Origin: Streptomyces sp. CB02058
GTDB taxonomy: Bacteria > Actinomycetota > Actinomycetes > Streptomycetales > Streptomycetaceae
Direction of reading: 5' to 3'
Assembly: GCF_001905505.1 (NCBI RefSeq)
Contig: NZ_LIPG01000002.1
Coordinates: 682,001-746,000, forward strand
DNA: 64,000 nucleotides
Below the pieces are notes generated by a model. The model was not told where the DNA came from, did not search any database, and worked only from the letters and a program-made list of their open reading frames with translations. The position numbers and the translations under genes were made by a program. Below, one piece after another: positions 1 to 64,000 of the stretch. How positions within the stretch are numbered: position 1 is the first letter of the stretch; each line of letters starts with the position of its first letter.

Positions 1-428
1 ACGACCAGGGCGGGGGACTCGGCGGGCGGCTCGGGAAAGTCCGCTGCGGGCGCCCGTCCGGTGACGGCCGTGCCGACGTCCAGCCGCTCCAGGCCGCCGA
101 GCGCGGACGGCAGGGCGTCACCCGCGCCGGCCAGCACCGCGGAGGGCGCGCTGTCGGCGACGATGTGCGCGAGTTCGCGCTCGCCCGTCTTCGGGTTGAG
201 GGGCACGGCGGGCACTCCCGCCCGCAGCGCCGCCACGACGGCGACCACCGTCCCGGGTGTGGACGTCGCCCAGACGGCGACCCGTCCGGCTCCCGCGATC
301 CGGGCCGCGAGCGAGGCGGACGCCTCGTCCAACTGGGCGTAGGTCAGGACGTGTTCGCCGAACCGGACGGCCTCCGGGGAGTCCGTCCGGCCGGACGCTC
401 CGCTCAGCGCGGGCAGAAGTGAGGTCAC
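1..428 (-). CDS. matB: Malonyl-CoA synthetase-like acyl-CoA ligase, N-terminal part only (cut by window edge)
   Basis: The reverse strand gives an open frame from a GTG at 428 to the window edge. It begins VTSLLPALSGASG and continues through LTYAQLDEASASLA, VAVWATSTPGTVVAVVAALRAG and VPLNPKTGERELAHIV. This is the usual N-terminal layout of the AMP-binding (ANL) superfamily: an xLTYxxLD segment, then the alternating helices and strands around AALRAGxxxVPLNP. MatB enzymes make malonyl-CoA from malonate, CoA and ATP in the cytosol. The MatB assignment rests on similarity to Streptomyces sequences recalled from memory; a generic fatty acyl-CoA synthetase is the alternative. The ATP and thioester motifs lie outside the window. 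No strong ribosome-binding site precedes the GTG. Confidence 0.7.
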   Translation of the reverse strand, partial: MTSLLPALSGASGRTDSPEAVRFGEHVLTYAQLDEASASLAARIAGAGRVAVWATSTPGTVVAVVAALRAGVPAVPLNPKTGERELAHIVADSAPSAVLAGAGDALPSALGGLERLDVGTAVTGRAPAADFPEPPAESPALV

Positions 429-558
429 CCGGTGAACCCTAAGGGCTGTCGTCTGGACCGGGCCGGGAACGAGGTCGGCCACAGCGTCCCGCCGGCCGGG
501 AAGCGCGGCCGGCGGCACCGGCCCGCGCACGCTCGTACGCGCCGGCCCGGGTGGCCGG

Positions 559-1770
559 TCAGCCCTCCCGCCGGATCGTCCGCATCCGGCCGTACGCGTA
601 CACGCAGCCCGCCAGCGCCAGGTCGGAGAGCAGCATGAAGCCGATCGAGTACGAGCCCTTCGCACTGTAGATCGCGCCCATCACCAGCGGCGGTACGAAG
701 CCGCCGAGGCCGCCCATCGCGCCGACGATCCCGGTCACGCTGCCCACCTTGGCCTGCGGTGTCACCTGCGAGACCAGGGCGAAGACGCTGCCGCTCGCGG
801 TGCCGAGCCCTGCCGCCATGCAGAGCAGCGCGATCGTGCCCAGCGGGTTCAGCGGCGGGTCGAAGGCCTGGACGATGGCCATCAGGGCGGCGAGCAGCAG
901 CGCCCCCGCGGTGACCAGGGCGGGGTGGGCACGGTCCGAGAGCCAGCCGCCGATCGGCCGGAAGATGACGGTGACCAGCGCGAACCCCGCCGCCTTGGTG
1001 CCCGCCTCGGTCGGCGACATCTCGTACCAGGTCTTCAGATACGTCGGCAGATACACCCCGAAGGCCACGATGCCGCCGAAGCCGATCGCGTACAGCGCGG
1101 ACAGCTCCCAGGTGACCCGCAGCCGGCCCGCCTCGCCCAGCCGGTGGCCCAGCGAGTCCGCCGGGATCTTCCGGTCCGGATGGTCGGTGATCAGGACCGC
1201 GGCGAGCAGCGAGTACACGACGAGAGCGCCGGCGACGATCCAGAACGGCAGGTTCTCGCTGTGCTTGGCGATCCTCGGCGTGAAGTAGCCGGACAGCGCG
1301 ACACCGCCCATGCCCATCCCGAACACACCGAGCGCCAGGCCCCTCTTCGCGGGCGGGAACCACGAGTTGACCAGCGGGATGCCGATCGCGAACGTCGTGC
1401 CGCCGAGGCCGAGCAGGAACCCCACCGCCAGCATCGCCCCGTAGGAGTTCTTCGCCGGGATCAGCAGCAGCACCGGGACGATCGTCAGTGCCGAGACGAC
1501 GGGGAACATCAGCTTCGCGCCGTACTTGTCGGTCAGGGCGCCCGCCGGGATACGGCCGAGCGAGCCCACCAGCACGGGCACCGCGACCAGGAGCGACTGC
1601 TGGAAGGAGCTCAGGTCCAGCCGGTCCTTGAAGTCACCCGACAGCGGGGAGATCAGGTTCCACGCCCAGAAGGTGAGCGTGAACCCGATCGTGGCCATGA
1701 TCAGATTCCGGTAGGCGGCGGAGGACTGCTTCCGGTCCGGGGCTGGGGCCTTCTCGACGGTTGTGTCCAC
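559..1770 (-). CDS. NarK-like MFS transporter (nitrate/nitrite porter family)
   Basis: A 403-residue protein with about 12 hydrophobic segments. It opens with AYRNLIMATIGFTLTFWAWNL and holds the MFS loop GRIPAGALTDKYGAK near residue 90. A glycine-rich segment followed by WFPPAKRGLALGVFGMGMGG matches the nitrate signature region of the NNP (NarK/NasA) branch, so nitrate/nitrite or another small anion is the expected substrate at the plasma membrane. The GTG at 1770 was chosen because it gives a normal-length cytoplasmic N-terminus; no clear Shine-Dalgarno supports it, and ATG at 1698 is possible though it would start inside the first helix. The open frame extends to 1923 but lacks family-like sequence there. 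It is divergent from the Lrp gene, which may regulate it. Confidence 0.8.
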   Translation of the reverse strand: MDTTVEKAPAPDRKQSSAAYRNLIMATIGFTLTFWAWNLISPLSGDFKDRLDLSSFQQSLLVAVPVLVGSLGRIPAGALTDKYGAKLMFPVVSALTIVPVLLLIPAKNSYGAMLAVGFLLGLGGTTFAIGIPLVNSWFPPAKRGLALGVFGMGMGGVALSGYFTPRIAKHSENLPFWIVAGALVVYSLLAAVLITDHPDRKIPADSLGHRLGEAGRLRVTWELSALYAIGFGGIVAFGVYLPTYLKTWYEMSPTEAGTKAAGFALVTVIFRPIGGWLSDRAHPALVTAGALLLAALMAIVQAFDPPLNPLGTIALLCMAAGLGTASGSVFALVSQVTPQAKVGSVTGIVGAMGGLGGFVPPLVMGAIYSAKGSYSIGFMLLSDLALAGCVYAYGRMRTIRREG

Positions 1771-1931
1771 AGCGCAAGTCAAGGGCGGACGGCCGGGCGG
1801 GGCACGGCGGACTGCGCCATCCGGGTAAGGCCCTCGCACCGCAGACGCCCCATGGGCACGGGCCCTCCCCGGGGCCCCCGCGGACGTCGCTCGCCCGCCC
1901 TTTCCGGCCGGGGGCTGCCACAATCGCCGTT

Positions 1932-2363
1932 ATGGACCGGCTGGACAGAGAGATCCTCGGCATCCTCCAGGAGGACGCCCGGATCTCGTACCGCGATCTG
2001 GGCGTGCGCGTGGGTCTCAGTGCCAACGCGGCGGGCGACCGTGTGCGCCGTATGCGCCGTGACGGGGTGATCCGCGGCTTCACGGTCATCGTCGACCCGG
2101 CCGCCGACACCCGTTCCGGCCTGGTCGTCTTCATCGACGTCTCCCTGCGCCTCGACACGACGAACGAGGAGTTCGAACGCGCGGTGCTCACCCTGCCCGG
2201 CATCACCGAGGTGGTGCACGTGACGGGCGGCCACGACTATCTCGTACGGGCCACTGCCGCCGACCCCGGCTCCCTGGACGCGCTGCTGCGACGGCTGAAG
2301 AAGGACGCGGGCGTCGCCCACTCCAACACCCGGATCGCACTCAGAGCGGCGCCTGCCAGATGA
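1932..2363 (+). CDS. Lrp/AsnC family transcriptional regulator
   Basis: A 143-residue single-unit Lrp protein. The N-terminal winged helix-turn-helix is MDRLDREILGILQEDARIS followed by YRDLGVRVGLSANAAGDRVRRM (residues 1-50). The C-terminal RAM ligand domain includes PGITEVVHVTGGHDYLV (about 90-108). Family members are dimeric or octameric regulators that sense amino acids or related small molecules and often control the divergent neighbour, here the NarK-like transporter; that link is inference. The ATG is the natural start because the HTH begins there. The last 23 bp overlap tail-to-tail with the convergent GAF kinase gene. Confidence 0.88.
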   Translation: MDRLDREILGILQEDARISYRDLGVRVGLSANAAGDRVRRMRRDGVIRGFTVIVDPAADTRSGLVVFIDVSLRLDTTNEEFERAVLTLPGITEVVHVTGGHDYLVRATAADPGSLDALLRRLKKDAGVAHSNTRIALRAAPAR

Positions 2364-3831
2364 CCGTCGGCGACCGGCTGCCGTCCTCGGCCCGCCCGTC
2401 GTCCGCGACCACCAGACGCACCGCGGGGCGCCCGTCGGGCAGCCGGGCCGTCGCGTCCACCTCCACCTCGACCGCCGAGACGCCGGTCCTGCGGTGCGCG
2501 GTCGCCAGTGCCCCGCGCAGCACGTCCAGCAGCTGAGCGTCCACCGTTTCCGGCACCAGGGCGTCCACCGCGCCGGTGAAGTGCACCGAGGGCTGGAAGC
2601 CGAGCACCGCTGCCGCGCCCCCCGTCTCGCGCAGCACCCGGCCCCTGAAGGTCGTGGGCGCCTCGGCGGGCGGCTGCTGGAGCGCGAAGATGGCCGTCCT
2701 GACCTCCTGGATGGTGGAGTCCAGCTCGTCGACCGCCTTCGCCAGCAGCTCGGCGGTCCCGCTGCCGCCCGCGGTGTCCTTGCGGCGGGTCGACTCCAGC
2801 ATCATCTCCGTCGCGAACAGACGCTGGACGACGAGGTCGTGCAGATCGCGGGCGATGCGGTCGCGGTCCTCGTAGACGGCGAGCTGCTCCCTGTAGTGCT
2901 GCGCGTCGGCCATCACCAGGGCCAGCGCGGCCTGGGAGGCGAACTGCGAGGCCAGCTGCCGGTCCAGGTCCGTGTAGGGCTTCCCGCCGCGCCGCCTGGG
3001 CAGGGCGAGCGTGCCGATGAGCCGCCCCCCGCTCTCCAGGGGCAGCATCATGCTGGGGCCGAAGCGGGACCGGACATGGGTCGTCATGCGGGGGTCCGTC
3101 GAGGAGTCGTCGATGAAGACCTCCTCACCGCCCAGCAGCTGGACGAGGACGGGGGCGCCCGGCCGGATGGCGGTGCCGACGAGGCCCGCCGGGTCGTCGC
3201 GCGTGGCGGCGGCGACGATCTCCATCCCGCCGTCGGCGGTCGGCTGAAGGATCACCCCGGCCGCGGCACCGGCCAGCATCCGCGCCCGCTCGGCCACGGT
3301 CGTCAGGGCGTCCGTGGTCCCCGCGCCGCTCAGCAGCGCCCGGGTGACCGCGGCGGCCCCTTCGATCCAGTGCTCCCGCTGCCGCGCCGCCTCGTACAGA
3401 TGGGCGCCGCCGATCGCCGCGGCGGCCTGGGACGCGAGCAGCCGCAGCAGCGCCAGATCGGTGTCGTCGAAGCGGCCGGGCTCCTCCGCGGTGAGGCAGA
3501 GGCTGCCCAGCACCTCGTCGCGCACCCGGACGGGGGCGCCGATGAAGGAACGCACGGCCAGGGGACCGGCGTGCGGACGGTCGGTCAGATCGTCGACGCG
3601 CACCGCCTGCGCGTCGTCCACCAGCGCGCCGAGCACCCCCGTACGCCCATGGAGGAGCGGTCCGGCGTCGCGGCGCTCGTCCTCGCCCAGGCCCGAGGTG
3701 AACAGGTCGGTGACATGGCGGTCCGCGCTGTCCAGGAGGGCCAGGGCACCGTGGCACGCCCCGGCCAGCGTCGTGGCGGTGTCCACGATGTGCTGGAGGG
3801 TGGTCCGCAGGTCGAGTCCGGGCCAGGCCAC
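2341..3831 (-). CDS. Two-GAF sensor histidine kinase, DevS/NarL-type, with degenerate ATPase domain
   Basis: A 496-residue soluble protein. Two GAF domains occupy about 10-145 and 165-310; the first contains SFIGAPVRVRDEVLGSLCL, the second MMLPLESGGRLIGTLALP. A HisKA_3 dimerisation region follows with DRIARDLHDLVVQRLFA, so His331 would be phosphorylated. The C-terminal ATPase region is poor: where the N box should be the sequence reads LRGALATAHRRTG without the usual Asn, and the G box is reduced to VVADDGRAEDGS. Catalytic activity is therefore uncertain. It starts at a GTG 16 bp after the mbl stop, so the two are probably co-transcribed and may be translationally linked. No response regulator is adjacent. 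Confidence 0.85.
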   Translation of the reverse strand: MAWPGLDLRTTLQHIVDTATTLAGACHGALALLDSADRHVTDLFTSGLGEDERRDAGPLLHGRTGVLGALVDDAQAVRVDDLTDRPHAGPLAVRSFIGAPVRVRDEVLGSLCLTAEEPGRFDDTDLALLRLLASQAAAAIGGAHLYEAARQREHWIEGAAAVTRALLSGAGTTDALTTVAERARMLAGAAAGVILQPTADGGMEIVAAATRDDPAGLVGTAIRPGAPVLVQLLGGEEVFIDDSSTDPRMTTHVRSRFGPSMMLPLESGGRLIGTLALPRRRGGKPYTDLDRQLASQFASQAALALVMADAQHYREQLAVYEDRDRIARDLHDLVVQRLFATEMMLESTRRKDTAGGSGTAELLAKAVDELDSTIQEVRTAIFALQQPPAEAPTTFRGRVLRETGGAAAVLGFQPSVHFTGAVDALVPETVDAQLLDVLRGALATAHRRTGVSAVEVEVDATARLPDGRPAVRLVVADDGRAEDGSRSPTVIWQAPL

Positions 3832-3847
3832 GGGCGAGCCCCGCGGC

Positions 3848-4885
3848 TCAGCCGGCGATCGGGGCGAGGACCAGCGGCTGGACCGTGCCGTCCAGCATCG
3901 CGCCGAGGCCCAGCACCGAGCACACGTCGGGCCGCTCGGCGATGTGCACGGGCACTCCGGTCGCGTCGCGCAGCATCTGGTCGAGACCGGGCAGCAGGGC
4001 GCTGCCGCCGACCATCATGATCCCGGAGTCCGCGATGTCGGCCACCAGGTCGGGCGGGCAGTCGCGCAGCACCTTGCCGAGCCCGTCGAGCACGGCGGTG
4101 AGCGGGGTGTGGATCGCCTGGCGCACGGCGGCGGTGTCGACCTGCACCGAGCGGGCCAGCCCGGTGGCCACGTCACGGCCGTGGATCTCCGTCACCGCGG
4201 GGCCGTTCAGCATCAGGCCGTTGCCCCGCAGCGCCAGCTGGAGGGGGCGCACCGACTGGCTGGGGAGCATCAGCTCGTGGTGCTGGCGCAGGTGCTGGAT
4301 CACCGCGTGGTCGATGGCCTCGCCGCCGATCGGGATGCGCACGGCGGTCACGATCGATCCGAGCGAGAGCACCGCGATCTGCGTGGTGGCCGCCCCGCAC
4401 ACCATGATCATGGTGGCGGTCGGCTGCTCGACGGGGAGCCCGCAGCCGATGGCCGCCGCGATCAGGGTGTCGACCAGCTCCACCCGCCGCGCGCCGAGGC
4501 CCACGAGCGTCTCGACGGCCGCCCGCTGGGCCAGCGGATCGGCGTCGTGCGGGGTGCAGGCGGCGGCCCGCAGCCGGGGCTTGCGGCGCAGCTGGCGGCG
4601 GAGCTTCTCGCCGAGCAGATGGCGCAGCATGCGCTGCGCCATGTCGATGTCGACGACGGTTCCGCCGGAGACCGGGCGGGCCACCCGGATGTAGGCGGGC
4701 GTGCGCCCGGTCATCTGCTCGGCGAGCGCGCCCACGGCGATGAGCGAGCCGGTACGCGTGTTCACGGCGGCGACACTGGGCTCGTCGACGACGAGCCCCA
4801 CGCCCTTGATGTAGACACGGGTCCTCGCGGCCCCGAGATCGACGGCGACATGGCAACGGCGCAACTGATCGAGACTGACGGTCAC
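3848..4885 (-). CDS. mbl: MreB/Mbl-family bacterial actin homologue
   Basis: A 345-residue actin-fold protein. Phosphate 1 motif VAVDLGAARTRVYIKG lies at about 12-27, then DEPSVAAVNTRTGSLIAVG, TPAYIRVARPVSGGTVVDID, and a late adenosine-type motif IMMVGGSALLPGLDQML near 295-311. MreB proteins form membrane-associated filaments that organise wall synthesis; in Streptomyces the paralogue Mbl is linked to spore wall building. Parts of the actin core are shortened or degenerate against canonical MreB, as expected for Mbl rather than the mre-operon MreB, and no mreC or mreD is nearby. The GTG at 4885 has a GGGAGA ribosome-binding site about 9 nt upstream; the longer open frame to 5167 is not protein-like. 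Confidence 0.85.
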   Translation of the reverse strand: MTVSLDQLRRCHVAVDLGAARTRVYIKGVGLVVDEPSVAAVNTRTGSLIAVGALAEQMTGRTPAYIRVARPVSGGTVVDIDMAQRMLRHLLGEKLRRQLRRKPRLRAAACTPHDADPLAQRAAVETLVGLGARRVELVDTLIAAAIGCGLPVEQPTATMIMVCGAATTQIAVLSLGSIVTAVRIPIGGEAIDHAVIQHLRQHHELMLPSQSVRPLQLALRGNGLMLNGPAVTEIHGRDVATGLARSVQVDTAAVRQAIHTPLTAVLDGLGKVLRDCPPDLVADIADSGIMMVGGSALLPGLDQMLRDATGVPVHIAERPDVCSVLGLGAMLDGTVQPLVLAPIAG

Positions 4886-5224
4886 GGCAGGTTCTCCCGA
4901 GAGCGCTGGCGGCGGACACCGGCGGCAGCCGGCTCTCCTGGCATCGTCGCGCCGGGGCGGGAGCGGCGCGCGCTGGGTGAGCCGTAGGGGGGAACCGGAG
5001 CTGACGGCGCGACAGATCTCAGTCCCGGGTCTTCCGTTTGGATCAGGCCGGATCACGGAGCGGGGTCCGGTGCCGTGCATCGCAAGGCGGAGGAGGGAGC
5101 CAGTGGGGTCTCCCCTGCTCGAGCGGAGCCGAGAGCTTGAGGAAGGAGCCATGGAGACCGACGACAACGCCGCGAAGTGCGGTGCCAGGGCACGCGAGCC
5201 CGGCCTGATCCGAACGAGAGGCCC
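4886..5224. other. Gene-poor interval upstream of mbl
   Basis: This 339-bp stretch holds the 5' region and presumably the promoter of mbl (reading left), plus a sequence around 5104-5137 that I recall as common in Streptomyces intergenic DNA. A 25-codon ORF with an unusually good ribosome-binding site sits at 5151. No confident -10/-35 pair could be picked. Confidence 0.5.
5104..5137. repeat. Recurrent Streptomyces-type intergenic sequence
   Basis: The stretch CTCCCCTGCTCGAGCGGAG followed by CCGAGAGCTTGAGG resembles a short sequence I remember in front of many Streptomyces genes, with GCTCGAG and CCGAGAGC forming an imperfect inverted pair. The identification is from memory, not a search. 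Only one copy was noticed in this window. Confidence 0.35.
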
Positions 5225-5228
5225 CTAG
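5151..5228 (+). CDS. Possible 25-residue small ORF
   Basis: The sequence GAGGAAGGAGCC directly before an ATG is a strong ribosome-binding site, and 25 codons follow to a TAG, starting METDDNAAKC and ending IRTRGP. The stop overlaps the end of the opposite-strand gene by 4 bp. Nothing in the peptide points to a function, and a strong GA-rich stretch before an ATG can occur by chance. It could be the 5' remnant of a degraded gene or a real small protein. Confidence 0.25.
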   Translation: METDDNAAKCGARAREPGLIRTRGP

Positions 5229-5800
5229 CCGGGCAGCAGCCGCTGGAAGAGTCCCCAGGTGAACTCGGCCACGCGCGGCTCGCCGCCCGCCGGATCGGTG
5301 AAGGCCAGGGCCCAGCGGGTCGGCGCGCTGCCCTCCATCGGGCGGGCGGGCGCGAAGGCCCTGGCCACCTCGTCCACGGTGCAGGACCAGGGGTGGAGAT
5401 CGGCGGTGGTGCTCAGCCCGGGGCCCGGAGCGCCCGGTGCGCGGACCAGCCATTCGTTCCAGACGGCCCCGCCGGGCCCCGCCATCACCTCGAACCGCAG
5501 GTCCGGCCAGAGCGGGAGCGGCCACAGCAGCGCGTCGCACTCCAGGTCCCCGACCGTGCGGCGTACGGAGCTCTCGGGCTCGCCCAGCACCGAGCGGTAG
5601 CGGCGGAGCGCGCCCCGGCCGCGCGGGGCGCGCAGCATGGCCTGCCAGCGGCGGTTCGCCTCACGCATGTCGGCGAGGGAGGCGCTCAGTTCATGCCGGG
5701 CATCCTCGACGAGATCCGGCTGGTGGTCGGCCATCCGGCGCAGCAGGACGAGCTGGAACTGGAGCGGCCCGAACGGGGCGGGAGCGGTCATGGAACCCAT
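5225..5800 (-). CDS. Hypothetical protein
   Basis: A 191-residue soluble protein that I do not recognise. It has a helical, charged N-terminal half (FQLVLLRRMADHQPDLVEDA, then LADMREANRRWQAMLR) and a C-terminal half rich in Trp and Pro with LECDALLWPLPLWPDLRFEV and VAEFTWGLFQRLLPG. No signal peptide or membrane segment is visible. The ATG at 5800 was preferred because AAGGGG lies 4 nt upstream; the ATG at 5791 is a close alternative. It is divergently arranged with the proline-rich protein gene beginning at 5915. Confidence 0.72.
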   Translation of the reverse strand: MGSMTAPAPFGPLQFQLVLLRRMADHQPDLVEDARHELSASLADMREANRRWQAMLRAPRGRGALRRYRSVLGEPESSVRRTVGDLECDALLWPLPLWPDLRFEVMAGPGGAVWNEWLVRAPGAPGPGLSTTADLHPWSCTVDEVARAFAPARPMEGSAPTRWALAFTDPAGGEPRVAEFTWGLFQRLLPG

Positions 5801-5914
5801 CCTGCCCCTTACCGAACGTATCGGACGGGGCGCATCGGAGTCCGGGATTCCACACAGGATCCTCACCTGTGCGGCTTCCTGTGTTGTTCCGCGCGCGTCT
5901 ACTCTTCGGGCGCC

Positions 5915-6625
5915 ATGGACTACTGCCACCCGTGCCAACGGCACCTCAACGGGGCGCTGGCGTGCGCCGGTTGCGGAACCCCCGCCGACGCGCTGAGCCC
6001 CTATGCCGTCGCGGACGGTGCCCGCGGCGAGCCCGAACCGGCGGGCGGGACCCCGGATTCGTCCGGGGCCACCGCCGGGCGCCGCCGCGCCCGGGGCGCC
6101 GAAGGGCGGCGCGTCCGCTCTGCACGGCGCGGGCGCCGTGCGCACCGGCGCAGGGGCCGCGCGCTGCTGCTGACCGGCGTGGGTGTGGTGCTGGCGCTGG
6201 GGGCGCTGAGCCTCGCCGAGCTGGCGACGGAGCCCGAGGGCGACAGCGGTGCGGCGGACTATGTGACCGAGGCGACGGCGTCAGCCGACGAGGCCGTCCC
6301 CTCCGCCTCACGGAGCACCGCGCCCGACGACGAGCCGGTGGACGTGCCCACCGTCGTACCCGTCACCGATGCCCGTACGGAGGAGGCCACGGACGCTCCC
6401 GTCCCCACCGGGGCACCCCAGGTGTCCCCGTCGGCCTCCGCCCCGGGGGACGCCGGACCCTCCACGTCGGCCTCGGCGGATCCGGAGGGGAGCGAGGAGC
6501 CGGACGGGCCCCCGCCCTCGGACGGGCCGACGACGGCCCCGGCCGACCCGGAGCCCTCCCAGGAGCCCGCCCCCACCCCTTCGCCGTCCGAGACGTGCGA
6601 GAAGTGGCTGTGGTTCTGCGTCTGA
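5915..6625 (+). CDS. Single-pass membrane protein with N-terminal CxxC ribbon and Pro/Ser/Thr-rich exterior
   Basis: A 236-residue protein. MDYCHPCQRHLNGALACAGC at the N-terminus has two CxxC pairs and would form a small zinc ribbon. A strongly basic Arg-rich stretch follows (about 55-80), then one transmembrane helix (LLLTGVGVVLALGALSLAEL, about 84-104). The rest is a disordered tail rich in Pro, Ser, Thr, Asp and Glu ending CEKWLWFCV, with two Cys that could pair. The topology suggests an inside zinc ribbon and an extended wall-spanning exterior. Function is unknown. The start places the first CxxC at residue 4; spacing to the divergent gene is 114 bp. Confidence 0.75.
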   Translation: MDYCHPCQRHLNGALACAGCGTPADALSPYAVADGARGEPEPAGGTPDSSGATAGRRRARGAEGRRVRSARRGRRAHRRRGRALLLTGVGVVLALGALSLAELATEPEGDSGAADYVTEATASADEAVPSASRSTAPDDEPVDVPTVVPVTDARTEEATDAPVPTGAPQVSPSASAPGDAGPSTSASADPEGSEEPDGPPPSDGPTTAPADPEPSQEPAPTPSPSETCEKWLWFCV

Positions 6626-6695
6626 CGGGGCCCGCCCGCCGACGGCCGGGCCGGGGCCCTCGGTCCGGATCGGGCCGGACGGGACGCCAGGGCCT

Positions 6696-7139
6696 CTAGG
6701 ACGCCTCGGGGGCGCCCTCGCCGAGCATCCTGCGGAGGAGGTCGCGCAGCACCGTCCGCTCGCTCTCCGACAGCTCGGCGAGCGGCTCGCGGGCGAAGTC
6801 CAGGGCGTCCCGGAGCTGCCGGGCCGTCCTGAGGCCCTCCTCGGTCGGGGCGGCCAGCTTCACCCGCCGGTCGGCAGGGTCGGGGCGGCGTTCGACCAGG
6901 CCGCGGAGCTCCAGCCGGTCGACTATTCCGGTGATGTTGGACGGCTCGCACTTCAGCTTCCGGGCGACCTTGCGCATGGGCATCGGCTCCAGGGACAGGA
7001 GTCCCAGCACACGGGCCTGCGCACCGGTCAGCGCGTGCGTGGCCGCCGCACGGTCGTACTCCTCGTGGTAGCGCGCCACGACGTCGGCGATGAGCTGGAT
7101 GACGTCGAGGGTGAGCGGGTCGGTGCGCGAGGTGGCCAT
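6696..7139 (-). CDS. MarR family transcriptional regulator
   Basis: A 147-residue winged-helix protein. The core is LTGAQARVLGLLSLEPMP, then MRKVARKLKCEPSNITGIVDRL as recognition helix (about 52-75) and a wing with ERRPDPADRRVKLAAPTEEG. The single Cys (KLKCEPS) lies in the HTH; the N-terminal redox Cys of OhrR is absent, so it is not a classical OhrR despite the nearby ohr gene. It is divergent from an MDR oxidoreductase with 116 bp between them and a near-palindrome at 7158, the normal layout for a MarR repressor of its neighbour and itself. Confidence 0.9.
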   Translation of the reverse strand: MATSRTDPLTLDVIQLIADVVARYHEEYDRAAATHALTGAQARVLGLLSLEPMPMRKVARKLKCEPSNITGIVDRLELRGLVERRPDPADRRVKLAAPTEEGLRTARQLRDALDFAREPLAELSESERTVLRDLLRRMLGEGAPEAS

Positions 7140-7157
7140 GACACCCAGGGTACCGAA

Positions 7158-7174
7158 TTACTTGACAAGGTGAA
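7158..7174. promoter_or_regulatory. Candidate MarR operator overlapping a TTGACA -35 box
   Basis: TTACTTGACAAGGTGAA forms an imperfect inverted repeat (TTACTTG against CAAGGTGAA, one unpaired base). It contains TTGACA at 7162-7167, a good -35 for the rightward oxidoreductase gene; -10 candidates around 7185-7191 are weak. A repressor bound here would block that promoter. Confidence 0.5.
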
Positions 7175-7255
7175 ATATCTGGACGCATGGTTGTTTCATG
7201 TCCTGAAGCTTTTTCGCTTCCCGCACCCGTACGACATCGAGGAGAACCCGAGCCC

Positions 7256-8278
<1,023 letters not shown>

Positions 8279-8494
8279 CCGGATCGCCCTCCCGCTGCTC
8301 GCCCGGCCTGCGCGGGTCCAGCGCGAGGGCGCTCCGCCGCAAGCCGGCGTACGGCGGGAAGGTGCATGGCTCATGCCTGTCGGAGATCCGGGCGGCGGGC
8401 GATCGGAGTGCCCCGACGGCCACCCGCTAGGCTCGGCCCAGGCCGTCGCGGTCGTGGGCGCGAGTCGCGGCGCATCAGCAGGAGGAATCACCGT

Positions 8495-8923
8495 ATGACG
8501 ATCCAGCACATAGACGTGGCCTACACCGCCGTCGCCACCGCCGAGAACGGCCGTGACGGCCGGGTCTCCTCCGACGACGGACAGCTCGACGTCGTCGTCA
8601 ACCCGCCGAAGGCGATGGGCGGCAGCGGCGCGGGTACCAACCCCGAGCAGCTGTTCGCGGCGGGCTACAGCGCCTGCTTCCAGGGCGCTCTCGGTGTGGT
8701 CGCCCGTCAGGAGAAGGCCGACATCACCGGTTCGACGGTGACCGCGTCGGTCTCCATCGGCAAGACCGAGGCCGGCGGCTTCGGCCTGGAGGTGGCGATC
8801 AGCGCCTCCATCCCGAACGTCGACAGGGCCACCGCCCAGGCGCTCGTCGAGAAGGCGCACCAGGTGTGCCCGTACTCGAACGCCACCCGCGGCAACATCA
8901 AGGTGGAGCTGTCGGCCGGCTGA
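8495..8923 (+). CDS. ohr: Organic hydroperoxide reductase Ohr
   Basis: A 142-residue OsmC/Ohr-fold protein. The two reactive cysteines are in place: Cys61 in GYSACFQGAL (peroxidatic) and Cys125 in HQVCPYSNATRGN (resolving). Ohr reduces organic and lipid hydroperoxides, recycled by lipoylated proteins. The ATG has GGAGGA 8 nt upstream. It stands alone between a 216-bp leader and a strong terminator. A dedicated OhrR is not adjacent; the MarR two genes away lacks the OhrR sensing Cys. Confidence 0.95.
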   Translation: MTIQHIDVAYTAVATAENGRDGRVSSDDGQLDVVVNPPKAMGGSGAGTNPEQLFAAGYSACFQGALGVVARQEKADITGSTVTASVSIGKTEAGGFGLEVAISASIPNVDRATAQALVEKAHQVCPYSNATRGNIKVELSAG

Positions 8924-8943
8924 CCCCGCCCGATCACGTACGT

Positions 8944-8981
8944 CCGAGGGCCGCATCCCGTCACCGGGGTGCGGCCCTCGG
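8944..8981 (+). terminator. Rho-independent-type hairpin after ohr
   Basis: CCGAGGGCCGCATCCC (8944-8959) pairs with GGGGTGCGGCCCTCGG (8966-8981), a 16-bp stem with one G-T pair and a 6-nt loop, 21 bp after the ohr stop. There is no long U-tract, as is usual in Streptomyces. Confidence 0.85.
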
Positions 8982-9023
8982 TCGTGTGCCGCCGGTCCGT
9001 ATCCGTAAGAGCGTGCAAAGGCA

Positions 9024-9053
9024 TTGACTGCCGCGGAGGTTGAACTCTACGGT
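9024..9053 (+). promoter_or_regulatory. Candidate promoter of the arabinofuranosidase gene
   Basis: TTGACT at 9024-9029 and TACGGT at 9048-9053 are separated by 18 bp. A start near 9060 would place the palindromic operator at 9076 just inside the transcript, a good position for repression. Confidence 0.5.
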
Positions 9054-9075
9054 CCGTTCGAGGTTACGAGCAGCA

Positions 9076-9089
9076 TTCGAAATTTCGAA
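9076..9089. promoter_or_regulatory. Perfect palindrome TTCGAAATTTCGAA, candidate sugar-locus operator
   Basis: A 14-bp perfect palindrome 15 bp before the arabinofuranosidase start. Its right half, ATTTCGAACGAG (9082-9093), recurs reverse-complemented as CTCGTTCGAAAT at 19241-19252. The related TTCGGTATTTCG occurs at 16939 and 19226, upstream of two other sugar transcription units. Confidence 0.6.
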
Positions 9090-9103
9090 CGAGTAAGGAA
9101 GCC

Positions 9104-10621
9104 ATGACCCGCACCGCGCGCTTCACCCTCGACCCCGCCTTCACCGTCGGGGACGTCGATCCCCGGCTCTTCGGATCCTTCGTCGAGCACCTCGGCCGCT
9201 GCGTCTACGACGGCATCTTCGAGCCGGGCCACCCGGCGGCGGACGAGGCCGGACTGCGCACCGACGTCCTGGATCTCGTCCGCGAACTCGGTGTCACCGC
9301 CATCCGCTACCCCGGCGGCAACTTCGTCTCCGGCTATCGCTGGGAGGACAGCGTCGGCCCCGCCGACGAGCGCCCCCGCCGTCTCGACCTCGCCTGGCGC
9401 TCCACCGAGACGAATCGTTTCGGCCTCTCCGAGTACATCGACTTCCTCCGGAAGGTCGGCCCCCAGGCCGAGCCCATGCTCGCGGTCAACCTCGGCACCC
9501 GCGGCGTCCAGGAGGCCATCCAGCTCCAGGAGTACGCCAACCACCCCTCCGGCACCGAGCTCTCCGACCGCCGCATCGGCCACGGCGACAAGGACCCCTT
9601 CGGCATCAAGCTGTGGTGCCTGGGCAACGAGATGGACGGCCCCTGGCAGACCGGCCACAAGACCGCCGAGGAGTACGGCAGGATCGCGGCCGAGACCGCG
9701 CGCGCGATGCGCCAGATCGACCCGTCCGTCGAGCTCGTCGCCTGCGGTTCGTCCAGCCGCGCCATGCCGACCTTCGCCGCCTGGGAGGCGACGGTCCTCG
9801 CCGAGACCTACGACCTCGTCGACTACGTCTCGCTGCACGCCTACTACGAGGAGACCGACGGCGACCGCGACTCCTTCCTGGCCTCGGCCGTGGACATGGA
9901 GTCCTTCATCGAGAGCGTCGTCGCGACCTGCGACCACGTCGGGGCGCGCCTCAAGTCGACGAAGAAGATCAACCTCTCCTTCGACGAGTGGAACGTCTGG
10001 TACATGAGCCGCTTCCAGAAGGACGCGGAGGAGAACCCGCTCGACTGGCCCGAGGCGCCGAGGCTGCTGGAGGACAATTACAGCGTCACCGACGCCGTCG
10101 TCTTCGGCAGCCTGCTCATCGCGCTGCTGCGCCACGCCGACCGGGTGACCGTGGCCTGTCTCGCCCAGCTGGTCAACGTGATCGCGCCGATCATGACCGA
10201 GCCCGGCGGCCCCGCCTGGCGTCAGACGACCTTCTTCCCCTTCGCCCAGGCCGCGCGCCACGGCAGGGGCCAGGTCCTGGACGTACGGGTGGACTCGCCC
10301 ACCTACGGGACGGCGAAGTACGGCGAGACGGACCTGCTGCACGCCACCGCCGTACGCGACCCGGAGACGGGCGCCGTCACGGTCTTCGCGGTCAACCGCA
10401 GCCAGGACGCCGTGCTGCCCCTCGAAGTCGCCCTGGAGGGGCTGGAGCTGGCCGAGGTCGTCGAGCACCAGGTCCTCGCGGACGCCGACCCCGAGGCCCG
10501 CAACACCCTCGCGGAGCCCGAGCGGGTGCTCCCGCACGCGGCCGAGGGCACCGTGCTCGACGGCGGCACGCTGAAGGCCGCCCTGGAGCCGCTCTCCTGG
10601 AACGTGATCCGGCTGGCCTGA
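9104..10621 (+). CDS. abfA: Alpha-L-arabinofuranosidase, GH51
   Basis: A 505-residue GH51 enzyme without signal peptide, hence intracellular. It opens with the beta-sandwich strand ARFTLDPAFTVGDVDPRLFGSFVEHLGR, then the TIM barrel with RYPGGNFVSGYRWEDSVGP. The acid/base is Glu176 in WCLGNEMDGPWQ and the nucleophile Glu295 in SFDEWNVWY, both standard for the family. It hydrolyses terminal arabinofuranosyl residues from imported arabinoxylan or arabinan fragments. AAGGAAG precedes the ATG. It faces the sugar ABC/dehydratase block across a shared terminator and carries the same operator motif, so it probably belongs to one regulon. Confidence 0.95.
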   Translation: MTRTARFTLDPAFTVGDVDPRLFGSFVEHLGRCVYDGIFEPGHPAADEAGLRTDVLDLVRELGVTAIRYPGGNFVSGYRWEDSVGPADERPRRLDLAWRSTETNRFGLSEYIDFLRKVGPQAEPMLAVNLGTRGVQEAIQLQEYANHPSGTELSDRRIGHGDKDPFGIKLWCLGNEMDGPWQTGHKTAEEYGRIAAETARAMRQIDPSVELVACGSSSRAMPTFAAWEATVLAETYDLVDYVSLHAYYEETDGDRDSFLASAVDMESFIESVVATCDHVGARLKSTKKINLSFDEWNVWYMSRFQKDAEENPLDWPEAPRLLEDNYSVTDAVVFGSLLIALLRHADRVTVACLAQLVNVIAPIMTEPGGPAWRQTTFFPFAQAARHGRGQVLDVRVDSPTYGTAKYGETDLLHATAVRDPETGAVTVFAVNRSQDAVLPLEVALEGLELAEVVEHQVLADADPEARNTLAEPERVLPHAAEGTVLDGGTLKAALEPLSWNVIRLA

Positions 10622-10622
10622 C

Positions 10623-10672
10623 CCACGACGACGGCGCCCTTCCCCGCGCGGGGAAGGGCGCCGTCGTCGTGG
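10623..10672. terminator. Bidirectional terminator, perfect 23-bp stem
   Basis: Arms 10623-10645 and 10650-10672 are perfect inverted copies around a GCGC loop, beginning CCACGACGACGG and ending CGTCGTCGTGG. It lies between the convergent abfA and mutarotase genes and can stop transcription from both sides. Confidence 0.92.
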
Positions 10673-10678
10673 AGCGGT

Positions 10679-11845
10679 TCAGCGCGTGGAGAAGGAGTGC
10701 ACCGTCGTCGACCGGTAGGTGTCGCCGGGGCGGAGCACCGTCGAGGGGAACGACGGCTGGTTGGGGGAGTCCGGGAAGTGCTGGGACTCCAGGCAGAACG
10801 CGTCGCCCTGGCGGTAGACCCGTCCGGACGTGCCCGTCAGTGTGCCGTTGAGGAAGTTCCCGGTGTAGACCTGCATGCCGGGCTCCGTCGTGTACATCTT
10901 CATGACCCGGCCCGAGCCGGGCTCCGTCACGGTCAGCGCGTACTCCGGGCGGACCGTGATCCCCTTGTCCAGGACGTAGTTGTGGTCGATGCCCTGCCCG
11001 TAGCCGATCTGCTGGTGCGGGGTGCGCACCGCCTCGCCGATGGCCCGGGAGCGCCGGAAGTCGAAGGGCGTGCGCGCCACGGGGGCGAGCTCGCCCGTCG
11101 GGATGAGCGTCGAGCCGACCGGGGTGTAGCGCGCGGCGGCCAGCTCCAGCAGATGCCCGTCGATGCTGCCGCTGCCCTCGCCCGCCAGGTTGAAGTAGGC
11201 GTGGCTGGTCAGGTTGAGGACGGTGGCACGGTCCGTCGTCGCCGTGTAGTCGATGCGCCACTCGCCCCGGGAGGTGAGGGTGTAGACGACACGGACGGCG
11301 AGCGTGCCCGGGTAGCCGGCCTCGCCGTCCGGGCTGGTCCGGGTCAGGACCAGCCCGACGTCGCCGTGCTCGGTGAACGGCTCCACCTGCCAGACCCGCT
11401 TGTCGAAGCCCTTGTCGCCGCCGTGCAGGCTGTTGGGGCCGTCGTTGAGCGGCAGTTGGTGGGTGGTCCCGTCGAGGGTGAAGCGCCCCTCGGCTATGCG
11501 GTTGCCGTAGCGCCCGATCAGACCGCCGAAGTACGGGGACTTCGCCACGTAGTCGGCGAGGTTGTCGAAACCGAGCGCGACGTTCGTGGTCCGGCCCCTG
11601 CGGTCGGGCGTTTCCAGGGACTGGACGACACCGCCCCAGGAGAGGACCTTCAGCCGGGTGCCGCCGTTGGCGAGCGTCCAGCGGTGCACCTTCGTGCCGT
11701 CGGCGAGTGTGCCGAAGAGCTCCTTGGACGGGGTACGCCCCGAGGATGAGGCGTGCGCGGCCGGGGCGCCCGCCGCCACGGCCACCCCTGCGGCGGCCGT
11801 GGCCGCCAGGACGGTGCGTCTGCTGGTTCCGGTGGTGAAGGTCAT
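10679..11845 (-). CDS. Secreted aldose 1-epimerase (mutarotase), Tat-exported
   Basis: A 388-residue GalM-family protein. The N-terminus SRRTVLAATAAAGVAVAAG followed by AHASSSG has a twin-arginine motif, hydrophobic core and AHA cleavage site, so export by Tat is likely. The galactose mutarotase domain contains PYFGGLIGRYGNRIAEGRF, NDGPNSLHGGDKGFDKRVW, HAYFNLAGEGSGSI (catalytic His region) and CLESQHFPDSPNQPSFPS with the catalytic Glu. It interconverts alpha and beta anomers of aldoses. It is the last gene of the minus-strand sugar transporter operon, 28 bp after mmsB. A cytosolic paralogue occurs at 23113. Confidence 0.92.
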   Translation of the reverse strand: MTFTTGTSRRTVLAATAAAGVAVAAGAPAAHASSSGRTPSKELFGTLADGTKVHRWTLANGGTRLKVLSWGGVVQSLETPDRRGRTTNVALGFDNLADYVAKSPYFGGLIGRYGNRIAEGRFTLDGTTHQLPLNDGPNSLHGGDKGFDKRVWQVEPFTEHGDVGLVLTRTSPDGEAGYPGTLAVRVVYTLTSRGEWRIDYTATTDRATVLNLTSHAYFNLAGEGSGSIDGHLLELAAARYTPVGSTLIPTGELAPVARTPFDFRRSRAIGEAVRTPHQQIGYGQGIDHNYVLDKGITVRPEYALTVTEPGSGRVMKMYTTEPGMQVYTGNFLNGTLTGTSGRVYRQGDAFCLESQHFPDSPNQPSFPSTVLRPGDTYRSTTVHSFSTR

Positions 11846-11873
11846 GAAACAACTCCTGTCGCGAGAAGGGGTG

Positions 11874-13114
11874 TTACGAACCGACCTTGCGCTTGTTCCA
11901 GACGTCGAAGCCGACGGCGGCCAGCAGCACCGCTCCCTTGATGACCTGCTGCCAGTCGGTGCCGATACCGACGAGGTTCATACCGTTGTTCAGCACGCCC
12001 AGGACCAGGCCACCGATGATCGCGCCGAGGACCGTGCCGACACCGCCGCTCATCGACGCGCCGCCGATGAACGAGGCGGCGATGGCCTCCAGCTCGAAGT
12101 TGAGGCCGGCCTTGGGCGAGGCCGCGTTGAAGCGGGCGGCGAAGACCAGACCCGCCAGGGCCGCGAGCATGCCCATGTTCAGGAAGACCAGGAAGGTGAC
12201 CTTCTTGTCCTTCACGCCCGACAGCTTGGCCGCGGGCAGGTTGCCGCCGATGGCGTAGATGTGGCGGCCGATGATCGCGTTGCGCATCAGATAGCCGAAC
12301 CCGACGACGAGCACGCCGAGGATGAGCAGCACGACCGGGGCGCCCTTGTAGCTGGCGAGCAGCAGCGTGACGACCAGGACGGCCGAGACCAGTGCGACCA
12401 GCTTCAGCAGGAACAGCTTGACCGGCAGCACGTCGAGGGCGAACTCCTGCTGGCGCTTGCGGTCGCGGACCTCCTGGAGGACCACGAAGGCGATCAGGGC
12501 GAAGCCCAGCAGCAGGGTGAGGTTGTGGTAGTTGGTGTTGGGACCGACCTCGGGCAGGAAGCCGTTGGCTATCTTCTGGAGGTCCTTCGGGAAGGGGCCG
12601 AGGGTCTGGCCCTTCAGGAAGATCTCCGTCAGACCGCGGAAGAGCAGCATGCCCGCGAGGGTCACGATGAACGACGGTATGCCGAGATAGGCGATGAAGA
12701 AGCCCTGCACCGCGCCGGCGACGGCGCCGATGGCCAGGCAGAGCACCACCGCGAGCGGCCAGGCCAGATGGTGTTCGACCATCAGCACGGCGGCCATCGC
12801 CCCGATGAACGCGGTCAGCGAGCCGACCGAGAGGTCGATGTGGCCCGCGATGATGACGAGCATCATGCCGATCGCGAGGATCAGGATGTAGCTGTTCTGC
12901 AGCACCAGGTTGGAGACGTTGCGCGGGAGCAGCAGGTCGCCGTCGGTCCACACCGCGAACAGCACCACGATCAGGCCGAGGGCCATCAGCATGCCGTACT
13001 GGCGCATGTTGCGGCGCATGCCGCCCAGCATCAGCTGGAGCAGGCCCTCACCGGTGGCCGCGCCGCCTTTGCCGGGCGGCGCGGGGGCCGGGTTCTTCGC
13101 GGTCACGTCCGTGC

Positions 13115-13118
<4 letters not shown>
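11874..13118 (-). CDS. mmsB: Multiple-monosaccharide ABC transporter permease (MmsB/GguB-like)
   Basis: A 414-residue membrane protein with about ten helices. It contains [19 protein letters not shown] then [20 protein letters not shown] (BPD_transp_2/RbsC-type signature) and late [22 protein letters not shown]. Length and the long hydrophilic insert between the mid helices fit the GguB/MmsB branch, which imports arabinose, galactose, glucose or xylose, rather than RbsC. It overlaps the ATPase gene by 4 bp (ATGA), showing translational coupling. Substrate range is inferred from family and context. Confidence 0.9.
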
Positions 13119-14665
<1,547 letters not shown>

Positions 14666-14698
14666 GGTCTTGCCTTCCAATCCTTGAGGGGGTCCCGG

Positions 14699-15808
14699 TT
14701 ACTTGAGGTCGTTCTCGGTGTAGTAGCCGCCGTCGACGAGGACCTCCTTGTAGTTGGCCTTGTCGACGCTGACCGGCTGGAGCAGGAAGGCGGGGACGAC
14801 CTTGGAGCCGTTGTCGTAGGACTTGGTGTCGTTGACCTCGGGCTTCTTGTCCTTCAGGACCGCGTCGACCATGTTTGACGCGACCTTGGCGAGCTCGCGC
14901 AGGTCCTTGTAGACGGTCTGCGTCTGCTCACCCGTGATGATCGACTTCACCGAGGCGACCTCGGCGTCCTGGCCCGTGACGACCGGCATCGGCTTGGACT
15001 TGGTGCCGTAGCCGTCCGACTTCAGGGCGGAGAGGATGCCGATGGAGATGCCGTCGTACGGGGAGAGCACGGCGTCGACCCGGGCGCTGCGGTAGCTGGA
15101 CGTCAGCAGGTCGTCCATGCGCTTCTGCGCGGTGCCGCCGTCCCAGCGCAGGGTGGTGACCTGGTTGAGGGCGGTCTGCTTGGACCTGACGACGAGGTCG
15201 CCCTTGTCCACGTACGGCTTCAGGACGTTCATCGCGCCCTGGAAGAAGTACTTGGTGTTGTTGTCGTCGTTGGAGCCGGCGAACAGCTCGATGCTGAAGG
15301 GGCCCTTCTCGCCGTCCTCCAGGCCGAGCTTGTCCACGATGTACGAGCCCTGGAGCTCGCCGACCTTCTCGTTGTCGAACGAGGCGTAGTAGTCGACGTT
15401 CTCCGTGCCCAGGATCAGCCGGTCGTAGGAGATCACCGGGATGTCGGCGTCCTTGGCCTGCTGGAGCACGTTGCCGAGGGACTTGTTGTCGATCGCGGCG
15501 ACGATCAGGGCGTCCACACCCTGGGTGATCATGTTCTCGATCTGCGAGACCTGCTGGTCCGGGTCGTCCTCCCCGTACACCAGCTTGGTCTTGTAGCCCT
15601 TGCCCTTCAGTTCCTTCTCGACGTTGGCGCCGTCGGCGATCCAGCGCTCGGAGGACTTGGTCGGCATCGCGATACCGATGGTGGCGCCCTCGGCGCCACC
15701 CTTCTTCTCCTCGCTGCCGCCTTCGCTGTTCTGGCCGCAGGCGGTCAGAGCGAGGGCGAGGGAGGCGGTGGAGGCTATGGCGGCGAGTGCGGCTCGGCGG
15801 TTGCGCAT
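14699..15808 (-). CDS. chvE: Sugar ABC transporter substrate-binding lipoprotein (ChvE/XylF-like)
   Basis: A 369-residue periplasmic-binding-type I protein. The N-terminus [20 protein letters not shown], then LTACGQ, is a lipoprotein signal with lipobox LTAC. The domain follows with [39 protein letters not shown] and [20 protein letters not shown], characteristic of ChvE and XylF. It binds aldoses such as arabinose, galactose or xylose outside the membrane and delivers them to MmsAB. AAGGA lies about 9 nt before ATG 15808; in-frame ATGs at 15817 and 15814 are alternatives. It is first in its operon, with GTTTCCGGAAC 120 bp upstream. Confidence 0.93.
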
Positions 15809-15927
15809 AGTCATCATCCTTGATGTGGGTCTTGGCTCGGTCCGGTGGTGCCCGAAGGGATGAGGGCGGCTCGACCGAGAACAGGTGTGTGGGATTGTGC
15901 GCGGCTGTGTCTTCTTTTGGGGAGCGC

Positions 15928-15938
15928 GTTTCCGGAAC
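15928..15938. promoter_or_regulatory. Candidate operator GTTTCCGGAAC upstream of chvE
   Basis: TTCCGGAA (15930-15937) is an 8-bp palindrome within GTTTCCGGAAC, between the chvE start and the end of the upstream U32-like gene. It differs from the CGAAAT..CGAAC motif elsewhere in the locus. Support is positional only. Confidence 0.25.
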
Positions 15939-15939
15939 G

Positions 15940-16923
15940 TTATGACGAGATCCCGAACCGGTTGAGCGACCCCGGGAGCCGGGACCCGAGCGGCGACATC
16001 CCGCCGTCGGCCCCGTGGCGCGCGAGCAGGTCGAGCGCGAGACGGCCGCGCCGCACCCGCTCCTTGGCGGAGGACAGCGCCAGATCCCGCAGGTGCTGGC
16101 CGTAGGGGTAGATCCCGGGCGACTTGGAGAGGCCGAACTTCAGGTACAGCGGCGAGCCGCGCCGGATCAGTTCGGCGATCTCGTACATCCGCACATAGCC
16201 GCCGAGGTCGTCGGGAGCCTCGATGTAGAGATCCATCGGGGCTGCGGACACCCTCCGGATCTCCGTGAACTGGGCGAGCGTCAGGTCCGAGGGGATGTTG
16301 ATCGAGTCGGCGCCGAGCTGCTCGAACACGGCGTAGGAGGCCGGATTGACCGGTCCGATGAGCGCCGACACCTTGAAGGTGGTGTCCGCGGGCAGGACCC
16401 CCTGCGCCCGCAGGCGGTGCAGCGTCCACAGCACGCCCTCGTCGGCCACCAGCAGGCACTTCACACCCAGGGACGCCGCACGCAGGGCGTCCTCCACGCA
16501 GCCGGCCAGCGCGTCGTGGCCGCGGGCGCGCAGCCCCGCGCCGCCCGAGTCCGTGCGGACCGACGCCCCGGTGTCCCAGGTGCCGCGCGGCCCGGTGAAC
16601 AGGCAGAGCTCGATGTCGCGTTCGGCGCAGCCCTCCACCATCTCGGTGATCTCGGCGTCCGTCAGCATCCAGATGCCGCTGCCCTGGCTGATGCGGTGGA
16701 CGGGGACGTCGAGCCGGGCCGACTCCTTCAGTACGACGCCGAGGGCCTCCGGACCCTCCACGGACGGCACCTCGGTGCGCCAGCTCCCGCCGTCGGGGAA
16801 GGAGTGCGTGGAGGCGTCGGCCGAGGACAGGGGTGCCGGGCCGAGGCCGAGCGCGGTGAGCGCGTCATCGCCGGGTCGGCGGGGGCCGGCTGCACCGGGG
16901 GAAGAGACAGGGGCGTCTTTCAC
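15940..16923 (-). CDS. Probable TIM-barrel protein, U32 peptidase-like, in the sugar locus
   Basis: A 327-residue soluble protein. Recognisable stretches are [20 protein letters not shown] (about 75), [18 protein letters not shown] (about 103), [18 protein letters not shown] (about 157), a strand-helix unit [20 protein letters not shown], and [20 protein letters not shown]. This resembles U32/COG0826-like or dihydropicolinate-type barrels, but the standard U32 motifs are not clear. A role in handling a sugar acid intermediate is possible from context only. The GTG start has AAGGA upstream and one copy of the CGAAATACCGAAC motif 15-27 bp before it. Confidence 0.6.
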
Positions 16924-16937
16924 GACAGGTCCTTCAC

Positions 16938-16950
16938 GTTCGGTATTTCG
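16938..16950 (-). promoter_or_regulatory. CGAAATACCGAAC motif before the U32-like gene
   Basis: On the minus strand this reads CGAAATACCGAAC and is identical over 13 bases to a copy at 19225-19237. It matches the half-sites of the abfA palindrome at 9076. It sits just upstream of the ribosome-binding site, so binding would block transcription or initiation. Confidence 0.55.
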
Positions 16951-16972
16951 GACGACATTCGGATCATTGGGT

Positions 16973-17017
16973 GTACGCCGGTACGGAGGCGGTCAGGACG
17001 CCGCCGTACCGGCGTAC
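16973..17017. terminator. Hairpin after the alcohol dehydrogenase gene
   Basis: GTACGCCGGTACGG (16973-16986) pairs perfectly with CCGTACCGGCGTAC (17004-17017) across a 17-nt loop. It lies 18 bp past the dehydrogenase stop in its direction and separates it from the U32-like gene. Confidence 0.75.
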
Positions 17018-17034
17018 GGATCGGGGCGGGCCCG

Positions 17035-18054
17035 TCACGGCCGCAGCAGCACCTTCCCGGTCCCCGGGTCCCCGGACCCCACCAGCGCCACGGCCTCGGC
17101 GAACCGCTCCAGCGGGAACTCGTGGGTGATCAGGGGCGCGGGGTCGAGCAGCCCGGCCGTGAACGCCCGCACCGCGTAGGACCAGGCCGACGACGGCGCG
17201 CCGAAGACGCTGCGCACGGTGAGCTGGCTCAGCGACAGGTGCACCGGGTCGATGCCCAGGGCGCCCGGGGTGAACATCCCGGTCAGCACGACACGCCCGC
17301 CGCGCCGCGCCAGCAGGCACGCGTCGGCCGCGGTGGACGGCGCTCCGGCCGTCTCCACGACCAGGTCGTAGCGGCCCCGTACCTCCTCGGCCTCCTCGGG
17401 GACCCGCGCCTCGCTCGCCCCGAAGTCCAGGGCCAGGGCGGCCCGTTCCTTCCGCGGGTCGATCACGGTGAGCTCCGCGGGCGACACCGCCGCCAGCAGT
17501 TGCACCGCGAGCAGTCCCAGCGTGCCCGCCCCGAGTACGGCGATCCGCTCGCCGGGCTCGGGTGCCCCGGCCCGCACCGCCGCAGCGATCACCGCGGCCG
17601 GCTCCAGCAGGGCCGCCGCCCGCAGATCGGCGTCGTCGGCCAGCGGGTGCAGCAGCCGTGCCGGGACCACCAGATGGTCGGCGAAGGCGCCGGGCCTGGT
17701 GAAGCCCGTCTCGTCGTAACCCGCGCCGCACAGGGAGGTCTCGCCCTCCCTGCACCGCTCGCAGCGCCCGCAGGCCCGGAAGCCCTCGGCGACCGTGCGC
17801 CGGCCGGTCAGCGCGGGATCGACACCCTCGCCCACGGCGTCGACGGTCCCCGACCACTCGTGACCCGGGACCACGGGGTAGCGCACATAGGCCGGGTCGC
17901 GGTGACCGTCGTACACCTCGCGGTCGCTCATGCAGATCCCGGCGGCGGCTACGCGCACCCGGACCTCGCCGGGGCCGGGTTCCGGGAGCGGCCCCTCGGT
18001 CAGCCGGTGGCTGCCGGGCCGCTCCACCGTCAACGAGCGGGACAGGGACGTCAC
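17035..18054 (-). CDS. Zinc-dependent alcohol dehydrogenase (sugar alcohol/sugar acid type)
   Basis: A 339-residue medium-chain dehydrogenase. Catalytic zinc ligands are in AAGICMSDREVYDG and VPGHEWSGTVDAVGEG; the structural zinc lobe is CGRCERCREGETSLC (about 98-112). The Rossmann motif is IAVLGAGTLGLLAVQLL (about 172-188). The NAD-binding acidic residue follows in LTVIDPRKERA. Relatives oxidise polyols or sugar acids such as threonate, galactonate or sorbitol. Its GTG start overlaps the TGA of the dehydratase (GTGA), so the two enzymes are translationally coupled and likely catalyse successive steps. Confidence 0.9.
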   Translation of the reverse strand: MTSLSRSLTVERPGSHRLTEGPLPEPGPGEVRVRVAAAGICMSDREVYDGHRDPAYVRYPVVPGHEWSGTVDAVGEGVDPALTGRRTVAEGFRACGRCERCREGETSLCGAGYDETGFTRPGAFADHLVVPARLLHPLADDADLRAAALLEPAAVIAAAVRAGAPEPGERIAVLGAGTLGLLAVQLLAAVSPAELTVIDPRKERAALALDFGASEARVPEEAEEVRGRYDLVVETAGAPSTAADACLLARRGGRVVLTGMFTPGALGIDPVHLSLSQLTVRSVFGAPSSAWSYAVRAFTAGLLDPAPLITHEFPLERFAEAVALVGSGDPGTGKVLLRP

Positions 18055-19205
18055 TTGGGCTGCCTCTTCTCCCAGCCGTCCGCCCACAGGTCGAACCGCG
18101 CCTGCTGCTGCGGGAATTCGGCCGCCGCGTCCACGTCCAGCTCCACGCCGAGCCCCGGGGCGTCGGAGAGCTCGAAGCAACCGGTCTCGGGATCGACGTA
18201 CGGGGCGCCCTTGACGACCTTCTTGATGTCGGCGTCCGCGAAGTCGTTGAAGTGTTCCAGGATCTTGAAGTTCGGGGTGCAGCCGGCGACCTGGAGGCTG
18301 GCCGCGGTCAGCACCGAGCCGCCCACATTGTGCGGGGCGATCAGCGTGTAGTGGGTCTCCGCGGTCGCCGCCAGCTTGCGGGTCTCCAGGATGCCGCCGA
18401 TGTGGCCGACGTCCGGCTGGATGATGTCGACGGCCTGCGACTCGAAGAGCTCGCGGAACTCGATCCGGTCGTGGATGCGCTCACCCGTCGCGATCGGCAG
18501 GTCGACCTTCTCCGCGACCTTGCTCAGCGCCTTCAGGTTCTCCGGCGGCACCGGCTCCTCCAGCCACGCAGGCCTGAAGGGTGCCATCTCGCGGGCGATC
18601 CGCACCGCGGTCGACGGGCTGAACCGGCCGTGCATCTCCAGCATCAGCTCGGTGTCGGGGCCGATGGCGTCCCGCACGGCCTCGATGAGGGAGACGGCGT
18701 AACGGGTCTCCTCCTGGCCCAGCTCGAAGTGGCCGGTGCCGAAGGGGTCGATCTTCAGGGCGCGGTAGCCGCGCTCGACGACCCCCTGCGCCGCCTTGTG
18801 GTACGCCTCCGGGGTGCGCTCGGTGGTGTACCAGCCGTTGGCGTACGCCTTGACCCGGTCGGTCACCTTCCCGCCGAGCAGCTGCCAGACGGGGACGCCC
18901 AGCGCCTTGCCCTTGATGTCCCAGCAGGCCATCTCGATGACCGCGATGCCGGACATCACGATCTCCCCCGCCCGCCCGTAGTCGCCGTACTTCATCCGCT
19001 TGACGAGGTCCTCGACGGCGAACGGGTCGGAGCCGGTGATGTGGTTGGCCGACGCCTCGCGCAGGTAGCCGAGCAGCGCGTCCGTGCGGCCCAGCATCCG
19101 GGTCTCGCCGACTCCGGTGAGACCCTCGTCGGTGTGGACCTGGACGTAGGTGAGGTTGCGCCACGGCGTGCCGACGACATGCGTGCTGATTCCGGTGATG
19201 CGCAC
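18051..19205 (-). CDS. Enolase-superfamily sugar acid dehydratase (mandelate racemase group)
   Basis: A 384-residue enzyme with the enolase capping domain (residues 1-120) and a barrel. Predicted metal ligands are Glu190 (MLEMHGRF), Glu216 (WLEEPV) and Glu242 (IATGERIHDR); likely base/acid residues are Lys151 (ALKIDPFG), His192 and His292 (APHNVGG). This layout resembles the galactonate/gluconate/galactarate dehydratase branch, which dehydrates an aldonic or aldaric acid to a 2-keto-3-deoxy acid. GTG 19205 has GGAGAGG 9 nt upstream; the much longer open frame to 20084 is noise. It is first in a two-gene operon preceded by two copies of the locus motif. Confidence 0.9.
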   Translation of the reverse strand: MRITGISTHVVGTPWRNLTYVQVHTDEGLTGVGETRMLGRTDALLGYLREASANHITGSDPFAVEDLVKRMKYGDYGRAGEIVMSGIAVIEMACWDIKGKALGVPVWQLLGGKVTDRVKAYANGWYTTERTPEAYHKAAQGVVERGYRALKIDPFGTGHFELGQEETRYAVSLIEAVRDAIGPDTELMLEMHGRFSPSTAVRIAREMAPFRPAWLEEPVPPENLKALSKVAEKVDLPIATGERIHDRIEFRELFESQAVDIIQPDVGHIGGILETRKLAATAETHYTLIAPHNVGGSVLTAASLQVAGCTPNFKILEHFNDFADADIKKVVKGAPYVDPETGCFELSDAPGLGVELDVDAAAEFPQQQARFDLWADGWEKRQPK

Positions 19206-19224
19206 GGGTGTTGCCTCTCCACGT

Positions 19225-19252
19225 GTTCGGTATTTCGTCGCTCGTTCGAAAT
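19225..19252 (-). promoter_or_regulatory. Double operator motif before the dehydratase gene
   Basis: TTCGGTATTTCG (19226-19237) and CTCGTTCGAAAT (19241-19252) lie 20-47 bp upstream of the dehydratase GTG. The first repeats the site at 16938. The second is the exact reverse complement of 9082-9093 in front of abfA. Confidence 0.6.
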
Positions 19253-19316
19253 GCTGGCGTGACGGTAATGACGGGCCAGGGCAGGTGTCAATGGTTCGCG
19301 CAAGTACGCTGACGTC

Positions 19317-20102
19317 ATGAGTGATCTCGGGGCGGGTTTCGGATACTTGATCAAGGGCCAGCGCTGGGCTTTCGGGCACGGCCGCCAGCTCGGTCTGGGC
19401 CTGCTGCCCGCGCTCATCACCCTCGTCGTCTACGCGGGCGCGCTCGTCGGACTCGGTTACGGCGCCGACGACTTCGTCGGCTGGGCCACCCCCTTCGCCG
19501 ACGACTGGTCCTCGCCCTGGCTGGGGCTCCTGCGCAACACCCTGACCGTCCTGGTCTTCGCCTTCGGGATATTCCTCGCGGTCATCACCTTCACCGCGGT
19601 GACCCTGCTCGTCGGCCAGCCGTTCTACGAGTCGCTGTCCGAGGCGGTCGACCGCAGCGAGGGCGGCGAGGTACCGGAGTCGGGCCTGCCGCTCTGGCGC
19701 GAACTCTGGATCTCCGCCCGTGACTCCGTCCGCATCCTGCTGCGCGTCGCGTTCTACGGCGTGCTGCTCTTCGCCCTCGGGTTCATCCCCGTCGTGGGGC
19801 AGACGGTGATCCCCGCGCTCGGCTTCTGCGTCTCCGGCTACTTCCTCGCCGAGGAGCTCACCGCCGTGGCCCTCCAGCGCCGCGGCATGGTCCTCAAGGA
19901 CCGTCTCCGGCTGCTGCGCGGACGCCGCGCCCTGGTGCTCGGCTTCGGCGTCCCGCTCACGCTCGCCTTCCTCGTACCCTTCGTCGCCGTGCTGCTGATG
20001 CCGGGCGCGGTCGCCGGCGCCACACTCCTGGCCCGCGACCTCACGGCCACGCCCGAGGACCCGGAGCCGGTCCGCGAGCCGCACTCCCTGCGCAAGGACT
20101 GA
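19317..20102 (+). CDS. EI24/CysZ-like integral membrane protein
   Basis: A 261-residue membrane protein with about six hydrophobic segments, starting MSDLGAGFGYLIKGQRWAFG, a typical opening of actinobacterial EI24-domain proteins. GQPFYESLSEAVD (about 102) and LGFCVSGYFLAEELTAVAL (about 181) match the conserved CysZ/EI24 core. CysZ imports sulfate in enterobacteria; whether actinobacterial members do so is not established. No strong ribosome-binding site is visible. It is divergent from the dehydratase operon and 119 bp before the dehydrogenase gene, with no obvious link to either. Confidence 0.85.
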   Translation: MSDLGAGFGYLIKGQRWAFGHGRQLGLGLLPALITLVVYAGALVGLGYGADDFVGWATPFADDWSSPWLGLLRNTLTVLVFAFGIFLAVITFTAVTLLVGQPFYESLSEAVDRSEGGEVPESGLPLWRELWISARDSVRILLRVAFYGVLLFALGFIPVVGQTVIPALGFCVSGYFLAEELTAVALQRRGMVLKDRLRLLRGRRALVLGFGVPLTLAFLVPFVAVLLMPGAVAGATLLARDLTATPEDPEPVREPHSLRKD

Positions 20103-20221
20103 CGAGCGGGGGCGGACGCGCCGCGAGGGACACGCGTCCCGAGGCCTGGGGGCACGGACACTGCTCGGGTGGGTACCCGCCCCCCCCGGCAGACGAACGG
20201 CACACCAGGAGCAGCCCGAAC

Positions 20222-23107
20222 ATGGCGTCGCACGTGACAGGTTCCCCGAAAGCCTCCGCCGAGATGTTCCTCGACGACCTCCGCGAGCGCCTCGGCGACC
20301 TCGTCGACGCCTCCTCCCTGACCAGAGCGCTCTACTCCGCCGACGCCTCGAACTACCGCGTCGTCCCCCGGGCCGTGGTCGTGCCCCGGACGAAGGAGGA
20401 CGTGATCGCGGCGGCCGGTGTCGCCCGCGCCCACCGGGTTCCCGTCACCGTCAGGGGCGGGGGCACCTCCTGCGCCGGCAACGCGGTGGGCCCGGGGCTC
20501 GTCATCGACTTCTCCCGATCCATGAACAGGATCCTCTCCGTCGATCCGGAGTCCTCGACGGCCGTCGTCGAGCCCGGCACCGTCCTGAGCACGCTGCAGA
20601 AGGCGGCCCTGCCCTTCGGACTGCGCTTCGGCCCCGACCCCTCCACCGCCACCCGCTGCACGATCGGGGGCATGATCGGCAACAACGCCTGCGGGCCGCA
20701 CGGCCTCTCCTACGGGCGTACGGCCGACAACGTCGTGTCGATGACCTGGCTGACCGGCCGCGGCGAGATCATCACAGCCGGCGCGGGGAGCGACGCGCTC
20801 GACGCGGTGCCCGGCCTCGACTCCTTCGTCTCGGAGCATCTGGCCGTGCTGCGCACCGAGTTCGGACGCTTCGGACGCCAGATCTCCGGCTACTCGCTTG
20901 AGCACCTGCTGCCCGAGAACGGACGGAACCTCGCGGCGGCCCTGACCGGTACCGAGGGCAGCTGCGGCATCCTCCTCGAAGCCACGATCCGGCTCGTCCC
21001 GCAGGCACCGGCGCCCGCCCTGGCCGTCCTCGGCTACCCCGACATGGCCGCCGCCGCGGACGACGTCCCTCATCTGCTCCCCTTCCGCCCGCTGGCCCTG
21101 GAAGGGCTGGACGCACAGCTCGTCGAGGTCGTCCGCCGGGCGCACGGCGGCGTCGGCGTCCCTGACCTGCCCTCGGGCGGTGGATGGCTCATGGCGGAGA
21201 TCGGCGGAGCCACCTCGGAGGAGGCCGTCGAGGCCGGGCACCGGCTCGTCGCCGCGTCCGGCTCGGCCGACGCCGTCGTCCTGCCCACCGGCCCCGACGC
21301 GACCCGGCTCTGGCAGATCCGCGCCGACGGCGCCGGGCTGGCCGGACGCACCGCCACCGGCGCGCAGGCCTGGCCGGGCTGGGAGGACTCGGCGGTCCCC
21401 CCGGAGAGGCTCGGGGACTACCTGCGCGGGCTCGAAGCCCTGATGGCCGAGGAGGGCCTCTCCGGGCTCGCCTACGGCCACTTCGGCGACGGGTGCGTCC
21501 ACCTGCGCATCGACTTCCCGCTCGAAGCCGGGGGAGCCCTCATGCGACGGTTCCTCGAACGCGCCGCCGCCCTCGCCGCCGGGCACGGCGGCTCCCTCTC
21601 CGGAGAACACGGCGACGGGCGGGCCCGCTCCGAGCTGCTGCCCGTCATGTACAGCCCGCAAGCCCTGCGCGCGATGGAGGAGTTCAAGGCCCTCCTGGAC
21701 CCCGACGACCTCATGAACCCGGGCGTCGTCGTCCGCCCCGCACCGCTCGACGCCGGTCTCCGCCGGCCCCGGGCACTCCGGCTGCTGGCCACCGACGGCT
21801 TCGCCTTCCCGCACGACGCGGGCAGCGTCACCGACTCGGTCCACCGCTGCGTCGGGGTGGGCAAGTGCCGGGCCGACCTGCGTGGGGAGGGCGGGTTCAT
21901 GTGCCCCTCCTACATCGCCACCCGGGACGAGAAGGACTCCACCCGAGGCCGTGCGCGCACCCTCCAGGAGATGCTCGACGGCGGAGTCGTCACGCGCGGC
22001 TGGAGCTCCCCGGAGGTCCACGAGGCCCTCGACCTGTGCCTGAGCTGCAAGGCCTGCGCGAGCGACTGCCCCACGGGCATCGACATGGCCACGTACAAGT
22101 CGGAAGCCCTCCACCAGACGTGGAAGGGGCGCCTGCGCCCCCGCAGCCACTACACGCTCGGCCGTCTTCCGCAGTGGCTCAGGCTCGCCGCGCCCGTGGC
22201 CCCGCTCGTCAACCTCGCGGGCCGCGTCCCCCCGCTGCGCAAGGCGATGCTGCACATGATGGGAGCGGACACCCGCCGGTCACTGCCCCGGCTGCCCCTC
22301 AGACCGTTCCGCTGGAGCAAGCAGAGCAAGCAGAGCAAGCAGAGCAGACAGAACAGGCCGGGCAGGCACCGCGGCGGGATGCCCAGTGCCCCGCAGGTAC
22401 TCCTCTGGGTGGACTCCTTCTCGGACGCCCTGGACCCGGGCATCCCCCGGGACGCCGTCGAGGTCCTCACCGCCGCCGGGTGCGACATCGAGATCGCGGG
22501 CCCCGGGGCCTGCTGCGGCCTCACCCTCGTCTCCACCGGACAGCTCACCGCCGCCAAGGCCACGCTCACCAGGACGCTCGACCTCCTCCACCCCCGGGTC
22601 CGCGAGGGGAGGACCGTCGTCGGCCTGGAGCCCAGCTGCACCGCGACACTCCGCTCGGACCTCCTGGAGCTCCTGCCCGAAGACCCCCGCGCCGCCGAGC
22701 TGGCCCGCTCGGTCGTGACCGTCGCCGAGTTCCTCGCCTCCATCGGCTGGACCCCGCCGCGGTCGGCGGAGAAGCTCCTCGTCCAGCCCCACTGCCACCA
22801 CCACGCGGTCATGGGATACGGCCCGGACAGGGCCCTCCTGGAAGCCATGGGCTGCGACGTGGAGATCTCCGCGGGATGCTGCGGCCTCGCCGGGAACTTC
22901 GGCATGGAGAAGGGGCATTACGAGCTCTCCGAGCGGATCGCGCGGGAGGGCGTCCTCGCCGAGGCGTCCGCCGCCCCGGACCGGAGCGTCCTCGCCGACG
23001 GGTTCTCCTGCCGCACCCAGATCCGCGACCTCGCGGGCCTCGACGGCCGGCACCTGGTGCAGATCGTCGCCGAGGCCCTGCGGCGGGGCGGGGCCGTGGA
23101 GGACTGA
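20222..23107 (+). CDS. FAD-linked oxidase fused to Fe-S/CCG domains, D-lactate dehydrogenase-like
   Basis: A 961-residue fusion. The N-terminal PCMH FAD domain (about 45-270) has VTVRGGGTSCAGNAVGPG and GGMIGNNACGPHGLSYGRT; the FAD-oxidase C domain includes GYGHFGDGCVHLRIDF-type sequence and LSGEHGDGRARSELL. Two 4Fe-4S motifs follow: CVGVGKCR with MCPSY, and CLSCKACASDCPTGIDMA. Two CCG repeats include GACCGLTL and SAGCCGLAG. This is GlcD and GlcF in one chain, as in actinobacterial quinone-dependent D-lactate/glycolate dehydrogenases that pass electrons to the membrane. A low-complexity SKQ linker separates the Fe-S part from the CCG part. Confidence 0.92.
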   Translation: MASHVTGSPKASAEMFLDDLRERLGDLVDASSLTRALYSADASNYRVVPRAVVVPRTKEDVIAAAGVARAHRVPVTVRGGGTSCAGNAVGPGLVIDFSRSMNRILSVDPESSTAVVEPGTVLSTLQKAALPFGLRFGPDPSTATRCTIGGMIGNNACGPHGLSYGRTADNVVSMTWLTGRGEIITAGAGSDALDAVPGLDSFVSEHLAVLRTEFGRFGRQISGYSLEHLLPENGRNLAAALTGTEGSCGILLEATIRLVPQAPAPALAVLGYPDMAAAADDVPHLLPFRPLALEGLDAQLVEVVRRAHGGVGVPDLPSGGGWLMAEIGGATSEEAVEAGHRLVAASGSADAVVLPTGPDATRLWQIRADGAGLAGRTATGAQAWPGWEDSAVPPERLGDYLRGLEALMAEEGLSGLAYGHFGDGCVHLRIDFPLEAGGALMRRFLERAAALAAGHGGSLSGEHGDGRARSELLPVMYSPQALRAMEEFKALLDPDDLMNPGVVVRPAPLDAGLRRPRALRLLATDGFAFPHDAGSVTDSVHRCVGVGKCRADLRGEGGFMCPSYIATRDEKDSTRGRARTLQEMLDGGVVTRGWSSPEVHEALDLCLSCKACASDCPTGIDMATYKSEALHQTWKGRLRPRSHYTLGRLPQWLRLAAPVAPLVNLAGRVPPLRKAMLHMMGADTRRSLPRLPLRPFRWSKQSKQSKQSRQNRPGRHRGGMPSAPQVLLWVDSFSDALDPGIPRDAVEVLTAAGCDIEIAGPGACCGLTLVSTGQLTAAKATLTRTLDLLHPRVREGRTVVGLEPSCTATLRSDLLELLPEDPRAAELARSVVTVAEFLASIGWTPPRSAEKLLVQPHCHHHAVMGYGPDRALLEAMGCDVEISAGCCGLAGNFGMEKGHYELSERIAREGVLAEASAAPDRSVLADGFSCRTQIRDLAGLDGRHLVQIVAEALRRGGAVED
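22316..22351 (+). repeat. 9-bp tandem repeat coding an SKQ linker
   Basis: AGCAAGCAG occurs three times in a row and a fourth degenerate unit (AGCAGACAG) follows, giving SKQSKQSKQSRQ within the dehydrogenase. It preserves frame and lies between domains, so length changes should be tolerated. Confidence 0.9.
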
Positions 23108-23112
23108 AGGGC

Positions 23113-24102
23113 TCAGCGCACCGAGAAGCCGTACACCGTCTCGGAGACGAACTCCTCGCCCGGCCGCAGCACGGTCGACGGGAACTCGGGGCGGTTCGGC
23201 GAGTCCGGGAAGTGCTGGGTCTCCAGCGCGATCCCGGCGCACGGCTCGAAGGGGCCGCCGAGGTGGTCGGCCGTGTACAGCTGGAGGCCGGGCTCCGTCG
23301 TACGGACCGTCAGCAGGCGCCCGGACGCCGGGTCGTGGAGCTCGGCGACCGGCTCCCCGCCGGTCTCGTCCAGGACGTAGTTGGTGTCGTAGCCGGGGCC
23401 CACCGGCTTCGCCTCGCGGAAGTCGTACCTGGTCCCGTCCACCGGTGCGAACACGCCCGTCGGGATCGCCTGGTCGTCCGAGGGGGTGATCCGCCCGGCG
23501 GCCAGCCGCAGTTCGTGCCCGAGAGCGCTCCCACTGTGCGCCCCGGCCAGATTCCAGTACGTGTGATTCGTCAGGTTCACCACGGTCGGCGCGTCCGTCG
23601 TCGCCCGGTAGCCGACCCGCAGCGCGCCGTCCTCGTCCAGGGTGTAGGCCACGGAGAGCGCGAGACGCCCCGGGAAGCCCTCCTCGCCGTCCTCGGAGAC
23701 CAGGGAGAGCCGCACGCCGTCCGGCAGCTCCTCGGCGTCCCACACGCGCTTGTCGAAGCCGCGCTCCCCGCCGTGCAGCGCGTTGCGGCCCTCGTTGGCC
23801 GTGACCTGGTGCGTACGCCCGTCCAGGACGAAGGAGGCACCCCCGATCCTGTTCGCGTACCGGCCGACCACGGCGCCGAAGTACGGGCTCGCGTACGCCT
23901 CGTACTCCTTGGCGTCCGGCAGCCCGAGGGCCACCTCGGCCCGTGTGCCGTCCCTGCCGGGGACCTCCACCGACTGCACCACGGCGCCGTACGTCAGCAC
24001 GCGCACCCGAGTGCCCGCGCGCTCCAGGGTCCAGCGCCTGACCGGCGTGCCGTCCATGAGGGTGGAGAAGTCTTCGCTCTGTACCGCTGTACCCGTTGTC
24101 AC
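23113..24102 (-). CDS. galM: Cytosolic aldose 1-epimerase (galactose mutarotase)
   Basis: A 329-residue GalM protein without a signal peptide. Conserved blocks are SPYFGAVVGRYANRIGGASF (about 74-93), NEGRNALHGGERGFDKRVWD with the catalytic His region, LTNHTYWNLAGAHSGSALG and ALETQHFPDSPNRPEFPS with the catalytic Glu. It is clearly paralogous to the Tat-exported enzyme at 10679. GTG 24102 is the likely start, 11 bp after the upstream SGNH gene stop, so the two probably form an operon. The convergent dehydrogenase ends 5 bp away. Confidence 0.93.
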   Translation of the reverse strand: MTTGTAVQSEDFSTLMDGTPVRRWTLERAGTRVRVLTYGAVVQSVEVPGRDGTRAEVALGLPDAKEYEAYASPYFGAVVGRYANRIGGASFVLDGRTHQVTANEGRNALHGGERGFDKRVWDAEELPDGVRLSLVSEDGEEGFPGRLALSVAYTLDEDGALRVGYRATTDAPTVVNLTNHTYWNLAGAHSGSALGHELRLAAGRITPSDDQAIPTGVFAPVDGTRYDFREAKPVGPGYDTNYVLDETGGEPVAELHDPASGRLLTVRTTEPGLQLYTADHLGGPFEPCAGIALETQHFPDSPNRPEFPSTVLRPGEEFVSETVYGFSVR

Positions 24103-24113
24103 GATCAAGAACT

Positions 24114-25028
24114 TTACGCCGAGGGCGAGGCGGCCGTGACCGCGCGGTAAGCGATTTCGGCCAGCCTGGCCTGGCCGTCGCGCCCCGGATGGAACCAGTC
24201 CCACTCGCTGAGCTGCTCACCCGTGAACCGGTAGTCGAACACCGCCCCGCCGTCGTCACGGCAGCGCTCGTCCCGCGCGCAGACGTCCCGCAGCACCTCG
24301 TTGTAGGCGACGACCCGCTCCCGCACCGCGTCGCGCCGTGCGACGGCCGCCGCGCCCATGTCGTCCGCGTCGCCCAGCATCGACCGGCAGATGCCCAGCT
24401 TCCAGATCTGCTTGCCCAGCGGGTTCTCGCGCCCCGTCGACCAGAGCCGCTTGAGGTCCGGGACGCTCGACACGTACACCTGCGCCTCGGGTGCCGCCGC
24501 GCGCAGCTGCCGCATCGACGCCTCGAAGGAGGCCCGGAAGTCGGCCACCGGGGTCATCAGCTCCACCGAGTCCCGGCAGGCGTCGTTCGCGCCGATCATC
24601 ACCGTGACCATCTCCGGCTCGTCCTTGGCGGCCAGCGCCATCTGCTCGGGCAGCTGAGCCATCCTGGCGCCCGACACGGCGTGGTTCCAGCTGTGCGAGG
24701 CCGTCCTCGACGCCCCCAGGATGCGTACGGCGAGGCTCCGCACCCCGTCGTCCGTCCCGGTCGCCCAGGACACCTCGGGGCAGTCGGCCAGCACGGAGCA
24801 GGCGTCGAAGCCCCGGGTGATGGAGTCCCCGACCGCGGCGATGGAGGCGGGGCGCACGTCCCACACGGGCGTCGGCGAGGGAGAGGGGCCCCGCGACGCG
24901 GCGGAGCCGCGCTCCGGCCCGTCCTGGCCGGCGGTGCAGCCCGTGAGCACGGCCGCGGTGACGGACACGACCGCCGTCAGAGTGGTGAACGCCCTGTGGA
25001 CGCGACGGCGTGACACATGCTCAGCCAT
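24114..25028 (-). CDS. SGNH/GDSL hydrolase lipoprotein
   Basis: A 304-residue exported protein. The N-terminus is basic and hydrophobic, with a lipobox-like LTGC at about residue 31. SGNH block I is VGDSITRGF (about 67), block III GANDAC (about 149) and block V DWFHPGRDG (about 277), giving a Ser-Asp-His triad. Such enzymes are esterases or lipases acting outside the membrane; the substrate is unknown. GGAGGGG stands 8 nt before the ATG. The mutarotase gene follows in the same direction. Confidence 0.9.
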   Translation of the reverse strand: MAEHVSRRRVHRAFTTLTAVVSVTAAVLTGCTAGQDGPERGSAASRGPSPSPTPVWDVRPASIAAVGDSITRGFDACSVLADCPEVSWATGTDDGVRSLAVRILGASRTASHSWNHAVSGARMAQLPEQMALAAKDEPEMVTVMIGANDACRDSVELMTPVADFRASFEASMRQLRAAAPEAQVYVSSVPDLKRLWSTGRENPLGKQIWKLGICRSMLGDADDMGAAAVARRDAVRERVVAYNEVLRDVCARDERCRDDGGAVFDYRFTGEQLSEWDWFHPGRDGQARLAEIAYRAVTAASPSA

Positions 25029-25388
25029 CTCTGATTCCCCTCCGGTCACACGAGTGATTGTGCCCCTGGCACAACCGACAGCCCCAGGTGGCGGCCCTCG
25101 ACCCCCTCGCGGGTGAATGGCGCGCGAATCATGGGCCCGGGACCGACCGTACGTCACACAACCGGCCCCGGCGCACGGTAGCTTTTCCCCGTCGAACCAG
25201 TGGCGCCCGGCCGGCCCGCGGACGAATCGGCGGGTCCGGTAAGTTCTCTCACGTCACATACTGTCCCTTTTCAGGAGATTCACTCCCGATGCTGTTTACT
25301 GTTGACAACCTCGGGAGCCGGCCGGGAAGAGGCGGTACGGGCGCGAGGCCGCTGGGGAAGGCGAACCTCGTCCCACACTGGAGGTCCC
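25029..25388. other. Divergent intergenic region between the SGNH gene and DUF3145
   Basis: This 360-bp region holds the divergent promoters. A TTGACA occurs at 25302 but has no good -10 partner and falls in a possible leader ORF. TAGCTT near 25179 could be a -10 element. The only structured element identified is the small ORF starting at 25289. Confidence 0.4.
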
Positions 25389-25393
25389 GGTGA
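25289..25393 (+). CDS. Possible 34-residue leader ORF coupled to the DUF3145 gene
   Basis: An ATG preceded by AGGAGA opens a 34-codon frame (MLFTVDNLGSRPGRGG ... VPHWRSR) whose TGA overlaps the GTG of the DUF3145 gene as GTGA. Coupled overlaps of this kind are usual for real Streptomyces gene pairs, but the peptide has no recognisable domain. It may be a leader peptide or a chance frame. Confidence 0.35.
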   Translation: MLFTVDNLGSRPGRGGTGARPLGKANLVPHWRSR

Positions 25394-25884
25394 CGACACG
25401 TGGAGTCCTGTACGTTCACTCCGCACCGCGCGCGCTGTGCCCGCATGTCGAATGGGCGGTGGCGGGTGTACTCGGTGTGAGAGTCCAGCTCGACTGGATC
25501 AGACAGCCGGCCGCGCCCAGCACCTGGCGGTCCGAATTCTCCTGGAAGGGCCGCGCGGGCACGGCCTCGGAGCTGGCCTCGGCCCTCCGCGGCTGGGACA
25601 TGCTGCGCTTCGAGGTGACGGCGGAGCCGTGCCCGACGGCCGAGGGCGAGCGCTACAGCTCGACGCCCGGCCTGGGCATCTTCCACGCCGTGACCGGCAT
25701 GCACGGCGACATCCTGATCCCCGAGGACCGTCTGCGGGCCGCGCTCGCGCGGTCCGTGCGCGGCGAGACGGATCTGGAGGTGGAGGTCGCCAAGCTCCTG
25801 GGCAAGCCGTGGGACGACGAGCTGGAGTCTTTCCGCCACGCGGGCGAGGGCGCGCCCGTCCGCTGGCTGCACCAGGTGGTCTGA
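25390..25884 (+). CDS. DUF3145 domain protein
   Basis: A 164-residue soluble protein with the DUF3145 pattern: TTRGVLYVHSAPRALCPHVE at the N-terminus, RSEFSWKGRAGTASELASAL (about 47-66), WDMLRFEVTAEPCPTAEG and GIFHAVTGMHGDILIPEDRL. The family is confined to actinobacteria and has no assigned function; residues 9-20 suggest a small alpha/beta fold. The GTG start is shared with the stop of the small upstream ORF. The fabF operon ends convergently about 215 bp downstream. Confidence 0.9.
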   Translation: MTTRGVLYVHSAPRALCPHVEWAVAGVLGVRVQLDWIRQPAAPSTWRSEFSWKGRAGTASELASALRGWDMLRFEVTAEPCPTAEGERYSSTPGLGIFHAVTGMHGDILIPEDRLRAALARSVRGETDLEVEVAKLLGKPWDDELESFRHAGEGAPVRWLHQVV

Positions 25885-25959
25885 CCTCCGGTGAAGGACC
25901 CGCACCACCACCAAGCCGAAACGTTCCTCCGCAGGGCACTGCTCGGCCTGGCCTCACTC

Positions 25960-26040
25960 TTTCTGGCGCAGGGGGCGAAATTCAGCCCCGCCGGCGTTTG
26001 AGGCGCTGGGGTCCGGGGGCGGAGCCCCCGGGAACCGGCT
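25960..26040. repeat. Recurrent Streptomyces intergenic element with terminator hairpin
   Basis: The sequence around GCCGGCGTTTGAGGCGC, followed by a hairpin (CCGGGGGC at 26013-26020, GCCCCCGG at 26024-26031), matches an intergenic sequence I remember as very common in Streptomyces. It probably acts as a terminator for the DUF3145 gene. Copy number was not searched. Confidence 0.5.
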
Positions 26041-26051
26041 CTCGGTATGCG

Positions 26052-26086
26052 TGAGGCCCGCCCCCCGGTGCGGGAAGCGGGCCTCA
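26052..26086. terminator. Terminator of the fab operon
   Basis: TGAGGCCCGC (26052-26061) pairs perfectly with GCGGGCCTCA (26077-26086) around a 15-nt loop, beginning 14 bp after the fabF stop in the direction of transcription. Confidence 0.85.
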
Positions 26087-26100
26087 GCAGAGACGCGGGG

Positions 26101-27363
26101 TCAGACCGAGCGGAACGCCAGCACCACGTTGTGGCCACCGAAGCCGAACGAGTTGTTGATCGCGGCGATCGGCCCCTCCGGCAGCGCGCGCGGCTCGCCC
26201 CGGACGATGTCCGCCTCGACGGCCTCGTCGAGGTCGTCGACGTTGATGGTCGGCGGAGCCGTCCGGTGGTGCAGCGCCAGCACCGTCGCCACGGTCTCGA
26301 TACCGCCCGCGCCACCCAGCAGGTGACCCGTCATCGACTTGGTGGCGGAGATCGCGACATGGTCCAGGTCGTCGCCCAGCACGGCGCGCAGCGCCTTGAT
26401 CTCGGCGACGTCGCCCTGGGGCGTGGACGTGGCGTGCGCGTTCAGGTGCACGACCTCCGACGGCTTCAGATCCGTGGAGTCCAGCAGGTTCTGCATCGCC
26501 GCGGCGATGCCGCGCCCCGTGGGCTCGGGCTGCGCGATGTGGTGGGCGTCGGCCGAGAGGCCCTGGCCCAGCACCTCGCAGTAGACCTTGGCGCCCCGCG
26601 CGGCGGCGTGCTCGGCGGACTCCAGGATGACGACGCCCGCGCCCTCGCCGAGCACGAAGCCGTCACGGCCCGTGTCGTAGGGACGCGAGGCCTTCTCGGG
26701 CTCGTCGTTGCTCTTGGACATCGCCATCATGTTGGCGAACGCCGCGATCGGCAGCGGGTGGATGGCCGCCTCGGTACCACCGGCGACGACCACGTCGGCA
26801 CGGCCGGTGCGGATCATCTCGACGGCGTAACCGATGGCCTCGGCACCCGACGCGCAGGCCGAGACCGGGGTGTGGACACCGGCCTGGGCGTTGACCTCCA
26901 GGCCGACGTTGGCCGCCGGGCCGTTGGGCATGAGCATCGGAACGGTGTGCGGGGAGACGCGGCGTACGCCCTTCTCCTTCAGCACGTCGTACTGGTCGAG
27001 CAGGGTGATCACGCCGCCGATACCGGAGGCGATGACCGAGCCCAGACGCTCGGGCTGGATCTTCTCGTCCTCGCCGGCCTTGCCGGTGTAACCGGCGTCG
27101 GCCCACGCCTCGCGGGCGGCGATCAGCGCGAACTGCGCCGAGCGGTCCAGCTTGCGGGCGAGCGGACGGGGCAGTACATCGCCGGGGTCGACGGCCGCGA
27201 GGGCGGCGATCCGGACAGGCAGTTCGGCGAAACGTTCGCCCTCGAGAGGCTTGACGCCGGAACGGCCGGCCATCAGACCTTCCCAGGTCGATGCGGAGTC
27301 GCCACCCAGCGGAGTGGTTGCGCCGATACCGGTGACGACCACGGTGCGATTGGTCGGGCTCAC
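26101..27363 (-). CDS. fabF: 3-oxoacyl-ACP synthase II (FabF)
   Basis: A 420-residue condensing enzyme of type II fatty acid synthesis. It elongates acyl-ACP with malonyl-ACP in the cytosol. The catalytic Cys170 is in PVSACASGAEA, and His310 (LNAHATSTPQGD) and His347 (TKSMTGHLLGGAG) complete the Cys-His-His triad. The C-terminal NNSFGFGGHNV gating loop is present. The GTG start (SPTNRTVVVTGIGATTP) has GAGAAG upstream. It is the last gene of fabD-fabH-acpP-fabF. Confidence 0.97.
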   Translation of the reverse strand: MSPTNRTVVVTGIGATTPLGGDSASTWEGLMAGRSGVKPLEGERFAELPVRIAALAAVDPGDVLPRPLARKLDRSAQFALIAAREAWADAGYTGKAGEDEKIQPERLGSVIASGIGGVITLLDQYDVLKEKGVRRVSPHTVPMLMPNGPAANVGLEVNAQAGVHTPVSACASGAEAIGYAVEMIRTGRADVVVAGGTEAAIHPLPIAAFANMMAMSKSNDEPEKASRPYDTGRDGFVLGEGAGVVILESAEHAAARGAKVYCEVLGQGLSADAHHIAQPEPTGRGIAAAMQNLLDSTDLKPSEVVHLNAHATSTPQGDVAEIKALRAVLGDDLDHVAISATKSMTGHLLGGAGGIETVATVLALHHRTAPPTINVDDLDEAVEADIVRGEPRALPEGPIAAINNSFGFGGHNVVLAFRSV

Positions 27364-27442
27364 TGGAAAATCTTCTCCACGTGTAGAGGGTCGTGAATCA
27401 GCGGCGCCACCGCCGGGTGGCGACACACGGGACGGGCTGGGA

Positions 27443-27691
27443 TCAGCCCTGGTGCTTCAGGATGTAGTCGGCGGCGTCGCCGACCGTCTTGAGGTTCTTG
27501 ACGTCCTCGTCGGGGATCTTGACGTCGAAGCGCTCTTCGGCGGCGACGACGACCTCGACCATGGACAGCGAGTCGACGTCCAGGTCGTCGGTGAAGGACT
27601 TGTCCAGCTGGACGTCCTCGACCGGGATACCGGCGATCTCGTTGACGATCTCGGCGAGACCGGTGACGATCTCTTCCTGAGTGGCGGCCAT
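27443..27691 (-). CDS. acpP: Acyl carrier protein
   Basis: An 82-residue acidic four-helix protein. Ser41 in DLDVDSLSMVEVVV is the phosphopantetheine attachment site. It carries acyl intermediates for FabD, FabH and FabF, between whose genes it lies. Standard length and start; GAAGGAGCG lies before the ATG. Confidence 0.97.
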   Translation of the reverse strand: MAATQEEIVTGLAEIVNEIAGIPVEDVQLDKSFTDDLDVDSLSMVEVVVAAEERFDVKIPDEDVKNLKTVGDAADYILKHQG

Positions 27692-27754
27692 GTTGGCGCT
27701 CCTTCGATGTGTTTCTGCAGGGTTCGGGCGTGCGGACCGAAAGGTCCGGTGTGC

Positions 27755-28786
27755 CTAGGGGAGGGTAACGACCGACGCGGCGTAGACGAGACCCGCCCCG
27801 AAGCCGATGATGAGCGCCGTGTCGCCGCTCTTGGCCTGACCGGTCGCCAGAAGCCGCTCCATCGCGAGCGGAATCGAGGCGGCCGACGTGTTGCCGGTGG
27901 TTTCCACGTCACGGGCGACCGTGACGTGCTCCGGCAGCTTCAGTGTCTTCACCATCGAGTCGATGATCCGCATGTTGGCCTGGTGCGGAATGAAGACATC
28001 CAGGTCTTCCGGGGAGATCCCGGCCGCTTCCAGCGCCTGCTGGGCGACCTTTGCCATCTCGAAGACGGCCCAGCGGAAGACCGCCTGGCCCTCCTGGGTG
28101 ATGGCGGGGAACTTGACCTCGCCCCGCTCGTTGAGCGGCAGGTTCGAGACGTCGCCGATGTGGAAGTCGTTCCACGCGACGGTCTGCTTGATCGTCTCGG
28201 ACTTGTCGCCCTCCGAGCCCCAGACCGTGGGGCCGATGGCCGGCTCCTGGGACGGGCCCACGACGACCGCGCCCGCACCGTCGCCGAAGAGGAAGGCCGT
28301 CGCGCGGTCCTCCAGGTCGGTGAGGTCGCTGAGCCGCTCGACGCCGATGACGAGCACGTACTCCGCCGAGCCCTCGACGATCATGCCCTTGGCGAGCGTG
28401 AGGCCGTAGCCGAAGCCCGCGCAGCCGGCGGAGATGTCGAACGCGGCGGGCTTGCCCGCGCCGATCCTGTGCGCGATGTCGGTCGCGACGGCGGGGGTCT
28501 GCTTGAAGTGCGAGACGGTGGAGACGATGACTCCGCCGATCTGCTCGGGAGTGATCCCGGCGTCGGCGATCGCCTTGCCCGAGGCCTCCACGGACATCAT
28601 CGACACGGTCTCCTCGTCGGAGGCCCAGTGGCGGGTGGCGATACCGGAGCGGGAGCGGATCCACTCGTCGGACGAGTCGATCGTCTCGAGGATCACCTCG
28701 TTCGGCACGACACGGGTGGGGCGGTAGCCGCCGACACCCATGATCCGTGCGTACGGGGCGCCCTTGCTGGGCTTGATCTTCGACAT
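27755..28786 (-). CDS. fabH: 3-oxoacyl-ACP synthase III (FabH)
   Basis: A 343-residue initiating condensing enzyme. It joins an acyl-CoA starter (branched or acetyl) to malonyl-ACP and so sets the iso/anteiso fatty acid pattern. The catalytic triad is Cys122 (ISAGCAGFGYG), His268 (FIPHQANMRI) and Asn299 (TTGNTSAAS). It lies 13 bp downstream of fabD and starts with MSKIKPSKGAPYARI; GGAG precedes the ATG. Confidence 0.97.
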   Translation of the reverse strand: MSKIKPSKGAPYARIMGVGGYRPTRVVPNEVILETIDSSDEWIRSRSGIATRHWASDEETVSMMSVEASGKAIADAGITPEQIGGVIVSTVSHFKQTPAVATDIAHRIGAGKPAAFDISAGCAGFGYGLTLAKGMIVEGSAEYVLVIGVERLSDLTDLEDRATAFLFGDGAGAVVVGPSQEPAIGPTVWGSEGDKSETIKQTVAWNDFHIGDVSNLPLNERGEVKFPAITQEGQAVFRWAVFEMAKVAQQALEAAGISPEDLDVFIPHQANMRIIDSMVKTLKLPEHVTVARDVETTGNTSAASIPLAMERLLATGQAKSGDTALIIGFGAGLVYAASVVTLP

Positions 28787-28799
28787 GCTCGCGGGCTCC

Positions 28800-29720
28800 T
28801 TAGGCACCCGCGTGCTCGGAGATGAGCGCGCGGGCGGCGTCGAGGTCGTCGGGGGTCTTGAGCGCGAGGGTCGGCACACCGGGCAGCGCGCGCTTGGCGA
28901 GCCCGACCAGGGTGCCGCCGGGCGCCGCCTCGATGAGGGCCGTGACGCCGAGCGCCTTGAAGGTCTCCATGCACAGGTCCCAGCGGACCGGGTTGGCGAC
29001 CTGGCCGACGAGCCGCGAGACGACCTCGTCGCCGGAGGCGACCGTCTTCCCGTCGGCGTTCGACACGTACGTCACCTTCGGGTCGGAGACCGTCAGGGCG
29101 GAGGCGGCGGCACGCAGCTTCTCCACGGCCGGGGCCATGTGGTGCGTGTGGAAGGCGCCGGCCACCTGGAGCGGCACCACGCGGCGCACGCCTTCGGGCT
29201 TGTCCTCGGTCAGCGCGGCGATCTGGGCCGCGGTGCCGGCGGCGACGATCTGGCCGCCCCCGTTGACGTTGGCCGGGGTGAGCCCCAGCTTCTCCAGGTG
29301 GGGGACCGTGACGTCCGGGTCCCCGCCGAGGAGCGCGGCCATGCCGGTCTCGGTGACCGCGGCGGCCTCGGCCATGCCGAGCCCCCGGGTGCGTACGAGA
29401 CTCAGCGCGGCGTCGTCACCGATGACACCGGCGAGCGCGGCGGCGGTGATCTCACCGACGCTGTGGCCCGCGACGACGCCGGGCGAGGCGTCCAGGGCGG
29501 CCGCCGAGATGAGGCCCGCGGCGACCAGCAGCGGCTGAGCCACCGCCGTGTCGCGGATCTGGTCAGCGTCGGCCTTCGTGCCGTAGTGGGCAAGGTCGAG
29601 CTCGATGGCGTCGGACCAGGCCGCGATGCGGTCGGCGGCACCGGGGAGTTCGAGCCAGGGAGTCAGGAAGCCGGGCGTCTGAGCGCCTTGGCCGGGAGCG
29701 ACGAGTACGAGCACCCTCAC
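28800..29720 (-). CDS. fabD: Malonyl-CoA:ACP transacylase (FabD)
   Basis: A 306-residue transferase that loads malonate on ACP for fatty acid and often polyketide synthesis. Active Ser87 is in VVAGHSVGEITA and His191 in AGAFHTHHMAPA. The N-terminal VLVAPGQGAQTPGFL is the usual oxyanion segment. The GTG start has AAGAGAGAG upstream. It is the first gene of the fab operon, with a palindrome at 29783 between it and the activator gene fasR. Confidence 0.97.
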   Translation of the reverse strand: MRVLVLVAPGQGAQTPGFLTPWLELPGAADRIAAWSDAIELDLAHYGTKADADQIRDTAVAQPLLVAAGLISAAALDASPGVVAGHSVGEITAAALAGVIGDDAALSLVRTRGLGMAEAAAVTETGMAALLGGDPDVTVPHLEKLGLTPANVNGGGQIVAAGTAAQIAALTEDKPEGVRRVVPLQVAGAFHTHHMAPAVEKLRAAASALTVSDPKVTYVSNADGKTVASGDEVVSRLVGQVANPVRWDLCMETFKALGVTALIEAAPGGTLVGLAKRALPGVPTLALKTPDDLDAARALISEHAGA

Positions 29721-29782
29721 ACTCTCTCTTGTGGACGGCCCCGGACGCCCGTGGGGACAAGGACGAAGAACCGTCAGGGGAA

Positions 29783-29799
29783 TTGTTGAACTTCGACAA
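29783..29799. promoter_or_regulatory. Candidate FasR-binding palindrome upstream of fabD
   Basis: TTGTTGAACTTCGACAA is an inverted repeat with pairing TTGT, GAA, TTC, ACAA and symmetric non-pairing positions. It lies 63-79 bp upstream of the fabD GTG, a suitable place for an activator site. FasR is known to bind the fabD promoter in S. coelicolor; the link to this exact sequence is inference. Confidence 0.6.
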
Positions 29800-29803
29800 A
29801 AGT

Positions 29804-31009
29804 CTAGGGCTGGGCGTCACCGGCGGCCAAGCGCCCCAGGATGAGGGCGATCCGCAGAGTGAAAGCGGAACGGACGTCGGAGGGCGACCACCCGGTGACG
29901 TCGGTCACACGTCTCAGCCGGTAGCGCACGGTATTGGGGTGCACGAACAGCATCCGTGCCGCGCCCTCCAGGCTGCTCGCCTGCTCCAGATACACACTCA
30001 GCGTCTCCAGAAGTGCCGAACCCGCTTCTTCGAGCGGTCTGTAGATCTCCTCCACCAACTGATCGCGCGCGGCAGGGTCTCCCGCCATCGCGCGCTCCGG
30101 AAGGAGATCGTCCGACAGGACGGGCCGCGGAGCGTCCTGCCACGCCGAGCATGCCTTCAGTCCGGCCGCGGCCGCCTGCGCGGACCGGGTGGCCGCGAGC
30201 AGGTCCGGGACCACGGGACCGGCGACGACGGGACCGGCCGCATAGGGCCCGATCAGCGACTTCGCGACGTTCAGGGGGTTGTCGCTGCCGCCCGCGATCA
30301 CCACGAGGCGGTGTCCGAGCACTCCGGTGAGCACCTGGAGCTTGGCGTGCCTGGCCGCCCGCCGGATGGCCTCCACGGTGAGCTCGCTGTCCCCGTCGGG
30401 GGCGGTTCCCAGGACGACGCACACATGTTCGGGGGAGTTCCAGCCGAGCGCGGCGGCCCGGGACACCGCGCCCTCGTCCGCCTCGCCGGAGAGCACGGCG
30501 TTCACCACGAGGGACTCCAGCCGGGCGTCCCACGCCCCGCGCGCCTCGGCGGCCTGGGCGTAGACCTGGGCGGTCGCGAAGGCGATCTCGCGGGCGTAGA
30601 CGAGCAGTGCCTCGCGCAGCACCGACTCGTCGCCGGGCGCCGCGACCTCCTCGATCGCGGTCTCCATGACCTCGATCGTCGTACGCACCATCTCGACGGT
30701 CTGCCGCAGGGTGATGGCCCGGGTGAGCTCGCGCGGAGCCGTGCCGAAGACGTCGGTGGAGATCGCCTGTGGTGTCTCCGGATGACGGAACCACTCGGTG
30801 AACGCGGCGATACCGGCCTGGGCGACCAGGCCGATCCAGGACCGGTTCTCCGGTGGCATGGCCCGGTACCACGGCAGCGTCTCGTCCATGCGGGCGATCG
30901 CGTTGGCGGCCAGCCGGCCGGAGGCCTGCTCCAGCCGTTTCAGGGTCGCGGCGTGGAGATGGGGGTCATGCGCGGCGGGCTGTTCAGGATCGGGTCGGGG
31001 CACGCACAC
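29804..31009 (-). CDS. fasR: PucR-type regulator of fatty acid synthesis (FasR)
   Basis: A 401-residue regulator. A GGDEF-like/CdaR-type middle region (about 150-280) precedes a C-terminal PucR helix-turn-helix: TLSVYLEQASSLEGAARMLF, then VHPNTVRYRLRRVTDVTGW (about 335-380). Position directly upstream of and co-oriented with fabD matches FasR, the activator of the fab operon in Streptomyces. The GTG at 31009 follows AAGGCAG; a GTG two codons later is equally possible. Its gene is separated from fabD by 83 bp containing the candidate operator. Confidence 0.9.
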   Translation of the reverse strand: MCVPRPDPEQPAAHDPHLHAATLKRLEQASGRLAANAIARMDETLPWYRAMPPENRSWIGLVAQAGIAAFTEWFRHPETPQAISTDVFGTAPRELTRAITLRQTVEMVRTTIEVMETAIEEVAAPGDESVLREALLVYAREIAFATAQVYAQAAEARGAWDARLESLVVNAVLSGEADEGAVSRAAALGWNSPEHVCVVLGTAPDGDSELTVEAIRRAARHAKLQVLTGVLGHRLVVIAGGSDNPLNVAKSLIGPYAAGPVVAGPVVPDLLAATRSAQAAAAGLKACSAWQDAPRPVLSDDLLPERAMAGDPAARDQLVEEIYRPLEEAGSALLETLSVYLEQASSLEGAARMLFVHPNTVRYRLRRVTDVTGWSPSDVRSAFTLRIALILGRLAAGDAQP

Positions 31010-31084
31010 AAGACTGCCTTATCGGGGCAGGTGTCCGGATGGGTGGGGCGTCAGGTCGGCGAGCGGGGATACCGTGGAGGCGTG

Positions 31085-31753
31085 ATGGACGTACGCCGCT
31101 CCGGCGACCGCTTCCGCGGCGGGGACCCGGCCACGGGTGACTCCGCGGGCATCGAGACGCTGCACGCATTCTCCTTCGGGCGGTTCTACGACCCGGACAA
31201 TCTGCGCTTCGGGCCGATCCTTGCCTGCAACGAGGAGCGTCTCGCCCCGGGCGCCGGCTTCGAGGAGCACCCGCACAGCCACACCGAGATCGTCACCTGG
31301 GTGGTGGAGGGCGAGCTCACCCACCGCGACTCGGCCGGGCACTCCACGGTCGTACGGGCCGGAGACGTCCAGCACCTCAGCTCGGCCGCGGGTGTGCGGC
31401 ACGTCGAGCGCAACGACGGCGCCCACCCGCTGACGTTCGTCCAGATGTGGCTGGCGCCCCTGGAGCCGGGCGGCGAGCCGGCGTACACCCATGTCGCGGG
31501 GATAGCCGACTCCACCCCGTACGCCCTGCCCGAGGCGGGCGCGATGCTGCACGTGCGCCGCGTGTCCGAGGGCGAGCGGACCGCCGTGCCCGACGCGGCG
31601 GGGGTCTACGTCCATGTCGTACGGGGCCGGGTGCGGCTCGCGGGCGAGGAGCTGGAGCCCGGCGACGCGGCCCGGATCACGCACGCGGAAGGGCTGGAGC
31701 TGGAGGCCCTGGAACCGGCCGAGGTGCTGCTCTGGGAGCTTGCCTCCGTGTGA
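31085..31753 (+). CDS. Pirin family cupin protein
   Basis: A 222-residue bicupin. The N-terminal cupin has GFEEHPHSHTEIVTWVVEGE (about 57-76), holding the metal-binding His pair and Glu, and later QHLSSAAGVRHVERN. Pirins bind iron and some act as quercetinase or modulate enzymes such as pyruvate dehydrogenase; the role here is unknown. GGAGG lies 4 nt before the ATG; an in-frame GTG one codon earlier is possible. It is divergent from fasR. Confidence 0.9.
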   Translation: MDVRRSGDRFRGGDPATGDSAGIETLHAFSFGRFYDPDNLRFGPILACNEERLAPGAGFEEHPHSHTEIVTWVVEGELTHRDSAGHSTVVRAGDVQHLSSAAGVRHVERNDGAHPLTFVQMWLAPLEPGGEPAYTHVAGIADSTPYALPEAGAMLHVRRVSEGERTAVPDAAGVYVHVVRGRVRLAGEELEPGDAARITHAEGLELEALEPAEVLLWELASV

Positions 31754-31869
31754 GGGTCCGTCCCCTTCCCGGCACCCGGCGGGGGCCGGGACTTCATCTC
31801 GCGGACACGAGGGCGCCAGTGGGCCCGGCCATGATCGGGCCGTCCCCGACCCCCTGCCTGGAGGCCCTC

Positions 31870-32712
31870 ATGTTCCGCCGGACCCTGTCCGTCCTCGCCG
31901 CCGCCGTCGCGCTCGCCACGGCCGGTTCCACCGTGCAGGCCTCGGCCGCCGACGGCGCCTCCCGCCCTGGCGCCCGTGTGCTGGACGTGATGTCCTTCAA
32001 CATCCACCACGCCCAGGGAACCGACGGCGTGCTGGACATCGAGCGGATCGCCCGCGTGGTCCGGTGGAGCGGTGCCGACGTCGTGGGCCTCCAGGAGGTC
32101 GACAACCACTACTCGGCACGCAGCGAGTGGGCCGACCAGTCCACCGAGCTGGCCGCAGCGCTCGGCTACCACGTCGTGTTCGGCGCGAACATCGACAACG
32201 CCCCGCCGGCCGGGAGCGAGCACCGCGTGCAGTACGGCACCGCGATCCTCTCCCGCTACCCGATCACCGCCTCGGAGAACACCTGGCTGTTCAAGTCGCC
32301 GGGGCAGGAGCAGCGCGGCCTGCTGCACGCCACGATCGACGTCCACGGCAAGAAGGTGGAGTTCTACAACACCCATCTCTCCGCCAGTTCGCAGACCGAC
32401 CGCCTCCAGCAGACCGCTCAGGTCGTGGACCTGATCGGCGCGAGGAAGCCCGGCATCCTGGTGGGCGACTTCAACGCGCTGCCGGACGCCCCGGAGTCCC
32501 AGGCGCTGCAGAAGGCCTACACCGACGCGTGGGCCAGGTCCCCGCACCCGCGCGGCGACGGGGCGACCCACCCCTCCGAGGCCCCCACCGCGCGGATCGA
32601 CGTCATCTACACGACCAAGGACGTCAAGCCGCTGATCACTCGCGTCGTGAACAGCGAGCCAACCGCCTCCGACCACCTGCCGCTGCTCAGCAAGGTCCTC
32701 GTCACCCGCTGA
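31870..32712 (+). CDS. Secreted endonuclease/exonuclease/phosphatase family protein
   Basis: A 280-residue protein with a Sec signal (FRRTLSVLAAAVALATAG, cleavage near ASA-AD). The metal-dependent phosphoesterase fold shows VMSFNIHHAQG (about 41), GLQEVDNHY (Glu), FYNTHLSASSQTDR, LVGDFNALPD (Asp, Asn) and the terminal TASDHLPLL (Asp-His). It could act on DNA or a phospholipid or inositol substrate outside the cell. GGAGG lies 6 nt before the ATG. Confidence 0.9.
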   Translation: MFRRTLSVLAAAVALATAGSTVQASAADGASRPGARVLDVMSFNIHHAQGTDGVLDIERIARVVRWSGADVVGLQEVDNHYSARSEWADQSTELAAALGYHVVFGANIDNAPPAGSEHRVQYGTAILSRYPITASENTWLFKSPGQEQRGLLHATIDVHGKKVEFYNTHLSASSQTDRLQQTAQVVDLIGARKPGILVGDFNALPDAPESQALQKAYTDAWARSPHPRGDGATHPSEAPTARIDVIYTTKDVKPLITRVVNSEPTASDHLPLLSKVLVTR

Positions 32713-32743
32713 TCGGGTGTGGCAATGGACGTGGGGACGCGGG

Positions 32744-33217
32744 TCACACGCTCGTGGTGGAGCCCGGGCGGACGATCATCAGTACGACGACCACGGCCCA
32801 GATCAGGTTGAAGATGCCGGTGAGCATCGTCAGCCGCGCCGCCGTGGCGCGCGCGGTCTCCTCGGTGGGCGCGGTCCCGTCCTCGGCGAGCAGGAGTCGC
32901 TGCCGGGGCAGGATGGCGAACCCGAGCAGGGCCGCGGCGATCACGGTGAGGACGAGCGAGGCGATCAGCCAGGCGTCGGTGAGCACCCCGAGCGCGGCAC
33001 CGGTCGCTATGCCGAACACGGGTACGACGATGCCCCCGAGTGCGTAGCCGTAACAGATCCGGTGCAGGAGCGCGGCGACCCCCGAGGACCGGGATGCCTC
33101 CTCCGCGCCGTCCAGTGCCCGCAGCGCGTAGCGCGGGAACATCGAGGCGGCGACGGTGATCGACCCGACGGTCACGATCGCCGCCAGGACATGGATGGAC
33201 AGCAGTAGCTTGGTCAC
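32744..33217 (-). CDS. DUF2269-like four-helix membrane protein
   Basis: A 157-residue integral membrane protein with four predicted helices. It starts VTKLLLSIHVLAAIVTVGSI, a common opening of the DUF2269/CopD-like group, and contains RICYGYALGGIVVPVFGIAT and LIWAVVVVLMIVRPG. Function is unknown. GTG 33217 has AGAAGG about 10 nt upstream; the longer open frame to 33439 runs through the divergent promoter. It is divergent from a PadR gene, with a palindrome 21 bp before its start, so PadR probably represses it. Confidence 0.82.
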   Translation of the reverse strand: MTKLLLSIHVLAAIVTVGSITVAASMFPRYALRALDGAEEASRSSGVAALLHRICYGYALGGIVVPVFGIATGAALGVLTDAWLIASLVLTVIAAALLGFAILPRQRLLLAEDGTAPTEETARATAARLTMLTGIFNLIWAVVVVLMIVRPGSTTSV

Positions 33218-33237
33218 TTCGGGCGCCTTCTGCTCAG

Positions 33238-33262
33238 ATGTATATGTTGGCTGCCAATACAT
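33238..33262. promoter_or_regulatory. PadR-type operator ATGTAT ... ATACAT
   Basis: ATGTAT (33238) and ATACAT (33257) form an inverted repeat; inner sequence ATGTTGG-CTG-CCAAT is also symmetric. PadR regulators commonly bind ATGT/ACAT half-sites. On the minus strand TATACA (33244-33239) is a good -10 for the DUF2269-like gene. Confidence 0.65.
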
Positions 33263-33284
33263 ACACTGCCTACGGCTCTTTTGG

Positions 33285-33297
33285 GTAGGCTGCCTAC
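33285..33297 (+). promoter_or_regulatory. Palindrome GTAGGCTGCCTAC over a -10 box; leaderless start of padR
   Basis: The 13-bp perfect palindrome contains TAGGCT (33286-33291), a typical Streptomyces -10. The PadR ATG lies 9 bp after it, so its transcript is probably leaderless. CTGCCTAC also occurs at 33266-33273. Confidence 0.5.
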
Positions 33298-33299
33298 TC

Positions 33300-33641
33300 A
33301 TGAAGGCGGATGCGGTGCGAGGGCACCTCGACGGACTGTTGCTCGCCGTGCTGGAGCAGGGCCCGCTGCACGGGTACGCGATCATCGCCGCTGTGCAGCG
33401 CCGCAGCGGCGGAGTGGTCGAGCTGCGCACGGGCACCATCTATCCGGCACTGAACCGGCTGGAGCGGACCGGGCTGCTCAGCAGCAGCTGGGAGTCCGTC
33501 GGCGAACGGCGACGGCGCTGCTACGAGCTCACCGAGGAGGGGCGGCGCACCCTGGCGGGGGAGCGGACGGCCTGGGACGAATTCACCACGGCGATCGGCT
33601 CCGTCCTCAACCCGGCCGCCCCGCCCGGGATCACGACGTGA
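33300..33641 (+). CDS. PadR family transcriptional regulator
   Basis: A 113-residue winged-helix protein. It has RGHLDGLLLAVLEQGPLHGY then AIIAAVQRRSGGVVELRTGT and IYPALNRLERTGLLSSSWE, the conserved PadR_N domain, and a short helical dimerisation tail. It likely represses itself and the divergent membrane protein gene through the ATGT/ACAT site. No ribosome-binding site is present, consistent with a leaderless mRNA. Its TGA overlaps the next gene start (GTGA). Confidence 0.93.
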   Translation: MKADAVRGHLDGLLLAVLEQGPLHGYAIIAAVQRRSGGVVELRTGTIYPALNRLERTGLLSSSWESVGERRRRCYELTEEGRRTLAGERTAWDEFTTAIGSVLNPAAPPGITT

Positions 33642-34312
33642 ACGCCGCCGACGGACCGGCCGACCCCGTCGCGGACTACGCGGCGGCCCTGACGGCCGCC
33701 CTGCACGGGCCCGTCGCCGAGAAGGCCCGCATGATCGAGGAGCTGCGCGACGGCCTCGCGGACACGGTCGAGGCCCACGTCGGCGAGGGGAAGCCCTACG
33801 CGCAGGCGGCCCGCCTGGCGGTGCGGGAGTTCGGGACCGTCGAGGAGATCGTGCCGGTCTGCCAGCGCGAACTGGCCATCGCCCAGGCCAGGCATACGGC
33901 CCGGGCGGTCGTCCTCGCGGCGCCCTTCCTGATCGCCTGCTGGTACCTGGCCCGGACGTCCGGTTCCGTCGGCGTCGCCTGGCAACCGGCCCGTGCGGCC
34001 CAGTCGTTCGCGGTGTGCCTGGCCGGAGTGGCCGTCGTCGCCGCGCTGCTCGCCGCGTCGGCGGCGGCAGTCACCGGCGTACTCGCCCGCCGGCTGCCCA
34101 CGCCGCCCCGGCTGCCCCTCATGGTGGCCTGGGCCGGTACCACGACCAGCGTCGCCATGGCGTTCGCGACGCTCACGCTCGCCCTTGCCGCCGCACTCGC
34201 CACGGACTGGCCGCTGTTCGCCCTGGCGGGCGCCCTCTCGGCCGCCTCGCACGCCGTGGTGGCCTCGTCGGCCCGCGCCGGCCGCCGCTGCGCCCGCCTG
34301 GCCCTCGCGTAG
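33638..34312 (+). CDS. Membrane protein with permease-prefix-like N-terminal domain
   Basis: A 224-residue protein. The N-terminal soluble part DYAAALTAALHGPVAEKARM, then IEELRDGLADTVEAHVGEGK, resembles the DUF1700/HAAS permease-prefix helices that often pair with PadR. About five hydrophobic segments follow (VVLAAPFLIACWYLAR onward). It is translationally coupled to the PadR gene, a known PadR/HAAS pairing in which the membrane partner may modulate the regulator. That role is inferred. Confidence 0.82.
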   Translation: MNAADGPADPVADYAAALTAALHGPVAEKARMIEELRDGLADTVEAHVGEGKPYAQAARLAVREFGTVEEIVPVCQRELAIAQARHTARAVVLAAPFLIACWYLARTSGSVGVAWQPARAAQSFAVCLAGVAVVAALLAASAAAVTGVLARRLPTPPRLPLMVAWAGTTTSVAMAFATLTLALAAALATDWPLFALAGALSAASHAVVASSARAGRRCARLALA

Positions 34313-34508
34313 GGCTCGTGGAGGGCGCTCCGGGCCCGGGGGCGCGGGTCTCGACGGCGTCCGGTGGCACGTCTGCGCTTCGGTGCCTTCGATGTCGGTG
34401 TTGGCGGTGCCGTCGATGTCGGCGGTGACTGCGGGGGCGCCTGCGGTCACGGGGGATGGCGGAGTGCTGCGGAATCGTGGAACGGCTGCTCGGAAGACGG
34501 GAGTTCCT

Positions 34509-34542
34509 GCCGGGAAGGCCGCCTGACGACGGCCTTCCCGGC
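34509..34542 (-). terminator. Terminator after the frameshifted lipoprotein gene
   Basis: GCCGGGAAGGCCG (34509-34521) pairs with CGGCCTTCCCGGC (34530-34542) over a perfect 13-bp stem and 8-nt loop, directly past the lipoprotein stop in its reading direction. Confidence 0.85.
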
Positions 34543-34546
34543 CGGG

Positions 34547-34983
34547 TCACTCGGCCTTCAGGTCATTCGCGATCATGGACGTGGTGGAAGCCAGACGCCC
34601 GATGCCCTTCTGCACCTCGCGTATGCCCGCGGAGGCCCGGGGCTGGTCATCCGCTTCCGCTCCGGCGACGCACTCGTCGCCTCCATGCTCGAAGGCCGTC
34701 AGGGCTTCCTTCCAGAAGCCCTCGGCGTTCTCGCTCGGGATGGCATCGAGCTCCTTGGCCTCGGCCACCTTCGTCAGCAGCTCCTCGCAGGCGGCGCCCC
34801 AGGTGTCGATCGGGCCCACGCTCACCTCGTTGACCCGGCTCGACGATTCGGAGAGTGCCTTGATGCTCTGTTCGCCCCCGAGGAGTACCAGTCCTCCAGA
34901 TTCCCGCCCGGGTTCGAGCCACAGCCGACGAGCAGCGCCCCGGTGGCGACGGCGACGGCGAGTAAACGGACACGGATACGCAT
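34547..34983 (-). pseudogene. Lipoprotein gene split by a one-base frameshift, with a TTA codon
   Basis: ATG 34983, after AAGGGGG, opens MRIRVRLLAVAVATGALLVG then CGSNPGGNLEDWYSS, a clear lipoprotein signal with lipobox VGC. This frame loses sense near 34880 in a run of five G. The +1 shifted frame continues with GEQSIKALSESSSRVNEVS, WGAACEELLTKVAEAKELD and ends MIANDLKAE at 34547. Restoring one G would join both into one protein of about 145 residues. Codon 7 is TTA (34963-34965), a rare bldA-dependent codon in Streptomyces. Either the gene is a recent pseudogene or the base is a sequencing error in a homopolymer. A good terminator follows, so it was functional recently. Confidence 0.75.
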
Positions 34984-35238
34984 GTAGCCCCCTTGTTCGG
35001 TCGTGCGGATGCTGCCAGGAATTGCCCGGCCGGACACGACGGATGAGGGAATTGCGGGCGGGCTCCCAGCATCCGCCGTCCGACGGACGCGACCGTGTCC
35101 GGCTCCGGTGACGCGGAGGCATCCGGGGCGGGGAAGGGGCTGGAGGCGAGGACCGGGGCGGAGGGCGGTGGAGAGGGCCCCCGGGCGTGACCGACCCCGG
35201 ATCTCCGAGGCCCGTCCGCGCGGTGCGGGGCCGGCCGG

Positions 35239-35871
35239 CTACTGCTTGCCGGTGCCGACCGGGTCCACCACGACGTTCTGGTCGGCGCCGTCCGCGATCT
35301 GGAGGCGGAGGGAGACCGACAGGGCCTTGGAGTGGGTCTCGTCGGGCGGGGTGACCTCGATGGCGCTGACGTACACGCCCGTGCCCTCGGCAGGCGGGTA
35401 GTGGAGGGTGAAGCGGGTGGTCTCACCGTTGGCGAGGTCGACGACCGGGGCGGCGACTTCGCTGCGCTTGGCGCTGAGCGGCCCCGAGGCGTCCTGGGAC
35501 CTCAGGTCGACCCCGGGGAATCCCTTCAGGGTGCAGGCATCGCCGGTGTTCCTGAGGCTGACGACGAGGTCGCCCTCGGCCATGCCGTGAGCGGTGCCGA
35601 AGGCGAGGTTCGACGTCTTGCAGGCGCCGGTGGTGATCATTCCGCCGCCGCTGCCCCGGGCGCTCTCCGGCTCCGTCGCGGTCGATCCCTCGCCGCCGGC
35701 CGTGGCATCCTCGTCGGTCGCGGTGCCGCCGCCGGAGGACGTGGTCGCGGCGGAGGAGGACGGCCCGGAGTCGTTCGTGCCCGCGGCGGAGTCCTCGTTT
35801 CCCTGGCAGGCGGTGAGCGAGAGGCCCGTGGCGAGTACCAGGGCGGCGAGGGTGAGCTTCTTGGCGCGCAT
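35239..35871 (-). CDS. DUF4232 lipoprotein
   Basis: A 210-residue exported protein. MRAKKLTLAALVLATGLSLT, then ACQGNED, is a lipoprotein signal with lipobox LTAC. A Ser/Thr/Gly-rich linker (about 27-75) leads to a beta domain with ACKTSNLAFGTAHGMAEGDL, LRNTGDACTLKGFPGVDLRS and TRFTLHYPPAEGTG, the DUF4232 pattern including its cysteine pair. The family is common on the Streptomyces surface with no known function. Confidence 0.88.
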   Translation of the reverse strand: MRAKKLTLAALVLATGLSLTACQGNEDSAAGTNDSGPSSSAATTSSGGGTATDEDATAGGEGSTATEPESARGSGGGMITTGACKTSNLAFGTAHGMAEGDLVVSLRNTGDACTLKGFPGVDLRSQDASGPLSAKRSEVAAPVVDLANGETTRFTLHYPPAEGTGVYVSAIEVTPPDETHSKALSVSLRLQIADGADQNVVVDPVGTGKQ

Positions 35872-36172
35872 CGTTCGGTCCTTTGCGGTCGGTGCCGGCG
35901 TTACTGATCACTAGGACCGGCCCCGGCCCGTACGGCGTTGCGCCAGGCCACCCGCTCATACATGCCTGTTACACGCGATTGCGGGGTGCGGGGTGCGCCC
36001 GTACCGCCCGGGCCCGCCGCACCACCGGGTTCCGCGCATCTCGCCGTGGACTACCGGGCTGCCCGGCGGCTGGGACACACCCGTGACGGCCGGCCCTTGA
36101 ACATCGCGGGCGTTGCAGCCTCTTCACGCGCACGGCACCGTCCGCACACCCGTCCGTCCCCGTGCCGGGGGC
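35872..36172. other. Intergenic region, nothing recognised
   Basis: About 300 bp between the DUF4232 gene and the HxlR gene, both leftward. It must contain the promoter of the lipoprotein gene; AAAGGACC before its ATG is the ribosome-binding site. No convincing promoter, repeat or small ORF was seen. Confidence 0.4.
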
Positions 36173-36553
36173 TCACTTGCTCCGGCTGTCGTCGTACGTG
36201 GTCCTGCTGTCCTGGATGGCGCCGTTGTGCTCGATGGCCCAGCGGGCGAGTGCCAGAGCGGGCGGGATGAGGCTCTTCCCCCGGGTGGTGAGCTCGTACT
36301 CGACGCGGGGCGGGACCTCCGCGTAGGCGGTGCGGGAGACCAGCCCGTCCCGTTCGAGGTTGCGCAGGGTCAGCGTGAGCATCCGCTGCGAGATGCCGGG
36401 GATGTGCTGGTGCAGATGGGAGAAGCGCATGCGCCCCTCGTCCAGCGTCGCGACGACCAGCATCGTCCACTTGTCGCAGATCCGGTCCAGGATCGCCCGG
36501 ATCGCCTTGCCGCCGTCCCCCCGGATCATGCAGGTGTGCTCGTACTGCTCCAC
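36173..36553 (-). CDS. HxlR family transcriptional regulator
   Basis: A 126-residue winged-helix regulator. Diagnostic parts are EHTCMIRGDGGKAIRAILDR, ICDKWTMLVVATLDEGRMRF, FSHLHQHIPGISQRMLTLTL, RNLERDGLVSRTAYAEVPPR and VEYELTTRGKSL. The N-terminal Cys is where redox- or aldehyde-sensing HxlR members place theirs. GTG 36553 is preferred because AAGGAG lies 5 nt upstream; ATG 36616 would cross the operator region. It is divergent from a DoxX gene, its probable target. Confidence 0.9.
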   Translation of the reverse strand: MEQYEHTCMIRGDGGKAIRAILDRICDKWTMLVVATLDEGRMRFSHLHQHIPGISQRMLTLTLRNLERDGLVSRTAYAEVPPRVEYELTTRGKSLIPPALALARWAIEHNGAIQDSRTTYDDSRSK

Positions 36554-36627
36554 GACAGCTCCTTGTGCGTAACCCACATCCGTGTGCCTTTTGCAGGCCT
36601 CCCACCAGTCACCCATGATGAGGCAAC

Positions 36628-36640
36628 TTACGGTTCGTAA
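36628..36640. promoter_or_regulatory. Candidate HxlR operator TTACGGTTCGTAA
   Basis: TTACG and CGTAA form a perfect inverted repeat with a 3-bp spacer, 18 bp before the doxX start. A further GTAAC-like half-site occurs in the same divergent region (GTAACCCAC near 36569). Confidence 0.5.
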
Positions 36641-36657
36641 CTAACGGGAGATCCCTC

Positions 36658-37023
36658 ATGCAGGTCGCGTACTGGATCGTCGCCGGGCTCCTGGCCCTCT
36701 TCTACGTCTACTCCGGGGGCATGAAGGCCGTGCGGAGCCAGGAGCAGCTGCGGCCCATGATGGGCTGGGTCGATCAGACGCCCATGGCCCTCGTGAGGGT
36801 GATCGGGGTCCTGGAGATCCTCGGTGCGCTCGGCCTCGTGCTGCCGCCGCTCACCGGCGTCGCGGTCGGGCTCGCCGTCGCCGCCGCGGTCGGCCTGGTC
36901 CTGGTGCAGATCGGTGGCATGGCGCTGCACCTGTCCCGTGGCGAGGTGCGGGTGATCGGGCTGAACGTCGTCCTTCTGGTGCTGGCCGCAGTGACCGCCT
37001 GGCTGGGCACCGTCTGGCTCTGA
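36658..37023 (+). CDS. DoxX family membrane protein
   Basis: A 121-residue four-helix protein, starting QVAYWIVAGLLALFYVYSGG, then KAVRSQEQLRPMMGWVDQTP and VRVIGVLEILGALGLVLPPL, the DoxX-like pattern. These are poorly characterised membrane proteins often controlled by an adjacent HxlR regulator and linked to redox or thiol stress. GGGAG precedes the ATG. Confidence 0.9.
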   Translation: MQVAYWIVAGLLALFYVYSGGMKAVRSQEQLRPMMGWVDQTPMALVRVIGVLEILGALGLVLPPLTGVAVGLAVAAAVGLVLVQIGGMALHLSRGEVRVIGLNVVLLVLAAVTAWLGTVWL

Positions 37024-37036
37024 CCCGCGCGGGCGC

Positions 37037-37438
37037 TCAGGGCTTCGAGGTGTCCGTCAGCCTGTCCAGCTCGCGCATCGCCTGGGCGTGCGCGCTCATC
37101 CGGCGGGTCACGGTACCGATGGTGAACAGGGACCCGCCGGCCACCGAGATCGGTACGGACAGCCCGAGCACCCCCAGGACCTCCGGCCAGTCGCGCTCCT
37201 GCTGGCAGTAATCCCCGTGCCCCTTGCCCTCGTTGGCCGTGCTCCACTCGGTGAAGAGCCGGGACTCGCACTCGTCGGGATACTTGTCGTCCGGCTTCCG
37301 GTCCGCCGTGTACGGCGTCAGCAGAAGAACGCCCACCCAGACCCACAGGACAGCGGCCAGGGACAGCAGGACCAGTCCCCACGTACGTATCCTTCCGGCC
37401 CGGTCGCGGAAGTCGAGGTCGAAATCACGTGATCGCAT
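37037..37438 (-). CDS. Hypothetical two-helix membrane protein
   Basis: A 133-residue protein. Helix 1 (WGLVLLSLAAVLWVWVGVLL, about 20-39) and helix 2 (VLGVLGLSVPISVAGGSLF, about 87-105) flank an acidic outer loop with two cysteines (DECESRLF, DYCQQERD). The basic N-terminus starts MRSRDFDLDFRDRAGR. I do not recognise the family. Confidence 0.7.
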   Translation of the reverse strand: MRSRDFDLDFRDRAGRIRTWGLVLLSLAAVLWVWVGVLLLTPYTADRKPDDKYPDECESRLFTEWSTANEGKGHGDYCQQERDWPEVLGVLGLSVPISVAGGSLFTIGTVTRRMSAHAQAMRELDRLTDTSKP

Positions 37439-37486
37439 AGCCGCCGAATCTAGCCGAGCCCGCAGCTGCGCGGGACGCCCGGGGGA

Positions 37487-38002
37487 TCAGCCCGTGTGAC
37501 ACCGCAGCCACGCGTCCAGGGCGGTGAAGTCCGCCTCGGTGAGCCCCCGCCAGGCCTCCACGCGGTGCAGGAGGGCGGGACCCGGGTGGTGCGCCTCCAC
37601 CCAGACCCGGTCGATCTCCGTGATCTCGTCGTCCACCCAGGCGAAGGAGCGCCCGGCGGCCCAGCCCACGAGCCCCGGGGTCTTCCAGTGCAGCCCCGGC
37701 GGCTCCTCGGGAGCCGGGTCAGGCCAGTCGACCAGGGGCAGTTCGGGCAGACCGAGCCACGGGGCGACGCAGGCGTTCGCTTCCGACATCCACGTCGTGG
37801 CCCACACCAGCTCGCACGGAAGCGCCATCAGACGGGGGCCGTGGGCGGGATCGATCCGGGTGACCAGCGGATTCGCGTCCGCCTCCCCGGAGAACGTGCC
37901 GTGGGCCGGATACCCGTCCGGGCGCTGTTCCGGGGTCGCACCGAAAGGAAGGAGCGGCCCGTCGACATCGAGGAACAGCAGGGGCAGCGCTGAAGGGGTC
38001 AC
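37487..38002 (-). CDS. HAD-like hypothetical protein
   Basis: A 171-residue protein. LLFLDVDGPLLPF at residues 8-20 is HAD motif I (DxD), LVWATTWMSEAN (about 66) sits where motif II is expected, and FAWVDDEITEIDRVW resembles motif IV. This is a small HAD family seen in actinobacteria; substrate unknown. Start is GTG 38002. Confidence 0.8.
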   Translation of the reverse strand: MTPSALPLLFLDVDGPLLPFGATPEQRPDGYPAHGTFSGEADANPLVTRIDPAHGPRLMALPCELVWATTWMSEANACVAPWLGLPELPLVDWPDPAPEEPPGLHWKTPGLVGWAAGRSFAWVDDEITEIDRVWVEAHHPGPALLHRVEAWRGLTEADFTALDAWLRCHTG

Positions 38003-38090
38003 GTCTGCACCGTAACGACGCCCGGCCGCCCGTGCACCGCGAAGGGTCCCGCAGGGGTGCGGTATCGCCGCGCCCAGCCGCAGCCCGCCC

Positions 38091-38669
38091 TCACCCGGCC
38101 GTCCCCGGTGCCGAGGAGAGCGCGGGACGGGACGCCCGGGCCACCGGAGCCAGCCCGGCCATGAGGAGCAGTCCGCCGACCGGCAGCAGGTCCAGGTTTA
38201 CCGCGAAGAGCAGGAAGCCGGCGAGTACGAGCAACGGACTCCAGGCGGGCAGCAGACGGGGTGTGGCGGTCACCGCCATGACCAGCAGGGTGAGCCAGCC
38301 GCCCTGGAAGGCGAGCGGGCCGATCATCTCCAGCGGTTCGGGCAGCGGCGCCGACGCGGCCAGGTCCGAGAACAGGTCGCCGAGGATCACCCAGAGGAAG
38401 CAGGCGATGCCCAACAGGCTGACCGCCGTGGCCGCGTTCGCCACGAGCCGCCTGCCCGGCCCGGTGCCGAGGACGAGTCCCCGCAGTGCGAACGTCACCA
38501 CGCCGAAGAGCAGGAAGCCGAAGAGGAACAGGGTGTGTCCGAGGTTCCACGCGAACCCGGGGCCGTGGTCCCCGTCCAGGCCGTCGACGAGTCGCAGGAG
38601 GCCGTAGAGGACCAGCAGGAGCGGGGCGATGAGGGCGGGGCTGGTGCCGCCCTTGAGTCCGGAAGTCAT
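38091..38669 (-). CDS. Hypothetical polytopic membrane protein
   Basis: A 192-residue protein with five or six hydrophobic segments, for example LIAPLLLVLYGLLRLVDGLD, FLFGFLLFGVVTFALRGLVL and LLVLAGFLLFAVNLDLLPVG. No motif identifies a function. ATG 38669 is placed just before the first helix; the frame extends a few codons further upstream without membrane features. Confidence 0.72.
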   Translation of the reverse strand: MTSGLKGGTSPALIAPLLLVLYGLLRLVDGLDGDHGPGFAWNLGHTLFLFGFLLFGVVTFALRGLVLGTGPGRRLVANAATAVSLLGIACFLWVILGDLFSDLAASAPLPEPLEMIGPLAFQGGWLTLLVMAVTATPRLLPAWSPLLVLAGFLLFAVNLDLLPVGGLLLMAGLAPVARASRPALSSAPGTAG

Positions 38670-38870
38670 GCTGGAAGCCTCACAGGCCACAGCGCTCCGG
38701 CCTATCGGGGGCGTCCCCCACGCGACCCGGGGATGTGCCCCGTAGGGGCCGGTCCCACCCCGAACGTCCTTGCAGGTCAGTGGACTTCGACGCTGAGGCG
38801 AGTGCCCCGGCGCCCACGTGCCCGGTGGACGGAGGCGCCGGACGGGCTTCCTGTCCCTGACTGGGAGCGG

Positions 38871-39137
38871 TCAGCGCAGCCCGTCCACGAAGGCCTGCCA
38901 GGCGCCGGTGCCCACGATCAGGACGGGACCGGCCGGGTTCTTGCTGTCCCGGACGGGGACGGAGGCGGCGCAGCCGTCGGCGACCTCGACGCATTCGCCG
39001 CCGGTGTTTCCGCTGTACGAGGACTTCCGCCAGGCGGCGCCGCCGGTGACGGTGCACTCGACGCAGTCGCCGCCGGTGTTTCCGCTGTAGCTGGACTTAC
39101 GCCACGCCGCGCTCTTCAGGTTCGGGCCGGTCGCCAT
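38871..39137 (-). CDS. DUF397 protein with internally duplicated motif
   Basis: An 88-residue small protein. The DUF397 signature AAWRKSSYSGNTGGxCVE appears twice, at about residues 10-27 and 34-51, through a 72-bp (24-codon) in-frame duplication. The rest, PVRDSKNPAGPVLIVGTGAW, then QAFVDGLR, is the usual ending. DUF397 proteins accompany WhiJ-type HTH regulators and are thought to antagonise them. It overlaps the HTH gene by 41 bp, which indicates co-translation. Typical members have one motif. Confidence 0.92.
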   Translation of the reverse strand: MATGPNLKSAAWRKSSYSGNTGGDCVECTVTGGAAWRKSSYSGNTGGECVEVADGCAASVPVRDSKNPAGPVLIVGTGAWQAFVDGLR

Positions 39138-39945
39138 AACGCTCCTCCATCACACGGGTGATCAGTGCCGCGGATTCCTCGATGGAGAGGGCTGCGGCCT
39201 GCAAGTGAGCGTAACGGCGTGCGGCCTCCCTGATGGTCTCGGGGCTGGCGGTCATGTGGCCGGAGATGAGGTCTTCGGTGTAGATCAGATCAGGATCCTC
39301 GTCGAAGCGCAGAAGGTTGAACGACCCTGCGAGGCTTGAGTGTTCACCAGCAGCAAATGGCAACACCTGGACCCGCATCCACCGGTGCCTGGTGAACTCC
39401 AACAAGCGGGCCAGTTGGTTCCGCATGACCTCGCGACCGCCGATCGGCCGGTGCAGCACCGCCTCGTCCAGGACGGCCCAGGCCAGGGGTGGTTGCTGTC
39501 GTTCCAGGATGCGCTGGCGTTCCATGCGGGCCGCGAGCAGCCCCTCCAGGTCGTCCGGCATGCCCGTGACCAGTACCGCCCGCGCGTACTCCTCCGTCTG
39601 CAACAGCCCGTACACCAACTGCGCCTGATACGTGGAGATGTACGTCGCCCGCGCCTCCATCTCCGCGTACGGCTGGAACCAGTTCGGCAGTTGGCTCCGC
39701 AGGACCAGACCGACCAGCCGCGAGAACACCCCGTCCGTGCCCAGCGCCGCGTCCAGGCGCTCCGAGAAGTCGCGGGTCGGCACCTTCCTGGTCGTCTCGA
39801 TCTGGCCGATCAGCGAGCCCGTGCAGAAGATGATCTCGCCCAACTGGCCCTGTTTCAGGCCGTGGGCCTCCCGCTGGCGGCGCAGTTCCCAGCCGTAGTA
39901 GTCCAGGGGTGAAGCGCTGGGGTCGAGCGACTGCACGTTGGCCAC
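39097..39945 (-). CDS. XRE/WhiJ-type helix-turn-helix regulator (DUF5753)
   Basis: A 282-residue regulator. The N-terminal HTH (about 18-72) reads YYGWELRRQREAHGLKQGQL then GEIIFCTGSLIGQIETTRKV; the C-terminal DUF5753 domain has YISTYQAQLVYGLLQTEEYA and VLPFAAGEHSSLAGSFNLLR. These proteins form systems with a DUF397 protein and an ATPase and affect development and antibiotic production in Streptomyces. GTG 39945 has GAGAGGTG upstream. The ATPase gene is divergent 85 bp away. Confidence 0.92.
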   Translation of the reverse strand: MANVQSLDPSASPLDYYGWELRRQREAHGLKQGQLGEIIFCTGSLIGQIETTRKVPTRDFSERLDAALGTDGVFSRLVGLVLRSQLPNWFQPYAEMEARATYISTYQAQLVYGLLQTEEYARAVLVTGMPDDLEGLLAARMERQRILERQQPPLAWAVLDEAVLHRPIGGREVMRNQLARLLEFTRHRWMRVQVLPFAAGEHSSLAGSFNLLRFDEDPDLIYTEDLISGHMTASPETIREAARRYAHLQAAALSIEESAALITRVMEERYGDRPEPEERGVA

Positions 39946-40030
39946 GGCGGGGGCACCTCTCGCGTCAACACCTGTCGGCGTTCGTTTCAGGTCGTAGCCG
40001 AGAGTAATCAACGCACTGCACGCTGGTGAC

Positions 40031-40687
40031 ATGAATCACGTAACCGATACCCGGACCGGTGACGCGGAGGCCGCCGTCTACCGCGCCGAGTTGGCGATCG
40101 GCGAGCACTCCGCCCGCCATCTGCGCCGCATCCTCCGGCTGTACCTCAACGGCTGGGGCCTGCTCGATGTCGCGGACGCGGCGGAACTCGCCATGACCGA
40201 GCTGATCGCCAACGTCGTGCGGCACGTGCCCGGCCGCCGCTGCCAGACCATGATCTTCCTGCTCCCCGGGAGGGGCGTGCGGGTCGAGGTCGCCGATGCG
40301 TCGCCCCGCCTGCCCCGCCCGGTCGTGGGCGACGCGCTCGACGAGGGCGGACGAGGGCTGTTGCTGGTCGACGCCGTCACGGACGACTGGGGCGTCGAGA
40401 CGCACGGCGACAGGGGCAAGACGGTCTGGTTCGAGTGTGCTCAGCGGGAGGTGCCGAGCTCCGCGAGCACCGCGTCGGTGAAGGGCGTCCAGACCTCGGC
40501 GGCCCAGGGGCCGAACGCGCGGTCCGTCAGTGCGACGCAGGCCGCGCCCGCCGCCGGGTCGATCCACAGGAACGTGCCGGACTGGCCGAAGTGGCCGAAG
40601 GTGGCGGGGGAGGAGGACAGGCCGGTCCAGTGCGGCGACTTGGAGTCGCGGATCTCGAAGCCGAGCCCCCAGTCGTTGGGGTTCTGA
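40031..40687 (+). CDS. HATPase_c (anti-sigma-like) protein with unusual read-through tail
   Basis: A 218-residue open frame. Residues 1-137 are a GHKL ATPase of the RsbW/SpoIIAB-like type: SARHLRRILRLYLNGWGLLD, AELAMTELIANVVRHVPGRR (N box), VRVEVADASPRLP (G1), DEGGRGLLLVDAV and GKTVWFE. Homologues normally stop soon after VWFE. Here the frame runs about 80 more codons antisense over the serine hydrolase gene, giving a low-quality tail (CAQREVPSSASTAS onward). The stop may have been lost by mutation, or the true product may end near 40440 by an unseen error. It completes the HTH-DUF397-ATPase trio. Confidence 0.82.
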   Translation: MNHVTDTRTGDAEAAVYRAELAIGEHSARHLRRILRLYLNGWGLLDVADAAELAMTELIANVVRHVPGRRCQTMIFLLPGRGVRVEVADASPRLPRPVVGDALDEGGRGLLLVDAVTDDWGVETHGDRGKTVWFECAQREVPSSASTASVKGVQTSAAQGPNARSVSATQAAPAAGSIHRNVPDWPKWPKVAGEEDRPVQCGDLESRISKPSPQSLGF

Positions 40688-41262
40688 TGGCCGTAGCCGG
40701 GGAGCACGCCCTTGAGGCCGGGGTGGACGACGGTCTGCGCCTCCAGCACCGTACGCGGGTCGAGGAGGCGCGGGGCCTGCACCTCGGCGGCGAAGCGGAC
40801 CAGGTCGTCCACGGTCGAGACGCCGTCCTTGGCCGGGGAGCCCTCCACGGTCGTGGAGGTCATGCCCAGGGGCTCCAGGACCGCCTGGTGCACGTACTCG
40901 GCGAAGGGGATCTCCGTGGCCTTCGCGATGTGGTCGCCGAGCACCTCGAAGCCCGCGTTGGAGTAGAGCCTGCGGGTGCCGGCGGGCGCGGTGACCCGGT
41001 GTTCGTCGAAGGCGAGGCCGCTGGTGTGCGCGAGGAGGTGGCGGACGGTCGATCCCTCGGGGCCGGCCGGTTCGTCCAGCTCGACGGCTCCCTCCTCGTA
41101 GGCCACCAGCGCCGCGTACGCCGCGAGCGGCTTGGTGACCGAGGCCAGCGGGAAGCGGTGTGCGGTGGGACCATGGGTACCCAGGAGCGTGCCGTCCGAG
41201 GTGACGACGGCGGCTGCCGCGGTGGGGACGGGCCAGTTCTCGATCATCGCCAGGCTCTGCAT
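40441..41262 (-). CDS. Serine hydrolase, class C beta-lactamase-like
   Basis: A 273-residue penicillin-recognising-fold protein. Ser41 and Lys44 form SxxK (LASVTKPL), Tyr100 starts the YSN motif (RLYSNAGFEVLG), and HFGQSG supplies the third motif. No signal peptide is evident, so an intracellular esterase or peptidase is more likely than a true beta-lactamase. ATG 41262 gives the natural length; the frame to 41895 is not protein-like upstream. Its 3' end is overlapped by the read-through tail of the ATPase gene. Confidence 0.9.
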   Translation of the reverse strand: MQSLAMIENWPVPTAAAAVVTSDGTLLGTHGPTAHRFPLASVTKPLAAYAALVAYEEGAVELDEPAGPEGSTVRHLLAHTSGLAFDEHRVTAPAGTRRLYSNAGFEVLGDHIAKATEIPFAEYVHQAVLEPLGMTSTTVEGSPAKDGVSTVDDLVRFAAEVQAPRLLDPRTVLEAQTVVHPGLKGVLPGYGHQNPNDWGLGFEIRDSKSPHWTGLSSSPATFGHFGQSGTFLWIDPAAGAACVALTDRAFGPWAAEVWTPFTDAVLAELGTSR

Positions 41263-41311
41263 GCGTACGAGCCTAACGGGAACCCGAAAGCGAGATCGCC
41301 CCTGATATCGC

Positions 41312-41342
41312 TTGCCTGGAGTGCACTCCAAGGTTCTAGCGT
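41312..41342 (+). promoter_or_regulatory. MerR-type promoter with 19-bp spacer and GGAGTGCACTCC operator
   Basis: TTGCCT (41312-41317) and TAGCGT (41337-41342) are separated by 19 bp, the stretched spacer typical of MerR-activated promoters. The spacer holds the perfect palindrome GGAGTGCACTCC (41318-41329). A start near 41349 would make the regulator mRNA leaderless. Confidence 0.75.
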
Positions 41343-41349
41343 GGAGGAC

Positions 41350-41811
41350 ATGACGGTGATGGAAAGCATTTCCGCACGCACGGACACCTGCGCTTCGGCA
41401 CCCGAGGTGCATCCGCGCCCCGAGGGCCAGGACCGGTACACCATCAGCGAGGTCGTCGCGTTCAGCGGGCTCTCCGCCCACACGCTGCGCTGGTACGAGC
41501 GGATCGGGCTCATGCCGCACGTGGACCGCTCGCACACGGGCCAGCGCCGGTTCAGCAACCGCGACCTGGACTGGCTGGCCTTCGTCGGAAAGCTCAGGCT
41601 GACCGGGATGCCGGTCGCCGCCATGGTCAGATACGCGGAGCTGGTCCGCGAGGGCGAACACACCTTCGCCGAGCGGCAGGAACTGCTGGAGTCGACCCGG
41701 CGCGACGTGAGGGCGCGGATCGCGGAGCTCCAGGGAACCCTGGCCGTACTGGACTTCAAGATCGAGTTCTACGGCGGCTCCACCGCGGCGACGGAATCGG
41801 AAAGGGTCTGA
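41350..41811 (+). CDS. MerR family transcriptional regulator
   Basis: A 153-residue MerR protein. The winged HTH is YTISEVVAFSGLSAHTLRWY, ERIGLMPHVDRSHTGQRRFS and NRDLDWLAFVGKLRLTGMPV, then a coiled-coil dimerisation helix. No C-terminal metal-binding Cys is present, so it belongs to the aldehyde/AKR-linked rather than metal group. ATG 41350 fits a leaderless transcript from the MerR-type promoter; ATG 41359 is the alternative. It lies 4 bp before an aldo/keto reductase gene, its likely co-regulated target. Confidence 0.93.
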   Translation: MTVMESISARTDTCASAPEVHPRPEGQDRYTISEVVAFSGLSAHTLRWYERIGLMPHVDRSHTGQRRFSNRDLDWLAFVGKLRLTGMPVAAMVRYAELVREGEHTFAERQELLESTRRDVRARIAELQGTLAVLDFKIEFYGGSTAATESERV

Positions 41812-41815
41812 GGAC

Positions 41816-42832
41816 ATGAGCGACACAGCGAAGATCGGCACGGCACGGCTCGGCGACGGAGGCCCGCAGGTCGGCGTGCAGGGGCTCGGCTGCATGGGGA
41901 TCAGCGAGTTCTACGGGGACACCGACGAGGCGGCGGCCAGGGACACCCTGGAAGCGGCGCTGGAGGCGGGCGTCACCCTCTTCGACACGGCCGACGCCTA
42001 CGGCCGGGGAGCCAACGAGGAGTTCCTCGCGCCGTTCTTCGGGGCGCACCGCGACGAGGTCACGGTGGCCACGAAGTTCGCCATAGAGCGGACCGACGAC
42101 CCGCACTACAGGGGAGTGCGCAACGATCCCGCGTACATCCGGGCGGCCGTCGAGGGCAGCCTGCGCCGGCTGGGCATTGAGGTCATCGATCTCTACTACA
42201 TGCACCGCCGTGACCCGCTCGTCCCGCTCGCCGAGTCGGTGGGCGCGATGGCCGAGCTGGTGCGGGAGGGCAAGGTCAGGCAGCTCGGGCTGAGCGAGGT
42301 GACGGGGGACGAGCTGCGTGAGGCGCACGCCGTGCACCCGATCGCCGCTCTCCAGTCCGAGTGGTCGCTCTTCAGCCGTGACGTGGAGCGCACCGCGGTG
42401 CCCGCAGCGGTGGAGCTCGGGGTGACCTTCGTGCCGTACTCGCCGCTCGGCCGGGGCTTTCTGACCGGGGCGTTCGCGGACGCGGCGAAGGACCTGAAGG
42501 CCGGCGACTTCCGCACGCACCAGCCGCGCTTCACCGGCGAGAACGCGAAGACCAACGCGGCTCTGCTGGAGCCCGTGCACAAGATCGCGGCGGCCCACGG
42601 GGCGACGGCCGCACAGGTCGCGCTGGCCTGGGTGCAGCAGCGGGCGCAGGTGCACGGCCTCGCCGTCGTACCGATCCCGGGCACCCGCAAGCGCAGCCGT
42701 CTGCTGGAGAACCTCGGGGCGATCCGGCTGACCCTGTCCGAGCAGGAGCTGGAGCAGCTGGAGCCCATCGCCGGTCAGGTGGCGGGGGACAGGTACCCGG
42801 ACATGAGCAGCACGTCCCTGGCCCGCGAGTAG
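41816..42832 (+). CDS. Aldo/keto reductase
   Basis: A 338-residue TIM-barrel NADPH reductase. The catalytic tetrad is Asp57 and Tyr62 (LFDTADAYGRG), Lys87 (VATKFAI) and His130 (LYYMHRRDP). QSEWSLFSRD and PIPGTRKRSRLLENL form the cofactor pocket. It resembles the AKR13-like group that reduces aldehydes and quinones. GAGG lies before the ATG; it is co-transcribed with merR. Confidence 0.94.
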   Translation: MSDTAKIGTARLGDGGPQVGVQGLGCMGISEFYGDTDEAAARDTLEAALEAGVTLFDTADAYGRGANEEFLAPFFGAHRDEVTVATKFAIERTDDPHYRGVRNDPAYIRAAVEGSLRRLGIEVIDLYYMHRRDPLVPLAESVGAMAELVREGKVRQLGLSEVTGDELREAHAVHPIAALQSEWSLFSRDVERTAVPAAVELGVTFVPYSPLGRGFLTGAFADAAKDLKAGDFRTHQPRFTGENAKTNAALLEPVHKIAAAHGATAAQVALAWVQQRAQVHGLAVVPIPGTRKRSRLLENLGAIRLTLSEQELEQLEPIAGQVAGDRYPDMSSTSLARE

Positions 42833-42834
42833 CC

Positions 42835-44043
42835 TCACGCCAGCCGCAGCGCGAACACCGCGAAGCCCGCCGCGAGCAGCCCCGCCGCCGCCCGGCGGGC
42901 GTTCGCGCCGCGGGTGCCCTTCTCCCAGGGCTGCTCGAAGCGGTGGGCGCCCCGGGCGATCAGGACCAGCAGCGCGGCGAACAGCGGCATCCAGGCCAGC
43001 CGCGCGAGAATCCAGCCGGCCGAGACCGGGCTCGTCGTCAGACCGGGCACCGCGCCGGCGAAGGACGCGGGGACGGCGGCGGCCAGCATCGCCGTCTGGT
43101 GCCAGCACAGGATCGTCATCGCGGACAGATTGATCACCACCACCGGTGCCCACAGCGCGGGACGGCGGAGCGCCGTCGCGATCCGGCCGTGCAGCAGGAC
43201 GGCCGCACCGCTCTGCGCCGAGGCCAGCGCGAGGACCAGCAGCGACGGCGGATGCGAGTTGGTCCGCGCCTCGCCGGGCACACCGACCATCGACGCCGGG
43301 TAGTGGAAGGCGAGCAGCAGCGCGGCGAACAGAACCGTGCCGCCGACGAGCAGCACCCGCGCCCCGCGCCGGGACAGCCGCCCCTGCCCCCAGGAGACGC
43401 CGAGCTGATAGGCGAAGAGCCAGCCGGGCAGGATGTTCAGCACCCCCAGCCAGGACGGCACGGCATCCGCGTACGGCCCGTAGCGCAGGAAGTCGACCAC
43501 GGCGACCGAGCCGATCAGCGGGGCCGCCGCCCAGCCGCCGAGCCGGTCCGCGAGGCGCACGCAGTACGGCGTGAGCGCGGTGACGACGGCGTAGACCCCG
43601 ACGAACCAGAGCGGCTGGATCACCAGCTTCGCGCCCGTGCGCAGAGTGGCCTCGGGCACCCCGGCCGCGTACAGCACCGGAATCATCAGCGCCCACACGG
43701 CGGTCACCCCGAGCACCGGCCTGCCCAGCCTCACCATCCGGCTGCGCAGCCAGGCGCCGGTGGTGGACGGCCTGCGGTGGTAGGAGAGGACGGAGGCGTA
43801 GCCGCCGACCAGGAAGAAGACGCCCAGCATCTGGAGCACCCAGCTCACCGGGGAGAACACGGCGAAGGTGGAGAGCGGGCTCGCGTTGTGCAGCGCGCCC
43901 CCGCCGTCCAGATCGAAACCGCCGAGCAGCCAGTGGCCGGTGGGCACGGCCAGCAGGGCGAGGGCGCGCAGCCCGTCGACCGCGCGGTCACGGTGGGCCG
44001 GGGTCCGCTCCTCGATCCTGGAGACCAACTGCCGGACGCTCAT
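42835..44043 (-). CDS. Acyltransferase 3 family membrane protein
   Basis: A 402-residue protein with about ten helices. The N-terminal RDRAVDGLRALALLAVPTGHW carries the acyltransferase-3 R...H pattern, and LGVFFLVGGYASVLSYHRR and VPSWLGVLNILPGWLFAYQL follow. Such enzymes O-acylate surface polymers or secondary metabolites. It overlaps the upstream hydrolase gene by 4 bp (ATGA), so both are translated together. Function is inferred from family only. Confidence 0.85.
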   Translation of the reverse strand: MSVRQLVSRIEERTPAHRDRAVDGLRALALLAVPTGHWLLGGFDLDGGGALHNASPLSTFAVFSPVSWVLQMLGVFFLVGGYASVLSYHRRPSTTGAWLRSRMVRLGRPVLGVTAVWALMIPVLYAAGVPEATLRTGAKLVIQPLWFVGVYAVVTALTPYCVRLADRLGGWAAAPLIGSVAVVDFLRYGPYADAVPSWLGVLNILPGWLFAYQLGVSWGQGRLSRRGARVLLVGGTVLFAALLLAFHYPASMVGVPGEARTNSHPPSLLVLALASAQSGAAVLLHGRIATALRRPALWAPVVVINLSAMTILCWHQTAMLAAAVPASFAGAVPGLTTSPVSAGWILARLAWMPLFAALLVLIARGAHRFEQPWEKGTRGANARRAAAGLLAAGFAVFALRLA

Positions 44044-45083
44044 CGGGAGACCCCCTCGGCGATGCCGGCGAAGGCGCGGAGCGAGTCCGTGCCGGGAGCG
44101 AAGTAGCCGGTGTGGCCTTCTGCGTCCTCGGCGGGCACGCGCAGGGCCCCGAACTCCGGGTCGGCCGGGTCGGCGCCGTGCCCCAGCCCGGCCACCTCCA
44201 CATGCGGCACGTCGTCGATCCAGTCGGTGTCGTCCTTCGCCGCCCAGACCCGGGCCCCGGTGCGCAGCCCCGCCACGTCGTCGGCGCGCATCCCGGGGGA
44301 GCCGAGCACGACCAGGTCCGTGGCGCCCAGCCGGGAGGCGGCGAGCCCGCACACCACCGAGCCGTAGCTGTGGCAGAACACCACGGGTGCGGGCAGCCCG
44401 TCCGCCGCCAGGCCCGCCGTGAAGCGGGTCAGCCGCTCCGCACCCGCCTCGGCCAGCGTGCCCGTCGCCGCGTCGAGGCCGAGGCCGACGGGGGTGGTGT
44501 ATCCGGCCCAGGCGACGACGGCACCGTCCCCGCCGGTCTCGGCGTACAGCGACCTCGCCATGCCCGCCGGGGTGCCGTACACGTCGCCGCGCCGGTCGAA
44601 GGTCCCGGCGTCGATGTCCGAACCGGGCACGACGACGGAGACATGGCGGGCCGAGCGCAGGTCCCCGAACACCTCGGCGACCTGGCCGCGGCCCCGGGGG
44701 TCGAAGGCCAGGATCTGCCGGCCGGGCGCGGCGAGGCTCCTGTAGCGCGGATCGTGGGAGGCGCGCAGGGCGAGGGAGTTGGCGCGGTAGCGGAGTTCGA
44801 GGGGCGCCCCGTCGAGATTGCCGACGACCGACGGGTGGCGGTCCGACAGCTCCTGCTGTTGGGTCGCGCTCAGCCCGGCGAAGAACCGCCGTACCTGCTC
44901 CGGCGTCGCACGGGCCGGGTCGGGCAGTTCCCGCCCCAGTACCCCGTCGGCGCGCCAGGCCGCGCTTCCGGGCGGCGGGCCGGTCACCGCCCGCTGGGTG
45001 TTCCCCGACGCCCAGCCGGCCGTTCCCGTCACCACCGCGGTCGCCAGTGCCAGCGCGGCCATCGTCCTCGCGTATCGGCGCAT
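44040..45083 (-). CDS. Secreted alpha/beta hydrolase (DUF1023)
   Basis: A 347-residue protein with a signal or anchor helix (MRRYARTMAALALATAVVTG). The nucleophile is Ser239 in VVFCHSYGSVVCGLAAS; HVEVAGLGHGADPADPEFGA supplies the region of the acidic or His residue. Helical N-terminal NTFxxL-like part has SATQQQELSDRHPSVVGNLD. The substrate is unknown. GGGAGGAAA lies before the ATG. A clear paralogue is encoded at 48747. Confidence 0.88.
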   Translation of the reverse strand: MRRYARTMAALALATAVVTGTAGWASGNTQRAVTGPPPGSAAWRADGVLGRELPDPARATPEQVRRFFAGLSATQQQELSDRHPSVVGNLDGAPLELRYRANSLALRASHDPRYRSLAAPGRQILAFDPRGRGQVAEVFGDLRSARHVSVVVPGSDIDAGTFDRRGDVYGTPAGMARSLYAETGGDGAVVAWAGYTTPVGLGLDAATGTLAEAGAERLTRFTAGLAADGLPAPVVFCHSYGSVVCGLAASRLGATDLVVLGSPGMRADDVAGLRTGARVWAAKDDTDWIDDVPHVEVAGLGHGADPADPEFGALRVPAEDAEGHTGYFAPGTDSLRAFAGIAEGVSR

Positions 45084-45470
45084 CGTTTCCTCCCCGTACG
45101 GCGTGCGCACACCGGGCGGTGTGCCGGGGAGGAAAGTAGGAGGACGGTGCATGACAGGGCGTCACCCCGAGGGGCCAACCCCGAGGTGGTACCGGGGTAG
45201 GGGGTGTACGGGGGGCCTGCCGCATCGGCCACCGGGGGACAGCCCCACGTCCGGGGGCCTGCCGCATCGGCCACCGGGGGACAGCCCTACGTCCGGGGCC
45301 CCGGCCGCATCGGCCACCGGGGGGCAGCCCCACGTCCGGGGCCCGGCCGGGAGATTCCGCCGGGTCCGCGCGCGGTTCCCGCTGGGTTTCCGTGCCCCTG
45401 GGGTCCGGGTCAGCCCTCGAGGACCGTTCGCGGGGCCCTGTTCATGCGCGGGGGCCGTCCTGAGGCCCGC
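45084..45470. other. Gene-free interval with a 42-bp minisatellite
   Basis: The first 60 bp carry the hydrolase promoter and RBS. The middle (45211-45337) is a tandem repeat. The remainder is GC-rich without a recognisable gene. The rightward open frame over the repeats encodes a 14-residue periodicity but has no Shine-Dalgarno and is unlikely to be a protein. Confidence 0.6.
45211..45337. repeat. Three tandem copies of a 42-43-bp unit
   Basis: Units start at 45211, 45253 and 45295, each reading GGGGCC(t/c)GCCGCATCGG-like sequence, then CCACCGGGGG and ending CACGTCC or TACGTCC. Copies differ at a few positions. A partial fourth unit (GGGGCCCGGCC) follows. Confidence 0.9.
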
Positions 45471-46151
45471 TCACCCCTCGCCGGGGGCCACCAGCCCCGA
45501 CTCGTACGCGAAGATCACGGCCTGCGCCCGGTCCCGCAGGCCGAGCTTGGCCAGGACCCGGCCGATGTGGGTCTTCACCGTCTGCTCGGCCAGCACCAGC
45601 CGCGCCGCGATCTCCTGGTTCGACAGGCCTCGGGCGATCAGCTCCAGGACCTCCGTCTCACGCGGCGTCAGACCGTTCAGCCGCAGCGCCGGTCCGCCCG
45701 ACGGGGGCGCCGGCCGCTGCCGTGCGAAGTCCGCGATGAGCCGCCGCGTCACGGACGGCGCGAGCAGCGCGTCGCCTGCCGCCACGACCCGCACCGCGGA
45801 GATCAGGTCCGCCGGTGGAGCGTCCTTCAGCAGGAATCCGGACGCCCCGGCGCGCAGCGCCTCGTAGACGTAGTCGTCGACGTCGAAGGTGGTGAGCATC
45901 AGGACCTTCGGCCGGTGCACCACCCCCGGCGGCGGGCTCAACAGCGCGCGGGCGGCGGCCAGTCCGTCCATCTCCGGCATCCGCACATCCATCAGGACGA
46001 CATCCGGGTGCACCGTCCTGCTGACCTCGACACCCTGCCGCCCGTCCGGTGCCTCGCCCACCACGTCGATGTCGCTCTGCGCGGCCAGCAGCGCTGCGAA
46101 CCCGGCCCGCACCATGGCCTGGTCGTCGACGATGATCACGCGGATGGTCAC
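45471..46151 (-). CDS. NarL/LuxR-type response regulator
   Basis: A 226-residue regulator. The receiver domain has IIVDDQAMVRAGF, phosphoacceptor Asp55 in DVVLMDVRMPEMDG, and LLKDAPPADL. The C-terminal LuxR HTH reads LTPRETEVLELIARGLSNQE then IAARLVLAEQTVKTHIGRVL (about 165-205). It overlaps the sensor kinase gene by 4 bp (ATGA) and is its cognate partner. Confidence 0.95.
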   Translation of the reverse strand: MTIRVIIVDDQAMVRAGFAALLAAQSDIDVVGEAPDGRQGVEVSRTVHPDVVLMDVRMPEMDGLAAARALLSPPPGVVHRPKVLMLTTFDVDDYVYEALRAGASGFLLKDAPPADLISAVRVVAAGDALLAPSVTRRLIADFARQRPAPPSGGPALRLNGLTPRETEVLELIARGLSNQEIAARLVLAEQTVKTHIGRVLAKLGLRDRAQAVIFAYESGLVAPGEG

Positions 46152-47527
46152 GGTTCCTCCGGGGCGGGGGGAGCCGGGGACGGCTCGGGCGGTTCGGACT
46201 GCTGGGTCTGTTCGGACGGCGGGAGCGGGAGCCGCGCGGCGACCCGGAAGCCCCCGTCCGGCAGCGGCCCGGTGTCGAGCGTGCCGCCGGTCAACCGTAC
46301 GCGCTCACGCATGCCGACCAGCCCATGTCCCGTCCCCGACGCCTCCAGCGGTGAAACCGGCTCCAGCGCCCCGTCGTTGACCACCAGCACCGTCAGATGA
46401 CCGCCACCCGCCGTGACCGACACCCGGGTCCGCGCGCCCGGCGCGTGCCGCACCACATTGGCCAGCGCCTCCTGCACGATGCGGTACGCGGACAGGTCCA
46501 CCGCCTGCGGCACATCGCCCCGCTCCACCGCGTCCCGCACCTCGGCCGCCATCGACAGCTCGGCCGGGAGGCCCGCCCGTACCGTCGCCTCCACCAGCTG
46601 CTGCACCCGGTCGAGGCCGGGCTGCGGGGCCAGTTCGCCCCGGCTGCCGTCACTGCGCAGCACCGACAGCAGCCTCCGCATCTCGGTCAGCGACTCCCGG
46701 GCACCGGCCGCGATCGACGCGAACTCCGCCTTCGCCTCCTCGGAGAGCCCACCGATCCGGTACGGAGCCGAATCGGCCTGCACCGTGATCACCGACATGT
46801 GGTGCGCGACCACGTCGTGCAGCTCACGGGCGATCCGCGTCCGCTCCTCCAGCAGCGTCCGCTGCGCCCGCTCGGCCTCGCTGATCGTCTCCTGCTCGAC
46901 CAGCATGCGCTGGGCCTCGCTCCGCTCCCGAACGGCCGCCCCGATCACCAGCACCACGGCGCCGAGGACGCAGAGCAGGAGCGCGCCGCCGTCGCTGCGG
47001 GAAGGGGCGACGAGGTGCAGCACCAGCCCGGCCGCGCCCGTCGCCAGCCATACGCCGATCACGGTCCGCCGGGTCTCCCGCAGCCCGAGAGCCAGCAGCA
47101 CGAAGAGATAGCCGGTGATGACCGGCGGGGGCCACGGCCAGATGTTGCCCGGCAGCTCGGGGCGGCCCAGCAGGACCACGGCGCCCAGGATGTCCGCGGC
47201 GAAGACGATCCACCAGGCCTGGAGCGGCCGGTGCGCCAGCATCAGCAGGGGCGCGGCCTGCCCGACCGCCAGGGCCGCGGCGATCCCGCCGGGCACCCCG
47301 TAGTCGTTGGTGAGGATCTGGATCGTGACGGGGACGAAGACGCCCGTCAGCGCGAGCACGGCGGCGTAGGGCAGCAGGCGCAGCCAGAGCCTCGGGGACT
47401 CCGCGAGCAGGGGTGTCGGCGGGTGGGACGGGTGGGACAGCCCGTGGGCGAGCTCGCGCAGATTGCGGCGGGCGGCGCTCAGCAGACCGTCGGCGGGCGG
47501 CGGTGGCCCGATGGGGGATGAGGTCAT
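46148..47527 (-). CDS. NarL-type sensor histidine kinase
   Basis: A 459-residue membrane kinase. Five or six N-terminal helices (about 48-198) precede HisKA_3 with ERTRIARELHDVVAHHMSV, phosphoacceptor His237. The ATPase has LANVVRHAPGARTRV (N box) and GTGHGLVGMRERV (G box), so it is intact. ATG 47527 (MTSSPIGPPPP) starts before the first helix; the open frame continues through the 39-bp repeats to 47704 as repetitive sequence, which I judge non-coding. Together with the coupled regulator it forms a two-component system of unknown signal. Confidence 0.92.
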   Translation of the reverse strand: MTSSPIGPPPPADGLLSAARRNLRELAHGLSHPSHPPTPLLAESPRLWLRLLPYAAVLALTGVFVPVTIQILTNDYGVPGGIAAALAVGQAAPLLMLAHRPLQAWWIVFAADILGAVVLLGRPELPGNIWPWPPPVITGYLFVLLALGLRETRRTVIGVWLATGAAGLVLHLVAPSRSDGGALLLCVLGAVVLVIGAAVRERSEAQRMLVEQETISEAERAQRTLLEERTRIARELHDVVAHHMSVITVQADSAPYRIGGLSEEAKAEFASIAAGARESLTEMRRLLSVLRSDGSRGELAPQPGLDRVQQLVEATVRAGLPAELSMAAEVRDAVERGDVPQAVDLSAYRIVQEALANVVRHAPGARTRVSVTAGGGHLTVLVVNDGALEPVSPLEASGTGHGLVGMRERVRLTGGTLDTGPLPDGGFRVAARLPLPPSEQTQQSEPPEPSPAPPAPEEP

Positions 47528-47605
47528 GATCGGGCCAGGGTAGGCACGGAGCGCACGCCGTGGCGTCATACCGGGGGGGTGGACCACGGGCACCCGCCTC
47601 GTACT

Positions 47606-47699
47606 CCGGTACGGGTCGGTGGGCCGCGGGCCTTGCGTGGTTTTCCGGTACGGGTCGGTGGGCCGCGGGCCTCGGGTGGTTTTCCGGTGCGGGTCGGTG
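47606..47699. repeat. 39-bp tandem repeat upstream of the sensor kinase
   Basis: Two full copies (47606-47644 and 47645-47683) of a unit starting CCGGTACGGGTCGG and ending GTGGTTTT, plus a 16-bp partial copy. It lies between the kinase gene and the DUF4429 gene stop, so the kinase promoter must lie in or near it. Confidence 0.9.
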
Positions 47700-47700
47700 C

Positions 47701-48627
47701 TCACAGCTCGGCGAGCAGCTCCGCCTTCTTCGCGCTGTACTCCGCGTCCGTCACCAGACCCGCCTGGTGCAGATCGCCGAGGTGGCGTATCCGCTCGGCG
47801 ATGTCCGCCGGATCGCGCCGCGCCCCGCCCACCGGGACGGCGGCGGTCACGACGGGCACGGACTGGGTCCTGCGGACGGTCTCCAGGACGGCCGCCGCGA
47901 AGGGCAGCGACTCGTGCACGGGTCCGTACCCCAGGCCGAACACCACGGCGGCGGGGTCCTGGTCCGGCTGGACCCGCCGGGCGACCGGAAGGACGGCGCC
48001 CTGCGCCGGGTCCTGACCGGGACAGTCCTCAAGGGACTCCGCTGCCGCGCCGCGCGGCAGGAGCCGGAGATACCCCTCGAAGGCATCGGGCGAACGCCAC
48101 TCGATCCCGCCGAGCTCCGCCACGGGGAACGACTGGTCGCCGGACTTCCACTTCGCGCTGGAGGCGCCCGTCCAGAACCAGCGGAAGGAGACGAACCGCC
48201 CGTCGAAGCCCGCCCGGCCGTCGTAGGCCTTGAAGTGCATCGGGGGCTCGGGGGCCGTCACCAGGAAGCGCTCGGCGGGCAGGGACGCCTCGTCCCCGAG
48301 GAGGGCGCGCAGCTCGTCGGCGTAGTAGTCGGCGAGTGTCTCGCTCTCGGCCGGAAGCACCAGGCGGTAGGGGTCGCAGCTCTCCTTGAGCTGTCCGTCC
48401 GCGGCCTCCAGCAGCGGATCGGCCCCGGGTCTCGGCACCGCGTGAAGGACCACCGTGCCCCGCTTGCCGGGGGTCAGCGTCACCGACGACAGCGCCGCAT
48501 ACGGGATGCGGCGTTCGCGCAGACTCTGGAAGAGCCTCGGCGCGCGGATTCCCCGTTCGAAGCGGATGAGCACGGAGTCGGTGTCGAACTCCCAGGTGGC
48601 ATGAATTCCGGCCAGCACATCACCCAT
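47701..48627 (-). CDS. DUF4429 protein with C-terminal SHOCT motif
   Basis: A 308-residue soluble protein. Two DUF4429 repeats are visible: WEFDTDSVLIRFERGIRAPR with YAALSSVTLTPGKRGTVVLH, and MHFKAYDGRAGFDGRFVSFR with VAELGGIEWRSPDAFEGYLR. The last 30 residues (IRHLGDLHQAGLVTDAEYSA, then KKAELLAEL) are a SHOCT helix pair. The family has a PH-like fold and unknown role. ATG 48627 starts at MGDVLAGIHATWEFD. Confidence 0.88.
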   Translation of the reverse strand: MGDVLAGIHATWEFDTDSVLIRFERGIRAPRLFQSLRERRIPYAALSSVTLTPGKRGTVVLHAVPRPGADPLLEAADGQLKESCDPYRLVLPAESETLADYYADELRALLGDEASLPAERFLVTAPEPPMHFKAYDGRAGFDGRFVSFRWFWTGASSAKWKSGDQSFPVAELGGIEWRSPDAFEGYLRLLPRGAAAESLEDCPGQDPAQGAVLPVARRVQPDQDPAAVVFGLGYGPVHESLPFAAAVLETVRRTQSVPVVTAAVPVGGARRDPADIAERIRHLGDLHQAGLVTDAEYSAKKAELLAEL

Positions 48628-48700
48628 GTGCCTCATCGTATGTGGCACAGCCTCGCACGTCCCCCTTCGGTACAGGCGCAATCGGGCAGACCGTTCGCCG

Positions 48701-48736
48701 CTCTCTACGCGCGTCCGGCGTCTCTCTACGCGCGTC
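48701..48736. repeat. Short direct repeat CTCTCTACGCGCGTC
   Basis: The 15-mer occurs at 48701-48715 and 48722-48736 (21-bp period) between two leftward genes. It may be a remnant of slippage. Confidence 0.7.
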
Positions 48737-48746
48737 AGGTCTCCGG

Positions 48747-49946
48747 CTACCCGGAAATCTCCCGGTGGCACGCGAGATCGCTGCTCGCGCACGTGACCGA
48801 GTCGTACGCACCCACGCCGATCGCGGCGAAGTTGTCCAGGCTCTCCGTGCCCGGCTCGAAATAGCCGCTGTGCCCGATGGCGCCGCTCGCCGACACGATC
48901 CGCGCCCCGAAGGACGGATCGACCGGATCGGCGCCGTGGCCCAGCCCGCCGACCTCCATGTTCGGCACCTCCGCGATCCAGTCGTCGCTGTCCCGCATCG
49001 CCCACACCCTGGCCCTGGTGTGCAGGGCGCCGGCACTGTCCGCCCGCATCCCCGGGCTGCCCGCGACCGCGATGTCGGACACCCTCGTCGGCAGGTCGTG
49101 CGCGGCCACGCCGCACAGCACGGAGCCGTAGCTGTGGCAGAACAGCGAGACGTCCGAGGTGCCGGGCAGCGCCTCCAGAAGCGCGTTCAGCCGCACCGCT
49201 CCTTCCGACGCCAGTCCGCCCAGCACGGCGTCCATCCCGATGCCGACCGGCGTCGTGTAGTCGGCCCACGCGATGACCGCCGTGTGCGAAGCGGGGCGCG
49301 CCGAGCGCTCCGCCTCGTACAGCGACCGCGCCATGCCGACCGGCGCCGCGTTCTCCTTGGCGCCGGTGCGCTCCAGCGTCAGCAGATTCGTGTCGACCCC
49401 CGGCACGACCACGGAGATCCGGTCGGCCCGGTCGAGGTCGCCGAAGACCTCGGCGGCCCGGCCCCGGCCCGAGGGATCGAAGGTGAGGATCTGCCGGTCA
49501 CCGGCGAGCAGGGACCGGAAGCGCGCCAGCCGCTGCGCGGCCTGATGGCGCCCGTCCGGTGAGAGCCGCGTGTCCTGGGTCCGCTGCTCCTCGGCCGTCT
49601 CGGCCTGCGCGAGGGCGTGCCGGTTGGCCCGGTAACGCAGCTCCACCGGCGCGCCGTTGAGATTCCCCACCACGAGCGGGTACTTGTCGGCGAGCGCCAC
49701 CTGCTGGCCCGCCGTGAGCGCCGTGAAGAAGTGGGCCAGCCGGGAGGCGGGGGCGCCCACGTCCGGGAGAGCGTGACCCGCTATCCGGTCCTTCGCCCAG
49801 GACGCGAGCGCGACCTCGCGCGGCGCGGCGGAGTGCTGGTGGCGCACGGCGGTCCAGCCGGTGGTCGCCAGCATCACGAACACGACCGCGATGGCGAGCA
49901 GGGCGCGCCATGCGGTGAGGGTGGGGGAGGAGTCGAAGGAAGTCAC
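48747..49946 (-). CDS. Membrane-anchored alpha/beta hydrolase (DUF1023), paralogue
   Basis: A 399-residue protein with an N-terminal helix (AWRALLAIAVVFVMLATTG). It shares with the protein at 44040 the blocks VVGNLNGAPVELRYRANRHA, QILTFDPSGRGRAAEVFGDL, YTTPVGIGMDAVLGGLASEG, LFCHSYGSVLCGVAAHDL and GGLGHGADPVDPSFGARI. An insert around residues 120-145 (ETAEEQRTQDTRLSPDGR) is specific to this copy. The two paralogues flank the two-component system. Starts at GTG 49946. Confidence 0.88.
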   Translation of the reverse strand: MTSFDSSPTLTAWRALLAIAVVFVMLATTGWTAVRHQHSAAPREVALASWAKDRIAGHALPDVGAPASRLAHFFTALTAGQQVALADKYPLVVGNLNGAPVELRYRANRHALAQAETAEEQRTQDTRLSPDGRHQAAQRLARFRSLLAGDRQILTFDPSGRGRAAEVFGDLDRADRISVVVPGVDTNLLTLERTGAKENAAPVGMARSLYEAERSARPASHTAVIAWADYTTPVGIGMDAVLGGLASEGAVRLNALLEALPGTSDVSLFCHSYGSVLCGVAAHDLPTRVSDIAVAGSPGMRADSAGALHTRARVWAMRDSDDWIAEVPNMEVGGLGHGADPVDPSFGARIVSASGAIGHSGYFEPGTESLDNFAAIGVGAYDSVTCASSDLACHREISG

Positions 49947-50182
49947 TGCGCCCCACCCTAGGAGACGCGAACCTGAGGTCGTCGCAGGGGTGACACGGAT
50001 CACTCGACCGCGGGGAATTGACCCCCCGTCTCTTACGCTCCGTGTGCGCCGGATCCACACTCAGGCGTCCGTGGCGCCGATTCGATGTCCGAAATGACCG
50101 TATCGGCCCGGGCGTTGTGAGTTCGGCCATGGGGGAGCCGTGAGGGGTGCGGCACACCTGTGCGGTTCACGTAAGAACGTGC

Positions 50183-50851
50183 CTACGCGGCGCGCCAGTT
50201 CCTCGAGAGCGCAGGTCCGAGGTGGTCCAGGTGGAGTTCGGTCATCGCCCTGAGCTCCTTCGCGCCCGCGTCCTTGCGCCGTCCCCACAGCTGTCCGCTC
50301 AGCCGCATCACTCCGGAGAAGGCGGCCACGGCGACCCGGGGGCGCGGGTCCGCCTCGACGTCCAGCCCCTCACGCTCCGCGATCAGCAGGGCGATCTGCT
50401 GCTCCAGTCCGATGTTGCGCCGGATGTGGGCGGAGAGCAGGGCCGGGGTCGATTCGATCATGCGATAGGTGCGGATCTGGAGCTCGATCACGGCCTCGTC
50501 GCCGATCTCCGCGGCCATCCCGTCCCAGGCGTCGGCGACGGCCCTGCGCATTGCCTCGAAAGGGGCCTCTGCCGCGGGACGTTGACGCAACTCCGCGAGG
50601 AACCGCGCGTCCACCGCGTCCTGTACGGCGAAGGCGGTGGCCTCCTTGTTCACGAAGTAGCGGAAGAAGGTGCGCTGGGAGACCCCGACGGCCTCGACGA
50701 TCTCGTCGACGGTGGTCCGGTCGTACCCCTGTGTGGTGAAGAGCCTGAGGGCGGCGTGCAGCAGGGCCTCACGGGTGCGTTGCTTCTTGCGCTCACGCAA
50801 TCCGACCCGGGTCCCTGCGAAGGGGGCCCCGGATGTCTGCCTGCGTGTCAC
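50183..50851 (-). CDS. TetR family regulator
   Basis: A 222-residue TetR repressor. The HTH is RKKQRTREALLHAALRLFTT, QGYDRTTVDEIVEAVGVSQR and TFFRYFVNKEATAFAVQDAV. The C-terminal domain is of the MftR-like type with IELQIRTYRMIESTPALLSA. It is divergent from an EmrB-type efflux gene with palindromic ACTGTC sites between them, so drug-responsive repression of the pump is the likely role. GTG start at 50851. Confidence 0.92.
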   Translation of the reverse strand: MTRRQTSGAPFAGTRVGLRERKKQRTREALLHAALRLFTTQGYDRTTVDEIVEAVGVSQRTFFRYFVNKEATAFAVQDAVDARFLAELRQRPAAEAPFEAMRRAVADAWDGMAAEIGDEAVIELQIRTYRMIESTPALLSAHIRRNIGLEQQIALLIAEREGLDVEADPRPRVAVAAFSGVMRLSGQLWGRRKDAGAKELRAMTELHLDHLGPALSRNWRAA

Positions 50852-50905
50852 GTGCCGGACCTCTTTTCGCGGTTTTTACCTGACCAGCCTACCTGTGATC
50901 TACGT

Positions 50906-50952
50906 GACAGTTACTGTCGCGTGAATTGGTTAGTCAACTGTCAGCGACTGTC
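50906..50952. promoter_or_regulatory. TetR operator region: GACAGTTACTGTC plus two ACTGTC repeats
   Basis: GACAGTTACTGTC (50906-50918) is a perfect 6-bp-arm palindrome, and ACTGTC recurs at 50937 and 50947. They lie between the divergent tetR and efflux genes and probably overlap both promoters. Confidence 0.7.
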
Positions 50953-50966
50953 ATAACGTCCTGTCC

Positions 50967-52577
50967 ATGACTAGTCAGACCACTGTCGAAAAGGCGCCGC
51001 GGGAGCCTGAAGACACCCTTGTTCCCGCACCGGCGAAGGGGCTGCGCGGCCACCCGTGGCTGACGCTCTTCGCCGTGGCCATCGGCGTGATGATGGTGGC
51101 GCTCGACGGCACGATCGTCGCGATCGCCAACCCCGCGATCCAGCAGGACCTCGGGGCGTCGCTCGCCGACGTCCAGTGGATCACCAACGGCTACATGCTC
51201 GCCCTCGCGGTCTCCCTGATCACCGCGGGCAAGCTCGGCGACCGCTTCGGCCACCGCCAGACCTTCCTGATAGGGATCGCGGGTTTCGCCGCCGCGTCGG
51301 CGGCCATCGGCCTCTCCGACAGCGTCGCCCTGGTGATCGTCTTCCGCGTGCTCCAGGGCCTCTTCGGCGCCCTGCTGATGCCTGCGGCGCTCGGACTGCT
51401 GCGCGCCACCTTCCCCGCCGAGAAGCTGAACATGGCGATCGGCATCTGGGGCATGGTGATCGGCGCCTCGACCGCGGGCGGACCGATCCTCGGCGGTGTG
51501 CTCGTGGAGCACGTCAGCTGGCAGTCCGTCTTCTTCATCAACGTGCCGGTCGGTGTGATCGCGCTCCTCTTCGGCCTCGTGATCCTCAAGGACCACCGCG
51601 CCGAGAACGCGCCGAAGTCCTTCGACATCGGCGGCATCGTGCTGCTGTCACAGGCGATGTTCTGCCTGATCTGGGCGCTGATCAAGGGCTCCGAGTGGGG
51701 CTGGGGCGACTGGAAGACGCTCGGGTTCCTCGGTGCCGCGCTCGTCCTGTTCTTCGTGTTCGCGCTCTCCCAGAAGAACGTCCGCGAGCCGCTCATCCCG
51801 CTGACGATGTTCCGCTCCCTGCCGCTGTCGGCCGGTGTGGTCCTGATGGTGCTGATGGCGTTCGCCTTCATGGGCGGCCTGTTCTTCGTCACCTTCTATC
51901 TCCAGAACGTGCACGGCATGAGCCCGGTGGACAGCGGTCTGCACCTGCTGCCGCTGACCGGGATGATGATCGTCGGCTCGCCGCTCGCCGGCGCCGCCAT
52001 CACGAAGTTCGGCCCGCGCGTGCCGCTGGTCGGCGGCATGGTGTCCGTCGCGATCGCCATGTTCGGCATGTCGCAGCTGACCATCGGCACCGGGACGCTG
52101 ACGATGTCGCTCTGGTTCGCGCTCCTCGGGTTCGGCCTCGCGCCGGTCATGGTCGGCGCCACCGAGGTCATCGTGGGCAACGCCCCGATGGAGCTCTCCG
52201 GCGTCGCGGGCGGTCTCCAGCAGGCCGCCATGCAGGTCGGCGGCAGCCTCGGTACGGCCGTCCTGGGAGCCGTCATGGCCGCCCAGGTCGACGCCAAGCT
52301 CGACGACAACTGGAAGGCCGCGGAGCTCCCGCCGGTCGACGCGGCGCAGCTGGACCAGGCGTCCTCCGCCATCAAGGTCGGTATGCCGCCGATCGCGCCG
52401 GGGACCCCGCCGGAGCTCGCGGTGAAGATCACGGACGTCGCCCATGACACGTTCGTGTCGGGCATGAGCTCCGCCTTCATGGTCGCGGGCATCGTCGCCG
52501 TGGTCGCGGCCCTCGTCGCCACGCTCACCAAGCGCGGCGCGAACGCCGAGGCCGGGATGGGCGCAGGGCACATCTGA
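50967..52577 (+). CDS. MFS multidrug exporter, DHA2 (EmrB/QacA) family
   Basis: A 536-residue, 14-helix transporter. Motif D1-type DGTIVAIANPAIQQDLGAS, motif A GKLGDRFGHRQTFLIG (about 90), and motif C GIWGMVIGASTAGGPILGG are present. It exports drugs by proton antiport. A C-terminal soluble insert with many Pro/Ala (KVGMPPIAPGTPPEL) precedes the last helix. Regulated in all likelihood by the divergent TetR. Confidence 0.94.
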   Translation: MTSQTTVEKAPREPEDTLVPAPAKGLRGHPWLTLFAVAIGVMMVALDGTIVAIANPAIQQDLGASLADVQWITNGYMLALAVSLITAGKLGDRFGHRQTFLIGIAGFAAASAAIGLSDSVALVIVFRVLQGLFGALLMPAALGLLRATFPAEKLNMAIGIWGMVIGASTAGGPILGGVLVEHVSWQSVFFINVPVGVIALLFGLVILKDHRAENAPKSFDIGGIVLLSQAMFCLIWALIKGSEWGWGDWKTLGFLGAALVLFFVFALSQKNVREPLIPLTMFRSLPLSAGVVLMVLMAFAFMGGLFFVTFYLQNVHGMSPVDSGLHLLPLTGMMIVGSPLAGAAITKFGPRVPLVGGMVSVAIAMFGMSQLTIGTGTLTMSLWFALLGFGLAPVMVGATEVIVGNAPMELSGVAGGLQQAAMQVGGSLGTAVLGAVMAAQVDAKLDDNWKAAELPPVDAAQLDQASSAIKVGMPPIAPGTPPELAVKITDVAHDTFVSGMSSAFMVAGIVAVVAALVATLTKRGANAEAGMGAGHI

Positions 52578-52631
52578 CCCCTCGGCCGCCCCCGGCACAC
52601 CGCCGGGAGTAACGCGTCAACACAGCGCACC

Positions 52632-52667
52632 CGACAGCCCCGCCGGACGGTACCGGCGGGGCTGTCG
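52632..52667 (+). terminator. Terminator after the efflux gene
   Basis: CGACAGCCCCGCCGG (52632-52646) pairs perfectly with CCGGCGGGGCTGTCG (52653-52667), 15 bp, with a 6-nt loop. Confidence 0.9.
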
Positions 52668-52775
52668 CCTATCAGGGTGGTCCGCTCCCCGGCCCCTTCC
52701 CCGTACGCTCCGGCGCAGGTCAGAGTGCGGACATGGCGAGTCGTCCGGCTCGCCCGACCACGGGGGTTCATCACC

Positions 52776-53204
52776 ATGCGTACGACCGTTCTCGCCGCCG
52801 CCCTGGCGGCCACCGCACTCGTCCCGGCCACCGCCCCGGCCTCCGGCGCCGCGCCGGGCACCGACCACCGGCACACGGGCCAGGAACGCACCCGCAGCGC
52901 GCCGCACTCCCCTCCGAAGGGGCTCGCGCCGTGCGGGGCGGGGCAGCTCTGCCTCTGGGCGGAACCCGACTTCACCGGGGCCGCCCAGGTCCACGAGCTG
53001 TCCGGCGTCGACATCGAGAGCTGCGTCCCGCTGCCGGCCGGCCGCCACGCCCAGGCACTCGTCAACCGCACCGGGCGGCCCGTCACCACCTACCAGTCCG
53101 CCGAGTGCGCCGAGACCGGCGAATTCGAGACGTACCCGGGCGGGGGTACCTGGGTGCCCCGGTCGCCCTACACGGTGCGGGCATTCAAGATCTGGGAGAG
53201 CTGA
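52776..53204 (+). CDS. Secreted peptidase inhibitor family I36 protein
   Basis: A 142-residue exported protein. The signal peptide MRTTVLAAALAATALVPATA ends near ASG-AA. The mature part has CGAGQLCLWAEPDFTGAAQV (about 50-69), CVPLPAGRHAQALVNRTGRP and CAETGEFETYPGGGTWVP, the Greek-key I36/SMI pattern with four cysteines. Such proteins may inhibit extracellular metalloproteases. No strong ribosome-binding site is apparent. Confidence 0.85.
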   Translation: MRTTVLAAALAATALVPATAPASGAAPGTDHRHTGQERTRSAPHSPPKGLAPCGAGQLCLWAEPDFTGAAQVHELSGVDIESCVPLPAGRHAQALVNRTGRPVTTYQSAECAETGEFETYPGGGTWVPRSPYTVRAFKIWES

Positions 53205-53404
53205 GGGGGTAGGACCGCGTCCGGCCCGCCTGCGGGCAGGCGGCGCGCCGGTTCGGTCCTGCGGGCGCGTGCGGCGCGCTGAGTGGTTTGCAGGGCGCCG
53301 GGCCGGTCCTGCGGGTGCGTGCCTCGCCCCGGGCCCCCAGGCAGGCCCGGCTCCGGGCCGAGCGTCCTGCGGGTGCCGCGCCGCCCGGCCCGGGGCCGGG
53401 AACG

Positions 53405-53444
53405 CCGGAGGGCGGCAGGGCCGTGAAGCCCTGCCGCCCTCCGG
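53405..53444 (-). terminator. Terminator of aceE
   Basis: CCGGAGGGCGGCAGGGC (53405-53421) and GCCCTGCCGCCCTCCGG (53428-53444) form a perfect 17-bp stem with a 6-nt loop, 38 bp past the aceE stop in its direction. Confidence 0.92.
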
Positions 53445-53482
53445 GCGCTCTCCCGCCGCTCTCCCGCGGGACCGCGTGTTCC

Positions 53483-56224
53483 TTACGCGTCGCCGCCGGC
53501 CGGGCCGGGACCCGCCGCGGCCACGTCCAGCAGCTCGTAGCGGTCCAGCGCGGTCTTCAGCGCCGAGCGGTCGATCCTGCCTTCCTTCGCCAGCTCGGTC
53601 AGCACCGCCAGCACGATCGACTGCGCGTCGATGTGGAAGAAGCGGCGCGCCGCGCCCCGGGTGTCGGCGAAGCCGAAGCCGTCCGCACCCAGCGACTGGT
53701 AGGCACCCGGCACCCAGCGCGAGATCTGGTCCGGCACGGAACGCATCCAGTCCGAGACCGCCACGAACGGGCCCTCGGAGCCGGACAGCTTCCGCGTCAC
53801 GTACGGGACCTGCTGCTCCTCCTCCGGGTGGAGCAGGTTGTGGCGCTCCACCTCCACGGCCTCACGGCGCAGCTCGTTCCAGGAGGTCGCCGACCAGACG
53901 TCCGCCTTCACGTTCCACTCGTCGGCCAGGATCTGCTGGGCCTCGACCGCCCACGGGACCGCCACGCCCGACGCCAGGATCTGGGCCGGGATCTGGCCCT
54001 TCTCGCCCGCGCGGTAGCGGTGGACACCCTTGAGGATGCCCTCGACGTCCACGTCGGCCGGCTCGGCCGGGTGCTGGATCGGCTCGTTGTAGACGGTGAG
54101 GTAGTAGAAGACGTCCTCGTTCTCGTCGGGGGCCCCGCCGTACATACGGCGCAGACCGTCCTTGACGATGTGCGCGATCTCGTAGCCGAACGCCGGGTCG
54201 TAGGAGACGCAGGCCGGGTTCGTCGAGGCGAGCAGCTGCGAGTGGCCGTCCGCGTGCTGGAGCCCCTCACCGGTCAGCGTCGTACGCCCGGCGGTCGCAC
54301 CCAGGACGAAACCGCGCGAGAGCTGGTCGGCCATCTGCCAGAACTGGTCACCGGTGCGCTGGAAACCGAACATCGAGTAGAAGACGTACACCGGGATCAG
54401 CGGCTCGCCGTGCGTGGCGTACGCCGAACCCGCGGCGATCAGCGAGGCCGTGCAGCCGGCCTCGGAGATGCCGTCGTGCAGCATCTGGCCCGTCGGCGAC
54501 TCCTTGTAAGCGAGCAGCAGCTCACGGTCCACCGACTCGTACTGCTGGCCGAGCGGGTTGTAGATCTTCGCACTCGGGAAGAACGCGTCCATACCGAAGG
54601 TGCGGTACTCATCGGGCGCGATCAGCACGAAACGCTTGCCGATCTCCTTGTCCCGCATGAGGTCCTTCAGCACGCGGACGAACGCCATGGTCGTGGCGAT
54701 CGACTGCTGACCCGAACCCTTCTTCGCGGTCGCGTACGCCTTCTCGTCCGGGAGGGGCAGCGGCTTCGCGCGCACCACACGGGTCGGGACGTAACCGCCC
54801 AGACCCTTGCGGCGGTCGTGCATGTACTGGATCTCTTCCGAGTCGCGGCCCGGGTGGTAGTACGGCGGGTTGCCGTCCTCCAGCTGCTTGTCCGCGATCG
54901 GGATGTGCAGACGGTCCCGGAAGCGCTTGAGGTCGTCGGCCGTGAGCTTCTTCATCTGGTGGGTCGCGTTGCGGCCCTCGAAGTTCGGGCCGAGTGTCCA
55001 GCCCTTGACCGTCTGCGCCAGGATGACCGTCGGCTGGCCCTTGTGGGCCTTGGCCGCCGCGTACGCCGCGTAGACCTTGCGGTGGTCGTGGCCGCCGCGC
55101 CCCAGGTGCAGGATCTGGTCGTCGGACATGTCCTTGACCATCTCGCGCAGCCGCGGGTCGTCACCGAAGAAGTGGTCGCGGATGTACGCGCCGGTCTCGG
55201 TGGCGTACGTCTGGAACTGGCCGTCCGGGGTGGTGTTCAGCTTGTTGACCAGGATGCCCGTGCGGTCCTGCGCGAGCAGCGGGTCCCAGGTGCGGTCCCA
55301 GACCAGCTTGATGACGTTCCAGCCGGCGCCCCGGAACTGGGACTCCAGCTCCTGGATGATCTTGCCGTTGCCCCGGACCGGGCCGTCCAGGCGCTGGAGG
55401 TTGCAGTTCACCACGAAGGTGAGGTTGTCCAGACCCTCACGGGCGGCGATCGAGAGCTGGCCGAGCGACTCCGGCTCGTCCATCTCGCCGTCACCGAGAT
55501 ACGCCCAGACGTGCGACTTGGAGGTGTCGGCGATGCCGCGCGCCTCCATGTAGCGGTTCATCCGCGCCTGGTAGATCGCGCCGAGCGGGCCGAGGCCCAT
55601 CGAGACGGTCGGGAACTCCCAGAAGTCGGGCATCGACCGCGGGTGCGGATAGCTGGACAGGGCGTGTCCGGCCTTCGACTTCTCCTGGCGGAAGCCGTCG
55701 AGCTGCGCCTCGCTGAGCCGGTCGAGCAGGAAGGCGCGGGCGTAGATGCCGGGGGACGCGTGTCCCTGGAAGAAGATCTGGTCGCCGCCCAGACCGTCGT
55801 CCTTGCCCCGGAAGAAGTGGTTGAAGCCCACGTCGTACAGCGAGGCGGAGGAGGCGAAGGTGGCGATGTGGCCGCCGACGCCGATCCCGGGGCGCTGGGC
55901 GCGGGAGACCATCACCGCGGCGTTCCACCGGGTCGCGTTGAGGACCTTGCGCTCGATCTCCTCGTCGCCGGGGAAGAACGGTTCGTCCTTCGTGGCGATC
56001 GTGTTCACGTAGTCGGTGCTGCGCATCTCCGGCACGGCGACGCGCTTCTCCCGCGCGCGCTCGATGAGCCGGAGCATCAGGTAGCGGGCCCGCTCACGGC
56101 CGCGCTCGTCGACGGCGGCGTCGAGGGAGTCGAGCCATTCCTGGGTCTCTTCAGGATCGAAGTCCGGGACCTGGCTCGGAAGGCCGCCAATGATGATCGG
56201 GTTGCGATCGGATCCGGAAGCCAC
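53483..56224 (-). CDS. aceE: Pyruvate dehydrogenase E1 component, homodimeric (AceE)
   Basis: A 913-residue thiamine diphosphate enzyme. The ThDP/Mg motif starts at residue 244 ([10 protein letters not shown], then [20 protein letters not shown]). [20 protein letters not shown] and the catalytic histidine regions [13 protein letters not shown] and [16 protein letters not shown] are present. It decarboxylates pyruvate and passes acetyl to the lipoyl E2 of the PDH/ODH supercomplex. E2 and E3 are not adjacent, as is normal in actinobacteria. GTG start has GAAGGA 5 nt upstream. Confidence 0.97.
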
Positions 56225-56705
56225 GCTGTTCCTTCGCTGTTCGGTGCTGCACTTCGGGGCCTGGTTGCGGGGAAACGTACCCCCGTGGTGGCCGCGTACG
56301 CCGCCACCATCGTGTACCGCGAGGACCTAAACGTCATCTCTACTGTGGGGTAACACAAGGTTCCCGGACGCCGTGTTTGGGCACGAGTGTCAGCAGCGTG
56401 CGGGCGCCCCTGCCCAAACCGCAACCATACGCCCAACCCGGCCAAGCGTTCCCAAAGCCCGTTCGAATCCGAATGGCGGAGCGAAACGGCATAAGCTGAG
56501 GAAGGACGTAAAGGGTCCGGACACCATTCCCGGCCCCGCAGGAGACATGCCGGAAGTTGCGGCGACGTGGCATGGAACGTCACCGTTTAGGCGGTCTCGG
56601 ACGCCGGGTACTTGCGCGATTCGCCGAGCCCGTGTGGACTACGGCCAATGCCCCGCGCACGCGCGTGGCTGAAGCATTTTCCGAAACATGATCAGGAGGC
56701 AACCC
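56225..56705. other. Long divergent intergenic region between aceE and DUF3052
   Basis: 481 bp with the promoters for both genes. On the minus strand TTACCC and TTAGGT (17-bp spacing, plus-strand 56328-56356) could be an aceE promoter. For the DUF3052 gene GGAGG lies 7 nt before its GTG. The region is less GC-rich than its neighbours. A GTTCGAATCC at 56459-56468 looks like a tRNA T-loop but no tRNA folds around it. Confidence 0.45.
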
Positions 56706-57143
56706 GTGAGCGCGACCGCGGACCACGCGGAGGAACGGACCAACACGGCCGCGAGGCTTGGGTTCGAACCCGGACAGGTGGTCCAGGAGATCGGCTACGA
56801 CGACGACGTCGAGCAGGAGCTCCGTGAGGGCATTGAGGCCACAATCGGCCAGGATCTCGTCGACGAGGACTACGACGACGTCGCTGACGTCGTCCTGCTG
56901 TGGTTCCGCGACGAGGACGGCGACCTTACGGACGCGCTGGTGGATGCCATTGGTCTGATCGAGGACGGCGGGGCGGTCTGGCTGCTGACGCCCAAGACCG
57001 GCCGAGACGGATACGTCGAGCCGAGCGACATCAACGAGGCTGCCCAGACAGCTGGTCTTGCCCAGACCAAGAGCATCAACGCGGGCAAGGACTGGACGGG
57101 CAGCCGTCTGGTCACCCCCAAGGGGGCCAAGGCCAAGCGCTGA
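56706..57143 (+). CDS. DUF3052 protein
   Basis: A 145-residue acidic protein. LGFEPGQVVQEIGYDDDVEQ, ELREGIEATIGQDLVDEDYD, DVADVVLLWFRDEDGDLTDA and GGAVWLLTPKTGRDGYVEPS followed by DINEAAQTAGL match DUF3052, a family conserved in actinobacteria next to aceE. Its function is not established. GTG 56706 with GGAGG 7 nt upstream is preferred to ATG 56688. Confidence 0.92.
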   Translation: MSATADHAEERTNTAARLGFEPGQVVQEIGYDDDVEQELREGIEATIGQDLVDEDYDDVADVVLLWFRDEDGDLTDALVDAIGLIEDGGAVWLLTPKTGRDGYVEPSDINEAAQTAGLAQTKSINAGKDWTGSRLVTPKGAKAKR

Positions 57144-57162
57144 GCTCTTCCGACACCACCGG

Positions 57163-57195
57163 GGCCCCCGGACAGCATCACGCCGTCCGGGGGCC
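57163..57195 (+). terminator. Terminator after the DUF3052 gene
   Basis: GGCCCCCGGAC (57163-57173) pairs with GTCCGGGGGCC (57185-57195), perfect 11-bp stem, 11-nt loop, followed by TT. Confidence 0.88.
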
Positions 57196-57312
57196 TTCGT
57201 ACGCGCCGGTGCGGACCTGCCCGGGCTCCCCGCGGAACGCTGCGTAGGGTGGGTGTCACCCGGACGGCCCAGGCCGGGGAAGTGGTGACGTTTGCGAAGG
57301 GACGCGTTTCAC

Positions 57313-57771
57313 ATGGCGATCGAGGTCGGCACGCAGGCTCCGGAATTCGAACTGAAGGACAACCACGGGCGGACCGTGAAGCTGTCCGACTTCCGCGGTG
57401 AGAAGAACGTGGTGCTGCTCTTCTACCCCTTCGCCTTCACCGGGGTCTGCACGGGCGAGCTCTGCGCGCTCCGCGACGAGCTGCCGCAGTTCGAGAACGA
57501 CGACACCCAGCTGCTCGCGGTGTCCAACGACTCCATCCACACCCTGCGCGTCTTCGCCGAGCAGGAGGGCCTGGAGTACCCGCTGCTGTCGGACTTCTGG
57601 CCGCACGGCGAGACCTCGCGGGCGTACGGCGTCTTCGACGAGGACAAGGGCTGCGCGGTGCGCGGCACGTTCATCATCGACAAGGACGGCGTGGTCCGCT
57701 GGACCGTCGTCAACGGGCTGCCGGACGCGCGTGACCTGAACGACTACGTCAAGGCGCTCGGCTCGCTCTGA
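57313..57771 (+). CDS. Peroxiredoxin (AhpE-like, with a second cysteine)
   Basis: A 152-residue thioredoxin-fold peroxidase. The peroxidatic Cys46 lies in [20 protein letters not shown]; Cys51 follows after four residues, the spacing of resolving cysteines in BCP/PrxQ. Mycobacterial AhpE lacks that second Cys, as far as I recall. It reduces peroxides in the cytosol. It sits between aceE/DUF3052 and the Ter genes, which fits a stress role. No clear RBS. Confidence 0.93.
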
Positions 57772-57846
57772 CGGGCCTCCCGGAGCCGGTGAACCCCTGA
57801 TTCCGGGGGTCGGCGGCCTCCGGATCCGGGGATCACCCCGCGGTTG

Positions 57847-57871
57847 CCTGCCAAAAGCCTGTTTTGGCAGG
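57847..57871 (+). promoter_or_regulatory. Perfect 10-bp inverted repeat upstream of terD
   Basis: CCTGCCAAAA (57847-57856) and TTTTGGCAGG (57862-57871) flank a 5-bp centre. A -10-like TAGGAT lies at 57883-57888, so the repeat covers the -35 region. It is AT-rich at the centre, unlike a Streptomyces terminator, and best fits an operator, though a terminator for the peroxiredoxin gene is possible. Confidence 0.65.
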
Positions 57872-57964
57872 GAACCGGTCACTAGGATCCAATCGTTGAT
57901 CCGATGCCAACGCACGACGGGGGCGACTGGTGTCTGCCGGCCCTCTCAAACTTTTGGAGGACTC

Positions 57965-58540
57965 GTGGGAGTCAGCCTCAGCAAGGGCGGCAACGTCTCG
58001 CTGACCAAGGCCGCGCCGAACCTCACCGCGGTCATCGTCGGTCTGGGCTGGGATGCCCGGACGACCACCGGCGGAGACTTCGACCTCGACGCCAGCGCTC
58101 TGCTGACGAACGCCGAGGGCAAGGTCGCCAGCGACGGGAATTTCGTCTTCTTCAACAACCTCAAGAGCCCCGACGGCTCGGTCGAGCACACCGGTGACAA
58201 CCTCACCGGTGAGGGCGAGGGCGACGACGAGGTCATCAACGTCAACCTGGCCGGCGTCCCGGCCGACGTCGACAAGATCGTCTTCCCGGTCTCGATCTAC
58301 GAGGCCGAGAGCCGCCAGCAGAGCTTCGGCCAGGTCCGCAACGCGTACATCCGCGTGGTCAACCAGGCGGACAACAGCGAGCTCGCGCGCTACGACCTCA
58401 GCGAGGACGCGTCCACGGAGACCGCCATGGTCTTCGGCGAGCTCTACCGCAACGGCGCGGAGTGGAAGTTCCGTGCCATCGGCCAGGGGTATGCCTCGGG
58501 TCTGCGCGGCATCGCGCAGGACTTCGGCGTCAACGTCTGA
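57965..58540 (+). CDS. terD: TerD family stress protein 1
   Basis: A 191-residue TerD domain protein. It begins [20 protein letters not shown], with calcium-binding loop [14 protein letters not shown] and [20 protein letters not shown], then [17 protein letters not shown] and [13 protein letters not shown]-like ending [20 protein letters not shown]. TerD proteins bind calcium and act at the membrane with TerC-type partners in tellurite, phage and envelope stress. GGAGG lies 5 nt before the GTG. About 75% of residues match the next paralogue. Confidence 0.96.
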
Positions 58541-58578
58541 GCCGGTCCGGGGGGACCTCCGGACACAGCAAGCTCCAT

Positions 58579-58615
58579 CGCGTCCGGCGCCGCACCCTGT
58601 GCGGCGCCGGACGCG
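58579..58615 (+). terminator. Hairpin between the two terD genes
   Basis: CGCGTCCGGCGCCGCA (58579-58594) pairs perfectly with TGCGGCGCCGGACGCG (58600-58615), 16 bp, 5-nt loop. It should end or attenuate transcription, so the second terD may have its own promoter. Confidence 0.88.
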
Positions 58616-58690
58616 CTCGGCAGAGCGCCCCGCGTCCGGAAGGCGCCGTGCCACCAGAAAGACCGTCCATCGACTCGGGGAGGACACACC

Positions 58691-59266
58691 ATGGGCGTCA
58701 CGCTCGCCAAGGGAGGCAATGTCTCCCTCTCCAAGGCCGCACCCAATCTCACTCAGGTGCTGGTCGGGCTCGGCTGGGACGCACGATCCACGACGGGAGC
58801 CGACTTCGACCTCGACGCCAGCGCACTGCTGTGCCAGTCGGGCCGGGTCCTCGGCGACGAGTGGTTCGTGTTCTACAACAACCTCACCAGCCCCGACGGT
58901 TCCGTCGAGCACACCGGTGACAACCTCACGGGTGAGGGCGACGGCGACGACGAGTCCGTCATCGTGAATCTCACCCAGGTCCCGGCTCACTGCGACAAGA
59001 TTCTTTTCCCTGTCTCGATCCATGAAGCCGACAATCGTGGGCAGACATTCGGTCAGGTCAGCAATGCCTTCATCCGGGTGGTGAACCAGGCGGACGGACA
59101 GGAGCTCGCGCGCTACGACCTCAGCGAGGACGCCTCCACGGAGACGGCGATGATCTTCGGTGAGCTGTACCGCTATGGCGGGGAGTGGAAATTCCGTGCA
59201 GTCGGACAGGGGTACGCGTCAGGGCTCCGAGGCATCGCTCTAGACTTCGGGGTCAACGTTTCGTAA
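58691..59266 (+). CDS. terD: TerD family stress protein 2
   Basis: A 191-residue paralogue of the preceding protein, likely a tandem duplicate: [60 protein letters not shown] and [20 protein letters not shown]. It has a Cys in the calcium-loop region that copy 1 lacks. GGGGAGG lies before the ATG. It is followed by the DUF475 gene after 71 bp. Confidence 0.96.
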
Positions 59267-59337
59267 AGCCGCGCACGGCGCGGGGGAGCCCCGTACACAA
59301 CCGGGGGAGACCCGTTACATACATGATGGGGTAGCCA

Positions 59338-60474
59338 GTGCTTCTGAAAACCTTCGGCTGGTCGTTCGCGGTCACCGCGATCGGCCTGGTCGCAGCGGTG
59401 TTCTACGGGGGGTGGCAGGCATTCGGCATCGTCGCGATCCTGTCGATCCTCGAGATCTCGCTGTCCTTCGACAACGCGGTGATCAACGCCGGGATCCTGA
59501 AGAAGATGAATGCCTTCTGGCAGAAGATCTTCCTCACCATCGGTGTGCTCATCGCCGTCTTCGGTATGCGGCTGGTCTTCCCCGTCGTGATCGTGGCCGT
59601 CAGCGCGCAACTGGGTCCGATCGAGGCAATCGACCTCTCGTTCAACGACCCTGACAGGTACAAGGAACTCGTGACGGACGCCCATCCGTCGATCGCCGCC
59701 TTCGGTGGCATGTTCCTGCTCATGATCTTCCTGGACTTCATTTTCGAGGACCGGGACATCCAGTGGCTGCGCTGGATCGAGCGCCCGCTCGCCAAGCTCG
59801 GCAAGGTCGACATGCTGTCGGTCTGCGTCGCCCTGATCGTCCTGCTGGTCTCGGCCATGACCTTCGCGACCCACGCCCACCAGCACGGCGGCGGACACGC
59901 CGACAAGGCGTCGACCGTCATGCTCTCCGGCATCGCGGGTCTGATCACCTACCTCGTGGTCGGCGGTCTCTCCGGATTCTTCGAGAACAAGCTCGAAGAG
60001 GAGGAGGAGCGCGAGCAGGAGGCCGAGGAAGAGGCCAAGAAGGCCGGCAAGCCGGTCTCCGGGGTGCTCCTCGCGGGCAAGGCCGCGTTCTTCATGTTCC
60101 TCTACCTCGAGGTCCTCGACGCGTCCTTCTCCTTCGACGGTGTCATCGGCGCCTTCGCCATCACCAACGAGATCGTGCTGATGGCCCTCGGCCTCGGTAT
60201 CGGCGCCATGTACGTCCGTTCGCTCACCGTGTACCTGGTCCGCCAGGGCACCCTGGACGACTACGTCTACCTGGAGCACGGCGCGCACTACGCGATCGGC
60301 GCCCTCGCGGTCATCCTCCTCGTCACCATCCAGTACGAGATCAACGAGCTCATCACCGGTTCCGTCGGGGTCATCCTCATCGGCTGGTCCTTCTGGTCCT
60401 CGGTGCGCCGCAACAAGGCCATCGAGGCCGCCGGCGGCTCCGATTCCAAGGCGGAAGTCTCCTCCGGGGTGTGA
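59338..60474 (+). CDS. DUF475/TerC-like integral membrane protein
   Basis: A 378-residue protein with about nine helices. Acidic motifs LEISLSFDNAVINAGILKKM (about 40-60) and YLEVLDASFSFDGVIGAFAI (about 255-275) are a repeated E..DNA/D pattern seen in TerC-superfamily metal transporters. A charged loop LEEEEEREQEAEEEAKKAG lies in the middle and a His-rich THAHQHGGGHADK in one loop. TerC-type proteins may export manganese or couple with TerD at the membrane. Position right after two terD genes supports this. Confidence 0.9.
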   Translation: MLLKTFGWSFAVTAIGLVAAVFYGGWQAFGIVAILSILEISLSFDNAVINAGILKKMNAFWQKIFLTIGVLIAVFGMRLVFPVVIVAVSAQLGPIEAIDLSFNDPDRYKELVTDAHPSIAAFGGMFLLMIFLDFIFEDRDIQWLRWIERPLAKLGKVDMLSVCVALIVLLVSAMTFATHAHQHGGGHADKASTVMLSGIAGLITYLVVGGLSGFFENKLEEEEEREQEAEEEAKKAGKPVSGVLLAGKAAFFMFLYLEVLDASFSFDGVIGAFAITNEIVLMALGLGIGAMYVRSLTVYLVRQGTLDDYVYLEHGAHYAIGALAVILLVTIQYEINELITGSVGVILIGWSFWSSVRRNKAIEAAGGSDSKAEVSSGV

Positions 60475-60502
60475 CCCGGTAGGGATTGAGGAACGCTCTC
60501 TC

Positions 60503-60567
60503 TGCGGGGCGGCCCACAGCGGCGGTTCTCCGGGAACACCCGGACCCGGCCCGGTGGCCGCCCCGCA
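60503..60567 (+). terminator. Long-loop hairpin after the DUF475 gene
   Basis: TGCGGGGCGGCC (60503-60514) pairs with GGCCGCCCCGCA (60556-60567). The 41-nt loop holds a smaller stem (CCGGG / CCCGG). It probably ends the terD-DUF475 transcript. Confidence 0.75.
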
Positions 60568-60647
60568 GTGACGTGCGGGGCGTGTGCGGCGTGTGAGCCG
60601 TGCACGTGGGGTCGGGCGGTACTACCGGGACACATGTGGGGGTTGGG

Positions 60648-61382
60648 ATGGCCTTCTGGGACGGCCTGTTCGCGGGACGGGCGGCACAGTTCGAGTCGGG
60701 TAACTCCGCGACGAACTCCATCGTGCTCTCCCGGCGCAACGCGACGGTCTCGCTCACCAAGCAGGGCGCGCTGTCCGGCAATCTGCGCGTCAACCTGTCG
60801 TGGCGGATGCGTACGTCGGACATCGGGGGCAGGTCGCGGCAGAGCGGCCGACTGCTGCGCCCGCTGAAGCTCTTCCAGCCCGACGTCGTCCAGGCCCACA
60901 CCCAGGGCATGGTCAACGTCGACCTGGACCTGGGCTGCATGTACGAGCTGAAGGACGGCACCAAGGGCGTCGTACAGCCGCTGGGCAACCTCATCGGCGA
61001 TCTGAACAGCGCGCCCTACATCAGGCTCAGCGGGGACGACCGCTTCGGTGCGCCGTCCGGCGAGACCGTCTATGTGAACCTCGACAAGCGCGACGAGATC
61101 AAGCGTCTGCTCTTCTTCGTCTACATCTACGACCAGACCCCGGCCTTCGACCGTACGCACGCCAAGGTGACGCTCTATCCGGGCAACGGCCCGCGCATCG
61201 AGATCGAGCTGGACGAGCGCGCCCCGCAGGCACGCTCCTGCGCGGTGTTCACCGTGGACAACACCAAGGGCGAGCTCGTCGTGCGCCGCGAGGTGAAATT
61301 CGTGTACGGCTTCCAGTCGGAGCTGGACCGGATGTACGGCTTCGGCATGCAGTGGGGACGCGGCTACAAGACGCGGGCCTGA
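60648..61382 (+). CDS. TerD-like fold protein, divergent member
   Basis: A 244-residue protein. After [20 protein letters not shown] comes [20 protein letters not shown] and [13 protein letters not shown], then [20 protein letters not shown] and [20 protein letters not shown], the TerD-like beta-sandwich seen in Ter-system proteins of the tellurium/bacteriophage group. The canonical DFDLDAS loop is VDLDLGC. The calcium site seems partly retained (Asp residues). GGGGTTGGG precedes ATG 60648; a GTG at 60636 would add four residues. It ends 33 bp before the end of the convergent TerD-like gene. Confidence 0.8.
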
Positions 61383-61415
61383 GTGCCTGCCATGAAGGGC
61401 CGCCGTAGCGCCGGT

Positions 61416-62315
61416 TCAGGACCGGAGGAACTGCGGGCCCTGCGGGGGGAGCACGAAATTCGGGTCGGCGGCGTGCGCCGCCGCCGCTGCGGGCTGGGGA
61501 TAGCCGTAGGCGGGCCGGGCCGCCGCCGAGGGCTGCGGGTAGCCGTAGGCGGGCTGAGGGGCCCCGGTGGGCTGCTGCGGGTAGCCGTAGGCCGGCTGGG
61601 GCGCCACGGACGGCTGCGGGTAGCCGTACGAGGGCTGCTGGTGCTGGATCGTGGCTTGGCTGTCGGGCGCGGTCTGCGGGGCGTGCGCCTGGGTGGCATC
61701 GGGAGCGGGCGGGAAGGACGCCTGAGCGTCGGGCGCGGGCTCGGCCGGGGGGCCGGGCTCGGAAGCCGCCTCCGCCTCGTCCACCGAGATCCCGAAGGCG
61801 GTGGCCAGCCCGATGAGGCCCGTCGGGTAGCCCTGGCCCACCGCGCGGAACTTCCAGCCGTCGCCCCGCCGGTACAGCTCGCCGCAGATGACCGCGGTCT
61901 CCTCGCCGGTCTCCGCCCTCACGTCGAAGACCGCGAGCGGCTCACCGTCGGCCGACGCCGCGTCGTACAGCGATATGCGCAGATCACGCACCTGCTCGAA
62001 CGGCGCCTCGTCGCAGGAAGCGGCGATGACCACCTGGTCCACGGACGGGTCGAGCGCGGAGAGATCCGCCTCGATCGTGTCCGTGAGGCCCTCGGGCGCA
62101 CTGCGCTTGGGAAGCCGCCGCACGAGACCCGAGGGATGGCGCGGCTGGTTGTAGAAGACGAAGTCCTCGTCGGAACGCACCCGTCCGGAGGAACCGAGCA
62201 GCAGGGCGGAGGCGTCCACATCCGGGACCCCGGCGCCCGGGGTCCAGCGCAGCACGGCCCGTACGGCCATGGCGTCGAGAGGGACGTTCGAGCCCTTCAG
62301 CATCGCGTGCGTCAT
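61416..62315 (-). CDS. TerD family protein with a YGYPQP repeat tail
   Basis: A 299-residue protein. The TerD domain fills residues 1-190 ([60 protein letters not shown]). The tail is Pro/Gln/Ala-rich with four YGYPQ units and ends [13 protein letters not shown]. Such low-complexity tails may be flexible or self-associating. ATG 62315 is chosen; ATG 62324 would add three residues (MTA). The frame continues upstream through the 57-bp repeats as a 19-residue periodic sequence, which I consider non-coding. Confidence 0.88.
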
Positions 62316-62649
62316 GGCGGTCATCCTGCCTGCTGGTGGGGCGCGCGGACAACGCGGGGGTGCGAACCAGTAGGCCAGGACGTGTTCGCGCGGGGCACGC
62401 AGGCGCGCCGCGAGGGCTGTGAGATACCCGACGTACCTCACAGCCCGCAGGGCACGCAGCGGCGCCGCGAGGGCTGTGAGATACCCGACGTACCTCACAG
62501 CCCGCAGGGCACGCAGCGGCGCCGCGAGGGCTGTGAGATACGTCGGGGTTACCCGAAGTTCATACGGGTGGGGAACCTCCGACACCTGTCCGAACGTACT
62601 ATTACCGGCCACACGTTGTCCGGTCTATCAGGCAGTACGGGGGAATCAC
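62316..62649. other. Divergent region between TerD-like and CitE-like genes
   Basis: 334 bp. It contains the tandem palindromic array (62404-62541) and, after it, the promoter and RBS of the lyase gene. No tRNA or small ORF with an RBS was seen. Confidence 0.7.
62404..62541. repeat. 57-bp tandem repeat with internal palindromes
   Basis: GGGCTGTGAGATAC begins at 62414, 62471 and 62528, a strict 57-bp period. Two full units carry an inverted repeat GGGCTGTGAG / CTCACAGCCC (62414-62446, 62471-62503); the third keeps the left arm only and then diverges. Copies 1 and 2 are nearly identical across the unit. Each unit would fold as a hairpin on either strand. Confidence 0.92.
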
Positions 62650-63810
62650 ATGCGTCATTTCGGGCACATCTCGCCCGCTGTCCGGGAGGGTCTGTTCTTC
62701 AGGGAGCCGTGCGAATTCAGCGCGGACTCCCCCTCCCGCATGCTGTCGGCGGCGCTCGGCGCCACCCTCTACAGCCCCGCGACCCGGCCCAGGCTGGCCG
62801 ACGACGTGATCAAGCAGGCCGGGCTCGGAGTCGTCTCCATGGTGCTCTGCCTGGAGGATTCCATCGACGACGCCGAAGTGGTCGGGGCCGAGGCCAATCT
62901 CGTCCGGCAGTTCGCCGACCTGGAGACGCGGGCCGTCGATCTGCCGCTGCTCTTCATCAGGGTCCGTGAGCCGGATCAGATTTCCGACCTCGTGCGGCGG
63001 CTCGGAAGCTCCGTCCGATTGTTGTCCGGATTCGTACTTCCCAAATTCACCGAAGAGCGGGGAGAGCTGTTCCTGGAAGCCCTCACCGCGGCCGAAGCGG
63101 ACAGCGGACACCGGCTGTTCGCGATGCCCGTGCTCGAATCACCCGAGCTGCTGCACCTGGAGACCAGGGGCGAGACCCTCCAGGGAATCGCCCGCACCGT
63201 CGACAAGTACCGCGAGCGGATCCTGGCGCTGCGGCTCGGCGTCACCGACTTCTGCTCCGCCTACGGTCTGCGCAGGGCGCCCGACATGACGGCGTACGAC
63301 GTCCAGATCGTCGGCGCCGTCATCGGGGACGTCGTCAACGTGCTGGGCCGGGCGGACGGCACGGGCTTCACCATCACCGGACCGGTCTGGGAGTACTTCC
63401 GCCTCCAGGAGCGCATGTTCAAGCCCCAGCTGCGCCGCAGCCCCTTCATGGGGCAGGCCGAGGAACTGCGCACCACGCTCATCGAGCACGACCTCGACGG
63501 ACTGCTGCGCGAGATCGAGCTCGACCGGGCCAACGGACTGCTCGGCAAGACCTGCATCCACCCGTCCCACGTCCTGCCCGTGCACGCGCTGTCGGTCGTC
63601 AGCCACGAGGAGTACAGCGACGCGCAGGACATCCTGCGGCCCGAGCGGGGCGGCGGCGGAGTGCTGCGTTCCGCCTACACGAACAAGATGAACGAGGTGA
63701 AGCCGCACCGTGCCTGGGCCGAACGGACCCTCCAGAGGGCCGAGGTCTTCGGTGTGGCACAGGAGGACGTCGGCTTCGTGGAGCTCCTGGCCGCGGGCGT
63801 GACGGACTGA
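62650..63810 (+). CDS. CitE/HpcH-like C-C lyase, Ter-associated
   Basis: A 386-residue TIM-barrel protein of the HpcH/HpaI aldolase-citrate lyase beta group. It starts MRHFGHISPAVREGLFFREP, then SMVLCLEDSIDDAE (about 60-73) with the metal-binding acidic cluster, LRLGVTDFCSAYGL (about 195) and LGKTCIHPSHVLPVHAL (about 300). The branch with a FxHIS-type start is known in Ter gene neighbourhoods next to phosphoribosyltransferase genes, where a nucleoside-like small molecule has been proposed. GGGGA lies 5 nt before the ATG. Confidence 0.9.
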   Translation: MRHFGHISPAVREGLFFREPCEFSADSPSRMLSAALGATLYSPATRPRLADDVIKQAGLGVVSMVLCLEDSIDDAEVVGAEANLVRQFADLETRAVDLPLLFIRVREPDQISDLVRRLGSSVRLLSGFVLPKFTEERGELFLEALTAAEADSGHRLFAMPVLESPELLHLETRGETLQGIARTVDKYRERILALRLGVTDFCSAYGLRRAPDMTAYDVQIVGAVIGDVVNVLGRADGTGFTITGPVWEYFRLQERMFKPQLRRSPFMGQAEELRTTLIEHDLDGLLREIELDRANGLLGKTCIHPSHVLPVHALSVVSHEEYSDAQDILRPERGGGGVLRSAYTNKMNEVKPHRAWAERTLQRAEVFGVAQEDVGFVELLAAGVTD

Positions 63811-63929
63811 ACGCGTCGACGGGCGGACGGGGCCGCCGCCCCACGGGTGAGCCCGCCGGGCGCACGACCGACCGGATGACCGACAGGGTGGCCGACCGGA
63901 CGACCGGGCGGACACGGGAAGAAGAGGCA

Positions 63930-64000
63930 GTGGACGTGGAGTGGTCGGGTAACTGGGTCGCGGGGCGGCTCGGGGTCGAGCTCGCCGGTGACGGGGAGAT
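63930..64000 (+). CDS. Probable phosphoribosyltransferase of the Ter module, N-terminal fragment
   Basis: A GTG after GAAGAAGAGG opens VDVEWSGNWVAGRLGVELAG, then DGE, to the window end. WSGNWVAGRLGVEL resembles, from memory, the N-terminus of PRTase-domain proteins that follow the CitE-like gene in Streptomyces Ter clusters. Only 23 codons are visible, so this rests mainly on context. An ATG at 63877 in the same frame is a possible earlier start but has no RBS. Confidence 0.5.
   Translation, partial: MDVEWSGNWVAGRLGVELAGDGE

Follow-up and report, generated by a model that had tools for sequence, protein, structure and literature searches.

A near-genus-wide ECF-type promoter and a lineage-specific palindrome upstream of a Streptomyces terD gene

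Sequence comparison indicates that the deeply conserved regulatory element upstream of the first terD gene is an ECF-type promoter located just downstream of a conspicuous palindrome, and not the palindrome itself. The latter appears to be largely a lineage-specific add-on to a near-genus-wide promoter, and its job is unproven. We consider the chances even that the dyad is a DNA element of the terD promoter, most likely a candidate operator which spans the -35 elements of two overlapping promoters and whose regulator is encoded elsewhere.

Results

The terD gene and its neighbours

The palindrome is situated between a gene for a peroxiredoxin of the AhpC/TSA family (57313-57771, plus strand; Pfam PF00578) and the first terD gene (57965-58540, plus strand) of the window, i.e. 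the whole stretch of 64,000 nucleotides which was analysed. The peroxiredoxin gene directly precedes terD in the window and was upstream of it in 117 of the 117 loci examined. The TerD domain of the terD product (Pfam PF02342, E 1.5e-86) and synteny identified the gene as the orthologue of SCO2368. This assignment is also supported because seven loci have the letters published for the upstream region of sco2368 unchanged within the peroxiredoxin gene that precedes terD. A paper by Daigle et al. from 2015 is said to deal with SCO2368 and calcium. A perfect 17-bp hairpin (58579-58615, unstranded), probably a terminator, follows the first terD and precedes the second. Because of this hairpin the promoter probably serves mainly the first terD.

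The earlier note had seen no regulator encoded nearby, and a Pfam scan agreed: none of the eight neighbouring ORFs (56688-63807) matched a regulator family, one of them being without any match. The nearest regulator noticed by eye was a TetR-like ORF (50183-50851) beside a transporter-like ORF. The two are divergent (50183-50967) and the intergenic GACAGTTACTGTC is a likely operator of this pair; no likeness of the dyad to this intergenic region was seen. Two further features of the neighbourhood are recorded here. The ORF at 60600-61379, flanked by the DUF475/TerC gene and the minus-strand terD, had no Pfam match at E 0.001, and a tandem repeat (62389-62541; period 57, 2.7 copies, 96% matches) is present upstream of the minus-strand terD-like gene.

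The palindrome exceeds chance

The perfect 10-bp inverted repeat, CCTGCCAAAA-GCCTG-TTTTGGCAGG with a 5-nt centre, extends from 57847 to 57871 (unstranded) and TAGGAT (57883-57888) follows it after 11 bp, both as originally described. What had been missed is that folding prolongs the arms by CGGTT/AACCG past one G-G mismatch. The extended dyad (57841-57877, unstranded) reaches into the -35 element.

The palindrome at 57847-57871 is real and beyond chance. A search for perfect inverted repeats with arms of at least 10 bases and loops of 3-8 returned 20 rows at 13 places in the 64-kb window. Thirty dinucleotide shuffles of the window yielded a mean of 1.3 such repeats and not a single one with at least five A/T per arm. 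Among the 13 places only the palindrome had five A/T in a 10-bp arm; one other place also had five A/T, but in an arm of 21-23 bp. The 16-base pattern TGCCAAAA-N5-TTTTGGCA (57849-57869) was without a second match in the window at up to three mismatches (shuffle mean 0.03). The own genome of 8.3 Mb contained it once exactly and at one further place with three mismatches (reversed control, 3), and CAAAA-N5-TTTTG once exactly and at four more places with one mismatch (reversed control, 2). A genome scan for the repeat had been proposed in the earlier note; with one exact copy in 8.3 Mb it spoke against the operator of a multi-site regulon, and this candidate was dropped. Matches with two mismatches in four genomes (L009, L012, L022 and L026) were related palindromes of the type TGCCAGAAC-N3-GTTCTGGCA, elsewhere in the genome and not beside the terD promoter core.

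A conserved promoter directly downstream of the palindrome

Directly 3' of the palindrome is the element GGGAACC-NN-TCACTAGGATC-N4-CGTTGATC (57870-57901). Its first 20 bases (GGGAACCNNTCACTAGGATC, at most two mismatches) had matches in 186 of the 199 Streptomyces genomes, compared to 3 of 199 for the reversed pattern; the position of these matches at terD was confirmed for the 37 genomes read, in which the core precedes terD. The conservation was then expressed for 117 loci not chosen by the repeat, 80 of them named loci and 37 from further genomes, the 80 being the best 80 of 577 confirmed relatives. The promoter core was recognised in 115 of the 117 and was absent in L058 and L077. The 115 loci correspond to 112 unique sequences; since this set is anchored on the core, all fractions of 112 describe loci with a recognisable core.

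GGGAAC (57870-57875, plus strand), the predicted -35 of an ECF-type promoter, was present in all 112 unique sequences; its first two bases are within the right arm of the repeat. The predicted -10, CGTTGA (57894-57899, plus strand), follows 18 nt after GGGAAC and was complete in 101 of 112. Measured against the published table, the GGAAC of the -35 and a CGT[C/T] -10 at a distance of 17-18 nt were both found. CGTC, the usual -10 of sigma-E, was not, as all 112 sequences have CGTT. Therefore, we claim an ECF type and do not claim sigma-E itself.

We take the consensus motifs BTGACN/TANNNT to be those of HrdB. TAGGAT (57883-57888, plus strand), inside the ECF spacer, is a candidate -10 of such an HrdB-type promoter, and 108 of 112 sequences conformed to TANNNT. 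The candidate -35 is CTG (57859-57861, plus strand), the BTG of BTGACN, in the loop of the palindrome; the hexamer would cover 57859-57864 and leave an 18-nt spacer to TAGGAT. CTG was at -11 in 75 of the 112 unique unselected sequences compared to 26 at the next best offset, BTG in 77 versus 28. Only the BTG part of a BTGACN -35 at 18 nt was seen, in those 77 of 112. A single A at -16 was kept in 88 of 112 without explanation. Passages of a study of S. avermitilis give BTGACN/TANNNT for its promoters (PMC8780764), and passages on S. griseus list spacers of 12 nt as the commonest, then 18 and 19 nt (PMC8914203). From the CTG spacing together with these consensus motifs and spacers we read two overlapping promoters, an ECF (sigma-E-like) promoter GGGAAC-N18-CGTT and a probable HrdB promoter CTG-N21-TAGGAT, both of which would fire.

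A classical sigma-70 promoter was not found at 57700-58000, nor a known RNA family at gathering threshold in 52000-64000. The element had no second match in the window at up to three mismatches, and three upstream regions of other ter genes in the window reached at best 12-13 of its 26 specified bases. The earlier note had located the repeat at the first terD promoter and had considered it a strong regulator site controlling the Ter island. The location held: conservation places the promoter region there, with the repeat against the core in 24 of 24 matches, and an operator is the most likely role of a site on the terD promoter region. Control of the whole island did not hold, given the 17-bp hairpin after the first terD and the lack of a second element match in the window.

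terD paralogues and the sigma-E connection

The two boxes of the ECF-type promoter recurred at other terD genes. When the upstream regions of 20 more terD paralogues were inspected, 15 contained GGAACC-N16/17-CGTT at a distance of up to about 83-108 nt from the gene, and 0 of 20 had it on the opposite strand; the 20, encoding 79-83% identical proteins, were hand-picked from a longer list. Their spacers vary and differ from that of the terD locus, which would fit a role of the two boxes alone at these genes. Among three paralogue upstream regions outside the window GGAACC-N17-CGTT was present in L177 and, by eye, in L180, but not in L179. Genome-wide, GGAACC-N17-CGTTR had 15 matches (reversed control, 1), of which two precede terD genes. 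With a plausible start codon at a distance of up to 220 nt in only 5 of the 15, no regulon was derived from these matches. Another terD gene of the own genome (L223), with an 80% identical protein, carried GGAACC-N17-CGTTA (G000:C1:138886-138913) 64 nt before the ATG. Upstream of the terD paralogues L179, L204, L205, L207 and L213, which are without GGAACC-CGTT, another palindrome was seen, CTACAGTG(C/T/A)TGTAG with a T-rich stretch after it; its distance to the terD start or to the end of the sequence fetched is 72-131 nt. Presumably, it resembles the TACA..TGTA operators of the BlaI/MecI type.

According to passages of PMC6767563, SCO2368 is a target of sigma-E in ChIP-seq and the protein was reported to be up with vancomycin. 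The search of that study was for AAC and TC boxes, and passages of it place the sco2368 site 317 bp upstream of the start codon (PMC6767563). The counterpart in the window (57607-57635, plus strand) is inside the peroxiredoxin coding sequence and GAG replaces AAC. As no more than 19 of 117 loci have AAC there, the published site was ruled out as the conserved promoter. In S. avermitilis, starts with a non-TANNNT -10 cluster with one sigma factor's own promoter; this group includes a 'tellurium resistance protein', PspA and a penicillin-binding protein, the terD gene being unspecified in the passages concerned (PMC8780764).

The palindrome marks mainly one lineage

The core of the palindrome, CAAAAGCCTGTTTTG with one mismatch allowed, was present in 27 of 199 Streptomyces genomes, the own genome included (reversed pattern, 4 of 199), and with 27 genomes only it was rejected as a general terD feature. 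Twenty-four of the 27 matches stood directly before the terD promoter core, three elsewhere (L114, L116, L127). A tree of the two genes, taken in its printed order and branch support aside, had the repeat in one contiguous group. Fourteen members of this lineage belong to the loci not chosen by the repeat, and 11 of them had at least 9 of the 11 pairs; the exceptions were L029 (7 of 11), L030 (4 of 11) and L036, in which the dyad is re-registered by one base. None of the other 103 loci attained 9 of 11, the best having 8. Outside the group, 8-9 pairs were present in L108, L118 and L125, three loci selected by pattern.

DNA element or RNA hairpin

The dyad was directly against GGGAAC in 24 of the 24 matches at a terD promoter, a fixed register to which the overlap between the right arm and GGGAAC contributes by itself. 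The gap to the stop codon of the peroxiredoxin gene spanned 17-236 nt across 23 lineage sequences (23 of 31 lineage rows; L029, L030, L036 and duplicates were left out). The loop GCCTG was found in 13 of the 14 unselected members and was as conserved as the arms; all four loop-side A-T pairs were present in 11 of 14. Across 25 lineage sequences (25 of 31 rows; L036 with its shifted dyad and duplicates were left out) the loop-side A-T pairs were broken in 5 cells and never replaced by G-C, while the outer pairs change; 13 of these 25 rows were fetched by a pattern containing part of the dyad, so that the A-T count is partly selected. The register fixed to the promoter, the conservation of the loop and of the stretch from -18 to -2 (1.69 bits on average, versus 0.65 from -60 to -25), and the loop-side A-T pairs which are never exchanged for G-C favour a role of the dyad as DNA. 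As expected of an operator, the dyad is at the promoter in fixed register with conserved bases; several copies in the genome and, among the eight neighbouring ORFs scanned, a regulator gene were both lacking. The dyad covers both -35 elements: the genus-wide CTG lies within its loop, and GGGAAC begins inside its right arm, with two bases in common.

The main rival explanation, possible yet in our view rather doubtful, is that the dyad is the 3'-end hairpin of the peroxiredoxin mRNA, a U-poor, I-shaped terminator or a stop for Rho or exonuclease, which overlaps the terD -35 in a compact intergenic region. In its favour, a 45-nt stretch folds at -24.8 kcal/mol (z -4.9), and 12 of 23 lineage sequences have the start of the hairpin 17-30 nt past the stop codon. 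Streptomyces often has U-poor structured 3' ends, which amount to 353 of 1427 in S. clavuligerus according to passages of PMC8269248. However, the register of the dyad follows the promoter and not the stop codon, and the window has a separate fold upstream at about 57779-57824. A T run is missing and 0 terminator-like sites were detected at 57700-58000, and an intrinsic terminator with a GC-rich stem and a T run was discarded on these grounds. Across the genus the position folded no better than a control stretch (mean z -0.58 versus -0.68 in 112 sequences; p<=0.05 in 20 of 112 versus 14 of 112). A genus-wide hairpin at the dyad position is not supported by these figures.

The base changes point both ways. 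In the lineage 91.3% of cells were paired versus 89.4% in column shuffles (1 of 500). T-A stood for G-C in one pair (window and L006), one pair was reversed (L029) and one was G-U, and L118 and L125 from outside the lineage stay paired with different bases. Double-change cells numbered 3 (7 of 500 shuffles), and the covariation score was matched in 17 of 500. Counted by pairs, however, double changes were 2, both of them outer pairs (42 of 500 as high), and further pair types 3 (262 of 500), and the loop and the loop-side A-T pairs were mostly kept as sequence.

This best-kept part of the dyad, the A/T centre with the loop, is accounted for by a second explanation, which we regard as unlikely. 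A4-N5-T4 would be a UP-element-like pair of A/T tracts one helical turn apart, which binds the alpha subunits of RNA polymerase or bends the DNA, and the outer pairing would be incidental. By the positions of UP-elements the tracts would be at about -51 to -48 and -42 to -39 if the start is near 57904. L029 and L030 pair poorly yet partly keep A/T. The matching GC arms outside the tracts, with 91.3% of cells paired overall, are left unexplained, and most of the genus does without the tracts.

A third explanation, to which we give still less credit, denies the dyad a function of its own: it would be symmetric by descent and held in place by the flanking -35 elements and shared ancestry. Its restriction mainly to one lineage and arm mismatches in several members fit such a history. 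Yet in the same 14 unselected genomes the flank from -60 to -25 has diverged to a mean of 0.65 bits, whereas the stretch from -18 to -2 has kept 1.69 bits.

Discussion

We propose the following mechanism for the candidate operator. Stress sigma factors of the sigma-E group would drive the ECF-type terD promoter and HrdB would supply another start for basal transcription. A single Streptomyces lineage, to which the own genome belongs, has turned the sequence across both -35 elements into a dyad of 25 to 37 bp. This dyad would work at the DNA level by serving as operator for a dimeric regulator encoded elsewhere. Once bound, that protein would lie over the CTG -35 of the loop and contact GGGAAC, and could shut, or help, both promoters at once. 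Tentatively, the dyad may then be a single-site operator on a near-universal dual promoter through which one regulator would control a calcium/tellurite-type TerD both at basal level and under envelope stress.

Several points weigh against an operator. A transcription factor with one exact site in 8.3 Mb and no adjacent gene would be out of the ordinary. Most of the genus lacks the dyad, and the conservation of the loop may stem only from the CTG of the -35. The pairing evidence is weak, and the -10 is CGTT where most published sigma-E sites have CGTC.

A literature search returned no paper with the four stretches of the element's letters searched for and none which joins terD, Streptomyces, an inverted repeat and an operator. 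The data offer a better-supported promoter for the SCO2368-type terD, which sigma-E ChIP lists as a target and for which the published site lacks conservation, and one lineage-specific operator candidate. They also suggest that more than one Streptomyces terD gene is under an ECF-type promoter. If true, the response to cell-envelope stress, more than a tellurite island, is where the TerD proteins of Streptomyces belong.

Comparison with known systems

U-poor structured 3' ends are usual in Streptomyces, as passages of PMC8269248 and PMC12207403 state. Like the HS-U-lack class in passages of PMC8269248, the dyad has a stable stem, a small loop and 1-2 U in the next 8 nt. Unlike that class, it has loop-side A-U pairs and a conserved loop sequence, and an RNA end at this position is only putative (PMC8269248). 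At 30°C, 40 nt of the window with their 3' end at the 10-bp stem or one base beyond it folded at -17.7 and -19.1 kcal/mol, respectively. The limit of -23 kcal/mol given for HS-U-lack in passages of PMC8269248 was passed only with the extended stem (-27.4 kcal/mol).

The second promoter resembles the HrdB-type BTGACN/TANNNT in its TANNNT (108 of 112), its BTG (77 of 112) and its 18-nt spacer, as far as passages of PMC8780764 and PMC8914203 define these features; unlike the consensus in the former, the terD -35 is without the AC after BTG (PMC8780764). With the SigR promoters, GGAAT-N18-19-GTT as quoted in a passage of PMC9205884, the ECF-type promoter shares the spacing class and a GTT in the -10. 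In contrast to SigR promoters as quoted there, it has GGAAC and not GGAAT in 112 of 112 sequences (PMC9205884). With the ECF promoters of S. coelicolor sigma-E in passages of PMC6767563 it has in common GGGAAC as -35 and 17-18 nt from GGGAAC to CGT. Some of the sigma-E sites listed in those passages, among them sco1023, sco5310 and sco4133, also have CGTT (PMC6767563). Two traits set the terD promoter apart from the sites in the same passages: its -10 is CGTTGA whereas CGTC predominates there, and its spacer is strongly conserved with a TANNNT embedded in it (PMC6767563).
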